From: Odiellus spinosus
Taxonomy: Eukaryota; Arthropoda; Arachnida; Opiliones; Phalangiidae
Direction of reading: 5' to 3'
DNA: 64,000 nucleotides
Assembly: GCA_963920705.1 (NCBI GenBank)
Contig: OY987227.1
Span: 7,791,602 to 7,855,601, forward strand
Shown here: piece by piece, positions 1-64,000 of the stretch
How the letters are laid out: the number at the start of each line of letters is the position of its first letter
Numbering within the stretch: the stretch's first letter is position 1
Notes under the pieces: model-generated
The model's input: the letters and a program-made list of their open reading frames with translations, nothing else
What the model was told of the DNA's origin: nothing
The model's database searches: none
Translations under genes and position numbers: made by a program

Positions 1-436
1 CAAGTTATCACGTGACAAACGCGCCAAGTTATCACGTGACAAACGCGCCAAGTTATCACGTGACAAACGCGCCAAGTTATCACGTGACAAACGCGCCAAG
101 TTATCACGTGACAAACGCGCCAAGTTATCACGTGACAAACGCGCCAAGTTATCACGTGACAAACGCGCCAAGTTATCACGTGACAAACGCGCCAAGTTAT
201 CACGTGACAAACGCGCCAAGTTATCACGTGACAAACGCGCCAAGTTATCACGTGACAAACGCGCCAAGTTATCACGTGACAAACGCGCCAAGTTATCACG
301 TGACAAACGCGCCAAGTTATCACGTGACAAACGCGCCAAGTTATCACGTGACAAACGCGCCAAGTTATCACGTGACAAACGCGCCAAGTTATCACGTGAC
401 AAACGCGCCAAGTTATCACGTGACAAACGCGCCAAG
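1..436. repeat. 24-bp satellite array (cut by window edge)
   Basis: Eighteen almost perfect head-to-tail copies of a 24-bp unit that contains the palindrome TCACGTGA followed by CAAACGCGCC. The array begins at base 1, so its true length is unknown. It ends near 436, where the unit decays into TTTCGCCTGACAAAAAAGCG. Because 24 is divisible by 3, one frame stays open for 153 codons as an 8-residue repeat (T-N-A-P-S-Y-H-V). I do not think it is translated. Each unit has one CACGTG core (E-box type) and several CpGs. Confidence 0.97.
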
Positions 437-490
437 ATTTCGCCTGACAAAAAAGCGCGAAATATCATTTTGAATATGAATAAAGTAAGC

Positions 491-791
491 CTAACCAAGA
501 AGGATCAGATAAGGAGAGGAAAAGTGGGGCTGCGTTGAGTTAGAGAGAGAAGAGCCAACCTCCCACTCGGGTGGAAAGGGGGGATAGGAAATTCTCAAGG
601 TAAACTGTTGTCACGTGGTCGCTAGCTAGCGCGTCTCATAAAGGATTCGTTTTACCCACGTGACAACAATTTACCACGAAGCATCTCTACCCCCGTCTGT
701 CCCCCGTTCTCCCAGAGTGGGAGTTTAGGCCGACGCAGTTGGAGCCGCGCCGTTCCCACTTTTCCTCTCCTTCCTGATCCTTCTTGGCCTA
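491..791. mobile_element. Palindromic (foldback) MITE-like element
   Basis: The whole stretch is an imperfect palindrome of about 300 bp. The outer arms share CCAAGAAGGATCAG and GGAGAGGAAAAGTGGG; the inner arms pair GGTAAACTGTTGTCACGTGG with its near-complement ending ACAACAATTTACC, and there is a short central loop. The middle holds two CACGTG motifs in mirror positions. Flanking bases show no clear target-site duplication, so the superfamily is unknown. It lies about 55 bp from the 24-bp satellite, which carries the same TCACGTGACA string. Confidence 0.8.
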
Positions 792-796
792 ACATA

Positions 797-1442
797 CATA
801 TAGGAGCAAGTGTTATTGCTAAAAACATATAGAACTACGTATCCACCGTGGTAAATAATATATCTCTAGTTAGAAGCTCTTGATTAAGGGTGCATTTCTT
901 AATTAGGCGCTTTTGAAATCGTATACTAGCGAGTTTCTAAGCTATAAAGTAAAATTAATTTTATCAAATTGAAGAGTTCGGCTTTAATGAAGAGATAAAA
1001 ATCAATTTCTCCTTCTTTCCTTTCTCCGTTTCATTCGCTATCTATTGATCCGTACAAGGAATTTCATCCGGCCAAGGTCTCTCGTCACTAGCTCAATTGT
1101 TTCCGAGATAAACTCGAAACAACGACTCTTTACAGTCAAGTAACTTCGAGTATATTCACTTTGAACCGCGGGCTTCTAAATTGAAACCTTCTTTGTCCCT
1201 CCCGGTTTCAGGTTCTTAACACTTTTTATTTTCGTTAAAAGAAAAACTTGTTTTTGGCAAAGCAATCTCGATTCCCTTCTTGTTTCAAAGTGTCAAGGGA
1301 ATTTTCGCGCCTAAAATCTTGATTACGCTAAAGGTACAGTCCGGGAGAAAAATAATAGCGTTATCAATGAAAGACAGTAATTCAAAATACGCGAGAACTG
1401 TTAAAATTTTCTTTATCCTGCACTCCATAAGGAGCGACAAAT
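797..1442. other. AT-rich stretch without a recognisable gene
   Basis: No supported gene. It contains ACCGTGGTAAATAA at 845-858, whose exact reverse complement lies at 2174-2187. The pair could mark the ends of a decayed 1.34 kb element, but no target duplication is visible. Confidence 0.5.
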
Positions 1443-1600
1443 GACATTGATCATGGAGATCCCGCATTCCCCATATAAGAGCCATCGATCAATGTCGCTA
1501 GTCCTTATACAGGGAGTTCAGGTGATCTCCACGAATCCATGTTAAGCCTAATTTCCGGGGAAGTTTTAAATTTATTTTGACTCTGATTTTTTCCAGTTTT
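1443..1600. mobile_element. Degraded copy of TTAA MITE family B
   Basis: This matches the central hairpin and right half of the family B elements at 26279, 49857 and 52682. Shared strings are ATCATGGAGATCCCGC, TGATCTCCACGAATCC, TAAGCCTAATTTCCGGGG, and the trailing AAGTTTTAAATTTATTTTGA. The outer termini and TTAA sites cannot be recognised, so this is a partial or old copy. Confidence 0.55.
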
Positions 1601-2219
1601 CTAAAATAATCATGATTTTCATTGAGTTTTATTTACTCAAAATCAATTTCCCATCAAATTCGAATGGTTTTCACGATATTCTACAGTTATTTTTATATGG
1701 GGTGGACTTTTCCTTTAAAAAAAAAAAAATCTTTTTAAAGGCTATTTCTCATTTGGGAAAGAATTTTCGGAAATTCCGAAATCTTTAATTTATGGGCTAA
1801 TTTATGTTCTTATCCGCATTTTTTTATTCTTTAAGTTTTGAATTTCTAATCTTTTACTTATTGCGCGATATTTTTTTAATTTATTATTACAAAACTCTCT
1901 AGTTCAAGGACTAGCCTTCAATATTTCCTCGTAGCGTAGTTTTGTTCAATACAACCTTATACTAATAAGGAAATTGACGTAAGAAGATATCTTATCTCTG
2001 GATTAAAGTGAAAATTTGCATTTTAAAATACGCCTTATTGATAAAAATAAACGTTTCTGGAGTATTTTTATATTGAAATTAAGATTTCATAATAAACTCT
2101 TGTTAAAGATATCTATAGATTAAAATTAGATTATAATTCAACACTAGAGAAGTTAAATATTATATACAGACGGTTATTTACCACGGTAAAGTAATATAAG
2201 AATAATAAGTTTAAAAATA
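1601..2219. other. AT-rich stretch without a gene
   Basis: Very AT-rich. I see no coding pattern, RNA gene or tandem repeat, only the inverted partner of the 845-858 motif at 2174-2187. Confidence 0.5.
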
Positions 2220-2425
2220 GTAATGAAGCTACGCAATTTAAGCTCAAAGTATTGAGGGGAATTTGTATTTTATAAATTTAGAAAATGACGTTTATAAAAT
2301 ATGTATTTTTAACAGCCGCGGTAATTTTGTTCTATGACATATGTATATATATTTTGAACCGTTTTTTACGATCTTTCCGAAAATGCTACTCAATTTACAT
2401 TTGAAGCTCTTGAAAAATCCTTGAC
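2220..2425 (+). mobile_element. Family A MITE, right-part fragment
   Basis: This is the 3' part of dispersed family A: AGTATTGAGGGGAATTT, then AAAATATGTATTTTTAACAG, GTTCTATGACATATGTATAT, and ACGATCTTTCCGAAAATGCT. It lacks the left half with the GCGCGAAAGCGA core. The closest relatives in the window are at 62405-62640 and 59350-59770. Confidence 0.8.
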
Positions 2426-3187
2426 ACCCTTATTTTAACTATTTCAATTTTTTTTTAATTATCTTTAAGCGCGGGAAATTTTAAGTCTCGTCATTTTTGA
2501 CGGGTAATAGCTAGAAGTCTAAAATACCGGTAAAAATAAATATTATACTATTTATAATACGGGAAATATAAAAATTATAATAAAATATAGCGATAAAATT
2601 TACGCGCAAAGGTTATAGAAAACCCTTATGGAGTAAAATCTAGGCTAACATAATATTAACTTAACCTTTCGAATTTCCGGGAAACTCGAAGCTCATAACA
2701 CAATGAGTTCGTATAAAATTAGGCTCAAAACTATCAACGCCCAATATTTTTTTTTTTTTTTCTACATATAAGTTAATATAAACCCTTAAAGAGAAAATAA
2801 GCGAAAAAAAGTAGCAATTACGACCCGCGGAAGAGATGAACACTTCGGAATTTTTTTTTAAAAGCATACGCTCCCTCAACAACTTATACCATCTCGAATT
2901 AGTATGCCATTATTTCTTAAGTTTTTAAAGAGTTATCTAATAATAAGATATGGTTCAATTTTAATTCGGACGAAATCACCTAATATCACGTAAAAACGAG
3001 GTTTTCATATAGGGACATGTAAGTTACTTTTAAGATTGTAATTTAATGAGGAAGAGAAGAATACGAAAAGCGAATCTTTGACAAGGATGTCCAGAAAAAG
3101 TATACTCGAATGACGTAACTATCGGCGAGGCGCTGAACCGTGCCCCTCCAGCCTCAATAGAACCCTCCTCCCCCTCTTTCTTTTTAG
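2426..3187. other. AT-rich stretch upstream of candidate exon
   Basis: No supported gene. GC content rises from about 3030 onward. A pyrimidine-rich tract (CCTCCTCCCCCTCTTTC) runs to 3187 and could be a splice acceptor for the candidate exon that follows. Confidence 0.4.
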
Positions 3188-3270
3188 GCTTATCAATGGA
3201 GGATGCCCTTTCTTCCTTGGCCAAGCTCGTGGGGCGTGTGTGTCCAAAAGGGAAACGCCAGCGAGCCAGG
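3188..3270 (+). CDS. Candidate first coding exon, unknown protein
   Basis: I do not recognise the product. A strong polypyrimidine tract ends in TTTTTAG at 3181-3187. Eight bases later an ATG (3196) opens 25 codons (beginning Met-Glu-Asp-Ala-Leu, ending Arg-Ala-Arg), and the block stops at a consensus donor, AGG|GTGAGT, at 3271. The residues include Leu-Ala-Lys-Leu-Val-Gly and a basic tail. An ATG just after an acceptor fits either a second exon following a 5' UTR intron or a trans-splice site. Against it: the region is GC-rich and open on both strands, and I cannot find the next exon. Inference only; no homology is claimed. Confidence 0.28.
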
Positions 3271-5687
3271 GTGAGTCGCGAGCGCGCGCGGGTGGGGTTG
3301 AACTTCCTGTCCAACACAATAGCAGTAAGGAGACTAATGCGAACTGGCTTCCGGGTTCTCCCCCAACGGGCATGGAGGGCAATGTATAACCCGTACATAC
3401 GTAACACCACCCTAAATTCGCTCATGTACCGCTTATCATCGTGCCAGTCAAAGACAATATAAATATTGGAATAACAATATTTAATCTTGATTAAATGTAT
3501 CATCTCAACATGGTTGCGACCAAAATTTTCAAATTGGAATTAAAAGTAATTATACTCTGTTCTAGATTACTAATTTTGCCGCGTAATTTACCAATTTCGA
3601 ACTCTACCTAATCAGATAGTAATTTATAGTTACCAATAACACTAATTTGCAATACCAGAACGTTTCCAGACACAAGGTAATTAATTTTCAATTTCAAAGT
3701 GGTGTACAAGTTAATTTGAAAGTTAATATATTATCTGGAGAGTTTATCTTATCCTATCCGTTCACCGAGGTCAAATTACTTCTTACAACATACTTTTCCG
3801 TCAATTCGATTAACACCCCAAAATTTTTAGAGGACCAAAACCTTAAAAAAATCTACGAAAATCAAATAAACGAAAGAGGTCGGGGAAATATAAAGAAGAG
3901 AAAAAAGCCCCAATGAGTTTCCATTCATCACTATAAACATCCCACGCTACGAGAACCGAATTTGAGGGGACCAAAAATAAAATCGGTTCTTGTCTTTCAA
4001 AATACTGAAGTATATATACTACCCTAATAACTAGAGATATTTTCCTAAATCCACTTAACTCCCTATCAAGTTTAGCATTATGTATTAAGGCGCGTTAACG
4101 TTGACTGTATTGCAAATAATGGATGGTTCTCTATCGAGTAGAGTTCGAGCAAGTAGGACGAAATATTAAATCATTTTATATCTCGGGAAATCGTTGCGGT
4201 AATTCTTTCGAAAGATTTTTTTTTTTTTTTTTTTTTTTTCGAAACCTCTGCATGGGCCACGCTTCAGAGATAAATTGACGTAGTATATGGCCTGTTAATC
4301 ATGGAAGGAAGTTTTGCCGAAAGCCAGTTTATCCCCCTATAGAGAGTACTCGATAAAAACAACAAAGTAGTGCATTTTGGATCCTGATAAATATCTTTCG
4401 AGATAGTTTTTCGGTAGGAATAAAAAAATTAAGGGCTGTATACGATTCAATTACACCTTTGAAAATAAAATAAAATTAACCATAATCTCGTTTAATATCT
4501 ATTTGCAAAATAGGCTAATCCGAGTCAACTTTCTGTTTGCATAAAATGATTTCAAAGCCAATCATTGTATGAGGAAATTTTGCTTCAAAAATGCTTAAAA
4601 TCTAATAAGGAATTCCAAAATAACTATCTATACGATGTGAAGCGAAGGGCTATCCACTTCCGTAAAATCCGCACATCGATTATGTGATTACGGTAATACT
4701 AAAAGCCTAATCAGTTACGTAATCATTATCGTACATTGAGAGCTAAAGGAAGAGGTTTAGCTCCTCCCTTCTATGTGAAATCATTTTTTCCTACCAGTAA
4801 AATTCGCTAGAAAGTTAGCTTTGTCAAATTTTGGCGGACATCGTAATCATTTCGTGACAGATATTTTTTGCTTATAACATTAATACCCTCAATGAAAAGG
4901 TAGTTCGTCTCATCGAGCTACTAAATTGAAGGGAAACATTGGCTTATATTAGATGTTTTACAAAGCGAAGCAAAATTTTTACTATAAATTTGAAACTTCA
5001 ATCAAAATTTGCATAATTCTCCACCCTTCTTTGATTCTTCGATTAAAACTTGGGTATAATTTTATGAACTTTTGTCAGCTGTTACTCGCTAAGTACTTTT
5101 ATATATTCGATTTCGGTACTAAAATTAAAATACTTTATTCCCGAGGTAGAAAGGTTTTCGTTAAAGATTATAACGACACGGTTGCTGCGTATCATTTCAA
5201 CTCGACAACGGGTACGAACTCTATTTCGCTTAAGAACTCACTATCGTTGAAATTAAGGGATTTTTGTGGCTTTAAAGGTATTGAATCCTCCGAGTGAATC
5301 AGATTTATACGTGGGAGGGTAAAGTAAATTACGCTTCGAGTTTTGAAGCTGCAAGCTAGGGCGCCCGTGAAATAATCGCGGCTGATCAAATAGTCGAAAG
5401 CTTACGCAGAGACTGGAAAGAGAGAGAGAACTGGATAGGCCTTGGCGAGAATAACTGACAAACTGGGAAATTTTTCGACATTTGACAGCGACAAAGCCGC
5501 CCAAGAGAGCTATACACTTATAGCTTGGGATGGCGAATTCAAAACTCCCCCAGTTGTCTTTCCGCGTCGAGCCTGGTCCTCCTATTTCCCGCCTTTCAGG
5601 CGCAAGTCTCGCCAAATTTTAATAATTTGTTTACCAGATATTAATTAAAATGTTGCTATGATAATAATAATTTTTATAACTTTATAG
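3271..5687. other. Intergenic or intronic DNA, no recognised gene
   Basis: This would be intron if the 3188-3270 exon is real. It contains a T-run of about 22 bases near 4217. The open frame at 4953-5297 has AT-driven Lys/Ile/Phe composition and no motif I know. Around 5330-5600 the DNA is richer in GC and open on both strands; it might be 5' UTR of the exon at 5688, but I see no core promoter. Confidence 0.4.
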
Positions 5688-5739
5688 GGTAGAAATGTCC
5701 GACATAGCAGGGTCTTCGTCTACGCCAATTTTAACACCG
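5688..5739 (+). CDS. Candidate short first coding exon, unknown protein
   Basis: A T/A-rich tract ends TTTATAG at 5687. Seven bases later an ATG (5695) opens 15 codons rich in Ser, Thr and Pro (Met-Ser-Asp-Ile-Ala-Gly-Ser, then Ser-Ser-Thr-Pro-Ile-Leu-Thr-Pro), followed directly by CCG|GTTAGT, an acceptable donor. The layout resembles the one at 3188. Such a short frame can arise by chance and no partner exon was found, so this is a lead rather than a gene call. Confidence 0.2.
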
Positions 5740-8179
5740 GTTAGTAAAATTTCTGTAGGATCTATTCAGTTTAAAAGATTTTAAAAGATATATTCTTTTC
5801 TTACGAAACAATTTTGGAAGAGCGTTAAATTTCCATAATAAAACCGGTTATTCAATAGAAATAAAGGTCCTTTTCACACCCTTTCAAAGATTGTATAAAA
5901 TTAAAGATATAATCTTTCCGAATAAACCTTGTTTCGCGCCAAAAACCGGTAGGGGGCGAAAGAATATATTTTGGGTGGCATTTTTAGCGTTGTCTCAATG
6001 TCAGCCTCCATGGAGAAACGATAGGGAAAATGCTGGTCGATATAAAACGATTTACAGCCAAAAATGATGGAAATTTCATAACACTCGTCCTTTGAGTTTA
6101 AGCCTTGGCTTCAAAAAGCCGTATAATGTAGAGCCTAGCTAGTTTGGCCCGGCGTCGTGTGACGTTTAAGGCGTGAAGAGAAAAGAAAAGAGGACACAAT
6201 CGATGGATTTATCTTGTGTTTGCGCATTCTTGGTGGCGCTATGTATAATTAGAGGGTTGGGATGACGGACCCCAAAAACCTCCTGACACCCTCGATGCTC
6301 TGGGCAAACCCATACGATATACCGTATAGGTATCTTTACTAGAATCACTTTTAGATCGCGTAGGGTACAAAGCAACGCGTCAATTTATATCTCAAAGACG
6401 TCAAATCAGACGGTCACGCCAAGACTAGCTTTTTGTACGTGTTGAAAACGAAGGTGAAACCTCACGGAGAAATGATATTGCCATATTTCGTGTCTGTTCA
6501 AGAAAAGTTCGCGAAATAGCTCGGGTGATTTCGTACACAATGTTAAGACTTTGAGGAATAATTATTATTGGGGTATACCATACTTATAACGCGGGCCAGA
6601 TGCAATAACTACTTTTGGCACCAAAATTCGGCTCATAGGTGGCGTCTCTTACTTAGGACCATGCACAAATTGGAGGCTCTCATAGGTACAACCAATTTCC
6701 TGAGGGGTCAGACGCTCTTGAAGTCGCTGTACACCCTGAGTTCAGCTTTGACAGTGCATTGAGTTCAAACTCTTTATGAACTCTGAGTTCAGCTTTGATA
6801 GAGCAAAGAGTTCAAAAAAATTTTACACCTAAGTTCACGAGTGTCTGCCCCCTCGCAATTTCCCCCTCAATAACACTCACTTCTTCATAGAAAAACACAA
6901 ACTTTGCCAATTTGACGACCTATACATATCGTCTTGGTTCCTATCTAGAATTTTGGTGCCTATTTCTGTGATAACTAGAGGGATTCCCTACATCTATGTC
7001 ATAAATAGATCTGTCTATATAGTTCCCTTTGGTCCTATTTTATTTGGTATTTCGATAATTTGGTCATATCACTGCGACACTTTTCCTTTAAACTGATTAT
7101 CACTCTAGCTTACCAATCTTATTTCTAAACAGAAGAGTTTTCAGAACTATTTTTTATAACATACGAGATTTAACATAACGTATTCATTCGCCTCATCGCT
7201 ACGCAACGTTGCAAAATAGCCTAGTTTTGTTTGTACGTTCAGTACTTATGTATATTTCTCGCTGCTGGCGATGTCAGGATGGTTCTCTCCTCTCCCGTGT
7301 CGCGGCAAAATTGACACGACCCCTGAATAGGCCACCGGGATTCCAAACTAGGTGTTAAACGGAAAACCTCCTTCGCTATATAAACAGTTACAGCCCAAGA
7401 AGAAACCAAAAATACTCATTAGAAGACTAGAATTTTGGTTATTTCAAAGGTTGAAATTTAGTAAATTCCAAAAAGGAACCCTTCGAAGCTACTTCGCTTG
7501 CCAAAGAACCCACCCCGTCCAATATATATGGAAAAGTGTCACTCATATTTACCTTTACATAACAAAGGCTTAGCCCACCGAATATTATAACTGATTATAG
7601 CTACTGCAATGCGTGGACCCACCAACTCCCCCATCTCCTCGAAAATTAAAATTTTAATATTTGTCTAAAGTTTTAATGATGAAACACGAGATTAAAGTTT
7701 GACCAAGAAAAAAGAAACTATGTATAATTTTATCTTGGGTTGAATACGCGTACCAAGTTACATTCCTTCACGACTCTTCTTCTTAAAGTGTAGATATAGG
7801 CTTAGTTTTAGTTTAACACTCGCTGTTAACCGCGAATAGAATGAGTTTATATTGATTTTTCAATTCGTTTTAAAATATTTTATATTCGGGCGCGCCGGTA
7901 AAATTCACGAAAGAAAAAAAAAAAAAAGGGTTTTTGGGTGTTGGAAGTTTGGAAGAGCTCTAGCGAATGATGGACGTGTATTATAGCCTGCAGAAAGATA
8001 GAAGCCTAGGATAAAACACGGCCAGAGATTCGATAAACTTTATTTTTACGAATTTGATTGAGATATCCAACGACAGTCCCTGATGCGAGTATAATGTAGC
8101 CGCCCCCGACAGACTTTACCAAGAATTTCCAGGAGGAAAAGAAAACAAGATGGTTAAACTTGTATAATATAATATAAAC
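5740..8179. other. Intergenic DNA; small tandem duplication at 6736-6830
   Basis: No supported gene. At 6736-6830 a ~47-bp block beginning CTGAGTTCAGCTTTGA is repeated once with divergence. Short frames at 6166-6375 (minus), 6568-6762 and 7352-7573 show no recognisable domain. Confidence 0.4.
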
Positions 8180-8815
8180 ACGCAAAAGTGAAGCTGTCAC
8201 CATTATAATTTTAGTTTTATCATACTATTAAAACGACATATTCAAAATTTTATACCTCTCGGAAAAGGCGTTCTTGAGAAACTTAAATGAAAATGTCAAA
8301 AGTAGATAGCTAATATTACGTAGTTTATTTCTTGAAAGTAATTATCGATTATTTTCGTACGAAATGTAGAACTTGATCTGGATTAAGTACTTTTACGAGA
8401 AAGAACGCGCGAAAGCGAACTTATCACAAGCGATAATCAACTGAAGGGCTCTACAATAATCAAGCGACCATAGTGATGACGTAGTATTGCGCGTAATATT
8501 TCAAAATTGGCCATAATAACATTTTTACCGCTGGCAAATTTTTCTCTAAAGCTGCGTTCACACTAGAGACTTTAAACCCGTTTATAACTGTTTTAGAAAG
8601 GTCAAATGATAACATTTCGGGGTCATCCGTGTAGATCTTTGATCAAGAAACCTCGCGAGAAACTAATTAATCTTTTGGAAAGTCGATTTGAATATTAAAA
8701 ACTGTTTGAAAATGCTTCCAAAGTGTTAAATGTAAACGTAGCTTATGACATATTTAAATTTTGAATAGTTTTTTAACGATCTTCCGAAAATGCTACTCAA
8801 ACTGTGACAACTACT
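8180..8815 (+). mobile_element. Family A MITE, near full length, interrupted by family F
   Basis: It starts near GTGAAGCTGTCACC and ends near GCTACTCAAACTGTGACA, so the ends form an imperfect inverted repeat around GGCTGTCA. The core shows GCGCGAAAGCGA, AATCAACTG, CTCTACAAT, GCGACCATAGTGATGACGTA and the TTAACGATCTTCCGAAAATG tail. A family F element at 8549-8743 splits the string TTCTATGACA that is continuous in other copies, proving nested insertion. Confidence 0.85.
8549..8743. mobile_element. Family F MITE (195 bp) nested in family A
   Basis: Termini AAGCTGCGTTCACACT and AGTGTTAAATGTAAACGTAGCT (last part read as complement AGCTACGTTTACA) form an inverted repeat. Comparison with uninterrupted family A copies at 2330, 59690 and 62555 (TTCTATGACA) shows the insertion point and is consistent with a TA target duplication at 8547-8548 and 8744-8745. 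It has no coding capacity. A second copy lies at 30722-31019. Confidence 0.75.
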
Positions 8816-11800
8816 ACTATAACTACTACTACACAGAGGACATATTTAACTATATAAGATCCATAAATGCTTATGGATAAAAAAGTCCAACAACCAGAAT
8901 CTTCAAGCAGTTTCGACAGAAAAGAGAAAAAGTTTGGTGAGAGAGGGGGGAAAAAAGGAATAATAAAAAAATGTGAATGCGAAGCTCTTGATAGGAAGGG
9001 AATATTCAATTATCATTCAAAATGGAGAGCTTAAGAAGGGATTTTCTCCTCTAGAAGTGAAAGGGGGGGGGGGGGCGGTGGAGGGAAGGATAGAGTCGTC
9101 GAAAAGACTCCCGGCTAAAAATACCCAAAATGGGGGATAAAAATATATTTTAAGATCAAGTTTTTCATATCTACTAAACAATTTTTTAATATTTTTTTTT
9201 TTAAACGAACAGTTCTTTTAAGCCACTACTTACGTTTTAAATTCGAATAACAATAAGGTTTTACGGGTTTATTAACTCGAAATAAAAGGCTGGCATGATT
9301 TTACAGTAGACACACAGCCTTGACTCAATTCGGGCAACTTTTCAAATTAATGTCGAGACAAACTCGCGAATTTAATCACAAGAAACTGAGGCGTGACGTT
9401 GGTTTTACTTTTCATTTCAATACGCTCCCATAGAATAAGGAAAGAAATTGGCTTACTCAAAGTAGAAAATATCTCATAATTTGGTCAAAAATGGTCGATA
9501 TTGGAAAATTAAAACAGAATTCGAATAAAGAGACCAAATATAAAAGTGGAATAAAGACATTTTAAATTGGAGATATGGAATTTTTGAATCCGTCTATGGG
9601 AGTTGTCCGGGCTATTTTTTTACCTATGAGATTTAGTATTACGTATCGATCCACTTCAGTTTGGGCCGTTAGGACAACTCTCTCTAACGAGAGAATATAT
9701 ATATTTTTTAAATATCACGTGAGCATCTTGTTTCAAAATACAAAGGTATAAACAATATAAGATAGTTTCATTTTTTCGACCATAAACGTATTTTTTTCCT
9801 TTTTCAACAAAGAAGGTATAAAAGGATATTAAGGGAAGAAGAAATAGTAGGAGGCGGGTGGCAAGATGTCTGCCGGATATACCACCCCCAAAATACTTTG
9901 TATAGCGCAGCGCTACCTTTTGGAAATTGATTGTTCGTAGTGTATATAGTCCTCGATACTTTTCTCTCGTCCAATAGGAATCCCTTGGTATCTAGAGTGG
10001 ATAACGGTTTTGCGCGTATTAGGCACTTTTTCGGGCGCATTGGGTTTTAACTCCTATACGTATATAAGATAGCCCCTTTCCCCCATCCCCAACGATACTG
10101 ACGCTATTGCCTCTAGCCTAAAACTCCGTGCCTCACTTTAAAGGAAGGGTGAAGAGGAAGATTAAGTAATTCTTTATCGATTCTGCGCTTCTTAAAATAA
10201 AACACGTTTGCGTAAACCCAGAAGCTTCAGAATTTCATGTTAATTTTTTTTTGGAGACGGATTTAATCTGGTATCTATACTTCCAGTAGCTCTCCTATTG
10301 GCGTCACTGAGTGACCAAGCAAGGCATTGAGTAGTCGATAAAAATAGTGAAGCCTAAATAAGAGACTCGGCGTTTTTAGTCTAAAGTCGATGAACGAAAA
10401 AATTACACGCTCTATAGCTATGTAGCAATGATCTCCGGAAGTTGAATAGACCTAGTTTGGATTGGAACAGCTACCAACTGAAATTTCTATAAATTTCACC
10501 TTATTTTCCGTGGTTAAACATTCAGGAAGTGTATCTATGAATTGTACAAAAAATTAGGAAGAAGCAGAATAAATAAAAAAACTTAATGTATCTTTTCACC
10601 CTCCCTTTAAAAGCGCAAAGCGGAGCGGTGCGGGGGAAGTCTGGTTAACGCGAGGGTAAAAGCGAATTTTTTCTCTCCTTTCCTCTTCTCTTTCTAAGTC
10701 TCATCCCACACTTTTACTCTCCAGATCTCTCTCCCGTTCCCATTTCGTTTCTCCCCCCTAGAAATTTCTCTTCCCAGCAGCATCCCCGCCAGCTAGGGAA
10801 AGACCGAAGCTTCTTTCACACTGTAAAATATTTTTTAAAACACGGGTAATTTGAATTTTAGCTATATGAATTATTTTCGTATCCCCTGAAAGTTGGGTTC
10901 TACCTGAACACAAAAGTTTCAAAATTTCTAAATAAGACAGTAACTTGAAATTTATCAACAATCAATCACTATAAGGTATATATTTGAGTAAATATTGAGT
11001 TGAAAGAAATCTAACGATGAACCCGTACGTGTACGCGTAGCTATTTTGTCCCGTGACTAATTTTAGATTAGGAGAGATTAGTACCAAGATAAAACAATTT
11101 ATAATCTAGTTGATATTTATATTTCTATAACTATACTGTTATAAATTCCAATTTTACATGGAACTATCGTAAGCCAAGAAAGTTCTAGGCATTATCTTAC
11201 TGTGTTATTTAAAGAGATAAGCTAATTTTCATAGATGGCACCACCGTATAATGATAAAGTTAAGGCGCGAGCCTATTTGACCGTCTGTCCGTTTCGAGGC
11301 TTTCGAAAGCGAACAGAAGAGACTCTAGAAATGAAATTTACGAGGTAACTTTAAAAACGAATGTTTTATCGCGCGAATGTGCCACTAGAAGAGTAAGAGT
11401 AAAGAGAAGAGAGAGTAGAACGGGGTAGAATGAGCTCGCACGCATGACGTGTACCAAAACCCATCAGAGATTGGCGTGTTGTTGCAGAAAGAAGCGCTCT
11501 TTCCGCAGTCTTCGGCGCGCCACCGATCTCCCCCAAGAGCGAGCCGTGGCTAACTTTGGACGCGAAGCCGCTTGGCTAAGCGATTCCCCGAAAAACTGGT
11601 TTTCTTCCGAAGAAACGCATTTATTATTTGTCAAGCGAAGAAAACGGCCAGAAAATATGCCAGAAATAGAGGATAGAGGGCGCGCTCGGGGTGGGGAGGG
11701 TTACGGTGCCTACCCAATCCCCTTTCCCCTGCCCAAAAGCTCTTCACCTAGATATAACCCCCTTTTTCTTCCTCGGAGAGATTTTTTTTTCCTTCATCTT

Positions 11801-14340
11801 CCATATTTGATCAAGGTTCGCGCTCTCTCAGCACTACGGGGGTTTTACCAGGAGCGCACTCGCTTACACTCGGGTTGCTCGGGAGAAGAGCGACTTTGGA
11901 GTACATCTCGGGTACGTGTTTTCCCGCGGGATCAGGTTTTCGCCGGAATTAACAGAAACCTAACGATACGCCGGAGAATAGCCTTCTCACTATAAATATA
12001 ACATATATCTACTCGTGTCAGCGATATATAAATCGTCGTTAAGACCTATTTACAAGAACTATTCGTTTTGTACTAAATAAACTCACAAACTTTTTCACGC
12101 AGAGGCCCGGTCAGTCATAGTTAAATTCCCTTCTTAAAGAAGTAACCTGATCTCGCGCAAAAGTTCGTGAAATCAATTTTTATTTATAGTGTGACGTTTT
12201 ACCTAAAATATGGAAATTGAAATTGCATTACAGTTTATAATGGGACCATAACACTGAACGCTGGCGCGTCAAATTAAAGATGAAAAGTTAAAATTTCAAA
12301 GGATTTAGTAGTTTCTTACTTATTCAAGCGTTTAAGTATCTCTGCAACCTTTTTGGATTAAGACAAAATAACTATAGAGTTAAATATAACGTTGAAGCGC
12401 GAACGCAACTTCAAAAGGTCTTTAAGAAAGATTTGGTACATCTATCTCTCTCTATAATATAAAACCATTAATAACTAGTCTTCGGTGGTAGCGTCGGCCG
12501 TGGGGAGTCATAATTATCAGAGTTAAACAATGGATGAGCGGAAAAAATGATAGGTATTCGCGGATAGAGTCGAAACAAATGGATCTTCTTTCCAAGTTAT
12601 TTCCTTCCTAAGCTAGAGTTTGGGGTTGGAAACGAACATCATATCGTACTTTGTTCATTCGTATTTCAACCGTGGACGCAGACAGCAAAGCTCTATGGTA
12701 TAGGCAAGAAAGCGGGGGAGATGAAGGCCAGCAACTGGCGCCCCAAAATGTGTGTTTTTGCCTATCATTCGGGTCTAGGAGAATTCTCTATACTAGAGGC
12801 GCTGATTTCGACTAAACAGGTGGAATGTTTTGTTATCGTAAGGGTGAAAGGTTAAATTCTGAGTGGGTCCCTTTGTCTCGCGTCCTGAGGCTCACGCCCA
12901 ACCACATTAATCCATACTGACACAACAATAGAAATGTAATAAAAAAAGTAAACATACGATACATTTCGTGAAAACTCAAAAATCTTTATAACGCTGGAGT
13001 AAATCTCACTCCGCAGAAAGCAATAAGCCATGCTCAATTAATTTAGAATTTATTACAAATCGCGATGTTGGAGATTATCAATATTAAAAGAAATGTAATT
13101 TATAAAATTCTAAAGCAAAAACAAGAATAATTGGATGCTTGGATATACCAGCTGTCGCCACAATCAAGTTTGTTCTACGGGAATCGCGCGGCTTATGATT
13201 GGCAACATATTCTTGAGATACAACGCAAGACTGACTGCACGTAAAATATACGTTCTTAAAGAAAGCCAATAAAAATACATTTCAATGAGGTAAGCTTTCT
13301 CGGGAATATCTCGAGTGTGAAGGCTCACGGTCTACCATAATACAGAAGGATAAAAACTAACTCTCTTCTCTCCGCGTCCAGAGAAACGGCGTCTGGTTAC
13401 TAATTCCGGCGAATAGACAAGCGGGATGGAGTTAATTTACGAAACAGTTTTTACCCCTAACAGAGGATGTTACTTTTCGGTGCAGGCCCTGTCCTAAACT
13501 TACTATTATTTATTTTTAGTTTCTTACGATAACTTGTTTTAAGAGGTTGGGCGACGCGAAATAAAAATTTAAAAACCCAAGCCTAGGAATTGATGGAGAT
13601 GAAGTAGACTAAATTGAGAGGATTAAATAGAATAGTTAATCCCAGGGAACCGTAATTCGGAATTCGGTTGCATTCGGTATTAACGCTTGGACAAGGAAAT
13701 CGTCATCGTTATAATCGTGTTTGCGCAATATAGGCGGTTAATTACGACGGTTGAAAAAGAAGAATTCGGTCGGGCACTCCGAACTCCGATAATAAATGGC
13801 TATAAACGTTACTTCCGTCTTTAAGTCTTTGAAATTCTTTCTATATACGCGAGTAGGAACAAGGATTGGTGGCTGGTTCTTCGTCCGTCAGGATAGGTCT
13901 CTCGACGCTAACATCAAGGAAAATTCCCCAAAAATTCGTCATTACCGAATACTGAGCTCTAAGTGTGCCGCGCCGTCTTATCTGGCAACGAGCGCCTAAA
14001 TCTATTATGTAACATTGAGACTTATTTTCTGCGTCTGTTCATCCCGGAGGACCCATGAAGACCAAACAACCAGATATATAGAAGGACGCTTGTTTTAAAA
14101 TTACGTAATATACTGAAAAAAACTTTTAAAGATTTAAGAACCTTCTCCATCTTCCTTACATATGCCACATTTTCACGATTATCGTGACAAATAAGTTCTA
14201 AATTGGATATTCCATATTTTTGGTTTATTTTTTACATTTTCCAATTAGTTTTAAAGTATTACGATCCAATAGATAATTAAAACAATCTTCAAAGTGTCAA
14301 AATGGAGAAAAAGACTTTGAAAGCTAACAAACGGGGAAAT

Positions 14341-14380
<40 letters not shown>

Positions 14381-14521
14381 ACAAATCGAAAACTCCTTGA
14401 AATTTTGGGGACAAATTGGCGCGTTTTCGTGAGGATGAATCAAAATTCGCGCGTTTTGATCGAAAGATAACTACACTTCAAGCGCGAGGTACAAATGGCC
14501 ACTCCACTCTTCTGAAATTTT
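8816..14521. other. Long gene-poor stretch
   Basis: Apart from the GC-richer block described at 11390-11995, I see no gene. Low-complexity features are a run of 13 G at 9063-9075 and 37 A at 14342-14378. Short frames at 8797-9009, 9804-10040, 12852-13037, 13084-13269 and 13796-13999 lack motifs or splice context. Confidence 0.45.
11390..11995 (+). other. GC-richer CpG-containing block with a 183-codon open frame
   Basis: Composition shifts here from AT-rich to GC-rich with many CpGs, and a frame stays open from 11444 to 11995. The predicted peptide is basic, low in order, and has no domain I know. The block could be a promoter and 5' UTR: CTCGGGTACGTG near 11909 offers a weak donor (G|GTACGT). 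It could also be only a local compositional island, where long frames are expected by chance. I do not call it a gene. Confidence 0.2.
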
Positions 14522-15711
14522 AAAGAACAACAGCAACTCCCCATAAGAGTCTGGGTCCACGTAATGTTAAAAATTTTCGTCTCTTTTATGATAAATTCGT
14601 ATTATATTATTAAAATAGGGTAGTTGGGGGATAATTTCAAGCTAAAATTCGAGCTCACAACTGTAAATTTTGGGAATTACAACGAATGGAAGGTTTCTTC
14701 CATAATGTAAAGAATAGGAAGAATCTATGACTTCCGTGCCGGATATGAAAGCCTTCCCCCACACGAAAATCTTGAACGGTTATTATTTTAGATTCATAAT
14801 TATGTTAGGAAAATATTAGGAAAGAATTATTTTGTAACTGTCACGGGTATAGTGCTGGCGGCAAAATGAAATTCGTATATTTTTGGTCTACTATGCCTCG
14901 AAATCCTCGAAAACGCCTGTAGAAGTGTTCCACTTGTCAAGCATTCATGCAGTAGGCTTTTGCTAGCTTTACAGGGGCCGTGCAAAGACTATATAGCTTA
15001 CTTGAATAGTCTTTGGTGTATAAGAAACTCGAAAAATAAATAGAGAAATCATACCAATTAGAAGATACTGGAGTAGTATCTTTAATTTTTATTTCATATT
15101 AAACAAAACACACTTGTATAAAACGGACAAATTATTCATTTAACGCTGTATAAAACGGACAAATTATTCATTTAACGCTAAGGTTTTCTACGTTTAACGT
15201 ATGTCTGGTAGTTCAAGCTCAGTGGCATCTTCTCACACTACACGCAATTTTGACTGGTACCAACTGCCTCGATCTTCATGGCGACGATAACCAAGATACC
15301 AGATTACGCTGCTAACGTGAACACAAGTACCTATCGTCAAACTACCACCTTTGCAATTGCAATACCAGCCTTTAATGGCATTTGCACCTGTCCCGTTCGG
15401 TACATAACGAATTAGAGCTTGGTGAACAGCTGAGGTGGAAAATTGACCAGGCACGCGTATACGAATTAAGTCATGTTCAACTTTGGACACTTCGACGCTG
15501 AAAGAGCCGGATTTCTCTATAGTCAACGCCACATAAGATTCAGCGCGTTTCGTTTTAAAGTCGCTCATTACCACCTCACGTACATCACTTTCACGAAGTA
15601 CAGGGAAGTCTTGAAATTCACTATCCTCAATTCGTTGCCATTTAGACGGTTTGCGAAGCAGATTATCGCGCTCAACTACTTCCTTAAGAGGATTTTCTTT
15701 CGTAGAGACTG
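14522..15711. repeat. Left inverted arm (1190 bp)
   Basis: Contains the last 157 codons of the transposase (minus strand), its stop at 15233, a 32-bp direct duplication, and a possible AATAAA signal (complement of TTTATT at 15088-15093). It is longer than the right arm by exactly the 32-bp duplication. Confidence 0.95.
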
Positions 15712-17422
15712 CCAGCATTTTTTCGACGGAGTCTTCCCAGGAACCTTTAAGATGTAACTCCGGGTGGTAGGCGTTCAACAGCGCAGCAGCAATTTGAAGA
15801 AGTTCCGGAACTAATGGTAACATATGCACAGGTATACGGTTTTGAAAAAAACGATACACCGTCTGCAAATGCCAATTCCTAACTTCAACCGGCCACCTGA
15901 GGTACGTTACTTGTCGGGAACGATTAACTTCTTGCGTGTTTACTTGCTTCTCGCCTTTAGACAAGAACGAAGGCATTTGTAAATCCACACCCAGTTCAGT
16001 CAGTACGCTGTTGGAGTCTCGAAAACCGCGGTCTGCCAGTACAACGTCACCAACTTGAAAGAAAGACTGGAGTTCTTCTCTCTTTTTTATAGAATGGTTT
16101 AAAATGCGCGCGTCGTTATTGCGGCCATTAGCAAAGTAGGGTCCGATTATATCTATTATGTAACCCGTAGTTGTTATCATTAACATTGGCTTGAGGATAT
16201 GCTGGCCTTTGTGCACACAGAAGGATTTGTGAAGAACGGTATAGTCCTTGGATCTTCTAACCTTGATATAGGTGCCATCTACAATGGTAATAAGACAATT
16301 AGGCTTGTTGTTAGCAAAGAGTTTTACTGCTGCTCCAGATTGATGGTTTGTTATCAGATTGTCACGTGATAAGTGTTGCAGGCCAAAATGATGTGGCACG
16401 AAATGCTCCGATAAAGCCATAATAACCGCTTTTACCGTGTTTGATACCGATCTTTCAGTTAAATGAAATAAAGTTGATAACACCTTATTGGAGATACCCA
16501 ATCGTAATTTCACCAATAATACTGCTAGAGCTGTCTTCGACGAACAGCATCTGATGGTACGAATAATGTCCTCAATAGTCGAATGCAACTCTAGGAACTC
16601 GTGCAGGGACAATGAAGTTAATACTTTACAGTCTTCATCACTTTGTATGAAGTTGTCAAAGCTCGGCGTCCGTAGGTCGTTAACACATTTCCTGAGGTCC
16701 TGTAATAGTTGCTCAATGTCCGTGGCAGTCATAATGGTTGATCTAGCGGAAACCTGAATTCCAGCAATTATTTCGGTGGGAAGCTCTCCGTTAACGAGAT
16801 GCGTGGAGCACATTCGGTTGTCCCGATGAATAAATATGGCTCTTTCCACAAATATACTTGTTCTCACTTCGGCTTTTACCCTGGTTCGTGTACTAACACC
16901 GCAAATGAAGCAAGTCTTTGGCAGGGGCCGAACACAACTGTGCTTTATGGAAATAGTGTTTGATGACGTACGCTTTCGTGGTAATTGCGACGTTGATGGC
17001 TGAGGTATTGGTGACGGTGATGGATTAGATACTGTGGACTTTGTTGGTTCAGGTACTGTTGACGTTGATGGATTAGATACTTGCGTCATTTGTCTTCGTT
17101 TTTGTGGTGAAGACGATGACGTTGAAGAGCCATGATCACTACTGAAGGACGATTTGCTAGTATTTAAGAACGTTTGAAACTTTCGTGACAGACCCGAGCA
17201 CTTTAAACAAATCTTCGTTGTTTTGCTATTAATTACAAGTGGTAATAACCCTTTACTAAAACGAAGAAAACGAGCAAAGCCAGCCTTTACGTGAGTGCCT
17301 ATACCTCTACTTGTACTATTGGTAACTTTCCGATTGCACGCGTAACATGTATTTGGAGCCATCTCCAAATTCCAAGTGACTCTCACATTGATGTTATTGA
17401 TAAGGAAAGTTCTTAAGATCAT
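15233..17422 (-). CDS. Transposase: zinc fingers, DDE_Tnp_4-type core, SWIM finger
   Basis: A 729-residue intact frame. Residues 21-75 hold paired Cys motifs (C26, C29, C72, C75), probably a zinc-binding module. Residues 90-155 are a Ser/Thr/Pro-rich linker. C171, C174, C205 and H208 form a C2CH pattern resembling a short THAP finger. A helical region (about 275-345) precedes the catalytic core, where D382 (Val-Asp-Gly-Thr-Tyr), D464 (Leu-Ala-Asp-Arg-Gly-Phe) and E513 (Arg-Trp-Pro-Val-Glu) fit the DDE triad of the DDE_Tnp_4 family used by PIF/Harbinger and ISL2EU transposons. Residues 688-702 are C-x-C, nine residues, C-x-H: a SWIM zinc finger. By family knowledge it would bind the element ends in the nucleus and cut and join DNA. 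Met21 (17362), just before the first finger, is an equally likely start. All key residues are present, so it may be functional. The exact superfamily is uncertain. Confidence 0.93.
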   Translation of the reverse strand: MILRTFLINNINVRVTWNLEMAPNTCYACNRKVTNSTSRGIGTHVKAGFARFLRFSKGLLPLVINSKTTKICLKCSGLSRKFQTFLNTSKSSFSSDHGSSTSSSSPQKRRQMTQVSNPSTSTVPEPTKSTVSNPSPSPIPQPSTSQLPRKRTSSNTISIKHSCVRPLPKTCFICGVSTRTRVKAEVRTSIFVERAIFIHRDNRMCSTHLVNGELPTEIIAGIQVSARSTIMTATDIEQLLQDLRKCVNDLRTPSFDNFIQSDEDCKVLTSLSLHEFLELHSTIEDIIRTIRCCSSKTALAVLLVKLRLGISNKVLSTLFHLTERSVSNTVKAVIMALSEHFVPHHFGLQHLSRDNLITNHQSGAAVKLFANNKPNCLITIVDGTYIKVRRSKDYTVLHKSFCVHKGQHILKPMLMITTTGYIIDIIGPYFANGRNNDARILNHSIKKREELQSFFQVGDVVLADRGFRDSNSVLTELGVDLQMPSFLSKGEKQVNTQEVNRSRQVTYLRWPVEVRNWHLQTVYRFFQNRIPVHMLPLVPELLQIAAALLNAYHPELHLKGSWEDSVEKMLAVSTKENPLKEVVERDNLLRKPSKWQRIEDSEFQDFPVLRESDVREVVMSDFKTKRAESYVALTIEKSGSFSVEVSKVEHDLIRIRVPGQFSTSAVHQALIRYVPNGTGANAIKGWYCNCKGGSLTIGTCVHVSSVIWYLGYRRHEDRGSWYQSKLRVV

Positions 17423-17512
17423 GGTTCAAACCAGATATTACAATTTTTTTAATGTTTATAAAAGCAGGTTTAATTATTTTTCGCCAACCTGGCTGGCAAA
17501 AAATATTAAAGA
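17423..17512. promoter_or_regulatory. Transposase 5' leader with imperfect hairpin
   Basis: This 90-bp stretch separates the transposase start from the inverted right arm, so any promoter or original 5' end must lie here or in the arm. It holds a near palindrome at about 17477-17507 (TATTTTTCGCCA, short spacer, TGGCAAAAAATA). That could be a remnant of an original terminal repeat or a breakpoint hairpin. Inference only. Confidence 0.35.
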
Positions 17513-17991
17513 CAGTCTCTACGAAAGAAAATCCTCTTAAGGAAGTAGTTGAGCGCGATAATCTGCTTCGCAAACCGTCTAAATGGCAACGAATTGAGGA
17601 TAGTGAATTTCAAGACTTCCCTGTACTTCGTGAAAGTGATGTACGTGAGGTGGTAATGAGCGACTTTAAAACGAAACGCGCTGAATCTTATGTGGCGTTG
17701 ACTATAGAGAAATCCGGCTCTTTCAGCGTCGAAGTGTCCAAAGTTGAACATGACTTAATTCGTATACGCGTGCCTGGTCAATTTTCCACCTCAGCTGTTC
17801 ACCAAGCTCTAATTCGTTATGTACCGAACGGGACAGGTGCAAATGCCATTAAAGGCTGGTATTGCAATTGCAAAGGTGGTAGTTTGACGATAGGTACTTG
17901 TGTTCACGTTAGCAGCGTAATCTGGTATCTTGGTTATCGTCGCCATGAAGATCGAGGCAGTTGGTACCAGTCAAAATTGCGTGTAGTGTGA
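17513..17991 (+). pseudogene. Duplicated C-terminal transposase fragment with SWIM finger
   Basis: Plus-strand inverted copy of the last 157 transposase codons (residues 573-729), from Val-Ser-Thr-Lys-Glu to the stop. The open frame continues upstream into non-homologous sequence to an ATG at 17452, giving a potential 179-residue protein that carries the SWIM motif but no catalytic core. If transcribed, it would be a core-less protein containing the SWIM region and might compete with or modulate the transposase. That is speculation; the simplest reading is a by-product of the inverted duplication. Confidence 0.85.
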
Positions 17992-18670
17992 GAAGATGCC
18001 ACTGAGCTTGAACTACCAGACATACGTTAAACGTAGAAAACCTTAGCGTTAAATGAATAATTTGTCCGTTTTATACAAGTGTGTTTTGTTTAATATGAAA
18101 TAAAAATTAAAGATACTACTCCAGTATCTTCTAATTGGTATGATTTCTCTATTTATTTTTCGAGTTTCTTATACACCAAAGACTATTCAAGTAAGCTATA
18201 TAGTCTTTGCACGGCCCCTGTAAAGCTAGCAAAAGCCTACTGCATGAATGCTTGACAAGTGGAACACTTCTACAGGCGTTTTCGAGGATTTCGAGGCATA
18301 GTAGACCAAAAATATACGAATTTCATTTTGCCGCCAGCACTATACCCGTGGCAGTTACAAAATAATTCTTTCCTAATATTTTCCTAACATAATTATGAAT
18401 CTAAAATAATAACCGTTCAAGATTTTCGTGTGGGGGAAGGCTTTCATATCCGGCACGGAAGTCATAGATTCTTCCTATTCTTTACATTATGGAAGAAACC
18501 TTCCATTCGTTGTAATTCCCAAAATTTACAGTTGTGAGCTCGAATTTTAGCTTGAAATTATCCCCCAACTACCCTATTTTAATAATATAATACGAATTTA
18601 TCATAAAAGAGACGAAAATTTTTAACATTACGTGGACCCAGACTCTTATGGGGAGTTGCTGTTGTTCTTT
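17513..18670. repeat. Right inverted arm (1158 bp)
   Basis: Reverse complement of 14522-15711 apart from one substitution and the missing 32-bp duplicate. It carries the transposase 3' end in plus orientation and the same 3' flank. The inner junction is at the GACAGTCTCT/CGTAGAGACTG boundary. Confidence 0.95.
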
Positions 18671-20036
18671 CTATCGAAAAAAACCATGCAAAAACCCCAA
18701 AACACGAATCAGTAAGAACTGAAATGCTTTCTTACTCCAGGGAAACAAACATTATTTAAAGAGATAACTCAAACTTTAAATGACATTTTAAACTTAATAT
18801 CTTTTCATCATGAAGCTACGGTGAAACTATGCTGGATAAATATTGTTTTTCCTATAATCCTACCATCAAATTTGCGCAAAAGTTTATAATATAGCCCAGG
18901 TAAATAACTTAAAGAGGATGATGACGCTAGGTTATTTGATTCAAAGTATTTTTTAATGATAGTTGGGAAAAAAATGCTAACGGTGATGTTTGGCAAGCGT
19001 GAAGGAGGGGAGAGAGAAAGAGAGAAAATCAACTATTAGTTTTAGCGGTGCCATGATTTCGGGGTCGCGAATTTTTACGACTAAAATAAAACGTCTCTCT
19101 TTTCAAAATCGATAAATCAAAAAAATGCTCTCTCTCTTCCGAAAATGAACGGAAATCAGTAAGAATTCAAAGTGAACCTCATTATATCCCTAAGAACACG
19201 TATCGCTGATATACAAATACGCCATAAGGCATAACCCTTATTGAAACCTTATCACGAAATCGACTACACAGTCAATACCAGTTTGAAATTCCACTAAGGT
19301 TTAGAACAAACTCAGATTGGGGAAAAAGGGGTACTTGTTGAAAACTGCGGTTGGTTATTGTTTCGGAAAATACCCTTCCAATTTATCAACGTTACTTTAG
19401 ACTAGGAAAAAAGAACTAGAAGGGTTTAAGGGTGCCTTTGATAGAGGTTTTAAGATTAAGCGTCGTTGTACGGTCCAATGTGGTTCGCCTAAAAATGATC
19501 CGTGGCTGGAAGTCAGCCCGCAGTAACGTCAAATTTTTCGACAAGCCTAACCTTTTGAAATATTCAGCGCGGTCCCCCTAAAGTCAATCGATCGTAACAC
19601 GCGCGAGTTTTCCTTTCAGTTGCAGTATATACTTTTATCTACCGTTTTTTTTTTTATCCTCCTAGCGTGGATCTAGTGTAATATAAGAGCTACTACTATT
19701 TTATAGATATATTTTTACTCAATCCAAATCATTTCTCTTTTCAAAAATATAAGTCAACGTCGTTAAGCGACATCGGAACAAGATCGACAAGATACGCCTT
19801 TAAAACAACCCTGGAGTCACGAAACGTTTTATTAGAAGATACTATTGGTGGAATTTATCCTTAATCTTTAGTACGGCTATTAAATAAAATGTTAGTACGT
19901 GAAAATGATACCAAATAGGCACGTTCGATTAGATTTGGAGAGAACGCGTATTTATGTATATAAATACGTGTTAGGTTTAGTAAAGCTAGGTTAGGTTAAG
20001 GGTAGGTGTTAGGTCTAGTAAAGAAGTTAGATTAGG
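18671..20036. other. Gene-poor stretch ending in TTAGG-like DNA
   Basis: No gene seen. The last ~70 bases (19968-20036) are enriched in TTAGG and variants (GTTAGGTTTAG, CTAGGTTAGG, TGTTAGG), resembling degenerate arthropod-type telomeric repeats, immediately before the 25-bp satellite. The stretch is too short and degenerate for a firm call. Confidence 0.4.
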
Positions 20037-21740
20037 TAAGGCCCGGTTAGTACAGACTAATTAAGGCCCGGTTAGTACAGACTAATTAAGGCCCGGTTAG
20101 TACAGACTAATTAAGGCCCGGTTAGTACAGACTAATTAAGGCCCGGTTAGTACAGACTAATTAAGGCCCGGTTAGTACAGACTAATTAAGGCCCGGTTAG
20201 TACAGACTAATTAAGGCCCGGTTAGTACAGACTAATTAAGGCCCGGTTAGTACAGACTAATTAAGGCCCGGTTAGTACAGACTAATTAAGGCCCGGTTAG
20301 TACAGACTAATTAAGGCCCGGTTAGTACAGACTAATTAAGGCCCGGTTAGTACAGACTAATTAAGGCCCGGTTAGTACAGACTAATTAAGGCCCGGTTAG
20401 TACAGACTAATTAAGGCCCGGTTAGTACAGACTAATTAAGGCCCGGTTAGTACAGACTAATTAAGGCCCGGTTAGTACAGACTAATTAAGGCCCGGTTAG
20501 TACAGACTAATTAAGGCCCGGTTAGTACAGACTAATTAAGGCCCGGTTAGTACAGACTAATTAAGGCCCGGTTAGTACAGACTAATTAAGGCCCGGTTAG
20601 TACAGACTAATTAAGGCCCGGTTAGTACAGACTAATTAAGGCCCGGTTAGTACAGACTAATTAAGGCCCGGTTAGTACAGACTAATTAAGGCCCGGTTAG
20701 TACAGACTAATTAAGGCCCGGTTAGTACAGACTAATTAAGGCCCGGTTAGTACAGACTAATTAAGGCCCGGTTAGTACAGACTAATTAAGGCCCGGTTAG
20801 TACAGACTAATTAAGGCCCGGTTAGTACAGACTGATTAAGGCCCGGTTATTACAGACTGATTAAGGCCCGGTTATTACAGACTGATTAAGGCCCGGTTAT
20901 TACAGACTGATTAAGGCCCGGTTATTACAGACTGATTAAGGCCCGGTTATTACAGACTGATTAAGGCCCGGTTATTACAGACTGATTAAGGCCCGGTTAT
21001 TACAGACTGATTAAGGCCCGGTTATTACAGACTGATTAAGGCCCGGTTATTACAGACTCATTAAGGCCCGGTTATTACAGACTCATTAAGGCCCGGTTAT
21101 TACAGACTGATTAAGGCCCGGTTATTACAGACTGATTAAGGCCCGGTTATTACAGACTGATTAAGGCCCGGTTATTACAGACTGATTAAGGCCCGGTTAT
21201 TACAGACTGATTAAGGCCCGGTTATTACAGACTGATTAAGGCCCGGTTATTACAGACTGATTAAGGCCCGGTTATTACAGACTGATTAAGGCCCGGTTAT
21301 TACAGACTGATTAAGGCCCGGTTATTACAGACTGATTAAGGCCCGGTTATTACAGACTGATTAAGGCCCGGTTATTACAGACTGATTAAGGCCCGGTTAT
21401 TACAGACTGATTAAGGCCCGGTTATTACAGACTGATTAAGGCCCGGTTATTACAGACTGATTAAGGCCCGGTTATTACAGACTGATTAAGGCCCGGTTAT
21501 TACAGACTGATTAAGGCCCGGTTATTACAGACTGATTAAGGCCCGGTTATTACAGACTGATTAAGGCCCGGTTATTACAGACTGATTAAGGCCCGGTTAT
21601 TACAGACTGATTAAGGCCCGGTTATTACAGACTGATTAAGGCCCGGTTATTACAGACTGATTAAGGCCCGGGTTACAGACTGATTAAGGCCCGGGTTACA
21701 GACTGATTAAGGCCCGGGTTACACACTAATTAAGGCTATG
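20037..21740. repeat. 25-bp satellite array, two variant blocks
   Basis: About 68 head-to-tail copies of a 25-bp unit centred on TTAAGGCCCGGTTA. Block 1 (to about 20815, 31 units) has GTTAGTACAGACTAAT. One hybrid unit at 20816-20840 has GTTAGT with CTGAT. Block 2 (20841-21665, 33 units) has GTTATTACAGACTGAT, with two adjacent ACTCAT variants near 21050-21090. The last few units are shortened (CCCGGGTTACAGACTGAT), and the array decays by 21740. Confidence 0.97.
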
Positions 21741-24700
21741 AGGTTACGAGTTAATTGATGCTGGGTTACTATTAACAAAGATAAAGACCACCTAAAACCG
21801 TAAAACCTCTGGAGTCCAAAAATTATAACCAATCAAAAAGCGCGGAGAACTGAAAACCCAAGAGAAAGAGAGAAAGATAATTGAGGAAGAAAAGGGAGAG
21901 AAATAAGTTTTCGGAATTCCAATTAAACCTTAAAAAAGGTTTCTAGGAAAAAAGAATATCAATTTATTTCTTCGAATCATTTTTATTTAGGCTTCTGGCT
22001 GTCTCGGGGATTCAAACATCGTAGCGTGCTGTGCGTGTGGCCCAAAACAAACTTTGACAAGCCCCACAAGTTGGGGGAGGGGGGGGACTCGCCCCAGCAA
22101 TGACAAAGACACTTCCACGCGTCAAACTCTTTAATTGAATATACTAGAAGCCCAGCAAGTAAGTAAAACAAGGCAAACCATATGGAGAAAAGTTCGGACT
22201 TGGTATATAAGCGAGCGCGTAAAAGTAAATTGATTTTAAGAATTATTATTTGTTCTTTGAATTAAGGCCCTTCACGAGTGTCATATTTTCGTACCTTTGC
22301 TTTGATTGTCAGCTGCCATAATAGTAAAACAAAGTAGACAAACGTCTCTGTAAACTCAAAATTAAATATTGACGTTTCAGACGAAATAGATGTTATTGAT
22401 TTATTCTTAACTTTCATAATTTAATTCCAAAGTTGGGCCGACAGGTGTCATTAAGAAAGTGTTTTGTAAGGTCATAGGCGTGATGGCCGGTTTAACTTGT
22501 TTTTTAAATTTAATTTCGAAGAAATCAGTTATTTTACTAATAAAATACTAAGTTAAATTTATTCCTAATTGATGAGAAAATCATTGTTCGCGTCTTTAAA
22601 TATTAAAAAGGTATTATATATAGGTAACAAGAATTAGCACTAGTGGTGCATGGTCGTATAAAAACACAAAAGAGCTATACTTTATGGACTTGCCTAACAA
22701 AAATCACTAGTATATATTTTCATTAGGCTTTTATTATAGAATTAATCCGGGAAAAAGGTCAAAAGGGACTAACATTGTCTAGCTAATAAATGAACAAAGA
22801 AAAATCTCCCGCATGGTAAAAAAAAAAACGAGAGCCTTTGAAGAACTACTTTTATACCAATAAGGTTAAAACATCGCGTATATCTCCGCATCATATCGCG
22901 CTATTACTGCAAACGTATCTCGAACATTAGTACAGTGTCTAAATATTTGGAAGCTATGGAGTAAAAGGCAGTCTGAAATAACGACGTCACTATTATAACC
23001 TCGGTGTTTTCTTTCTCCAAGCGTTTCGTTACGTTTCATCTAATTTAATGAACGGACTAAAGAAAAACAACATACATTCATTGGTAAAAACGGTGTTGCT
23101 CTAGTATACATTCATTCGCTTGATAGTTTGGATAGAACTACTTTTAGTTCAATTAAGTTTATCATCGCGTAACCCTCCGCGTCAATTTTCGCTTATTATA
23201 CAATCTAGCCTCGAATAAAATTATGGTTTGAACCTATTTGAGTTTACAACGAGTACTAAACTAAAGGTTCACCATCTTCCCTCGTATCCCAGTAACATTT
23301 TTCTAAGGTTAGACTAGGATTGTATAGCTTTGTAAATGCTGTAATTTCGTACTAAGACAGCCGATTGGATGGGACCAATGTAATGGAGAAAGCGCCTAAT
23401 TTATAGCTTTCTTTATTATCATCAATTGCAAATGTCCAGAACTAGAGTTTCTCCTAGAAAGGAAAGCTCGCTCGACTGTGGCTGACTCTACGATGTCTAT
23501 ACGCCTTAAGCCTTGGCTTAATAAAAAACCCTAGGTGGTAAAGAAGGATACTTATATTACCAAAAGTACAGAGCCCTCGCGAAGAAAAAGAAAGAAAAAA
23601 AAAAAGCCGGAAAGATGGACCTAAAGGGGTTATCTTCAACGGAAGATTTCAATAGTACCATAACATACCATAGCCTCATTTCAATCCCAAGAATTTCTAT
23701 GGTAAAATAGAAGGTGTCTGATTAATACGCGCTGAACTCTGGGACATATTCCAAGGGTTAGGGATTTTTTTTCTATTCCGAGCTTCGAGGGGGTCATTTA
23801 TTCACACCTGCGAAACGAAAGGCAACTGAAGCGGACGTTTGGAGCCCCTCTTACGTTTATAACCTTAGAAATACTCAAAATTAACCTAAGAAAATGACTT
23901 CGTTCGTAGCGAAATATATCATTCTAAGATTGAAACTTACAATATTGTTTTTCAACCCAAAACCGAACCGTAGTAGAAGTAGAGACCCCGGGGTATGGAA
24001 TTACAAACGAGTTTGGATACTTCCCTAGCTTCAAACTCTGGTCAAATCTAAGGTAGAAAGTAAGAAACGTGGGCCGAGAGAGAATCGGTGTTACCCGGGT
24101 AACGAAGGGTCCGACCTTATTCATCGAGCTATCCCTTACCGAATATTCGCTTTCACCGAATTAATACGGCGAATACTCGCGAAAGGGGAATTTATATATC
24201 AATAATTTTCCTACATCCCTAAAACGCTTTTATTACAACTCGAGTCCGGAACACGATACACGCAAACACTAAGCATCCAAGACAAAGCCGAGGAGGAGTG
24301 GTACGCTACGTTAAACCTTCTAAGAAATGAAAATAGTTCGATGGAAAAGTAGAATAATATCACGCGGTAAAGCCGGTGGATAACCGAGGGAGTATTGGAG
24401 GCTACAATGGGGCTGCTCTAGTAAGGTGGACTGGACTGCTCTAGAAGAAGATGGAGGAAGGGGGGAGTTAGTTGGGTCTAGTTCCTAGCTCGTATACGCT
24501 CATCAAGCGGACTGAGCACGCCATTATTCGATCCAGGAATCAAGGGGACTCCTAATCAAACTAACTGGGGCGAGAAGAACCCCAACGAGTTAAGGGAGGA
24601 AAAGGAGTAGGACGGGGGGCATAGGCCCCTAAGACAAAAATAAAGAAAGAAAAATAAAGCGAGCGAGTCCCTGAGAGAAGAAAAGAGAAAACAGTATAAG

Positions 24701-25032
24701 GGGATAAAATAAAGATAAAAGACAATGGACACTACAGCCCTAGGCCTTGGCTATAAGTTACAATCTACGCAATTACCGTACACGCGAGTTTTACAAAATT
24801 TATCTTCTTTCGGGATTTATATACCAATATATACGGTGTTGGAGTCTACGTCACTTCGCCTTAGTATATAGGGCGCGGCAGGTAAAAATAAACTTCTGTT
24901 CATCTCTAATTATAATTAAAGTATAATAAAATATTTAACTAGTAGCCTAGCTTTGTAGGTGCTGGAAAAGGATAAATTAGGATGTATTGATTAGAGAGAA
25001 ATGGAAAATTTTATCATGAACTGGGGTTTTAA
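21741..25032. other. Gene-poor stretch
   Basis: I see no supported gene. GC rises at 24240-24700, where one frame (about 24254-24352, plus) reads as 30-odd plausible codons ending at TAG, but it has only a weak acceptor and no homology I recognise. Other short frames look like chance. Confidence 0.4.
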
Positions 25033-25475
25033 TTGACAGGACATATCATGACTGCGTGTGCCTTAATTTGACAGGGCATATCGTGACTGCGCGTGCCTTA
25101 ATTTAATTGACGGGACATATCATGACTGCGTGTGCCTTAATTTAATTGACAGGACATATCGTGACTGCGCGTGCTTTATTTTGACAGGACATATCGTGAC
25201 TGCGCGTGCTTTATTTTGACAGGACATATCGTGACTGTGCGGGCCTTAAATTGACAGAACATATCGTGACTGTGCGTGCCTTAATTTGACAGGACATATC
25301 GTGACTGCGCGTGCCTTAATTTGACAGGACATATCGTGACTGAGCGTGCTTTAATTGACAGGACATATCGTGACTGAGCGTGCTTTAATTGACAGGACAT
25401 ATCGGGACCGCGCGTGCCTTAATTTGACAGGACAAAGCGTAACTGCGCGTTCATTAAGTGACAGGTCATATCATT
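25033..25475. repeat. ~35-bp satellite array, 13 irregular copies
   Basis: Thirteen copies of a unit containing TTGACAGGACATATCGTGAC followed by TGCGCGTGCCTTAA. Spacing varies from about 33 to 40 bp because of indels in the TTAATTTAA joint. Copies toward the right end are more divergent, an older and less homogenised state than the other arrays. Confidence 0.93.
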
Positions 25476-26274
25476 CCTGCGAAATATCGTTACAGGCGGA
25501 AATGTTTGTTTTAAAACTATTTTATGAAAAACAATAGACGAGAATATCGCATTAAACTTCGAAATTTTTAAGTTTCTTAAAGAAAGTTTCGAGGAAAGTT
25601 AAATAGATGATACGTATGTTCGCGAGCAGTATTGTAATACGATTATAACCTAAGCGGATTCATAAGCAATGCTATAGATATTGTATTTAAGGATGAAGAG
25701 AGTTCTCACGAACTAAATTTGAAAAGAGTATATAAATAAAGTCTGGGGAAGCGCCGCACTCCAGACTTCAACGAGAAAAATAAAGTTGCCTATACAAGTT
25801 ACAACTTAAAAATAGAGTTTATTTCCCATTGAAAAAAACAGTTTATCTAGGGGTAATTAGGTACTTTTGAAGGTTGTAAAGTACGGTATTCTTTCCACGA
25901 TGTTCACGGTGCAAATTTCGAGTGTTATTTTGATTACAACGTACGTTGGAAAGTAATAACGTGATGGCCTACTTTTTGGTTTTCTCGGCTCGGAGTTATA
26001 GCGGTTGGCCAAAAATAAATTACTAGAGCTTATAAAAGTTGCGAGGATATTTATGAAGCGCTCGTCGGGAAGAGCCGAAATTCCTAGACTATTTAAGCTT
26101 CCTAACTAATGGTCGTTGTCTCTTATTAAAAACACGACAAAACCACGCGTAAAAAAATATCATATTTTATGGTCATTTCTAAACCTACTATTTAAGGGCG
26201 AATGGTCATTCTTAGAATTAACGACCATAAAAAAGAATTTGGTTTATTACACCCCAGTGATGAACCGCCTAACG
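25476..26274. other. AT-rich stretch without a gene
   Basis: No coding pattern, RNA gene or repeat recognised. The frame that begins at 26116 runs into the family B element and is not supported. Confidence 0.45.
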
Positions 26275-26278
26275 TTAA

Positions 26279-26666
26279 AGGGAAAATGCAAAATAACAAC
26301 AAGTGATTCCTTATTGTTTAAATAGGCCTAATCCACGAATGAAAAAATTTACGAACAAATATTAAACTAAAAATAGATTTAAAACTTACCAGGAAAATAG
26401 GCTTAGCGGGATTCATGGAGATTCTGATTTCCTCGCGTATAAGGTCTAGCGACCAATCGAATGCGATAGTAAGTCTCGTGGAGATCCAGCGTGAACAAGA
26501 AGGCAATTCAAGATCTCCACGAATCCCGCTAAGCCTATTTTCCGGGTAGTTTTCAATTTATTTCTAGTTTTATATTTGTTGATAAACTTTTTATTGGTGG
26601 ATTAGGCCTATTTAAACCATAAGGAATCGATAAAGAAATCACTTTTTATTAGGTTGCATTCTCCTT
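26279..26666. mobile_element. Family B TTAA MITE, copy 1 (388 bp)
   Basis: Flanked by TTAA at 26275-26278 and 26667-26670. Termini AGGGAAAATGC and GGTTGCATTCTCCTT are inverted. The subterminal inverted repeats are long: TTTAAATAGGCCTAATCCAC pairs with GTGGATTAGGCCTATTTAAA, and AAAATAGGCTTAGCGGGATT pairs with AATCCCGCTAAGCCTATTTT. No coding capacity. TTAA duplications are typical of piggyBac and Kolobok transposons, so one of these probably mobilised it. Confidence 0.92.
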
Positions 26667-26670
26667 TTAA

Positions 26671-29600
26671 ACAATTTTTCTCGACATTTAAAATTCCTCA
26701 ACTTTTAAAGATTTTTTCCTGACCATCTTTAACCATTTTGTTCCCTGACCAAATGAGTATATACTATATTCCCCTTTTTCCATGACATTACATGACACGA
26801 GCCATCGTTACAGGGATACAAACAAGTTTTTTTTTCGAAGGTTTTTGAGTTTTTAGTTTTTAATTGTTTTTAGACATTTTTTAACAAGTTACTATCGAGT
26901 ATTGATGCTACTAGATAATGAGATAGTACAGAACAGTACATTCTTGGCCCCCCCTAAGACCCAATTGAATTTTGGCAACTTAGAGGTTTTAATTTACTTA
27001 TGGCTATAGTCACCACATCAAGGTGAGTGTGGGGCTAGTCCCGCTAGAGCGATCACCATAATTCGAGTCCAGGGGGTATATCATGCGGGGTACATATAGT
27101 TAAATTGTCTTTGATATAGGAATGTGTTATTTTTATATATATATAATCCTGTAGAGGTGTTCTAGCTCTTGTATATACTTTAGTGTTCTTATTGATCAAC
27201 CTTAACCATCAGGGTACTGTAGAGAACCCATCTTCGTCCAGGGGTGGTGGGGAAAAGGTGGTGTGCATGTGTTGGGTTTTCTTTTCCTCTCCGAGGGGCA
27301 AAAGTTTTTTCTTCCAATTTATGGAAATTTCTCTTCTATATTATTCTTTTTTCTTCTTCTTGCTAACAATCGATATAGCTCGGCCGATCTAGCATCGTCT
27401 TACTCGGCGTCATTTTCACCAGACAGTTTTCGCAGCGAAAAGAAAAAAATTAAGCGAAAAAATTGAATTGTTTCGCAGGCGGAAATATTTTTTTTTCGCA
27501 GCGAAAATCACTCGGTGAACGCGAGCCGTATATTCGAGAAAGCGAGAAATTTTATCGAAGCCCCCCGTGGCTCTGGTTTCCCCGTAATTTGCTATAAGTA
27601 TTGCCATAAGTACAATAATTATATACAGAAGTTTGCCAATTAAGCTTCATCCGAAAACTAATTTACCGTCGTCCTTACGCAACGATTACGAGCGGAAAAT
27701 CTAAGGGAAGGATCCGTTATTGCTACACAGTTAGCTACAGCATTGTTCGCTTGTACTTGTTGTATTGGACAATTTGAATATTTAACAACCATTCAATAGT
27801 CATGTGATTATTTTATTATAATTAAAAATATAGTTGGAAGTGATATGGTCACGTGACAATTATTTCTACAGATTCCCACCAGGTGGATTTAATACTTATT
27901 ACCGTCGAGCTATCAGCTTTTAACCCCTCCTGTCAATGAGTTCTAAAAGTCTTCTATAGCTAGTGTGACGTCACATCACGTGATGGCTTTCCTTCAATCG
28001 CGCGTGATATATTAAAACGATCTTTACAATTGTTCATCAAGTCATTTCGAAAATACAGTTAATCAAGAGGGATTATTTCCAAAATATATTCATATTTTTA
28101 AACAAAAACGGGCGAACACAAACCATTTTACCCTTGAACCTTACAAATGTTTAAAAAACCAATATATCTAACCGAGTAACGACCAAAATCAAACTTGGGG
28201 CCCTTAGATATTGATCTCAAAGCCAAATTGCATTGTTCAACCGTACAAGAGTTAACGAAGAGTTGTTAATAACGAAGGAAAAGTCCACGGTAGTCGAAGC
28301 TTCCAAGTAAAATCAATTTTTACAGATTTTACTTCATTAACCGTAATAACTGGAAGGAACGACTCTAAAAATCGGTCGAAATTTTCCACGGATTGAAAGG
28401 GTTAAGATACCCTATCCTCGTGATTCTTTTGTCAAATATTTCACAGTTGTGTTGCAATCTCAAATTGATTGGTATAATACAAGGTGGCGCGAGGGGACAG
28501 ATTCTAATAATAGTCTGTGTAACGATTTCGTCTACAATTGACCGCGAGTTCAAAGATACGCTACCCTTTATCTCATACTAAATTTTTACCCAAACATATA
28601 AGGGTAACTATATTACGTTTGTAGCTTTCACGCTCGCTGTCAATTCAAGATGGTATAGACACTATAGTGGGGACTCGATAGTATATCGGTTCTGGACTAA
28701 CGATGCCCCAACCGGACTCCAGGGATGACGTAAAAGGATACGACACCTGCTTGAAATGGACACCACGCTCGCTTACTGACGTTAAATATAATATTTTCAG
28801 ATTAATATAAAGAGAAAATTTTATATCCACTACTTCTATTTCTATTAGATTTATATATAGCGTATTAATACGCCTCAGCTTTGACAACACTATCCGTATC
28901 ATTTTTAACTTGAATATATAGGTAGTTTCCACTGAACGAAAGCGAGAAAATTTCACCCTTTAATAAACTCTAGACTAGTTCAGTCAAAAAACATTAAACT
29001 CAAAATATTTTAGAGATTTGTCTAACTTAATTTCAAAAACATTTAAGAGCGCCGATAGTTTTTGCACAGAAATTAAAATGTTATAAACTAATAATTTAAC
29101 CCTAATTAACACACAAAAATAAGTTAATTTTTCCTGACTTTAAAATAATTCCAAGATTTTCTAGGATCCGTACGTTCAAACGCCTGTTCATTAATTTTAA
29201 AACTCGAGAAATCAAAATGGTTCACAAAAAATATAATTATAGACCAATTTCTGATTAAATACTAATTACTTTAAGCCTCGTGAATCGCGTAACTAGTACT
29301 CAATTATCTTTTTTTAGAAGTTAAACTATAAAGAACCATTTTTCCAAGCACGTATTATCTTAGGTTTTTAACTTTTTCTTTGCCAAAACGATCATCCGAG
29401 ATTAAATAAAAAGAATTGTTCGTTGAGGGGAAAAGAACAGTTGGGAGTTGGAATAAAAAAAGAATGTAGAAATTTATATATAAAAAAAGACGGATTGATG
29501 ATTGAAGAGTCTTTACTTTAGCATGGGAAAGAGATTTGGCCCATTCTTTATTACCTTAGCTTTCTTATATACCGTCTTTCTCTCTCTTTTCCTAAGTACC

Positions 29601-30285
29601 TATTATGAAAAATGTAATTTTCGAAATTCTTTTTTCTTTACTATGATTTTTTTTTCTTCCATACTCATTTTATATCTGTATAGAGCAGGGGGGAATCTCT
29701 TTTTCGAGGATTCTTCGACGGAATACAAAACCCAAAATCGTTAAAAAAGCCTAATGTTTCTCCAAACGTGGCCCCCTTTTTTCCGTAAACCCCCTAAAAT
29801 AGAGAAATTTATATTCTTGTTGAAAGTGTGAATGAAGCTAAAGACATCAACGTGTTCCTTTCAAACATAACGTCTAACCCGATTTCGCTCAATATCTTAA
29901 TATCATTTTATTCAATCGGGATTTCAAGATGAAAGAATGTTTTTTATCCATAGTGATTATATTTAATAAAGTTGAATGATACAAAGGAATGATTTCTAAT
30001 CATCAGCTAAGACGGATAAGGCTCTTTTTCCCTAACGTCAGTGTATTCTTTTACTGAATGAATCTTTATGGATTGCAACGAAAGGTATGAAGGAAATTAA
30101 TTGCTACGCGCATTTTTTTTTCTCGAAATGTTTCCCATAAACAAAAATTCGTTTCAAGTTAAAAATAGATAATATACGAATACGAAGCTATGGTACCATC
30201 TATTACTTTGTATTGTGATTATGGTGAATAATAGGACCCTAACTTTAATTGTATCGCTTCATTCTTCCTGGATAGGGATTAAGTC
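26671..30285. other. Gene-poor stretch
   Basis: No supported gene. At 27430-27510 TTCGCAGCGAAAA occurs twice amid similar AAGCGAAAA strings. A minus-strand frame at about 28650-28790 reads as a plausible 44-codon tail but has no domain I know. Short frames at 27183-27466, 28365-28581 and 29502-29744 show AT-driven composition. Confidence 0.4.
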
Positions 30286-30289
30286 TTAA

Positions 30290-30435
30290 AGGCCTAGGAT
30301 TACTTCTGCCTGTCACCCTGGAAACAAACTCGCCCTCCATGCTTTCTCGTGCCTTGCTACCCACAGGGGAAGCTGAGAAGGTGAGCCCACGTCCAGTGAA
30401 ACAGGCAGGTTACAGGCAGAAGAAATCCTAGGCCT
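30290..30435. mobile_element. Short TTAA MITE (146 bp)
   Basis: TTAA at 30286-30289 and 30436-30439 flank inverted termini of about 28 bp: AGGCCTAGGATTACTTCTGC on the left and GCAGAAGAAATCCTAGGCCT on the right, differing at one position. The interior is GC-richer than its surroundings and non-coding. It is unrelated in sequence to family B, so it is a second TTAA family. Confidence 0.88.
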
Positions 30436-30439
30436 TTAA

Positions 30440-30721
30440 GTAGAATGTTTCCATATACTATTAACTTCAAATATTTACATAGTTTTATTCAAAAACGAGA
30501 GTCAGTTTGCTCTCGAAATGTTGGTACCTAGCACACAGTTTGTAACCTTTTTTAGGGCGGTCCGTCTAACTCCGAATATTTTAGCCTACCAACGTTGTAT
30601 ATAATCGGCTCACGACGCTCGCGTTTATATCATGTAACCACAACATTTTGGATAAAGGAAAACTTGGGGGTCAATGCAACGTTTACTCGATACCATTTCG
30701 GAATATTTGGTAAATTAACTA
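30440..30721. other. Short stretch without a gene
   Basis: Nothing recognised. The frame that begins at 30595 runs into the family F element. Confidence 0.4.
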
Positions 30722-31019
30722 TAGCCGCGTTCATACTAGGCCTTGGAATCGATTTAAAACGTTTCAAAACGTTTCACTTGAGTCATGTGAACGTGAAACC
30801 GTCTTCTCTCGAACAAACGCGATTCGATTTCTCGAAACTGCTTCGGGAACCAATTTCACACCGATTCGGTTTCAACAACCGAGAGATGAAGTTACAATCA
30901 ATCGATTTATAAAGACAACGCGTGAACACGTGACGCTTAAAACGATTCCTGGTTATTCGAATATCGGTTTGATTTTACTGTTTCAAACAGATTAAGAAAT
31001 GCTAGTGTGACTGTAGCTA
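30722..31019. mobile_element. Family F MITE, copy 2 (~298 bp)
   Basis: Termini TAGCCGCGTTCATACTAG and CTAGTGTGACTGTAGCTA are imperfect inverted repeats matching the family F ends at 8549-8743; TA flanks are possible. The interior contains repeated AAACGTTTC strings and no credible gene. Confidence 0.65.
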
Positions 31020-32383
31020 ACGAGATTCGTCTTACAAAAGGCATTGTCGTTGCGTATAATACCTTTACGCGTCTGATCTGAACTATATGGAAAAATTAAG
31101 AATCTTTAATAAGGTAGCTTAGAATTGGGCGTACTGCGCACTCGGGGTGACATTGACTATAACCACGTTTTAACTCATAAATGTATACCAACTATAGCGA
31201 GAGGGGGTTGAAGAATAAAGCGAACAAGAAAGGAGAAGATAGGAGAATTCAGGTTTTCTTAATCTCCTTGGCCTTTCTCTTCTCAGAGAGAAGTCTCTTA
31301 AAAGATTTGGGTTCCTTGATTAATAGGAGATCCCGAAATTAAAATAAAAATAACGTTTTTATTCTCCCCCTTATCCAGCCCGTTTTAGCTATCTTATCCC
31401 CCCAAACCGACCGAGAGAGAGGGAGACTAGGGCTAGTACCGTTAGAATAAAATATCGTTAGTTTTTATAGCGATGGGGACCAAAGTTAAAACAATTTCAC
31501 CATCGCGGTAATGGTTTCCGAATATTTTCATTTTTCCTCTTTTCTCCTTACCGCGTGTGTGGGAATATGAATTTATGAAAATAGAATTCTTAACTTTTTC
31601 TAATCTTAATAAGTTTGAGGTTTAAATCATTTTTTATACTGTTCCCATAAAAAAAAAAAAAAAAAACCCTTCTGCGTTTGAAATAATGATTTTCAATTTC
31701 TTAAACTATAAGAATTCACCGTTAGAGTATTTAACCTAACAGCTTGGTTGGTATGTTGTTATATTAAGAGCTTAACAGATCGTGTAATTTTCAAATTGAA
31801 CTTATTAAAGCCAAAGGCAGGGTGCTGCCACTTAAAAACGTAAAATTAAAATCAACCTAAATATTAAAACAATTTCAATAAAAATTTCAATTCGATACGA
31901 TATTTTTCGAAATTTTGTAAAAGGGGAACGTATTATACTAAACGTACGTGTTATTTGTAATAAGATTACACGTATAAGTCTTAAAATGTTAACACTTACG
32001 AAATAAGGGCTCAATGTGTTGTTACGATAGCGACCAATCATATTCCAAGTAGATATAACAAATATCCAATAAAGAGGAACGATAAACTTACCTAGAAAGA
32101 AAAAATATAAAGATGACATTAATACAATGATATAAACATACACTTTGTAACGAAGTAGGTGAAAAATACCAGTTCGTCACCTCGATTATCAAAAGAATAA
32201 ATTCCTGGAAGTCGATAGGTTCGACACTTCAGGTATGAAAATTAAATGAACATTTTAACATAAAATCCTTTAGCGATAAAGGTGTAACCAAGGAAAATAA
32301 GTACTAATCACGTCTGGATGACAAAAATTGAGATACCGGGTTAATTTTTAAAGTGATAGACAACTACAAAATATATATAGAAA
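31020..32383. other. AT-rich stretch without a gene
   Basis: No gene seen. There is an A-run near 31650. The minus frame 31832-32143 is Ile/Arg/Leu-rich and typical of AT-rich non-coding DNA. Confidence 0.4.
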
Positions 32384-32719
32384 CAGAAGCCGATGAAACC
32401 CTCCTTAGAAGTCTATTACTCCCGGGTCTTGTCTACCCCTCTCTGTATGGGTTATTCTCAAAAGGCGCGATTCGTACGCCTCCTAACGGTAGATGTTTTC
32501 GGAGCGGGAGCTCGTCGAGCGAATATCTCTAGCAGCCTTGGAGTTCGTCCAAAAAACGTCGTCGTTTGTGGAGAGAGAGAATTTCCAATTTTCCGTAGAC
32601 AGGGGGATGAAGTAGCACCCCTTCTAACTCGTAAAATTGGGAATTTTACCCATACAGAGAGGAGCGCTATATGGAACATTGGAGTAGTAGACTTCAAAGG
32701 AGGGTTTCATCGGCTTCTG
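32384..32719. mobile_element. Family C MITE, copy 1 (336 bp)
   Basis: Inverted termini begin CAGAAGCCGATGAAACCCTC and extend about 40 bp (partner GAGGGTTTCATCGGCTTCTG). Flanks ATAGAAA and ATAGGAA fit a 7-bp target duplication with one later change. A second inner inverted pair (TACCCCTCTCTGTATGGGT and ACCCATACAGAGAGG) lies inside. Open frames on both strands are by-products of its GC content. It is about 93% identical by eye to copy 2 at 37126. Confidence 0.93.
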
Positions 32720-34846
32720 ATAGGAATGAAAGAAAACCCAAAAACTTCTAAAGGTAATTTTTCCTCCTCTAATTTAATATCTTTGTAATAAATAACATCG
32801 ACGCTTTCTTCATAAACATAGACATCAACCCCATACTTTTTTAAAATATATCATTACAACTTTCGGAATAATTTTACCATAATTTCAACCGCGAAAGATT
32901 TCAAGCTCAAGCTGAATAATTTTAGTGTAAAAAAACAAGTTCCCTCCCCTGCCACCCTTGAAATGTACTTACAAAGTTGCTGTACAAGACAATGGAGGTA
33001 TCCTTATAATCGCCCTCTCCTCTTTTTGTGGCCAATAATGAATCGGAATAAAAAATAACAGCCCGGGTGTAGACCACGACTGACCTCAAGATAATCGTAG
33101 CGTATCCCTTTTTAATATCATTTTCCATCTTGTAAAAAACAATCGGAGTTTGCATCGCGAGTACAAAGAATTAAACAGAATTGAAGGGATACTTGGAAAT
33201 CTGAAACAACGCTTTCTTTATTTTTAGCGTTTTATTTATTATAAACTATTACCAAATAAGTTAAATATTTCTCCGGAATTATTTTGGGCGTGTTCAGAGA
33301 CGCGTACCGAAGCGTCCGGTAGACTAGCACTTAATGTATTTTCTACGTAGGCGGTATCTACGGTACGTCACTGAATATAGCCTTGATTTACGTTCGAAAA
33401 AACAGTTTTCAAATAGTTTTAATTGTTCAAATTAACAATTTAATTTTTTGGCAAAGGATACTTTACAGCTGATCAAAACATTTTATGATTAAAACTCTAT
33501 GACCAATTAAGGTGTTTTGTTAATTAACGTTCAGTAATTGAACAGTTCACATCTTTGTATTAAAAACTTTTCAACGAGATTCTACTCTCTGATTGGTTAT
33601 CGAGTTTTAATATACATTTTTTTAAATTGTCAAATAAGGAAAAAATTTTAAAATTCATATCTCTTACGAAGAAAGATTCGTAGTTTCTACATAAAAATAC
33701 TCAGGACTATCATTTCTGGATTTCTTTACGATTATGGGAAGCTTTTAGGTTTATAGGAAGAGTAATCTCAGATCGAATTATTTTCCCGAATTCATCTTAG
33801 GCCTACATTTTCTATTTTCTGTATTATTATTATTTTATTTTTTTTTTCTGGAAAACCCTGACGTCTTTGAAGCGTATACTTAAAATAAGAGTCGTCGAAA
33901 ATATAAACGACTTTATTATGTAAATTTGAATTCCCTTTCTCGAAAGATGGGTGCAGAGCGTGTAAGGATGGAGAACTATAAGAAATTTAGCATCGTGACT
34001 GCGCGTCCTCACACACACACTCGCTGTTAGCGGCCACCCGTCAAATATGATAATCATCGCGATTAAGTTACAAAGGGAAAGTGAAACATATGCGTGATGA
34101 TTTCATCAACGAAAAGGTAAGTTTACTCGGGTTTCTACAAAAGATCTCCGCTACTTTCGCTCCAAAACTGGTGTAAAAGGAGCTGGTTCCTCTTCACGGG
34201 GGGGGGGGGGGGGGGGCTTTCACAAAGTAAATTTCTCCTATAAGCGTTAACTGTCCTTAATTGATATTGCGTTTATCGGTAGCGTATTTCTTTAACGCCT
34301 GTAGATTTAATTATGATAATGAGATTATAAAAATTTCGATCTTGATATCCATGTTTTACTAACCCTTTAAAAAACGCTACGCATCTAGGGTTTCAAAAAT
34401 AAGTTTATAATATATTCCTATATAGTACGTCAAAATTTAGTAGTAATACTTCTCTTTGTATTCTAGATTTAATTTAGTTTTGTAAATGGTTATGTAGGCC
34501 GTTTTGGGGTCCCGGAACTAGCGATTCGAATCTTTGGGGTTTCTCCATTGGCGTCCGCGAAGAGGATATTGCAGTCTGAACTTATAATAGGGACCGAGAG
34601 TGGGTCGGGGTCCGTAGTACCCAATTAGGAGTTGATAGAACATTATATCGACCCGGTAATGAGTTTTATCTCAAACCTCCTTCATCCCTATTTCGCCTCT
34701 AGAGTTTCCCCTTGGGGTAAAAACCTCCATCCTATATATGGCCAGCGAGTTTCGATCCACAATTCTTTTTTTTTTTTCTTCTTCTTTCAGGCCTTATTCG
34801 TGGTGCCCACACAAGCTCGCTAGTGATAAATTTAAATATAATGGCT
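32720..34846. other. Gene-poor stretch with a 19-G run
   Basis: No supported gene. A run of 19 G lies at 34198-34216. The frames at 32922-33155, 33830-34057 and 34632-34823 show no motif or splice context. Confidence 0.4.
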
Positions 34847-35205
34847 TTAAGTAAGGCTGTCACGGAAAATGAGTATCAAATTTGGAAAGATCGTTAAAAA
34901 ACGATTCAATATCATAGAAAACATAGAGCGTCCATTTTCGAAATTTAAAAAAAAAAAAAATACCCGCAATACTACGTCATCACTACTGTGACGTGGCTGT
35001 TATAGAGCTTACAGTTGATTCTCGCGCGTTCTGGCAACAATGATAAGGTCGCTTTCGCGCGGTCTTTTTCGTAAAAGTACTTCATCCAGATCTATATATT
35101 TTTTCTTCAGAACGCGTCAAGTCAGAAATATAAAATTTTGAATATGATATTTTAATAGTATGATAAAACTAAAACAAAAGAATTGCTTACAGCCTCAGTT
35201 TAACT
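34847..35205 (-). mobile_element. Family A MITE, complete-looking minus copy
   Basis: It runs from TAAGGCTGTCACGG to GCTTACAGCCTCAG, whose GGCTGTMA cores are inverted and define the family ends. Reversed core strings are visible: CGCAATACTACGTCATCACT, TACAGTTGATTCTCGCGCG, CTTTCGCGCGGTCTTTTTCG and AAAATTTTGAATATG. This is the best guide to the full unit because both ends are present. Confidence 0.85.
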
Positions 35206-37125
35206 ATTTGACGTTAGAGGTCGCTTATGAACATCAGATTTGATTATTCATCTTTATCTATTAAGATTCAGGTGTCTATTGTTACGAGGTCATAGATTTA
35301 ACCATAGTTTGGGCAGTCAGAATGTTTTGTTTGAGCATACGTGCCCGTGTGTTAATAATCTAAGGTTTTGAGAAGGCACCCTTAAAAGTTCTCTTTATCA
35401 TGGAGTTTGGGATATATATCTGGCGGGTATAGGATGGGGCTTAAATTCCCTTTTTTTCTCTTTATTTAAAAAAAATCTGCTTAGACTACGTAATTAATTG
35501 AGCCGCGAGGTAATCTTAGCCAGGTAGGCATCTTATCCCAGAATTTTTTTGCCATCCAAAGTTAATTCTAATTTTTTTTTCTACTTTGCGCTACGTTATA
35601 AATTTATAGTAAGGCATAACAATCGACCATAAAGAGACGGCAGCTACTAGCCATTACTGTATTAGTTCCAGTTAAGAAGTAGCATTGTCTGTCAAGCCCT
35701 TAGAAATAATTTTCTACAGAAACCATTTTTAAATACATTGTCCTATGTTTACTCGAATAATATTAACGCACAAGTTCAAAGGTTATAACGCTTAAATATT
35801 CGAACACATAATTAATATCGTCTATAAAAAAAATCGGATATAACGAATTGATTTCAACATTTCAAACTTCAGGTAATTTACTGTAAAATTAAATTTGCAT
35901 ATGGTATATGTTAAATTGGGTAATTTTGTGAATAAATTCAAATAAGGGCTTAAAATCTCTTATTTGGAACCCTAACTACATTGACCTTGAACTAAATATT
36001 CATAAACGCGTAAAATTACGTAACCTTACGTTAAGAAAAAGTAATTTAAAAAGATTAAATTAATATCAAAAGTATAGTAACTAATAAACCTGGAAAGTTT
36101 AACCATTACTACATTTTTCCTATAAAATTAAAACTAAGACTAATTTGTCAATTTCAAAATAAAAATTATTATACATTGAAAGCGAATAAAACTTTTAAGA
36201 GGTATTATTTGCATAATTTAAAAATAAATAAGATTAGTTGTTAGATTATACGGATCATTATAATTCATAATAAGATTTGGGGAATAAAGGGGGGCGAATA
36301 ATAATTAGAATCACGTGACGTATACGCGTTCCAAGATCTGGAATAGTTAATTAGGCCTCCCGCGACGATTGAGGAAATGACTTTCAATCGCACATACGAA
36401 ATTACGAATGCTAATTAACATAAAGAGAAGGCAATTCGTAAAACTGAAATAGACGCGTGATATTTCGCACGCACTGCCCTCGGAGTGCGTTAATTTAGAC
36501 ACAGTAAGTGCTATTAATTAAAATACAAGGAAAAGCGAGTTTTTTTCAGTCGAAAAGTTTATTGAAAAAGAAATATTTTTTGTAATATTGTATTTGAAAT
36601 TAATTTCCTCGTACTGGTATATAATTTTAAGTAACTTATTTTCGAATAGTAATATAACTTTAGGGTATATAATTATTTCATAAAAATATACAATACAGTA
36701 CCGGTATTAATATCAAATTGCAATTTATTTGACCCATATTTTGGCTTAAAAAAATTGAATACCCCTATTGCAATATTTTATCATCTTAAAATTGTGTAAA
36801 TTAATTAATCTTATGTTTTAAAACAAATTTTTAACCAGCTAATTTAATTAACTCAGGACTCACACTTAAATAAAATTTAATTTATCCCCGTGAGAAAAAT
36901 GTAAAACGAATTAATTATACAAATTTCTAAATGTATGGTAAGTCAAACTACATTTGTTAAACATATTCACTTCAAATATTAGGTAATATTTAATTTGACC
37001 TAATTTAAGATACTATAGGTTTAGATTAATAGTAATAACGCATCAGTAAATTATAAGAAAAAAAAAATTAAATAATTTAACTCAGGCATAAATGTATACA
37101 ATATTCCAACTCGAATTGGCAGCAC
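35206..37125. other. Very AT-rich stretch without a gene
   Basis: About 1.9 kb with no frame of interest; 36540-37080 is especially poor in G and C. Nothing recognised. Confidence 0.5.
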
Positions 37126-37462
37126 CAGAAGCCGATGAAACCCTCCTTTGAAGTCTATTACTCCAGGGTCTTGTCTACCCCTCTCTGTATGGGTTAGTTT
37201 CAAAAAGCGCGATTCGTACGCCTCCTAACGGTAGATATTTTCGGAGCGGGAGTTCGTCGAGCGAATATCTCTAGCAGCCTTGGAGTTCGTCAAAAAAACG
37301 TCGTCGTTTGTGGAGAGAGAGAATTTCCAATTTTCCATAGACAGGGGGGATGAAGTAGGACCCCTCCGATCTCGTAAAATTGGGAATTTTACCCATACAG
37401 AGAGGAGCGCTATATAAAACATTAGAGTAGTAGACTTCAAAGGAGGGTTTCATCGGCTTCTG
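37126..37462. mobile_element. Family C MITE, copy 2 (337 bp)
   Basis: Starts CAGAAGCCGATGAAACCCTC and ends GGGTTTCATCGGCTTCTG. It is flanked on both sides by an exact 7-bp duplication, GCAGCAC (37119-37125 and 37463-37469). The body matches copy 1 throughout with scattered substitutions. Seven-base duplications exclude Tc1/mariner, piggyBac and Harbinger, and fit P-like or Dada-like elements better than hAT (8 bp). The superfamily remains open. Confidence 0.95.
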
Positions 37463-37469
37463 GCAGCAC

Positions 37470-38417
37470 GCACAAATCTAGTCTCTACAATTTGTATTTT
37501 GTTGGCTTACGAGAAGAAAGTTAGCCTAACTTTGAGCGCGGTGTCAACGCGAGCTGGAAGCTTAGTTTTAGTCCGCGTGATAACCGTAACAGGTTAAAAC
37601 AGTACTAACTATGGAGGTATGATAGTATCATACAACACGTGTTTTATTCAATATATATTGAAGAGAGAATTAACTGCAAGAATTTAATCTTGAGACATTT
37701 TTACAATCTTGTGACGTCTGTTTTACTATTTCAGTGTTCTCCAATAACGAAAGAAATAAGCATTCCCAATGAGGGAAAATCAACTAATTTGAAATTATCT
37801 ATTGAAAAGTCCTAGGATATTGAATTTCATTCTCCCTTTATAATAAGTAAACGTAGAAAACGGATGTTAGACCGAACGAAATGTCCAAATAGATTTATAG
37901 AGTAGAGATAAATATCTGATAGAGAGAAAAGTTTTCCATCGTAAAAATTTAAAATAAATATATGTACAGGAAATAAAAAATATCAAGAAATATTGAATAT
38001 TTTATCTTCGTTTTGGAGCGAGACATCTGACGTTATATTTACCGCCAGGGATATATAAGAAAGCAAACGGTAATACTAGGGTAGCGAACTAAAAAGTATC
38101 GATTGTTGGTACACCTCGGGATACGCGATTTTAAACTGGTACAACCTTACTTTTTATTTATTTGGAATATAAAATCTCCAGATCTATCTTTCTCTCTAAG
38201 GATTCAAAACATTCTACACACGCGAATGTATAGAATAGATAAAGGATAAATTTTTCATCCAATCTTCGCCTAAGTTATTCTCGTTCCGAGAAAGAGAAGA
38301 ATATTCTTAGTTGAAATCGAGACGAGAATACGTAACGCTTCGTGGAGAGGGTTCCTATTTTATATTCACGATGGTCGTAATTTCGGATATGATTTGTTAG
38401 GGGTTAGCCAGAAAGCG
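37470..38417. other. AT-rich stretch without a gene
   Basis: Nothing recognised. Confidence 0.45.
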
Positions 38418-38600
38418 TAATCAGGCTCGAATCACGCGAAACAAAGCGAAATCACGCTCGAATCACGCGAAACAAAACTAAATCACGCTCGAATCACGCG
38501 AAACAAAACTAAATCACGCTCGAATCACGCGAAACAAAGCGAAATCACGCTCGAATCACGAGAATCAAAGTAAAATCACGCGAAACAAGCGAAATCACGA
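38418..38600. repeat. 31-bp short tandem array
   Basis: Five to six copies of a 31-bp unit that itself looks like two diverged half-units: AATCACGCTCG and AATCACGCGAAACAAA. Variants alternate AAAGCGA and AAAACTA. The end decays into AATCACGAATAATCACTGAAA. Confidence 0.9.
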
Positions 38601-39446
38601 ATAATCACTGAAAATCACGAAAGATTTTAAACGCGTATTAAAAAACAATCGAATCATATTTCTACGTGTACTTGGTCAGTATCGAGTGTGTAAAAGTCCA
38701 CGAATAAAATAAAATAGAAATCCATATCTACCTGGATCGAAAAAAACCAAAAAGAAATAGATGGAAAGCTCATCTTTAGAATTTAAAAATAAACTTTTTC
38801 TCTTTCTCCCCCGATTTCTTGTCGTTTCTGCTTAACCAAAACCAAACCAATGGCAAGGTTTTGGTTCGAGTTAAGCTCGCAAGAAGTTGAAACTTACGGC
38901 GGAATTATACGTAACGCTACACGGCGTAAGATAAAAAGTAGTTCTTGATAACTGTTCGTTAACTCGAGTTATAGAATACTCATTTTTTTATCGATTTTTG
39001 ACAGTCCCAAACCAATTTTTATTTTTATCCCTGGAAAATTCTGAAGTCGGCTCTTCCTCGTTATGAATTGAAAAAAGGAAAAAATAAGAAAAAATGTCTG
39101 AGAATATTTGAAAATATTCGTTATTAAAATTCCTTTTAAAGTACAGCGGAGGGTGGGGGATGGTCTGTACCGTCGAGAAATTCCATCCCATCGAATCTCG
39201 AATGTTTGTTTTTATGAAAAAAAATTGGAATCTCCGAATCGAGTTTTCCAAGGCGAAGAAGAAGAAAGAAAGAAATAAGATGGTTCGAGGGGCCACGGAA
39301 TAGTTACGCAACATAGAACTAGTTTTCGTTAAGTTGGCGAATCAAAACCTCGGCCAGTTTTTTGTGTTAACTCGATTTTTGCGTTGCAAACGTGCCGATT
39401 TGAATCTATAGTTAGCCTGCTGCATTTTAAACAGATAATCTAACAC
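38601..39446. other. Stretch without a recognised gene
   Basis: A minus frame at 38988-39314 is Phe/Ser-rich with no motif. Nothing else seen. Confidence 0.4.
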
Positions 39447-41585
39447 CAATAACGGCCATGAACGAAATACAGTACCGATAAAGGCCATGAACCAAACCTA
39501 GAACCTATAAGGGCCATGAACCAAACCTAGCACCTATAAGGGCCATGAACCAAACCTAGCACCTATAAGGGCCATGAACCAAACCTAGCACCTATAAGGG
39601 CCATGAACCAAACCTAGCACCTATAAGGGCCATGAACCAAACCTAGCACCTATAAGGGCCATGAACCAAACCTAGCACCTATAAGGGACATGAACCAAAC
39701 CTAGCACCTATAAGGGACATGAACCAAACCTAGCACCTATAAGGGACATGAACCAAACCTAGCACCTATAAGGGACATGAACCAAATCTAGCACCTATAA
39801 GGGACATGAACCAAATCTAGCACAGTCTATAAGGGACATGAACCAAATCTAGCACAGTCTATAAGGGACATGAACCAAATCTAGCACAGTCTATAAGGGA
39901 CATGAACCAAATCTAGCACAGTCTATAAGGGACATGAACCAAATCTAGCACAGTCTATAAGGGACATGAACCAAATCTAGCACAGTCTATAAGGGACATG
40001 AACCAAATCTAGCACAGTCTATAAGGGACATGAACCAAATCTAGCACAGTCTATAAGGGACATGAACCAAATCTAGCACAGTCTATAAGGGACATGAACC
40101 AAATCTAGCACAGTCTATAAGGGACATGAACCAAATCTAGCACAGTCTATAAGGGACATGAACCAAATCTAGCACAGTCTATAAGGGACAGGAACCAAAT
40201 CTAGCACAGTCTATAAGGGACAGGAACCAAATCTAGCACAGTCTATAAGGGACATGAACCAAATCTAGCACAGTCTATAAGGGACATGAACCAAATCTAG
40301 CACAGTCTATAAGGGACATGAACCAAATCTAGCACAGTCTATAAGGGACATGAACCAAATCTAGCACAGTCTATAAGGGACATGAACCAAATCTAGCACA
40401 GTCTATAAGGGACATGAACCAAATCTAGCACAGTCTATAAGGGACATGAACCAAATCTAGCACAGTCTATAAGGGACATGAACCAAATCTAGCACAGTCT
40501 ATAAGGGACATGAACCAAATCTAGCACAGTCTATAAGGGACATGAACCAAATCTAGCACAGTCTATAAGGGACATGAACCAAATCTAGCACAGTCTATAA
40601 GGGACATGAACCAAATCTAGCACAGTCTATAAGGGACATGAACCAAATCTAGCACAGTCTATAAGGGACATGAACCAAATCTAGCACAGTCTATAAGGGA
40701 CATGAACCAAATCTAGCACAGTCTATAAGGGACATGAACCAAATCTAGCACAGTCTATAAGGGACATGAACCAAATCTAGCACAGTCTATAAGGGACATG
40801 AACCAAATCTAGCACAGTCTATAAGGGACATGAACCAAATCTAGCACCTATAAGGGACATGAACCAAATCTAGCACCTATAAGGGACATGAACCAAATCT
40901 AGCACCTATAAGGGACATGAACCAAATCTAGCACCTATAAGGGACATGAACCAAATCTAGCACCTATAAGGGACATGAACCAAATCTAGCACCTATAAGG
41001 GACATGAACCAAATCTAGCACCTATAAGGGACATGAACCAAATCTAGCACCTATAAGGGACATGAACCAAATCTAGCACCTATAAGGGACATGAACCAAA
41101 TCTAGCACCTATAAGGGACATGAACCAAATCTAGCACCTATAAGGGACATGAACCAAATCTAGCACCGATAAGGGACATGAACCAAATCTAGCACCGATA
41201 AGGGACATGAACCAAATCTAGCACCGATAAGGGACATGAACCAAATCTAGCACCGATAAGGGACATGAACCAAATCTAGCACCGATAAGGGACATGAACC
41301 AAATCTAGCACCGATAAGGGACATGAACCAAATCTAGCACCGATAAGGGACATGAACCAAACCTAGCACCGATAGGGACATGAACCAAACCTAGTACCGA
41401 TAGGGACATGAACCAAACCTAGTACCGATAGGGACATGAACCAAATCTAGCACCGATGGGGACATGAACCAAATCTAGTACCGATGGGGACATGAACCAA
41501 ATCTAGTACCGATGGGGACATGAACCAAATCTAGTACCGATGGGGACATGAACCAAATCTAGTACCGATGGGGACATGAACAAGC
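39447..41585. repeat. 27/28/32-bp satellite array with an expanded middle
   Basis: About 70 copies built on AAGGGACATGAACCAAATCT plus AGCACCTAT. Order of blocks: 28-bp units with GGGCCATG then GGGACATG (to about 39815); about 32 units of 32 bp carrying an extra four bases, giving AGCACAGTCTATAAGGG (to about 40845); 28-bp units again, with CCTATAAG then CCGATAAG (to about 41365); and finally 27-bp units with CCGATAGGG then CCGATGGGG. Variants occur in contiguous runs, the signature of local amplification by unequal exchange. No open frame is maintained because unit lengths vary. Confidence 0.97.
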
Positions 41586-44500
41586 TGAGTCTTTCCAACG
41601 AAAACGTAATTAACAAACGACAACTCATCGAACTTATTTTTTGGCGTTACATCCCTTTGGTGTACAATAGTATGATGGCTATAGCGACGAAAAACAAGTT
41701 TTTGAGTAACTAAAAAATGGTTATCCTTGAAAACTAGGTTTGTATTGAGAAGGGAAAATAATATTTTTTTTTATTCTTATCGCATAGCGAGATGCTGATT
41801 CTCTCCCGTAAGGTTGAGGAATTTTGCAGGCGTTCATCCCACGCGTTCGTGAATAAATTTCTATAATTAGACACGTGTATTACGCCTTCCAAAACTCGTG
41901 ATTAGGTAATGATACCGATTGTGATGGAGTAGAAAAAATTACGGATTTCCGTTTAAAGGGAGAATGAACTCATTTTTCTAAATATATATAATTTCTCACG
42001 CGATACAAATAAATTTCGGTAGTATTTTCACGAAAGATTGTTAAATAATATTAATGTTAAACTAAAAAAAATGACACTAATTCTATAATTGGCATCTTTC
42101 GTATTTTTAAAACAAAAATACGAAACATTCTACGTATTTTAATATTAAATCGAGGAATTAACACCGTATATAAATGTTTTGAAAGCGACTGTTCAAAGAT
42201 TTAATTTTTCTTTCTATCGGCTTTCTTGTCAATTCCTAGTCCCTCGCACGATGATTGGTAATAGCTCATAAATAAGCATGTATACCTTCAACGGCTAAAT
42301 TTATTTAAACTATTCCCAATGGGATAAAATTCAACAAATTTTCCTTCTTCGTGGAAATGAGAATTTCGTAAAATAGATAAATAGATTTTACTAGTCTAAA
42401 AATAAAGTTTAAAATTTAGTTTTCGGCCAAGGTGGCCACGAATTTTTTATAGGATAAAAAAGGAAATACATAGGCGAGTTATAGGAAAATAAAGGATAAA
42501 TAACACTAAAATTATAGAGTAATATAGGATAAATAATAGAAACAACGCTTCTAACTAAAACTACTCGAAAACCGCATACCCTACTACAAATAATTGATAA
42601 TTTTAAAGGAAAGAGATAAAATTTCGTGAGTTCTTGAGATGGGGCTGGAAACTCCTAATCTCTTGTGGTGAATAGGAGTTGAACAAAACGAGGTTCTGAG
42701 TCAAAATAATCAAGGAAATATTTGCAACGAAATAAGGCTAAGAAAGCGTTAAAAGAAAACAATCATATCGACCTTTGTACCTTCCCTTTAAAAACTTGAA
42801 AATCGAGAGAAATATAAGCCATCTAGTATGAAGAAAAAAAGTCTACGTTTAGTATAGTATTTCCCCGTAGACCTTGAAGAGTTCCATCGCCGTGTCGTAT
42901 ACTTTGGCATTACACTGTAGCACTCTAGTACATATACCTAATGTATTTTCCTAAGGCGTAAAAGCCATAAAACAAATACACGAAACACAAACGGTGGAGG
43001 GCGAAAATAGATCCCTCCCCCCTGCAGTAGAATCATCCCATACCCTTCCTTCCAACCCCCTTATAGTCGGGAGTTTTTGTTTTAGGGCAAACTTAGAAAA
43101 AAAAGCCCAAGAGAGGAAAAAGTGGGAAAGAGTGCTAGATCAAAGATGGGGGGAGTCCAGCCAAAACGCGTGAGCTATCATTTCCGTTTTGATTCCTTTA
43201 TACTACTCTCGGAACAGTTTTTTCCATCCACATCTCCTTCAACCATTCGCGTCTGAGTGCTAAAAGCGAATGAGATGAAAGTCATCGGGTAGTGTATTAT
43301 TCTTCAATTCAACCCCGTTAGAACTCTACTTCCCCTAACATTATTTCATTCGTAATTACGATTCGTTAATGGATCAAAATATATTACGAATATACGCGAT
43401 GAAACAATAAAGGTCTAGTCTTCAGGCGTGTACTTCCCCTTACATATCTTCGGTATCATTCGTTTCTATATCATGGACGAAATAAACTCTTATCCACGTA
43501 AAAAGACCGAATGAATCGAATGAATCGAAAGGTACGAGTAAGTTGATTACTACAAGCTTTTATCTTCAATTCTCCTAACATCTCTTCGTTCAATTTTGTT
43601 AGGTGTACACTAAGAGCACGCGCTTTTACAGTCAAAATCAGTTTAAGATAGCATCGCGTGGAAAGTTACTTTCATTAATTTTCTAGCTAAAACCGTAGAT
43701 ATTTCGAGGGGCTTAGCTTCGTACGTATTGTACTCTCTAAACTGCTCACGATGAAACAGAGAGAGCTGGGCGTCAAATGGAAAAGAGCTCCAGTTTCTGC
43801 AAGGTTCAATAAAGGGCCAACTCCATTAGGGGTAAAAAAAGGGGGGAGATGGGGCAGTACGCGGGCGTCGATAGCCTAGTCACGGATCAAACCTCGAAAA
43901 TAGGCTGCGCCCCCAATAATAACCTACCCATCATGCTCGGCGGTCGTTATACGAAAAGGGGGATCCGATTTCGAGGTCCATTCTCTTTGCCAATAAACGC
44001 GTTAAGGCAACCTGACTCCGAGATACGTCGAGATATATACGTTACTGATCGGAAGAATTTTAAGTGACGGACGGACGGATCGTCACAAATATACTCTTAT
44101 TACGTCATAATGGAAAGGAATAGAGTGTGTTCAATTATACCTCATAACCTCGCGCACTCGTGACCGTTTAGATGGTCCAAATTTAAAGTCTAAGATGACC
44201 CTGACCCGATGTAGGTTGGGTTTCAAAGCTGGCCACGGGATTTTTCTGAATAGAAGTTATAGATTTTCTAATTTAAACGTAAATTTTCAATAGAGAACAT
44301 TTATGAGTCAAACTGCATTGACTTTTGACCAATTACAGGTAACTTAAATGAAAATGCAGAAAATTAAAATGATAGTAACAAAAAACAAACTGATGATAAT
44401 GATAATAATCATGGACGACTTAAGGATATGTGAAATTAAGTATGAATATTTTAAACATCACTACCTCAATATGGTTACGAATTTAGTGTTTACTTAATAA

Positions 44501-44889
44501 ACACATTTAATATAATTCAATGGTTGTGTTTTATAAACTTTTATTTTTCTTTATAACCTTGACCATTGCATTAACTCGATTAAACGGAACAACCAATTTG
44601 CTTATACAGATTTCCCGAAAAAAAGAAAAAGAAAAAAAAAAAAACAAATTGAGGCCGGAACTAAAATGTAAACTTATTCGCTATTGCCTTAAAGTGCAAA
44701 AACATTCTCGAAAGTGCTATAAAGTCTGTTCGCTTGATCTTATATAATAAAGAAACAATAGGGGGAAGAGGGAAAAAAAGGGCTAAAAGAAAGACCTAAG
44801 ATTCAAATCTTCGTAGCCAAAATTCTATTAAACATTAGAACAAAAACTAAGGGGGTTAAAGTTAATTCCCCACGTTTTACTTCCGACAT

Positions 44890-44920
<31 letters not shown>

Positions 44921-46555
44921 GGAACTTATAGCAGCTTTTCTCTTACGCGCCAATGTTTATTTTACGAAGAGTGGGAGTTTTTTCATATAGAATCTCGTAA
45001 TCTATCTATATAGGAAGATTCAAATATAAGTTTAAAGTGTTTTAAAGGTTTGGTTTCTAAAACCTTAGGTTTGTATTCGTGGAAAGAACTTTCCAACTGA
45101 GACGCGTTGGATAAAAGTGTTCGCAGAGAGGCAAAAATACCCTTTAGGGAGTTATTCAGACGCAAAAATTGGAAAAGCATGTCTATAAAATAAACAAAAG
45201 GTGATTTTGGGACCAATAATAATATATTTTTGTTTATGTTCCACTGGGCAAATTTGAATTGAACTGGAGGTAATGCATCCCTGGATTCCTTTTTCATCAA
45301 TTATATATAGGATAGGTATTGAATATCCAGATGGAGACCAATAGGAGAGTAAGTTCTCTTCGCGCAAGCGCGTGTCGCGACCTTTAACATTTTTTTGTTT
45401 CCTTAAAAAGAGCTGGCTTAAATCTTCGCTTTTGTTGAAGAGTGTACTTTATTTTCTTTCTGAATAAGGGAAAAGGAGCTTCCAAATAAACTCCGATATA
45501 TTTCCTACTTTCATTTGTCAGCCAGTATATTTACAAAGCTAGAATACACCTTATTTTTAGCGTGTTGATAAATCCAGGAGGTAATTTAATACATTGACCT
45601 TCTCAAATAACCTGCTCGAGTTGGAGCATCAAATCGTCCAAGGGAGGGAAGAGATATACTGGCGCTTAAAAGAAGGCTACGAAAATGCGCCTTAAGAGAA
45701 AATTGGACTTTTTCTAGCCTAACCCAGGGAACAGAGAAAAGTCCTCTAGCAACTCCGCTGTTTTTCATTCTCCTAGATTATATCATCATTCGGTTTCTAT
45801 TAGTGTTATGGGCCTTGAATATCACAAATTTCCAATTTCCAAGTTTGAACAAGAGAAATCAATACATGACCATAATGTTAAATTAAGCCTATAGTATAGA
45901 GTTTGCGTATGACGTCATATTACTACGGTCGTATTCGGGTTTCAAAGAGTATTTAGCAACGAAACCCGAGTTGAGGCGCGTCGATATAAAATAATATATC
46001 TCATAGTGCATGAAAATAGTTTAGTAAAACTTCACTCGTATCGGAAACTCACTTTAATATTACATCGAAAATGGCCGATTTTTCTCAGAAATAGGTTATT
46101 GTTTCTATTCATCTCGAGATAGTAGCGAAGCCTAAGGCGGTTTAACACTTATCCGAGGCGATTTATTTCAAACGCGGTTATAGCTTTGGGCTCTAGTACT
46201 ATCTTATTCCGAAATAAAATTGGAAATATATAAAGGAGCCCCGGAAAGAATTGATTCGGACAACGGCTATTACCAACCCGAAAGAAACCTATTACGCTGA
46301 TATAGTACTTGGTCAAAATGACTCTAGACTACGACTAAAGGCTAACCGAACCTTTCCTCGTTCGATACGAGAATCACTAGTACCCGTGATACCTATTAGG
46401 GTACGAGACAGAAGGAACATTCGTCACAAAAAAATTCTCAGATCAAAAGTCTTCCTTTTCTTTTGGTAATACCGAAACCCATCAGCGAACATTTTTCCGC
46501 TCGACACCGCCTGTGTTTCATGACTATACCAGCCAGATCTGCAGGAAGGATATCT
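41586..46555. other. Five-kilobase gene-poor stretch
   Basis: No gene I can support. There is a T-run at 44893-44920. Overlapping minus frames at 44983-45367 are among the better-looking anonymous frames (105 and 71 codons), but they overlap each other and match nothing I know. Frames at 43849-44067 and 46251-46469 are short and featureless. Confidence 0.4.
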
Positions 46556-46559
46556 TTAA

Positions 46560-47266
46560 AGGACCACTAACGTAAAAACATATTAAGCGCAAAATTAAAT
46601 GGAAATCACGTGATTTATAGATTGTGCTTCTAAAAATAAGAAAGGTTTGCTTAGCAAAACATTCAGGAAAAGTCTGTGAATTGCGGTGAAAAAATTAAAC
46701 CATCTAATTTGGTGATCAATTAATAAAAAGACGCCCCTGTACCTTTGGTTCAGTAAAATCCCCGCGACACGTGCTGCGGCATTCACTTTTCAATCGAGAT
46801 AAATCTCGTTCTTGATTATTTTCACGCGTACAATCTCGTGTAAAATGGCGCGTGTTCTGGATATTTATAAAGGTAGCTAGCCTTTGGATTGGTCGGAGGT
46901 TCTCCATTTAATTTGAATCTCTTCCCATTTAATGTTTTAATACGCGGAAAAAATCCTTTTTTTTATAGTAGAATCGAAAAAAATATCACATTCCCCTTCA
47001 GCCTCCCTTTAAATAAAATGTTAAAAACTACAAATCCCTTTTCAAAAACAAATTAACTTTAAACCACACCATTTTCGGAGGTCGTTGGGTCACCTAGGGG
47101 GCCGATCAAATTAAGATATACCTCAAAATATTATAGCCTAATGTATCAATTAATTTATCCGATCGCGAAGCTGAACTTTGCCCTCCTGGGATAAATGAAA
47201 AGGTGTGAAAAATGACATTTCAAATAAGACTTATTGACGAGCGTGTTATTTTCTATCAGTGGTCCT
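46560..47266. mobile_element. TTAA-flanked DNA element (707 bp)
   Basis: TTAA at 46556-46559 and 47267-47270 flank inverted termini AGGACCACTAACG and TATCAGTGGTCCT (10-bp core AGGACCACTR). The interior is AT-rich with short frames only, none resembling a transposase, so it is non-autonomous. The termini differ from family B and from the 146-bp element, making this a third TTAA family in the window. Confidence 0.8.
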
Positions 47267-47270
47267 TTAA

Positions 47271-48119
47271 GATTTCCAGGAGAGCAGAAGGAGTGATGGG
47301 GTACGAAGTAAAAACCCTACGTTAGGTTTTAGTCTTAATTAATGAGCTTGCTTCTTTTATGATGCGTGTGTGTATACTAACGTGCCTACCTAACCCTGAA
47401 GATTTATGACCTTCTTATAAACACGACGTCCCCTCCCCCGTCCCCTGGCCCCTTGGTACGAGATGGAGGAGGCTATCCTAACTATATGGCACTCAACTGG
47501 CAGCGAAAAAAAAAAACCTATCACGATTTCTTTACTTCCTCTTCAAAATGTTTTTATAAATAGCTCGTGTTTGAGGGTTCGAGAAAATGACGAGCTGGAA
47601 GCTAGTTAGATACCTATAGATGTATATTTGGTTTACGCTCGAGAGATGAAACCGCTACGCGTACGTATAAAGCCCAGTTTTCAAAACAGATTTCTTTTGG
47701 CCAAGTATCTTCAATCAAAGTTTGGCGTCAAAATAAAGATAACAGAGGAGCGCATATCTAAACGCATTTGATATAAGATTATCTTGGAAAAGAGAAACAA
47801 AAAGATAAAAAAACATTGATTGAAAACGAGGCTTACGAATAAACACGTTAGAAAAGACTCGAGTATTTATTATTGAATTAAGAACGATAAGAAAAGGTAT
47901 TTTAAAGACATAGCTAAAATCTGAAACTATACTCGTAAAAATACTGAAGGCCTATCATAGAAAATACACGGTTTTAGAATTCCAACGCCTACTCTTTCCC
48001 GAAAAAAAGACAAGTATTCGGCTATTTTACTCGTTCAGTCACAAAGAAATATATGACAGCGTCCCTTGAAAAGTGCGTTTCAATTCCTCAAGACCTCAAT
48101 GGATAATATTTATCTTATA
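47271..48119. other. Stretch without a gene
   Basis: Nothing recognised beyond short A-runs. Confidence 0.45.
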
Positions 48120-49081
48120 CCCTCTTCAGACGAGGCGTAATTAGCCGAGGTTTAATCAGATCTAACCAAGATTTACAGAGCCTTCTTTGTTCAATAAACG
48201 TCGTTTAAATATGATTAAAAACCCTCGGTTAAATCCGTATTAAAAACCCTCGGTTAAATCCGTATTAAAAACCCTCGGTTAAATCCGTATTAAAAACCCT
48301 CGGTTAAATCCGTATTAAAAACCCTCGGTTAAATCCGTATTAAAAACCCTCGGTTAAATCCGTATTAAAAACCCTCGGTTAAATCCGTATTAAAAACCCT
48401 CGGTTAAATCCGTATTAAAAACCCTCGGTTAAATCCGTATTAAAAACCCTCGGTTAAATCCGTATTAAAAACCCTCGGTTAAATCCGTATTAAAAACCCT
48501 CGGTTAAATCCGTATTAAAAACCCTCGGTTAAATCCGTATTAAAAACCCTCGGTTAAATCCGTATTAAAAACCCTCGGTTAAATCCGTATTAAAAACCCT
48601 CGGTTAAATCCGTATTAAAAACCCTCGGTTAAATCCGTATTAAAAACCCTCGGTTAAATCCTTATTAAAAACCTAGGTTAAATCTGATTAAAAACCTATG
48701 TTAAATCAGATTAAAAACCTCAGTTAAATCAGATTAAAACATCAGTTAAATCAGATTAAAAACCTCAGTTAAATCAGATTAAAACATCAGTTAAATCAGA
48801 TTAAAACATCAGTTAAATCAGATTAAAACATCAGTTAAATCAGATTAAAACATCAGTTAAATCAGATTAAAACATCAGTTAAGTCAGATTAAAACATCAG
48901 TTAAATCAGATTAAAACATCAGTTAAGTCAGATTAAAACATCAGTTAAATCAGATTGAAAACTTCGGTTAAAATCTGATTAAAAACCTCGGTTAAAATCT
49001 GTTCAAAAACCTCGGTTAATTCTGATCAAAAATCTCATTAAATCTGATAAAACCGGCTAATTACGCCTCATATGAAGAAGG
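48120..49081. mobile_element. Non-autonomous element whose interior is a satellite
   Basis: The ends form a long inverted repeat: left CCCTCTTCAGACGAGGCGTA with ATTAGCCG; right (complement) CCTTCTTCATATGAGGCGTA with ATTAGCCG. TA occurs on both outer sides (48118-48119 and 49082-49083), compatible with a TA target duplication. Nearly all the interior (48208-49040) is a tandem array. Just inside the termini the sequence AGGTTTAATCAGAT is the complement of array units (ATCTGATTAAAAACCT), so the satellite appears to have grown from subterminal DNA. No coding capacity. Confidence 0.8.
48208..49040. repeat. 25-bp then 22-bp satellite array inside the element
   Basis: About 18 near-identical 25-bp units (ACCCTCGGTTAAATCCGTAT with TAAAA) run to about 48665. 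They pass through a few intermediate units (ACCTAGG, ACCTATG) into about a dozen 22-23-bp units (ACATCAGTTAAATCAGAT). The last few units return to ACCTCGGTTAAAATCTG. The homogeneous left block and diverse right block suggest recent one-sided expansion. Confidence 0.96.
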
Positions 49082-49083
49082 TA

Positions 49084-49852
49084 ATAGAGGAGACTTATTA
49101 TAAACAATTTTACACTAAGTAACGTTCAGACGCGTAGGCGATACGAATAAACTAAAAGTTTATCACGATGATAAGAACATCATCACGACGACGTTAATTT
49201 CGCGCTAGTAAATTAAGTAGGAAAACGTATTTCAAAACGTGATTGGGTTAACTACGTATACGGATTCATTTTATACACGGGTAATTGTTTAAAATAGAAT
49301 TTTAATGCCGTGATATCATCATATAAACCCGGAATTTTGAGCCACTGTTATCTCATAAATAATAACCAAATACGGGAAAACCTCAACCACGATGTCACGA
49401 AGTTTTGGAAAAATAAAGGAAATTTGCGTATTAAAGGGTTAAATTCATTAAAATTTCGTCGCCGAATGAAACTAATATTTAATTTTTGGATTTGATTTAA
49501 GATTTATTAGAATTTCAACTTGACCTGAGATAAAATTACAAATACTCAATGTATATATTTATAAAATATAAATTATTGTTCACGATTATGTCGTGCGTAA
49601 ATTACAAAGTTTATATTATTGAGGTTGCAAAAATACAACGACTAGAAAAAAAAAAAAAAAAAAGAAACAAAAAAAAAGGGCCGAACTAGAAACGTTTAAC
49701 CCATTTAGATTTTGCCATCTCGAAATAATAGTTTAAAACAATAAATAGTTATGGCTTCCTGAAACTCGAATACGATTTTTAAAATTATTATTTACTTTAT
49801 GGTTTATTCGTGGTTTACAATTTTACACGGGTCATCTATTTTTTGTTTTTGG
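49084..49852. other. AT-rich stretch without a gene
   Basis: Nothing recognised; an A-rich run lies near 49647-49680. Confidence 0.45.
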
Positions 49853-49856
49853 TTAA

Positions 49857-50295
49857 AGGGAGAATGCAACCTAACAACAACAGATTTTTTTATCGATTCT
49901 TCATTGTTTAAATAAGCCTAATCCACTAGTGAACAAATTTACGAACAAAAATACGAAACTAGAAATAAATTAAAAATTTGCCTGAAAAATAGACTTAGCA
50001 GGATTCATGGGGATCCTGATTTCCTCGCGTATAAGGTCTAGCGACCAATCGAACGCGATTGTAAGTCTCGTGGAGATCTCGCGTGAACGACGGGCCTTCG
50101 GCCATTGGCCGCTAGACCCTATACGAGAGGAAATCATGATCTCCATGAATCCCGCTAAGCCTATTTTCCGGGTAAGTTTCTAATTTATTTTTAGTTTAAT
50201 ATTTGTTTCGTAAACTTTTTATCGGTGGATTAGGCCTATTGAAATGATAAGGAATCGATAAAATAAATCACTTGTTATTAGGTTGCATTCTCCCT
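49857..50295. mobile_element. Family B TTAA MITE, copy 2 (439 bp)
   Basis: TTAA at 49853-49856 and 50296-50299. Termini AGGGAGAATGCAACC and GGTTGCATTCTCCCT are perfect complements. The long subterminal inverted repeats match copy 1. The centre adds a hairpin around GGGCCTTCGGCCATTGGCC and the inverted pair TATAAGGTCTAGCG / CGCTAGACCCTATA. Confidence 0.95.
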
Positions 50296-50299
50296 TTAA

Positions 50300-50589
50300 A
50301 ATAAAAAATGTAGTGGCTAATGCACCACTCGTATACAATACTTAAAACCAACAGAGAAAAATTATAATTTACCGAATTCGAGAAAAACAAATCCTGTCTA
50401 GATTACCGTAACTAAGCCATTTTTATTGTTTTGTATTTTTTTATTTCACTACTAGTATTTGAAAGGTTACTGACTGATGGAGCTATTGTTGATTGGACAT
50501 ACAAAAACATGGTTGCTTAAAGTAATAGTATCACCAAATATTAATTACGGATCAATCACTTCATGAATACGACAGTAAAAATAGATTTT
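50300..50589. other. Short stretch without a gene
   Basis: Nothing recognised between the family B and family A copies. Confidence 0.4.
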
Positions 50590-50910
50590 ATAATCACCAT
50601 TTTCTTAATTTTTAAAATAAAAATTTCTCGTAATACTACGTCATTACTATGGTCGCGTGATTTCGCTATTGTAGAGCCTACAGTTGATTCTCGCGCGTGA
50701 ACATGTGGCTTTCGCGCTGTCTTTCACGTAAAAGTACTTAATCCAGATCAGTCCTACCTTTCGTACGAAAATTATAACTATTAACTATACATTTTGAAGT
50801 TTCTTAATAACGCGTCTTTCCTGAGATTTAAAATTTTGAATATGGCGTTTTACTATTATGATCATCTAAAAATTTAATCCATATATTCGAAAAAATGCTG
50901 ACAGCCTCAC
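50590..50910 (-). mobile_element. Family A MITE, minus copy
   Basis: Reversed family A strings appear in order: CGTAATACTACGTCATTACT, CTACAGTTGATTCTCGCGCG, GGCTTTCGCGCTGTCTTTC, AAGTACTTAATCCAGATC, AAATTTTGAATATGGCG, and the end GCTGACAGCCTCAC. The opposite end is missing or eroded. Confidence 0.85.
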
Positions 50911-51771
50911 TGAAGAAGATAAAAGAACAAAGAAAAACGTGGAATTTCTAAGATACTAGTTACTAATATTACTGATTTAACTTTCTTATTTTATTTTATT
51001 TTTATTTTTTTGGAAATAAAATAAGAGTTTGTGGATTCCAAAAAAATTTCAAAAACCCAGTGATGTGGGCAACTGCAATTTTCGTTAGAAATTGAGGATT
51101 CTTTTCACGTTTTAAACCAAAAAAAAAAAAAAAAGATTTCGGTAAAAAACAGAAAAATAAAATAAGAAAACGGAATCGAACGAAGAAAACTGTAGTTCTT
51201 CGTTCACCGTTTTCGAAACAATGAAGCTATAGGTAGAGAGAAAGTTAAATAGGCTTAATGACATCAATATCTTTTCTTATACTTTGCAGGGTGTTTGAAG
51301 CTTTCATTTCATGACGTTTCAAAACCAGATGCAGTGAACGGACTCTGATATAGTTCTCTGTAATTTTACGCATGACGTCTACTATAAGATCTGGTGGCCC
51401 CGTTCACGCGAAGAACTATAGAGAGATAGCAGTCTTAGAATGCCAATTAATCGGGTTGAAAAACGTATTCCATACAGGGAATTAGTTCACTTATAAGGAT
51501 GCAAAGGCAAAGTTCAGTTTTATAGGGCCAAGTTTAAGAAAACAAAACTAGTAGGTTTAGTAGAATAGTGTCACGTGATTAATACTAGATACGCGTTAAT
51601 TCTATCTACACGTAGGCGTACACGTTCGATTTCTTAAAACTGACAATATATTACAAAGGCTAAATAAATATTCGGCCTTTTTTGGGTGTGAAATTAATTT
51701 TACTTTTGAAATTACAATGAAGTTCAGATATAACGAATTTATTTCGTTATACGAGAATCAAGGGATTATCC
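50911..51771. other. Stretch without a gene
   Basis: No gene seen. A-rich runs lie near 51120 and 51160. TTTATTTCGTTAT near 51739 resembles the CGTTAT/GTTATA strings in the duplication that follows. Confidence 0.4.
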
Positions 51772-51772
51772 T

Positions 51773-51822
51773 GAATTTTCCAGACATCTCTATACTTTTC
51801 TAGAATCTTCTAGAACATTTTG
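51773..51822. promoter_or_regulatory. Heat-shock-element-like cluster 1
   Basis: A perfect four-module site, TTC-ta-GAA-tc-TTC-ta-GAA, lies at 51798-51815, continued by ca-TTT-tgGAA. A weaker GAA-tt-TTC-ca-GAC lies at 51773-51785. Alternating inverted NGAAN modules in exact 5-bp register are the known binding site of heat shock factor. No gene is visible nearby, so regulation of a host gene is unproven. Confidence 0.6.
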
Positions 51823-51945
51823 GAAAAGGTTACGCACATACGGACATTGTAAATTAAGTGTTATCGGCCGTTTATAACGATCACTTAATTTCGTTAAATC
51901 CCTAATTCATCGTACATGATGGATGTAAAGATTTCGCGACACACT

Positions 51946-52008
51946 TTCCAGAATTTTCTAGACCTCATCCTCCAGGCTTTCCTGGAATCTTCTAGAACAT
52001 TCTGGGAA
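51946..52008. promoter_or_regulatory. Heat-shock-element-like cluster 2
   Basis: In the second copy, TTC-ca-GAA-tt-TTC-ta-GAC lies at 51946-51963. A run TTC-ctg-GAA-tc-TTC-ta-GAA-ca-TTC-tgg-GAA lies at 51979-52008, with two modules spaced by 3 instead of 2. Preservation of the triplets while neighbouring bases differ between copies is the main point of interest. Confidence 0.55.
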
Positions 52009-52122
52009 AAGTTACGGACAGGGTAAATTAAGTGTTTGATACCGGTCGTTTATAACGAACACTTAACTTCGTTACATCCGTAATTCATCGTACATGATCG
52101 ATGTAAAGATTTCGCGACACAC

Positions 52123-52677
52123 ATTTAGCGTTCTTTTACAATACTGTTCACGAAAACAAGGAAAGAATCCAACGGTTATAGAGAAGATTCGTACGTAATA
52201 GCTCAAACTTAGAAAGAAAAACATTACGGCATTGATTCTACACCTTGTGGAAAGGTGGCCGGAGGTCGCTCGCTTCCTCGCTGAGATAACGAATTATTGA
52301 TGTCTTTTGAATTGTAGATTTATTTCCAACGCCCTTTTTCTCTATGCCCGTTTTACCAGAGCTATTTCCACTCCTCTCCTCATCCGTCTACGCTCTCCGC
52401 CCCAAGAATAGTCGAATGTCATTTACGATTTGCAAAACTAGTGATGCTACGGACCCATCTCTCTCTTTAGTTCATTTTCCCCTTAAAATATAGCTATCGT
52501 ATAAATTCGTAAGCGCTGATATCACTAACCGAACCCCAAATATAGAGAAATGTCAAAAAAAAAAAAAAGGTGGTAAAAATATATTCCAATGAATTTTCTT
52601 ATCAATGTGTCTAAGAAAAAAACCTTCCCCTCCTTTTTACTCCGAGGTAAAAATTAGACTAAAGTTGATTTTATTTC
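52123..52677. other. Stretch without a gene
   Basis: Nothing recognised; an A-run lies near 52556. Confidence 0.4.
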
Positions 52678-52681
52678 TTAA

Positions 52682-53051
52682 AGGGAGAATGCAACCTAAT
52701 AAAACGTGATTTTTTATCGATTCCTTATAGTTTAAATAGACCTAATCCAACAGTAAATATAAATAAATTTAAAACTAACCCCTAAAATAGGCTTAGCTGA
52801 TTCATGGTGATATTGAATTTCTTCGCGACCACTCGAATGGTATTTGAAGTTTCACGGAGATCGTCTTAATGACGAGCCTTCGCTTATTGGTCGATGACCC
52901 TTATACGCGAAGAAATTCATGATTTCCATGAATCCAGCTAAGCCTATTTTGATGGCAAGTTTTAAATTTATTTCTATTTTAATATTTGTTTGTAAAAACA
53001 TTAGGTCAATTAAAACTACAGAATCACTTGTTATTAGGTTGCATTCTCCCT
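52682..53051. mobile_element. Family B TTAA MITE, copy 3 (370 bp)
   Basis: TTAA at 52678-52681 and 53052-53055. Termini AGGGAGAATGCAACC and GGTTGCATTCTCCCT are exact. The subterminal TTTAAATAGACCTAATCCA and central AATAGGCTTAGCTG / CAGCTAAGCCTATTTT pairs match the other copies, with small deletions. Confidence 0.95.
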
Positions 53052-53293
53052 TTAAAAGGTATAATATCACGACTGTCTTATAAAATCTGGAAGATATTTT
53101 AGATAAAATTGGAATAAATCAAGATTGATAGACAAACCAAATTACATTTGGTTAGACTTGCCCTTTGATCTAATTTAACTTTTACGATTCGGGAACTTGG
53201 TATAAAAAAAAATGTTTGAAACAATTAAAATAGGGAAAGGAAGAAGAAAAAAAAATTTAAAATTTCATCTCGAACGACGCGATTAAAATATTC

Positions 53294-53505
53294 TTAACTA
53301 AGCTTTGAACTTTCGTATCCCTGGGCAGAGAGACCATTTTGATTAAATTCGCGTGCAAGCTTCGCTTTCGCCTTTAATGCCACTAAATAATTGCTTAAAT
53401 CATTTATTTCATTCACGAGGAACAAGCTCCAGTCCTGCATATCCCCGCAGGCCACGCCATCGGAGAATGTAGAGTTAAATGCCGTCAAATTTAAGACCAG
53501 ATTTT
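53294..53505 (-). CDS. Candidate terminal coding exon, unknown protein
   Basis: Read on the minus strand, TTTAATATTCAG (acceptor AG at 53506-53507) is followed by 70 open codons to TAA at 53294-53296. There is no ATG near the front, as expected for a last exon. The residues look protein-like rather than AT-driven: Phe-Ser-Asp-Gly-Val-Ala-Cys-Gly-Asp, then an amphipathic stretch with Leu-Val-Asn-Glu-Ile-Asn-Asp-Leu and Ala-Leu-Lys-Ala-Lys-Ala-Lys-Leu that could form a coiled coil, then a polar Ser-rich tail. I do not recognise the family and see no upstream exon or clear poly(A) signal. It is the best anonymous exon candidate in the window. Confidence 0.3.
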
Positions 53506-53519
53506 CTGAATATTAAACT

Positions 53520-55266
53520 ACATTGAGCCGCCTTTTCGTTTCAAACTGAAAATTAAATGAGATTTAAAATTTTAATCGCGTCAAAGGTTTTAAGCGTTAA
53601 TATTAAAACACTTCTTACTGGGAATAAATTTAAATTGTACAAACAACTCTCTAGGGTTTAGAGTTTTAAAATCAGTTACTTTGGAAATTGGTAAATTGAT
53701 GAATTCAAAACATCCGTACTCATAAATTTCCAGGGCTACGGCTATTGGGGTACAAATAAAATGATGAATTATCGAAATAGATGGAGAGCCTGGGCCTAAC
53801 TATTGCGAAACGCGTCGAGTTTCGAAGCGCGAGGGGAGGGGTTACCACCTAGTTTGTCTCTCTCGTCATAGCTTAGCCAATCAGAAATGGAACTAGGATA
53901 ACAACTACATCTCTTAACTGATAGGCCAGTAAAGAGTGTACCCCAATGTCGCGCTGCCCCTGAAAGTTCCTCTTCAATTTCGAATTCGTCTATTATCCAT
54001 TTAGCTTTTCTTTCAAAAAAGGTTTTATATTATTTGTGAAAGGTTTCAAATTATCGCATTTTTTCCCCCTTAAGTTTATTATATTATTGTTTGAGAGACG
54101 TTAAGCCTAATCTAAAAATAAATAAGTGAACTGTCAGTATCGATTTTTCGAACGAAAAGACTGTATAATCGATTTTCCCTTTATTTGACAACGCTATGGA
54201 AGAAGGTATATGGCTTCTTTAAATTCCTATAAGTAAACGTAAACATTATTTAGCTTATAGAGCGTTGTCAATTGAAGGTGAAATAGGTTACAGTCAGAAT
54301 CAGTTAGAGAAATCAGAGAGTATAAATCTATAACATATCATTTACAAATGAACACGAAATCATTGAAATCTATAGCTTCGTTCGTATTAACTTTTCAAAC
54401 TGATTTCAAAATAGACGATCTTACAAGGGCTTTCATTTATTCGTATCAGTTTGAAATTTCAGCACGTTCTAGGCTAAACTACCCCGTATCTCTCTTAAAT
54501 ATTTGGTTTCTTCTATCGCAATAAAGTGCGTGTAAGAAAGGTTTCAATATTAGTTGAAATTTCAACCCTCATTCTTTTACACTTCATCTTGACAATCATG
54601 ACTCGAAGTTTTTATTTTCGCAGTTCCGTAATTTTTGTTTAGGAAGACTTAGACAAGGAAAATTGGCAGACAAGTAGTTGGGGGAGAAGGAGGAGTTTTA
54701 AGCCTAAGGCACACTCGTGACGTCATTTTCGATAGATCATTATCCTATAGTTGCTCGAGAATATATATTGTCAACAGACGTAAGGGGGGACGGAAAACGC
54801 TTGTGGCGTTTCAAGAATTTGACTTTTGATTGGTTGGATTTTGCCAAGCCATATTCGCACGATATATTAAAAGAGTTGAATTATAATTTAATTATAATTT
54901 AATTAACAATAGACATATGTATTAATAGATAAAGATACCAGTACCTAAACCTGGGTAAACGACGCGCACTTAGTATTGTTTGCCGTTAGACGTATAGGAT
55001 TCGTACAAAATTTAGGAAGTTAACCTGGAAAAGTCTGGGAAATTTTCTCCGAACATTTCTAAATAATTTCCATGGCCAATTTTATTATTTATTCATTTAT
55101 TCTTACTTTTTATTTGACATATTTTATCAATCAGAGTCTGAAATCTTTACTCATAGAATGAAAATTTAATTTTTTAGTCAAATATTTTCAGTTTAAAATA
55201 ATAACGTCACAATTAATTTGGTCAACCAATCAAAAACAGTTCCTAGACACGTACCGAAATATTTAA
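53520..55266. other. Stretch without a firm gene
   Basis: This would be intron or upstream of the minus candidate exon. A small inverted pair, TTTGACAACGCTAT near 54186 and AGCGTTGTCAATT near 54262, could bound an 87-bp hairpin element. The frame 54717-54902 is unconvincing. Confidence 0.35.
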
Positions 55267-55268
55267 TA

Positions 55269-55547
55269 GTCCTGGTCGATTTGCCGGAAATGGGCGCTTG
55301 TCTCATAGCCGCGCCGCCAACTTTTTGTAGTAACAGGCTGCCAGACTATTTCTAATTTTATTTCCCACAAACCTAATTCAAGTTGTTAGTCCAACGCCTC
55401 CTATATGATTAAATATGGGAGGCGTTGGTTAGTCTGTCGCTATTTTCACACTTCAAAAAGATGGCGGACGATCACGTGACAAAAGTTTTACCCGCCAAAA
55501 TTTTCGCGAGGGTCTCTAGACTTCCGGTTTTGGAAATCGACCAGGAC
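55269..55547. mobile_element. MITE-like element with TA flanks (279 bp)
   Basis: Inverted termini GTCCTGGTCGATTTGCCGG and GGAAATCGACCAGGAC (complement matches over GTCCTGGTCGATTT), with TA on both sides (55267-55268 and 55548-55549). An inner palindrome CCAACGCCTCC / GGAGGCGTTGG lies near 55393-55427. It also carries GATCACGTGACAAAA, the string shared with the 24-bp satellite. No coding capacity. Confidence 0.82.
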
Positions 55548-55549
55548 TA

Positions 55550-56329
55550 TTGCTCCGACCCTTTGAGCTAATTTTCATATTTATCTAGTCCTAAATTTAA
55601 ATTATTTTTGATATAGAGCGATAATACCATTTTTAAATTGTCCATACTATTTCAGTCGAGTTCATTCAATTAGTCAGAAATATAATTTGAAGTATTCGCG
55701 AGAATAGGGCTTTAAATTTATAAACAGATTAAGGTTGCAGCGTGCACGAAGCTATAAGCGTTCAGTTCTAAGTTTGTTTCGTAGAAAGGGAAAAATGCCT
55801 AGTCTAGTCTCGGGGACGCTAAATATTACGAGTGATTTAAATGACTACGAAACTCATTCGCTTCGTTCTAGCTGACAAATCAATAGTTTATTTTCGCTTC
55901 TAGCGATATATAGAGAAGTTTCAATGGGAGAGTTTACCAGAGAAGAAGGCGGGATGTATCGTTATTGAAGAATACGGGGTATAGTTATTAGTTTTGGTAA
56001 AGTTTCGCGATAGAAATTGACATTTCTATTTCTGTTCCCTTTGGATATAAAGTCGAGGACGTAGACCTTTCCCATTAAGGTATGTACACGAATCAAGGAC
56101 GAATGAAGCCGTATTAGGGGAGGGAAGAGAAACAGGTAAACCCCCCCCCCCCTATGATATTATTCGTGAAATCGAGCTTTTCATTCGTATTATATCAAGT
56201 CACGATATGATATTTTCATTGAAAGGTAAAAATTGGCTTCAACCCTACATTTTCCCGCGGCGATTTACAAAATAATTCATATATTTGACAAAAAACATTT
56301 TAAAATCATAAAAATCCTCTTCTGAAAAA
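55550..56329. other. Stretch without a gene
   Basis: Nothing recognised except a run of 12 C at 56141-56152. Confidence 0.4.
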
Positions 56330-56720
56330 AACTAAATTAATCAAAGTGAAGAAGCAAAATACTATATTCAAAATTTTACACCTCTAGGTTGAAACGTTTT
56401 TAAGAAACTTTAAAATGAAAATGATATAAATATGTAGGGAAGTTTTTACCCCAATATATGACGTAGTTTATTTCAGGAACGTAATTAACGATAATTTTCA
56501 TACGAAAAGTAGTTGACTATCTGTATTAAGTACTTTTTCGAAAAAGACCGCACGAAAACGACCTTATCACTGGTGACAGAACGCGCGAGAATCAACTGTA
56601 AGCTCTACAATAACGAAATTACGCGACCATATAGTGATGACGTAGTATTCGAAACTAAAAATTTCGAAAATGGCGATTACAAAATAGAAATGAAATGTTT
56701 TAAAAGTTATGTTCCTATAT
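56330..56720 (+). mobile_element. Family A MITE, plus copy, 3' truncated
   Basis: Shows AGTGAAGAAGC, ATATTCAAAATTTTACACCT, GTTGAAACG, TATTAAGTACTTTTTCG, GACCGCACGAAAACGACCTT, ATCAACTGTAAGCTCTACAA, GCGACCATATAGTGATGACG. Then AAAATGGCGATTACAAAATA leads out of the family without the usual TATGTATATA and AACGATCTTTCC tail. The 88-codon frame over it (56513-56779) is incidental. Confidence 0.85.
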
Positions 56721-59000
56721 TTTTCGTCTTAAGACTATATCTGAAGTTAATAAAACACCAAATGGGGGAAGTTACTTGACTATCCCATTCTCGTGGGGTG
56801 TTAACAAGTTGGGAAGCCAAAATGTTACCTCCCAGACTACGACGTAACCTAACCTGAAAATTTTAAATTGATAATTGTGTCTGTTCATAGTGACGAAGTC
56901 AAAAGATTTGAACCATCAAAGTACGCTACCTTAAATCTAACAAAGGTGTCACGTGACCTATGTTGAATTGTAAAAGATAAGAGTACACGTACAAAGTTTT
57001 ACGTTCAATATCTCAAACTCTATCGTTTTTCGCAGTTTCTCCATATTATTCGTTTGTTCGACTAATTTGAAGAAACGCGTACGAAGCTGTAAAGAGTTAG
57101 ATAAATCTTAACGCGGCAAGCAACCTAGACTCTTTTCTCACTCGATTCGCTCTAAAAGGTTGAATGAACCGCGTAGTAGATTCGTGAACTGAAGGTGGGA
57201 AGGAGGGTTGTAGGATTTATGTCATTTCTCCGCCGCTATGTCCATCTCCCGTGATGGATGCGATGAAATCTGTTGGATATCTCTCAGGCTTACCTTCCTC
57301 GTGCATCACTATTCTCCAACAAACTTAGTTTTCATCGCGAGTAAGGTTAAGTAAAGGCATTTTATCCCTTCATACGAGTTTATTAGATATAATAGGAGGT
57401 TATATCTTCCCTGGTATTGTAAACTTAAGACTGATTCGGGTATTACCTTTAGCTAGAGAGAATAGGGGGTGGTACACTAACTCTGACACAGTGAATTTGT
57501 CTCGCGATGATTTTTAAGAATGACTGCGCGCCTTGACATTTGTCGACGATCTAGAGAGCTTCGCTTAATGGCAGTAGATTTAGTCTATCTTTCAAAAACA
57601 ATAGTTGGTTTAAAAAAAGATTAAATCGCGATTAAATAAAGTAATAAAGCTCTTACTACGATGCTTTTATGGTAATGAGACTAAAATATCAATAAATAAC
57701 GGTTTAAAGACAAAATACAAAGCTGACTTCTTAAAATGATAGTGAAACATTTTAAACTGAATTAAACCTTCTGATTTTGGCATATAATTAATATGATAAT
57801 CCCGGACCAATCAAAAGACGACTCTGTATCTATAGCTTAAATACTCGCAGCACAAGGTTAAAATACCAGCGAATAATATTATGTTTAATAGGATAGAATT
57901 GATAAAAACTTATTTTCCTTTTTATCTTCCCTTTAAATTCGATAACAACCAACAGAAATTATATAAAAAAATAATAATTTTGCTTCGATCTTTTGCTAGG
58001 GTTCACACAACTTTTTGCAAAACCGATTTCACTGAAATTACCCGGTTTTTCCACAATTCCCTTAAATTTCCAGGTCTAATACCAAACAACATACTTCTGT
58101 TAATAAAATGGAGTAATAAAATTGGGACACCCTGGAGTCATTTCTAGTCTATTTGATGAAACTACCCATTTGGATCAATATGTCCAAACATCAAATTTGT
58201 CTGAATTTAAGTAATATTTTTAAATTTCCCTGGGAATGTTTAGCCTTTAATTTATTTCCTGATATTTCCAGATTTGATATGAACCATGTATTTCTAAAAA
58301 CGTCATTAAAACAAAGCTTATCAGTAAATTTCACTTCTGAAATTACGCAACAAAAGCGTGAATAAATTTTAAACTTTTCAGAACTATGTATTTGCCACGA
58401 ATTATAGAGTTAAACGCGCCGTGTCAACCGAACAGCAAAAAACCGTATAATTTTGGTAAATTATACTTCATTCGACGTAATATACACTAGAGAAAAACTT
58501 GAAATTTTCCCTATTTTAATGTAACCACTTTTATACCAAGCGTTAAAAAATAAATATAATACTTAAGTTTATTTCTTTTATATATATTTTTTTTAGAAAA
58601 CTTTTTATCTAGTATATATACTAGTTAACGTTTAATGACTCGTATAGCCGTGGTATAACGAGGAGGTCGAAGGTTCAAAGCCAATATAAGGATACAAAAA
58701 AAAAAACTATATTTGGATGCTAATCAAATTTTGAACAACATGGGGTCAAAATATACGTATTTTCTTTTGCAGATAAGTAGAATCTTACAAAATCGTCCTT
58801 ATTAATGATTTAAATCCGGGGAAAACCCATATTTCCAATTACTTTCAAGCTTCAATACATTTTTTTAACGACTTCGCCAATCACAGTGAGAGGGAAATAA
58901 ATTCAAAATAATAATAATAATATTTCAAATTGAAAATTAAAATATTATTTAAAGGGAGGTTTAACCATTATTTTCGAATGCCTATGGATCAATACACCAT
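56721..59000. other. Gene-poor stretch
   Basis: No supported gene. Frames 57881-58147 and 58153-58365 are adjacent, AT-rich and Asn/Phe/Ile-heavy. At 58640-58680 GAGGTCGAAGGTTCAAAGCC resembles a tRNA B-box, but no cloverleaf can be formed. Confidence 0.4.
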
Positions 59001-59349
59001 CAGGGTTGCCACAGTTTTTCAGATTTCCCTGACCTTTCCCAACGATTTTCCCTGACCGTTTCAGCTAAATCTACCCAATTTTTAACCTTTTATTTTTTTA
59101 TATAATTGCGTTCGCCAAACGTTTTGCACGCGTATCTTTGTTCTAATCTATACAACTGACACGGTCTGCTTCAAATCTTTTCTGCAGATAATGATTGGAA
59201 TTTCCTGGATTCTATAAAGATATTTAAATTCCCTAACTTCCCTGACTTCTTAAAATATCTTAAAATTACCAAACTTTTCCCTGACTTTTTTGGTTCAATT
59301 TCAATATTCCCTGACTTTTTCCTGTTTTCCCTTTCTTCTTACAACCCTG
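59001..59349. mobile_element. CAGGGTTG-ended MITE (349 bp)
   Basis: Perfect 8-bp terminal inverted repeat CAGGGTTG / CAACCCTG, flanked by ACCAT on both sides (58996-59000 and 59350-59354), a probable 5-bp target duplication. The interior repeats TTCCCTGACTTTT-type strings many times. It sits at the left edge of the family A copy that follows. Superfamily unassigned. Confidence 0.75.
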
Positions 59350-59770
59350 ACCATCTTCAAATTTTAATACCTCTATCGGGTTGAAGCGTTCTTAAGAAAC
59401 TAGTTTTTTTATGGACATGACGCAGTTTATTTCTGGAACATAACCAACGATATTTTGCGTACGAAAAGTAGGATTTTCTGGATTAAGTACTTTTACGAAA
59501 AAGACCGCGCGAAAGCGACGTTATCACTGGTGTCAGAACGCGCGAGAATAAACTGTAAGCTAGCTCTACAATAGCGAAATCACGCGACCATTTTGATGAC
59601 GTAGTATTGCGGGTAATTTTTATTTTAAAAATTTAGTAAATGGGGATTGTAAAATATGTATTTTTACAGTCGCTGTAATTTATTCTATGCCATATGCATA
59701 TATATTTTGAATTGTTTTTTAACGATCTTTCCGAAAATGCAACTCAATTTCCATTTCGAGTACCTGAAAA
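59350..59770 (+). mobile_element. Family A MITE, plus copy
   Basis: Begins inside the family at TTCAAATTTTAATACCTCT and runs through ATTAAGTACTTTTACG, GACCGCGCGAAAGCGACG, CGCGAGAATAAACTGTAAGC, GCGAAATCACGCGACCATT, GATGACGTAGTATTGCGGG, ATATGTATTTTTACAGTCGC and AACGATCTTTCCGAAAATGC. The usual left end is replaced by the CAGGGTTG element. Confidence 0.88.
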
Positions 59771-61298
59771 TCCTCGATCGCTTTACTTTAATAAATATGA
59801 GATTGCTGAACGTACGAACCCTAGACTAGTCTAAATTTAAGGCATCAAACAATAGAGATAAAGATAAGTTTAGTTTTATCAGCAAAGAAAACTCGGCGTG
59901 ATTTAGACGATAAATATAATATTTTGTAATATTTTTTCGGTATATCGTAAACACAAGAATATTACGCAACTAGTTATTAGGAAGAGCCCAATTTTCATAA
60001 ACAATACAAAAAAAAATCTTCTAAGAGGGGGGGGGGGGGGAAACCCACAAGAGTTTGGCCTAGCTCCGCCATCAATCGTTAAAACCCAAAACGAGTTACG
60101 CCAAAGAAAAATAATAATAAAAATAAAAATTCACTGGAAAGTTAAATGATTTCTTGCGATAACAGATGAAGGAGATGGAATATTCGAGAAGCATAAATTT
60201 TCCTAATAATACATCACTGGGCGTTTATATTTTAAATTTAATGGTAGTTTTCGCTAATTAGTCACCATCATTAAAGACGAATTAAAAACAGGCACCCTTT
60301 TTCTTCCCCTTTAAAACTATAATTTGGAGATTAATTTATGCATAAATCATTAATGTATATGAAAGGCGAATTTCATTTATATACAGGAAGGAATTTAAGA
60401 ATAAATTAAATTTGATAAAGAAGCTATAACTCAATTATTTTATTATATACTTAGTTCCAACCTTGTAAAGAATCTAAATTCACGTTCGAAAATAGGTTTT
60501 CTATGGAAATTTTGGTCCGTTCTATAAGTTGCGTCCAAGTTTAGATTTGAAATTTCGTAATATAGTCAAGTGTTCCTTGTCACCAAAAGAAATTGCACCA
60601 TTAGAGACTTCCTAAGAGCTCTTTGAGACAACTTATACGGGACCAAAAGTTATGACGTCATTTGGAGTCTACATCTAGACCTCTATAGCTTCATTTACTT
60701 CAATAATGAGTGTTAGATTTAATACGACTTAAAAACGCGAGCTAAGCCTAAATACGATTTAAACAGTGCATGGCGCACGCGATCAGATTAGCGTCATCCC
60801 ACCTTGACGTCATTAGGTAACTACGCTAAAAACTAAACCACAAGATAGTTACAAAACTGAAAGATTTGATTAGGTTGAGGTTTTTTGTATCTGTATGTAG
60901 TGAAATATATAAAAAATAGTTTCGGAATCTCATTACCCTTTAAATTTGCCAAACTACTTTTATCAATACCCTAACGTTGCGTATTAATCCGCGATAGATT
61001 CAGATTGATTACAACACTACTCGTCAAAAAATGAATTCCTTCATAATCGCTAAAAAAATCGAGAGAATGATACGACTAAAAATAAGAAAACTTGTTAAAA
61101 GAACAAAACCCTATAATCCTAAAAAAATAATAATACAGGGATTTAAGGGAATGGTTTTTTTCATCCACTGTCGTCGCGAAATAATAAGGACTTGGAAAAA
61201 AAAGAAAAAAAAAATGAGAAATAGAAAAAAACTTCCCGGGAGTTTTTCGCATAATTATTTTGCAATCTGCAGAATGCAAAGTTCTCGCCTCTTTTTTG

Positions 61299-61338
<40 letters not shown>

Positions 61339-62404
61339 CACTCTCATCCCTTTAGTTTTTTGTCTTCTTTATTAAGAAAGCCCTTACGGCTTCCTGCTAA
61401 GCCTAAAATGTGTTCGCGATGGATAGGGGAATAAAATAGAAAATATAGTAAATTTAAACTTAAAATATAGATTAAATTTTTGCCCGCTTTTATCATTGTT
61501 CAATCTTTATACGGATACAAAAGAAATTCAAGTGTAGTTGGCACAAACTACTTTCTTTATGGGGTATTAGTATCGTGTATCAATCCTCTTCAAGCTTTAA
61601 CCCTCATACTAAGATCTCTTGAACAAAAGTTTATCATGGGATAGATTTCTAGAAATTTTTAGGATTGTAACTTCCTGTTTAATAGTTGCAAAAATTACTT
61701 ATTAATCGTACTATATCTAATTATCCACGTCTCGCAGATGGGGCCACATGTCTCTAGAAGTCACTTAAGAGTATCTCTATGGCGCAGGTAGAAGTCCATT
61801 TTTAATAGTTCTAGTATAAATTTCCTAAGCTGGTTGTGATGGAAAAGGGTTTTAAATAACTATTACAATATCTGTTGAAGAATAAATTAAAATTTCCTAA
61901 CTTCATACATAGAAATACTTTTCCATAGAGAAATGTAAGAATCTTAGAGATTTTGCTTCTATCGAGACAAAACGTTTTGTAAAATAGGAAGGAATAAAGG
62001 AAAATAATGTTTTTTTGTTTTTTCGAGTACTTTGAGCGAGAGATCAGACAAGACTAGGATGAAAGGAATTTTCGGCCAAAAGTTATAATTAGGGGGCAGG
62101 GTTGCGGAAGGAAGCGACCGACCAGCTAGAACATTTTACACCTTATTAAACTACACCTATTTTATCTATTGTCTAACGGCATCGAGACTATTTCTATATA
62201 CCAAAGGGTATAGAAAAAGTCTTCTAAAAAGCAATTTACGAAAAATAGAGGAAATGTTTTAGAATTGATATTAATAGGTTAAAACTTTTGCTTATACCTT
62301 TTTAAACATAGGCAGGATAAAACCTATAGAGACCACAACATTTAAAAAACAACGCCTTTATATATTTAGGGTTTTATTTCTCTTCGGGTGTACCAGGAGT
62401 TAGT
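59771..62404. other. Gene-poor stretch with long homopolymers
   Basis: Contains 14 G at 60027-60040 and 38 T at 61301-61338. The frames at 61031-61375 and 61076-61279 are created by A/T runs. No gene or RNA seen. Confidence 0.45.
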
Positions 62405-62640
62405 AAAAACCTTATCACATGTCAGAACGTGCTAGAATTAACTGTATTCTCTACAATAGCGAAATCACGCGACTATAGTGATGATGTAGTATTGAGGGGA
62501 ATTTTTTAAAATTTCGAAAATGGCAATTATTTTAAATGTCACTGTAATTTTGTTCTATGACATATGTATATATATTTTGAATCCTTTTTTAACGATCTTT
62601 CCGAAAATGCTACTCAATTTCTATTTGGAGTTTCAACTGA
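62405..62640 (+). mobile_element. Family A MITE, right-part copy
   Basis: Starts within the core at CTTATCACATGTCAGAACG. It continues through CTACAATAGCGAAATCACGC, ATAGTGATGATGTAGTATTG, GTTCTATGACATATGTATAT and AACGATCTTTCCGAAAATGC, ending near CTATTTGGAG. The left half is missing. Confidence 0.85.
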
Positions 62641-64000
62641 AATTATATTTGGATTACGCGAGAAATTTGCGAGACAGCGTAGAGTTTAGAAATATCACCC
62701 TCTTTCAGCCCTATTTTCGAGTTATCTCGTACTAAATAACGTAATTAGGTTTATTAACTGGCCCAAACGCATTTTCACGCTCTTTTAGACATCCATTTCT
62801 GGCTCGTAAAACCAAAACTTCATTAGCTAATCGCGAAAAATATCCGCCTACTACTAGTAGTATTACTAGTAGTCGAAAAGTTTATTTCGCCAGCGCAGCG
62901 CCGAAACTCATTTCGAAAATTGCCTACGATAGCCACGCGCGAAACAGACACGGGGTCAAGCCTAACTTTATTACGACCCAGAATCTTTGTCCAGACAAAA
63001 AATAAATTTAAGGATAAATTATATTATACTCTAGGGGTTTGAGGTATAAAGAAAAAAAAAAAAAAAAAAAAAAAAAGATAAAAAACAAGTTTTTGGTCGT
63101 CAAATAACAACGCCTGTTGTACACCCAATTTTCTCCTCCCATTTGACTTCCTCTATGCCTGCAATTAACAATTTATCTTTACTTCAATCAATCCAAGGAG
63201 TAATATAATAATCCAAGTATTATAGTGGAAATTATGAACATTTACAAAGGATATATATCAATTTTTAAAAATTACTAGTAATGAAAAGAGACTTTTAATT
63301 GCAATAAATGGCCGATTTCAAGCACGTTTAGCATTGCCAAACGCTGGAATCCTCTACGTTATTACTTCATCTTTGCCTAGGACTATTAACAATTGGCACC
63401 AATCTTAGATAAACATGACTAATTAAAACCTGGCTCTCATAAGCGGCAGACAGTGCAAAGAACGCGCGTGATTTAGTTAATTTTTTCCGTACTATTTGGC
63501 CGTTAGAGGACGCTTATAAACTTTCTTATTCATTCGTATAACTATTAAAATAGATGTATATTGTTATTAGTTCTAGGCGTAATCGGTGTCTAAACGTGAA
63601 TTGGATCTCAAATTTTAATAACTAATTAAAATAAAATTGAGTTGTTTATAATTTAAATTAAATGCACTAATTAGAGTGCAATTAAAAAGGTATAAGCGCA
63701 GTTTCGAGGGGTCGAAAACTTCCCAAACTTGGTTCACTTCCACCAAAATACATCGATTCCAAAATATCTCCCAAAAACAGCTTTAAAATATGAAAAAAAT
63801 CTCTTCAGAAGAATAGAAAAGTGTCATGTGACGGCGACTATTAATTCTTATTTGTTCAAATTTTTCAAACTTCATAATTTCCATATGATCAACAAATTAT
63901 TTAAATTTGACTGATTTTTCTACGATTCTTTTGTTTAATTTTCTAAGTTTTCCATGGTCTTTTCGCCTACTTTTCCATTTATTTTTTATTTGACTTTCCC
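62641..64000. other. Stretch without a gene to the window edge
   Basis: Contains a short perfect palindrome of CTACTAGTAG type (about 62850-62874) and an A-run near 63050-63076. No gene recognised. Confidence 0.4.

What the first reader, a model, noticed from the sequence alone, without database searches (positions are those of the whole stretch)
14522..18670. Transposon with its transposase 3' end duplicated as 1.16 kb near-identical inverted arms
Seen directly: arms 14522-15711 and 17513-18670 are reverse complements with one substitution and one 32-bp duplication difference, and the flanks outside are unrelated. Usual terminal repeats of DDE_Tnp_4-type transposons are short, so arms that include 157 transposase codons are unusual. 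I infer that the original 5' end was replaced by an inverted copy of the 3' end (aberrant transposition, or template switching during repair), giving a unit with two 3' ends. If both ends are recognised by the intact transposase, this could be a new mobile architecture.
Basis: partly seen in the sequence, partly recalled or inferred. Interest (0 to 1): 0.8.

Follow-up and report, generated by a model that had tools for sequence, protein, structure and literature searches.

The report
Palindromic Spy transposon with twin ends
The finding is one trimmed copy of a jumping gene whose full-length form is a nearly perfect 6-kb DNA palindrome with two transposase genes back to back and the same end on both sides; copies sit at many places in this genome, which suggests that one kind of end is enough for it to jump.

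Summary
In detail: window 14525-15711 and 17513-18667 are inverted copies (one substitution, one 32-bp duplication). The element is a Spy-type DNA transposon; it sits exactly between AAA and TTT, the Spy target, so no target duplication is expected. It is not a one-off. All 25 elements read end to end (24 of 34 loci of one capped search, and L040) carry the same 3' end at both termini. Inner junctions differ: 15 structures among the first 21. One copy, L040, is a complete palindrome of 5,961 bp: two intact 750-aa transposase genes head to head, joined without spacer at GAC|GTC, halves differing at 12 places. The window copy keeps one whole half and 1,155 bp of the other; its junction occurs at three loci with different flanks, so it moves as a unit. 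Best model: the master is a palindrome with two identical ends, and incomplete gap repair after excision trims the centre. Support for the repair steps is moderate (junction microhomology 1.4 against 0.7 bp; halves homogenised clearly in three elements). Mu killer and Galileo are the nearest precedents; seven paper searches listed no mobile family built on a complete palindrome.

The parts
14522..14524 (.). AAA, left half of the Spy target site (host DNA)
   Evidence: AAA and TTT bound 25 of 25 fully read copies
14525..17513 (-). complete half: 3' terminus, 3' untranslated region, transposase gene, 5' region up to the palindrome centre (half positions 1-2981, with the extra 32-bp unit and a 24-bp deletion)
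   Evidence: co-linear with the 2,981-bp half of L010; L040 has two such halves
14525..15711 (+). left arm (1,187 bp, with the extra 32-bp unit)
15115..15178 (+). 32-bp unit present twice; the extra copy is also in the left arm of L009, not in the right arm
15233..17422 (-). transposase ORF, 729 aa, DDE_Tnp_4 and (below its cut-off) HTH_Tnp_4; ends at an early stop at 15233-15235 compared with 750-aa ORFs of other copies; probable true start is the ATG whose first base is 17362
   Evidence: the start is inferred from homologues aligned
17455..17462 (.). TTTATAAA, TATA-like sequence in the 5' region (function inferred)
17469..17510 (.). imperfect hairpin with a stem of 19 pairs, whose base is 3 nt from the palindrome centre (folded on the copy in L010, RNA parameters)
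17512..17513 (.). junction: palindrome centre (..AAAGAC) joined to position 1155 of the second half, with 1 bp of microhomology
17513..18667 (+). right arm (1,155 bp): the outer part of the second half, with about the last 157 transposase codons
17452..17991 (+). open frame of 179 aa holding the duplicated C-terminal part of the transposase (SWIM-like); same early stop as the main ORF
   Evidence: no Pfam match; SWIM-like by motif (recalled), and homologue P0006 is named SWIM-type domain-containing by a source
18668..18670 (.). TTT, right half of the Spy target site (host DNA)

Best explanation
This is a deletion derivative of a palindromic Spy transposon that moved recently. SHOWN: a complete form exists, two 2,981-bp halves joined head to head at GAC|GTC, each half carrying the 3' terminus, the transposase gene and its 5' region, so both ends of the element are the same 3' end. 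SHOWN: the window copy holds one full half and the outer 1,155 bp of the other, and the same junction occurs at three loci with different flanks. SHOWN: 25 of 25 fully read copies lie between AAA and TTT. INFERRED: the transposase pairs two identical 3' ends, cuts the element out and inserts it between AAA and TTT. INFERRED: when the excision gap is copied back from the sister chromatid, both sides copy inward and are joined before they meet at the centre, giving ever new inner junctions. INFERRED: because either side can use either end as template, one half can be copied onto the other, which keeps some masters palindromic. INFERRED and least certain: the founder palindrome arose by a strand switch near the hairpin at the 5' end of an ordinary Spy.
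For: Ends: AAA|GAACAACAGC...GCTGTTGTTC|TTT at 25 of 25 fully read copies; chance for one copy about 0.001 from base composition. Structure: 24 of the 34 loci of the arm search were read end to end and all 24 have two inverted 3' ends; three more of the 34 show a pair of inverted arms in the listing itself; seven are not known. L040, found through the 5' region, is a complete palindrome with two intact 750-aa ORFs; its halves differ at 12 places and share one minority variant, 6 being private to each side, as expected if they were identical when it inserted. Centre: 40 loci with the 5' region were scored; at 39 of 40 the sequence beyond it is inverted sequence of the same half, of differing extent. 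Junctions: 15 structures among the first 21 copies; microhomology 1.8 bp on average at 15 joins against 0.69 for random joins, P 0.0004, or 1.4 at 20 joins if joins with inserted bases count as 0, P 0.004. Copying between halves: 24 minority variants shared between the two sides of one element against about 4.5 expected by shuffling; 1 of 5,000 shuffles reached it. Movement as a unit: window junction on C3, C1 and C18 with different flanks; the junction at half position 1727 in six fully read copies with different flanks.
Against: Only one complete palindrome was read, and its halves are not identical. The repair steps are inferred from junctions only, and they rest on few elements: without L016 the microhomology falls to 1.16 at 19 joins, P 0.035, and without L026, L020 and L025 the excess of shared variants is gone (8 against 4.3; 402 of 2,000 shuffles reach it). 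15 of 25 elements share no minority variant between their sides. A first microhomology count gave no excess (0.86 against 0.69); it was set up wrongly, counting overlapping bases twice. Two of the 40 loci with the 5' region are single-ended as far as read: L032 ends at half position 2980 in unrelated DNA, L048 after 72 bp of the second half. L032 could be a relict of a non-palindromic form, although AAA does not adjoin its break. No empty target site was found in the DNA on hand. Selection: loci were found by an arm or by a 5' region and only the 40 best candidates of each search were scored, so other forms would be missed.
Confidence: 0.8

Rival explanations
1. There is no palindromic master. 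The ancestor is an ordinary Spy with long (about 0.6 kb) terminal repeats, and each long-armed copy was made separately when repair of one end copied the other end too far inward (as proposed for Galileo).
For: Spy terminal repeats of up to 691 bp are reported (PMC11304231, section read). A second Spy family in this genome has arms of about 615 bp. Galileo is thought to extend its repeats in this way (PMC3573991, passages).
Against: One and the same centre, GAC|GTC without spacer, is found in several structures. L040 is complete. Of the 40 scored 5' regions no single junction beyond them recurs at more than three loci, whereas an ordinary element would show one constant junction with the terminal repeat.
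Confidence: 0.13
2. A one-off rearrangement at this locus, not mobile in this form.
For: The junction looks like a repair join.
Against: The same junction stands at three loci with different flanks, and two of them (window, L009) also share the 32-bp duplication, a 24-bp deletion and at least five substitutions.
Confidence: 0.03
3. Assembly or sequencing artefact (foldback reads, collapsed or chimeric repeats).
For: Palindromic reads are a known artefact (recalled). L033 and L034, on two small contigs, share a flank, and L075 holds a 99.9% inverted duplication of 1,471 bp, so some duplicated or doubtful assembly is likely.
Against: The arms differ from each other and between copies; the outer ends fall exactly at AAA and TTT with two different flanks at 25 loci; foldback artefacts would not repeatedly turn at GAC|GTC.
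Confidence: 0.03

Closest known systems
Spy transposons (PHIS superfamily), e.g. cgSpy of the bee Colletes gigas (PMC11304231: abstract, outline, sections 6, 14 and 21, and passages seen; PMC4482050: passages seen; the original 2014 description is recalled, not held)
   Same: DDE transposase of about 700 aa, insertion between AAA and TTT, no target duplication reported, terminal inverted repeats that can be long (cgSpy 467 bp).
   Different: Reported repeats are 5-691 bp and lie around a transposase gene; here the repeat can take in the whole element, with two head-to-head transposase genes and two identical 3' ends.
Galileo of Drosophila (P superfamily), extended and recombinant terminal repeats (PMC3573991, passages seen)
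   Same: Repeats up to about 1.25 kb that recruit internal sequence, explained there by repair that copies from the other end; chimeric copies.
   Different: Different superfamily; the recruited parts described are spacer sequence beside the repeats; no complete palindrome with two intact transposase genes in the passages seen.
Mu killer of maize (PMC3440606, abstract and passages seen)
   Same: Two ends both taken from the same (mudrA-side) end of MuDR, and an inverted partial duplication of about 1.3 kb of the transposase gene.
   Different: Described as one locus that silences MuDR, by hairpin or antisense RNA; not a mobile multi-copy family, and an element of another superfamily.
Tn10 and Tn5 composite transposons (recalled)
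   Same: Two inverted copies of one element moving together by two equivalent outside ends.
   Different: There whole insertion sequences flank a cargo; here the two halves are fused without spacer and no inner ends are left.

Membership tests
Spy (PHIS superfamily) | insertion between AAA and TTT | tested here: met
   25 of 25 fully read copies
Spy (PHIS superfamily) | no target site duplication, shown by an empty site | tested here: inconclusive
   no repeat beside the ends is visible at the copies listed; no empty site among the fetched DNA
Spy (PHIS superfamily) | DDE transposase of about 700 aa | tested here: met
   PF13359 at E 1.2e-18, 729 aa; 750 aa in other copies
Spy (PHIS superfamily) | terminal inverted repeats | tested here: met
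   their length (1,155/1,187 bp, whole halves in L040) and the second gene lie outside what is reported (5-691 bp)
Spy (PHIS superfamily) | transposase falls in the Spy clade of a tree | not tested
   no named Spy reference protein was on hand; the ten homologues found are unnamed or bear rotifer or oyster names
ISL2EU | AT target duplication and a second ORF with a YqaJ domain | tested here: not met
   bases beside the ends are AAA and TTT; the only other long frame of the window element carrying element sequence in sense is the duplicated C-terminus, without Pfam match
PIF/Harbinger | TWA target duplication and a Myb/SANT second ORF | tested here: not met
   as for ISL2EU
Galileo / P superfamily | THAP-domain P-type transposase | tested here: not met
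   Pfam lists only DDE_Tnp_4 and HTH_Tnp_4 at E up to 1

The most novel reading that the evidence does not exclude
The autonomous master is itself a perfect palindrome, and the palindrome is what is propagated: the transposase works with two identical 3' ends, and after excision the gap is refilled with either half as template, so the two genes evolve as one. Such an element would be a self-copying DNA palindrome that corrects its two halves against each other.
Probability: 0.4. Interest if true: 0.78.

Novelty: new variant of a known kind. Interest (0 to 1): 0.62.

Why it matters
Perfect palindromes of several kilobases are expected to be unstable (established knowledge), yet here one is a full-length form of a very young transposon family (0.33% difference from the family majority over all halves read). 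The copies are a natural series of experiments: they indicate that one kind of Spy end is sufficient; that 334 bp of it may be enough on one side (L068, if it was trimmed before it inserted); and where palindromes break and rejoin in an animal genome. That bears on the design of Spy gene-transfer vectors and on how palindromes persist. A transcript that crosses the junction would fold into a long double-stranded RNA against the transposase, as proposed for Mu killer, so the same structure may also silence its own family (inference).
Full report
WHAT WAS CLAIMED AND WHAT IS THERE. The arms are real: 1,187 and 1,155 bp, inverted, with one substitution and one 32-bp tandem duplication between them. 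The transposase ORF (15233-17422, minus) matches DDE_Tnp_4 at E 1.2e-18. The ends read AAA|GAACAACAGC ... GCTGTTGTTC|TTT. Spy transposons of the PHIS superfamily are reported to insert between AAA and TTT without a target duplication (PMC4482050 and PMC11304231, passages, section).

OTHER COPIES. A search of the window's own genome (443 Mb) with the left arm gave 44 matches at 34 loci; only 40 of 1,190 first-look candidates were scored. I read 24 of the 34 loci end to end: the window, L009-L028 and L029-L031. All 24 have the 3' terminus at both ends in inverted orientation, with AAA and TTT outside. Of the ten others, three show a pair of inverted arms in the listing itself; seven are not known. 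The inner junctions differ: 15 structures among the first 21 copies, if L024 and L025, which have an extra deletion each, are counted with their sisters. The 25 fully read elements, L040 included, measure 3.0 to 6.0 kb.

THE COMPLETE FORM. Several copies keep the point where the two halves meet..AATATTAAAGAC|GTCTTTAATATT.., without spacer. This predicted a full palindrome. A search with the 150 bases beside that point found it: L040, 5,961 bp, half positions 1-2981 followed by 2981-1, with AAA and TTT outside, and two intact 750-aa transposase ORFs facing away from the centre. Its halves differ by eleven substitutions and one 1-bp deletion. Against the family majority each half has six private differences and they share one, which fits two halves that were identical when it inserted. 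It is the only complete palindrome that I read.

NO ORDINARY 5' END WAS FOUND. Of the 40 loci scored, 39 continue beyond the 5' region with inverted sequence of the same half, and no single junction recurs at more than three of them; L033 and L034 share a flank and are probably one locus. The exceptions matter: L032 breaks at half position 2980 into unrelated DNA, with no second end within 5.5 kb, and L048 breaks after 72 bp of the second half, with none within 3.3 kb. Both look like broken palindromes, but L032 does not exclude a non-palindromic relict. For 28 of these 40 loci only 390 bases around and beyond the centre were fetched at first; two of them (L048, L068) were extended, so most of their outer ends were not seen.

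THE WINDOW COPY MOVES AS A UNIT. L009 on C1 has the same junction, the 32-bp duplication in the same arm, a 24-bp deletion and shared substitutions. L038 on C18 has the same junction with a third flank, and its match shows no 24-bp gap. Six fully read copies share the junction at half position 1727 at different sites (L012, L017, L022, L024, L028, L031). In L012 a 45-bp arm deletion sits on the other half than in L017, L022, L024 and L028, as after an exchange between the inverted arms.

HOW IT PROBABLY WORKS. Joins carry more microhomology than chance: 1.8 against 0.69 bp over 15 joins, P 0.0004. Five joins, four of them with inserted bases, had been left out; with them the mean is 1.4 over 20, P 0.004, and without L016 it is 1.16 over 19, P 0.035. 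An earlier count, wrongly set up, gave 0.86 over 14. Minority variants are shared between the two sides of one element more than by shuffling, 24 against about 4.5, reached by 1 of 5,000 shuffles and 0 of 2,000. This rests on L026 (7 shared, 0 and 1 unshared), L020 (5) and L025 (4): without all three it is 8 against 4.3, reached by 402 of 2,000 shuffles; 15 of 25 elements share none. Both facts are what repair of the excision gap from a palindromic template would give: each side copies inward from an identical end, the two sides are joined before they meet properly, and sometimes both sides have copied the same half. The 5' end of each half can form a hairpin of 19 pairs whose base is 3 nt from the centre. 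L019, L025, L030 and L066 have a second centre 47 bp away that looks like a strand switch in that hairpin, and L046, L047 and L055 keep part of it. A strand switch there is my best guess for the founder.

GENES. Six of the 25 fully read copies have a transposase ORF of at least 700 aa with the N-terminus: window (729), L010, L015, L019, L030, and L040 twice. The window and L009 carry an early stop near the C-terminus in both arms, so that change was probably once copied from one half to the other. The model of the protein shows the DDE core.

A SECOND FAMILY. L027 with L073 holds a copy of a second Spy family, about 25-30% different in DNA where it aligns, again with AAA|GAAC...GTTC|TTT and 3' sequence at both ends (arms of about 615 bp, 98% alike in L074). 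It is multi-copy: 40 of 1,045 candidates were scored, 39 of them at 98-100% besides the query itself. The copies read (L027/L073, L074, L075) hold only the C-terminal part of the transposase. Two identical 3' ends are thus not limited to one family.

COMPARISON AND NOVELTY. It is a Spy by target site and transposase type; the clade was not tested. Its repeats lie outside the reported 5-691 bp. Galileo lengthens its repeats by recruiting internal sequence, and Mu killer has two ends of one kind with an inverted piece of the transposase gene. The listings show no account of a mobile family whose full form is a palindrome with two intact transposase genes; that is a limited search. Hence a new variant of a known kind.

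Noticed in passing
window 1-451, 20037-21736, 25029-25472, 39437-41581, 48214-49019: Long tandem arrays in one 64-kb window (five rows at score 300 or more; periods 24, 25, 35, 32 and 25; 13 to 71 copies; 87-99% matches).
   Followed up: no
L027:9765-10000 with L073; L074:3319-4824: A second Spy family with arms of about 615 bp and the same kind of ends (AAA|GAACAACCC), multi-copy and 98-100% alike.
   Followed up: partly
L027 with L073, inside the second-family copy: An insertion of about 1.3 kb with ends AGTGGCGGCGCC...GGCGCCGCCACT inside the transposase remnant, probably another DNA transposon.
   Followed up: no
L075 (C17:3390800-3394200): A 1,471-bp inverted duplication at 99.9% that includes second-family sequence; a host palindrome or an assembly artefact.
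   Followed up: no
L032 (C274) and L048 (C8): Halves broken at or near the palindrome centre and joined to unrelated DNA, with no second end within 5.5 and 3.3 kb.
   Followed up: partly
L019:2526-2580, L030:2324-2380: Two palindrome centres 47 bp apart, as from a strand switch in the 5' hairpin, shared by several copies.
   Followed up: partly
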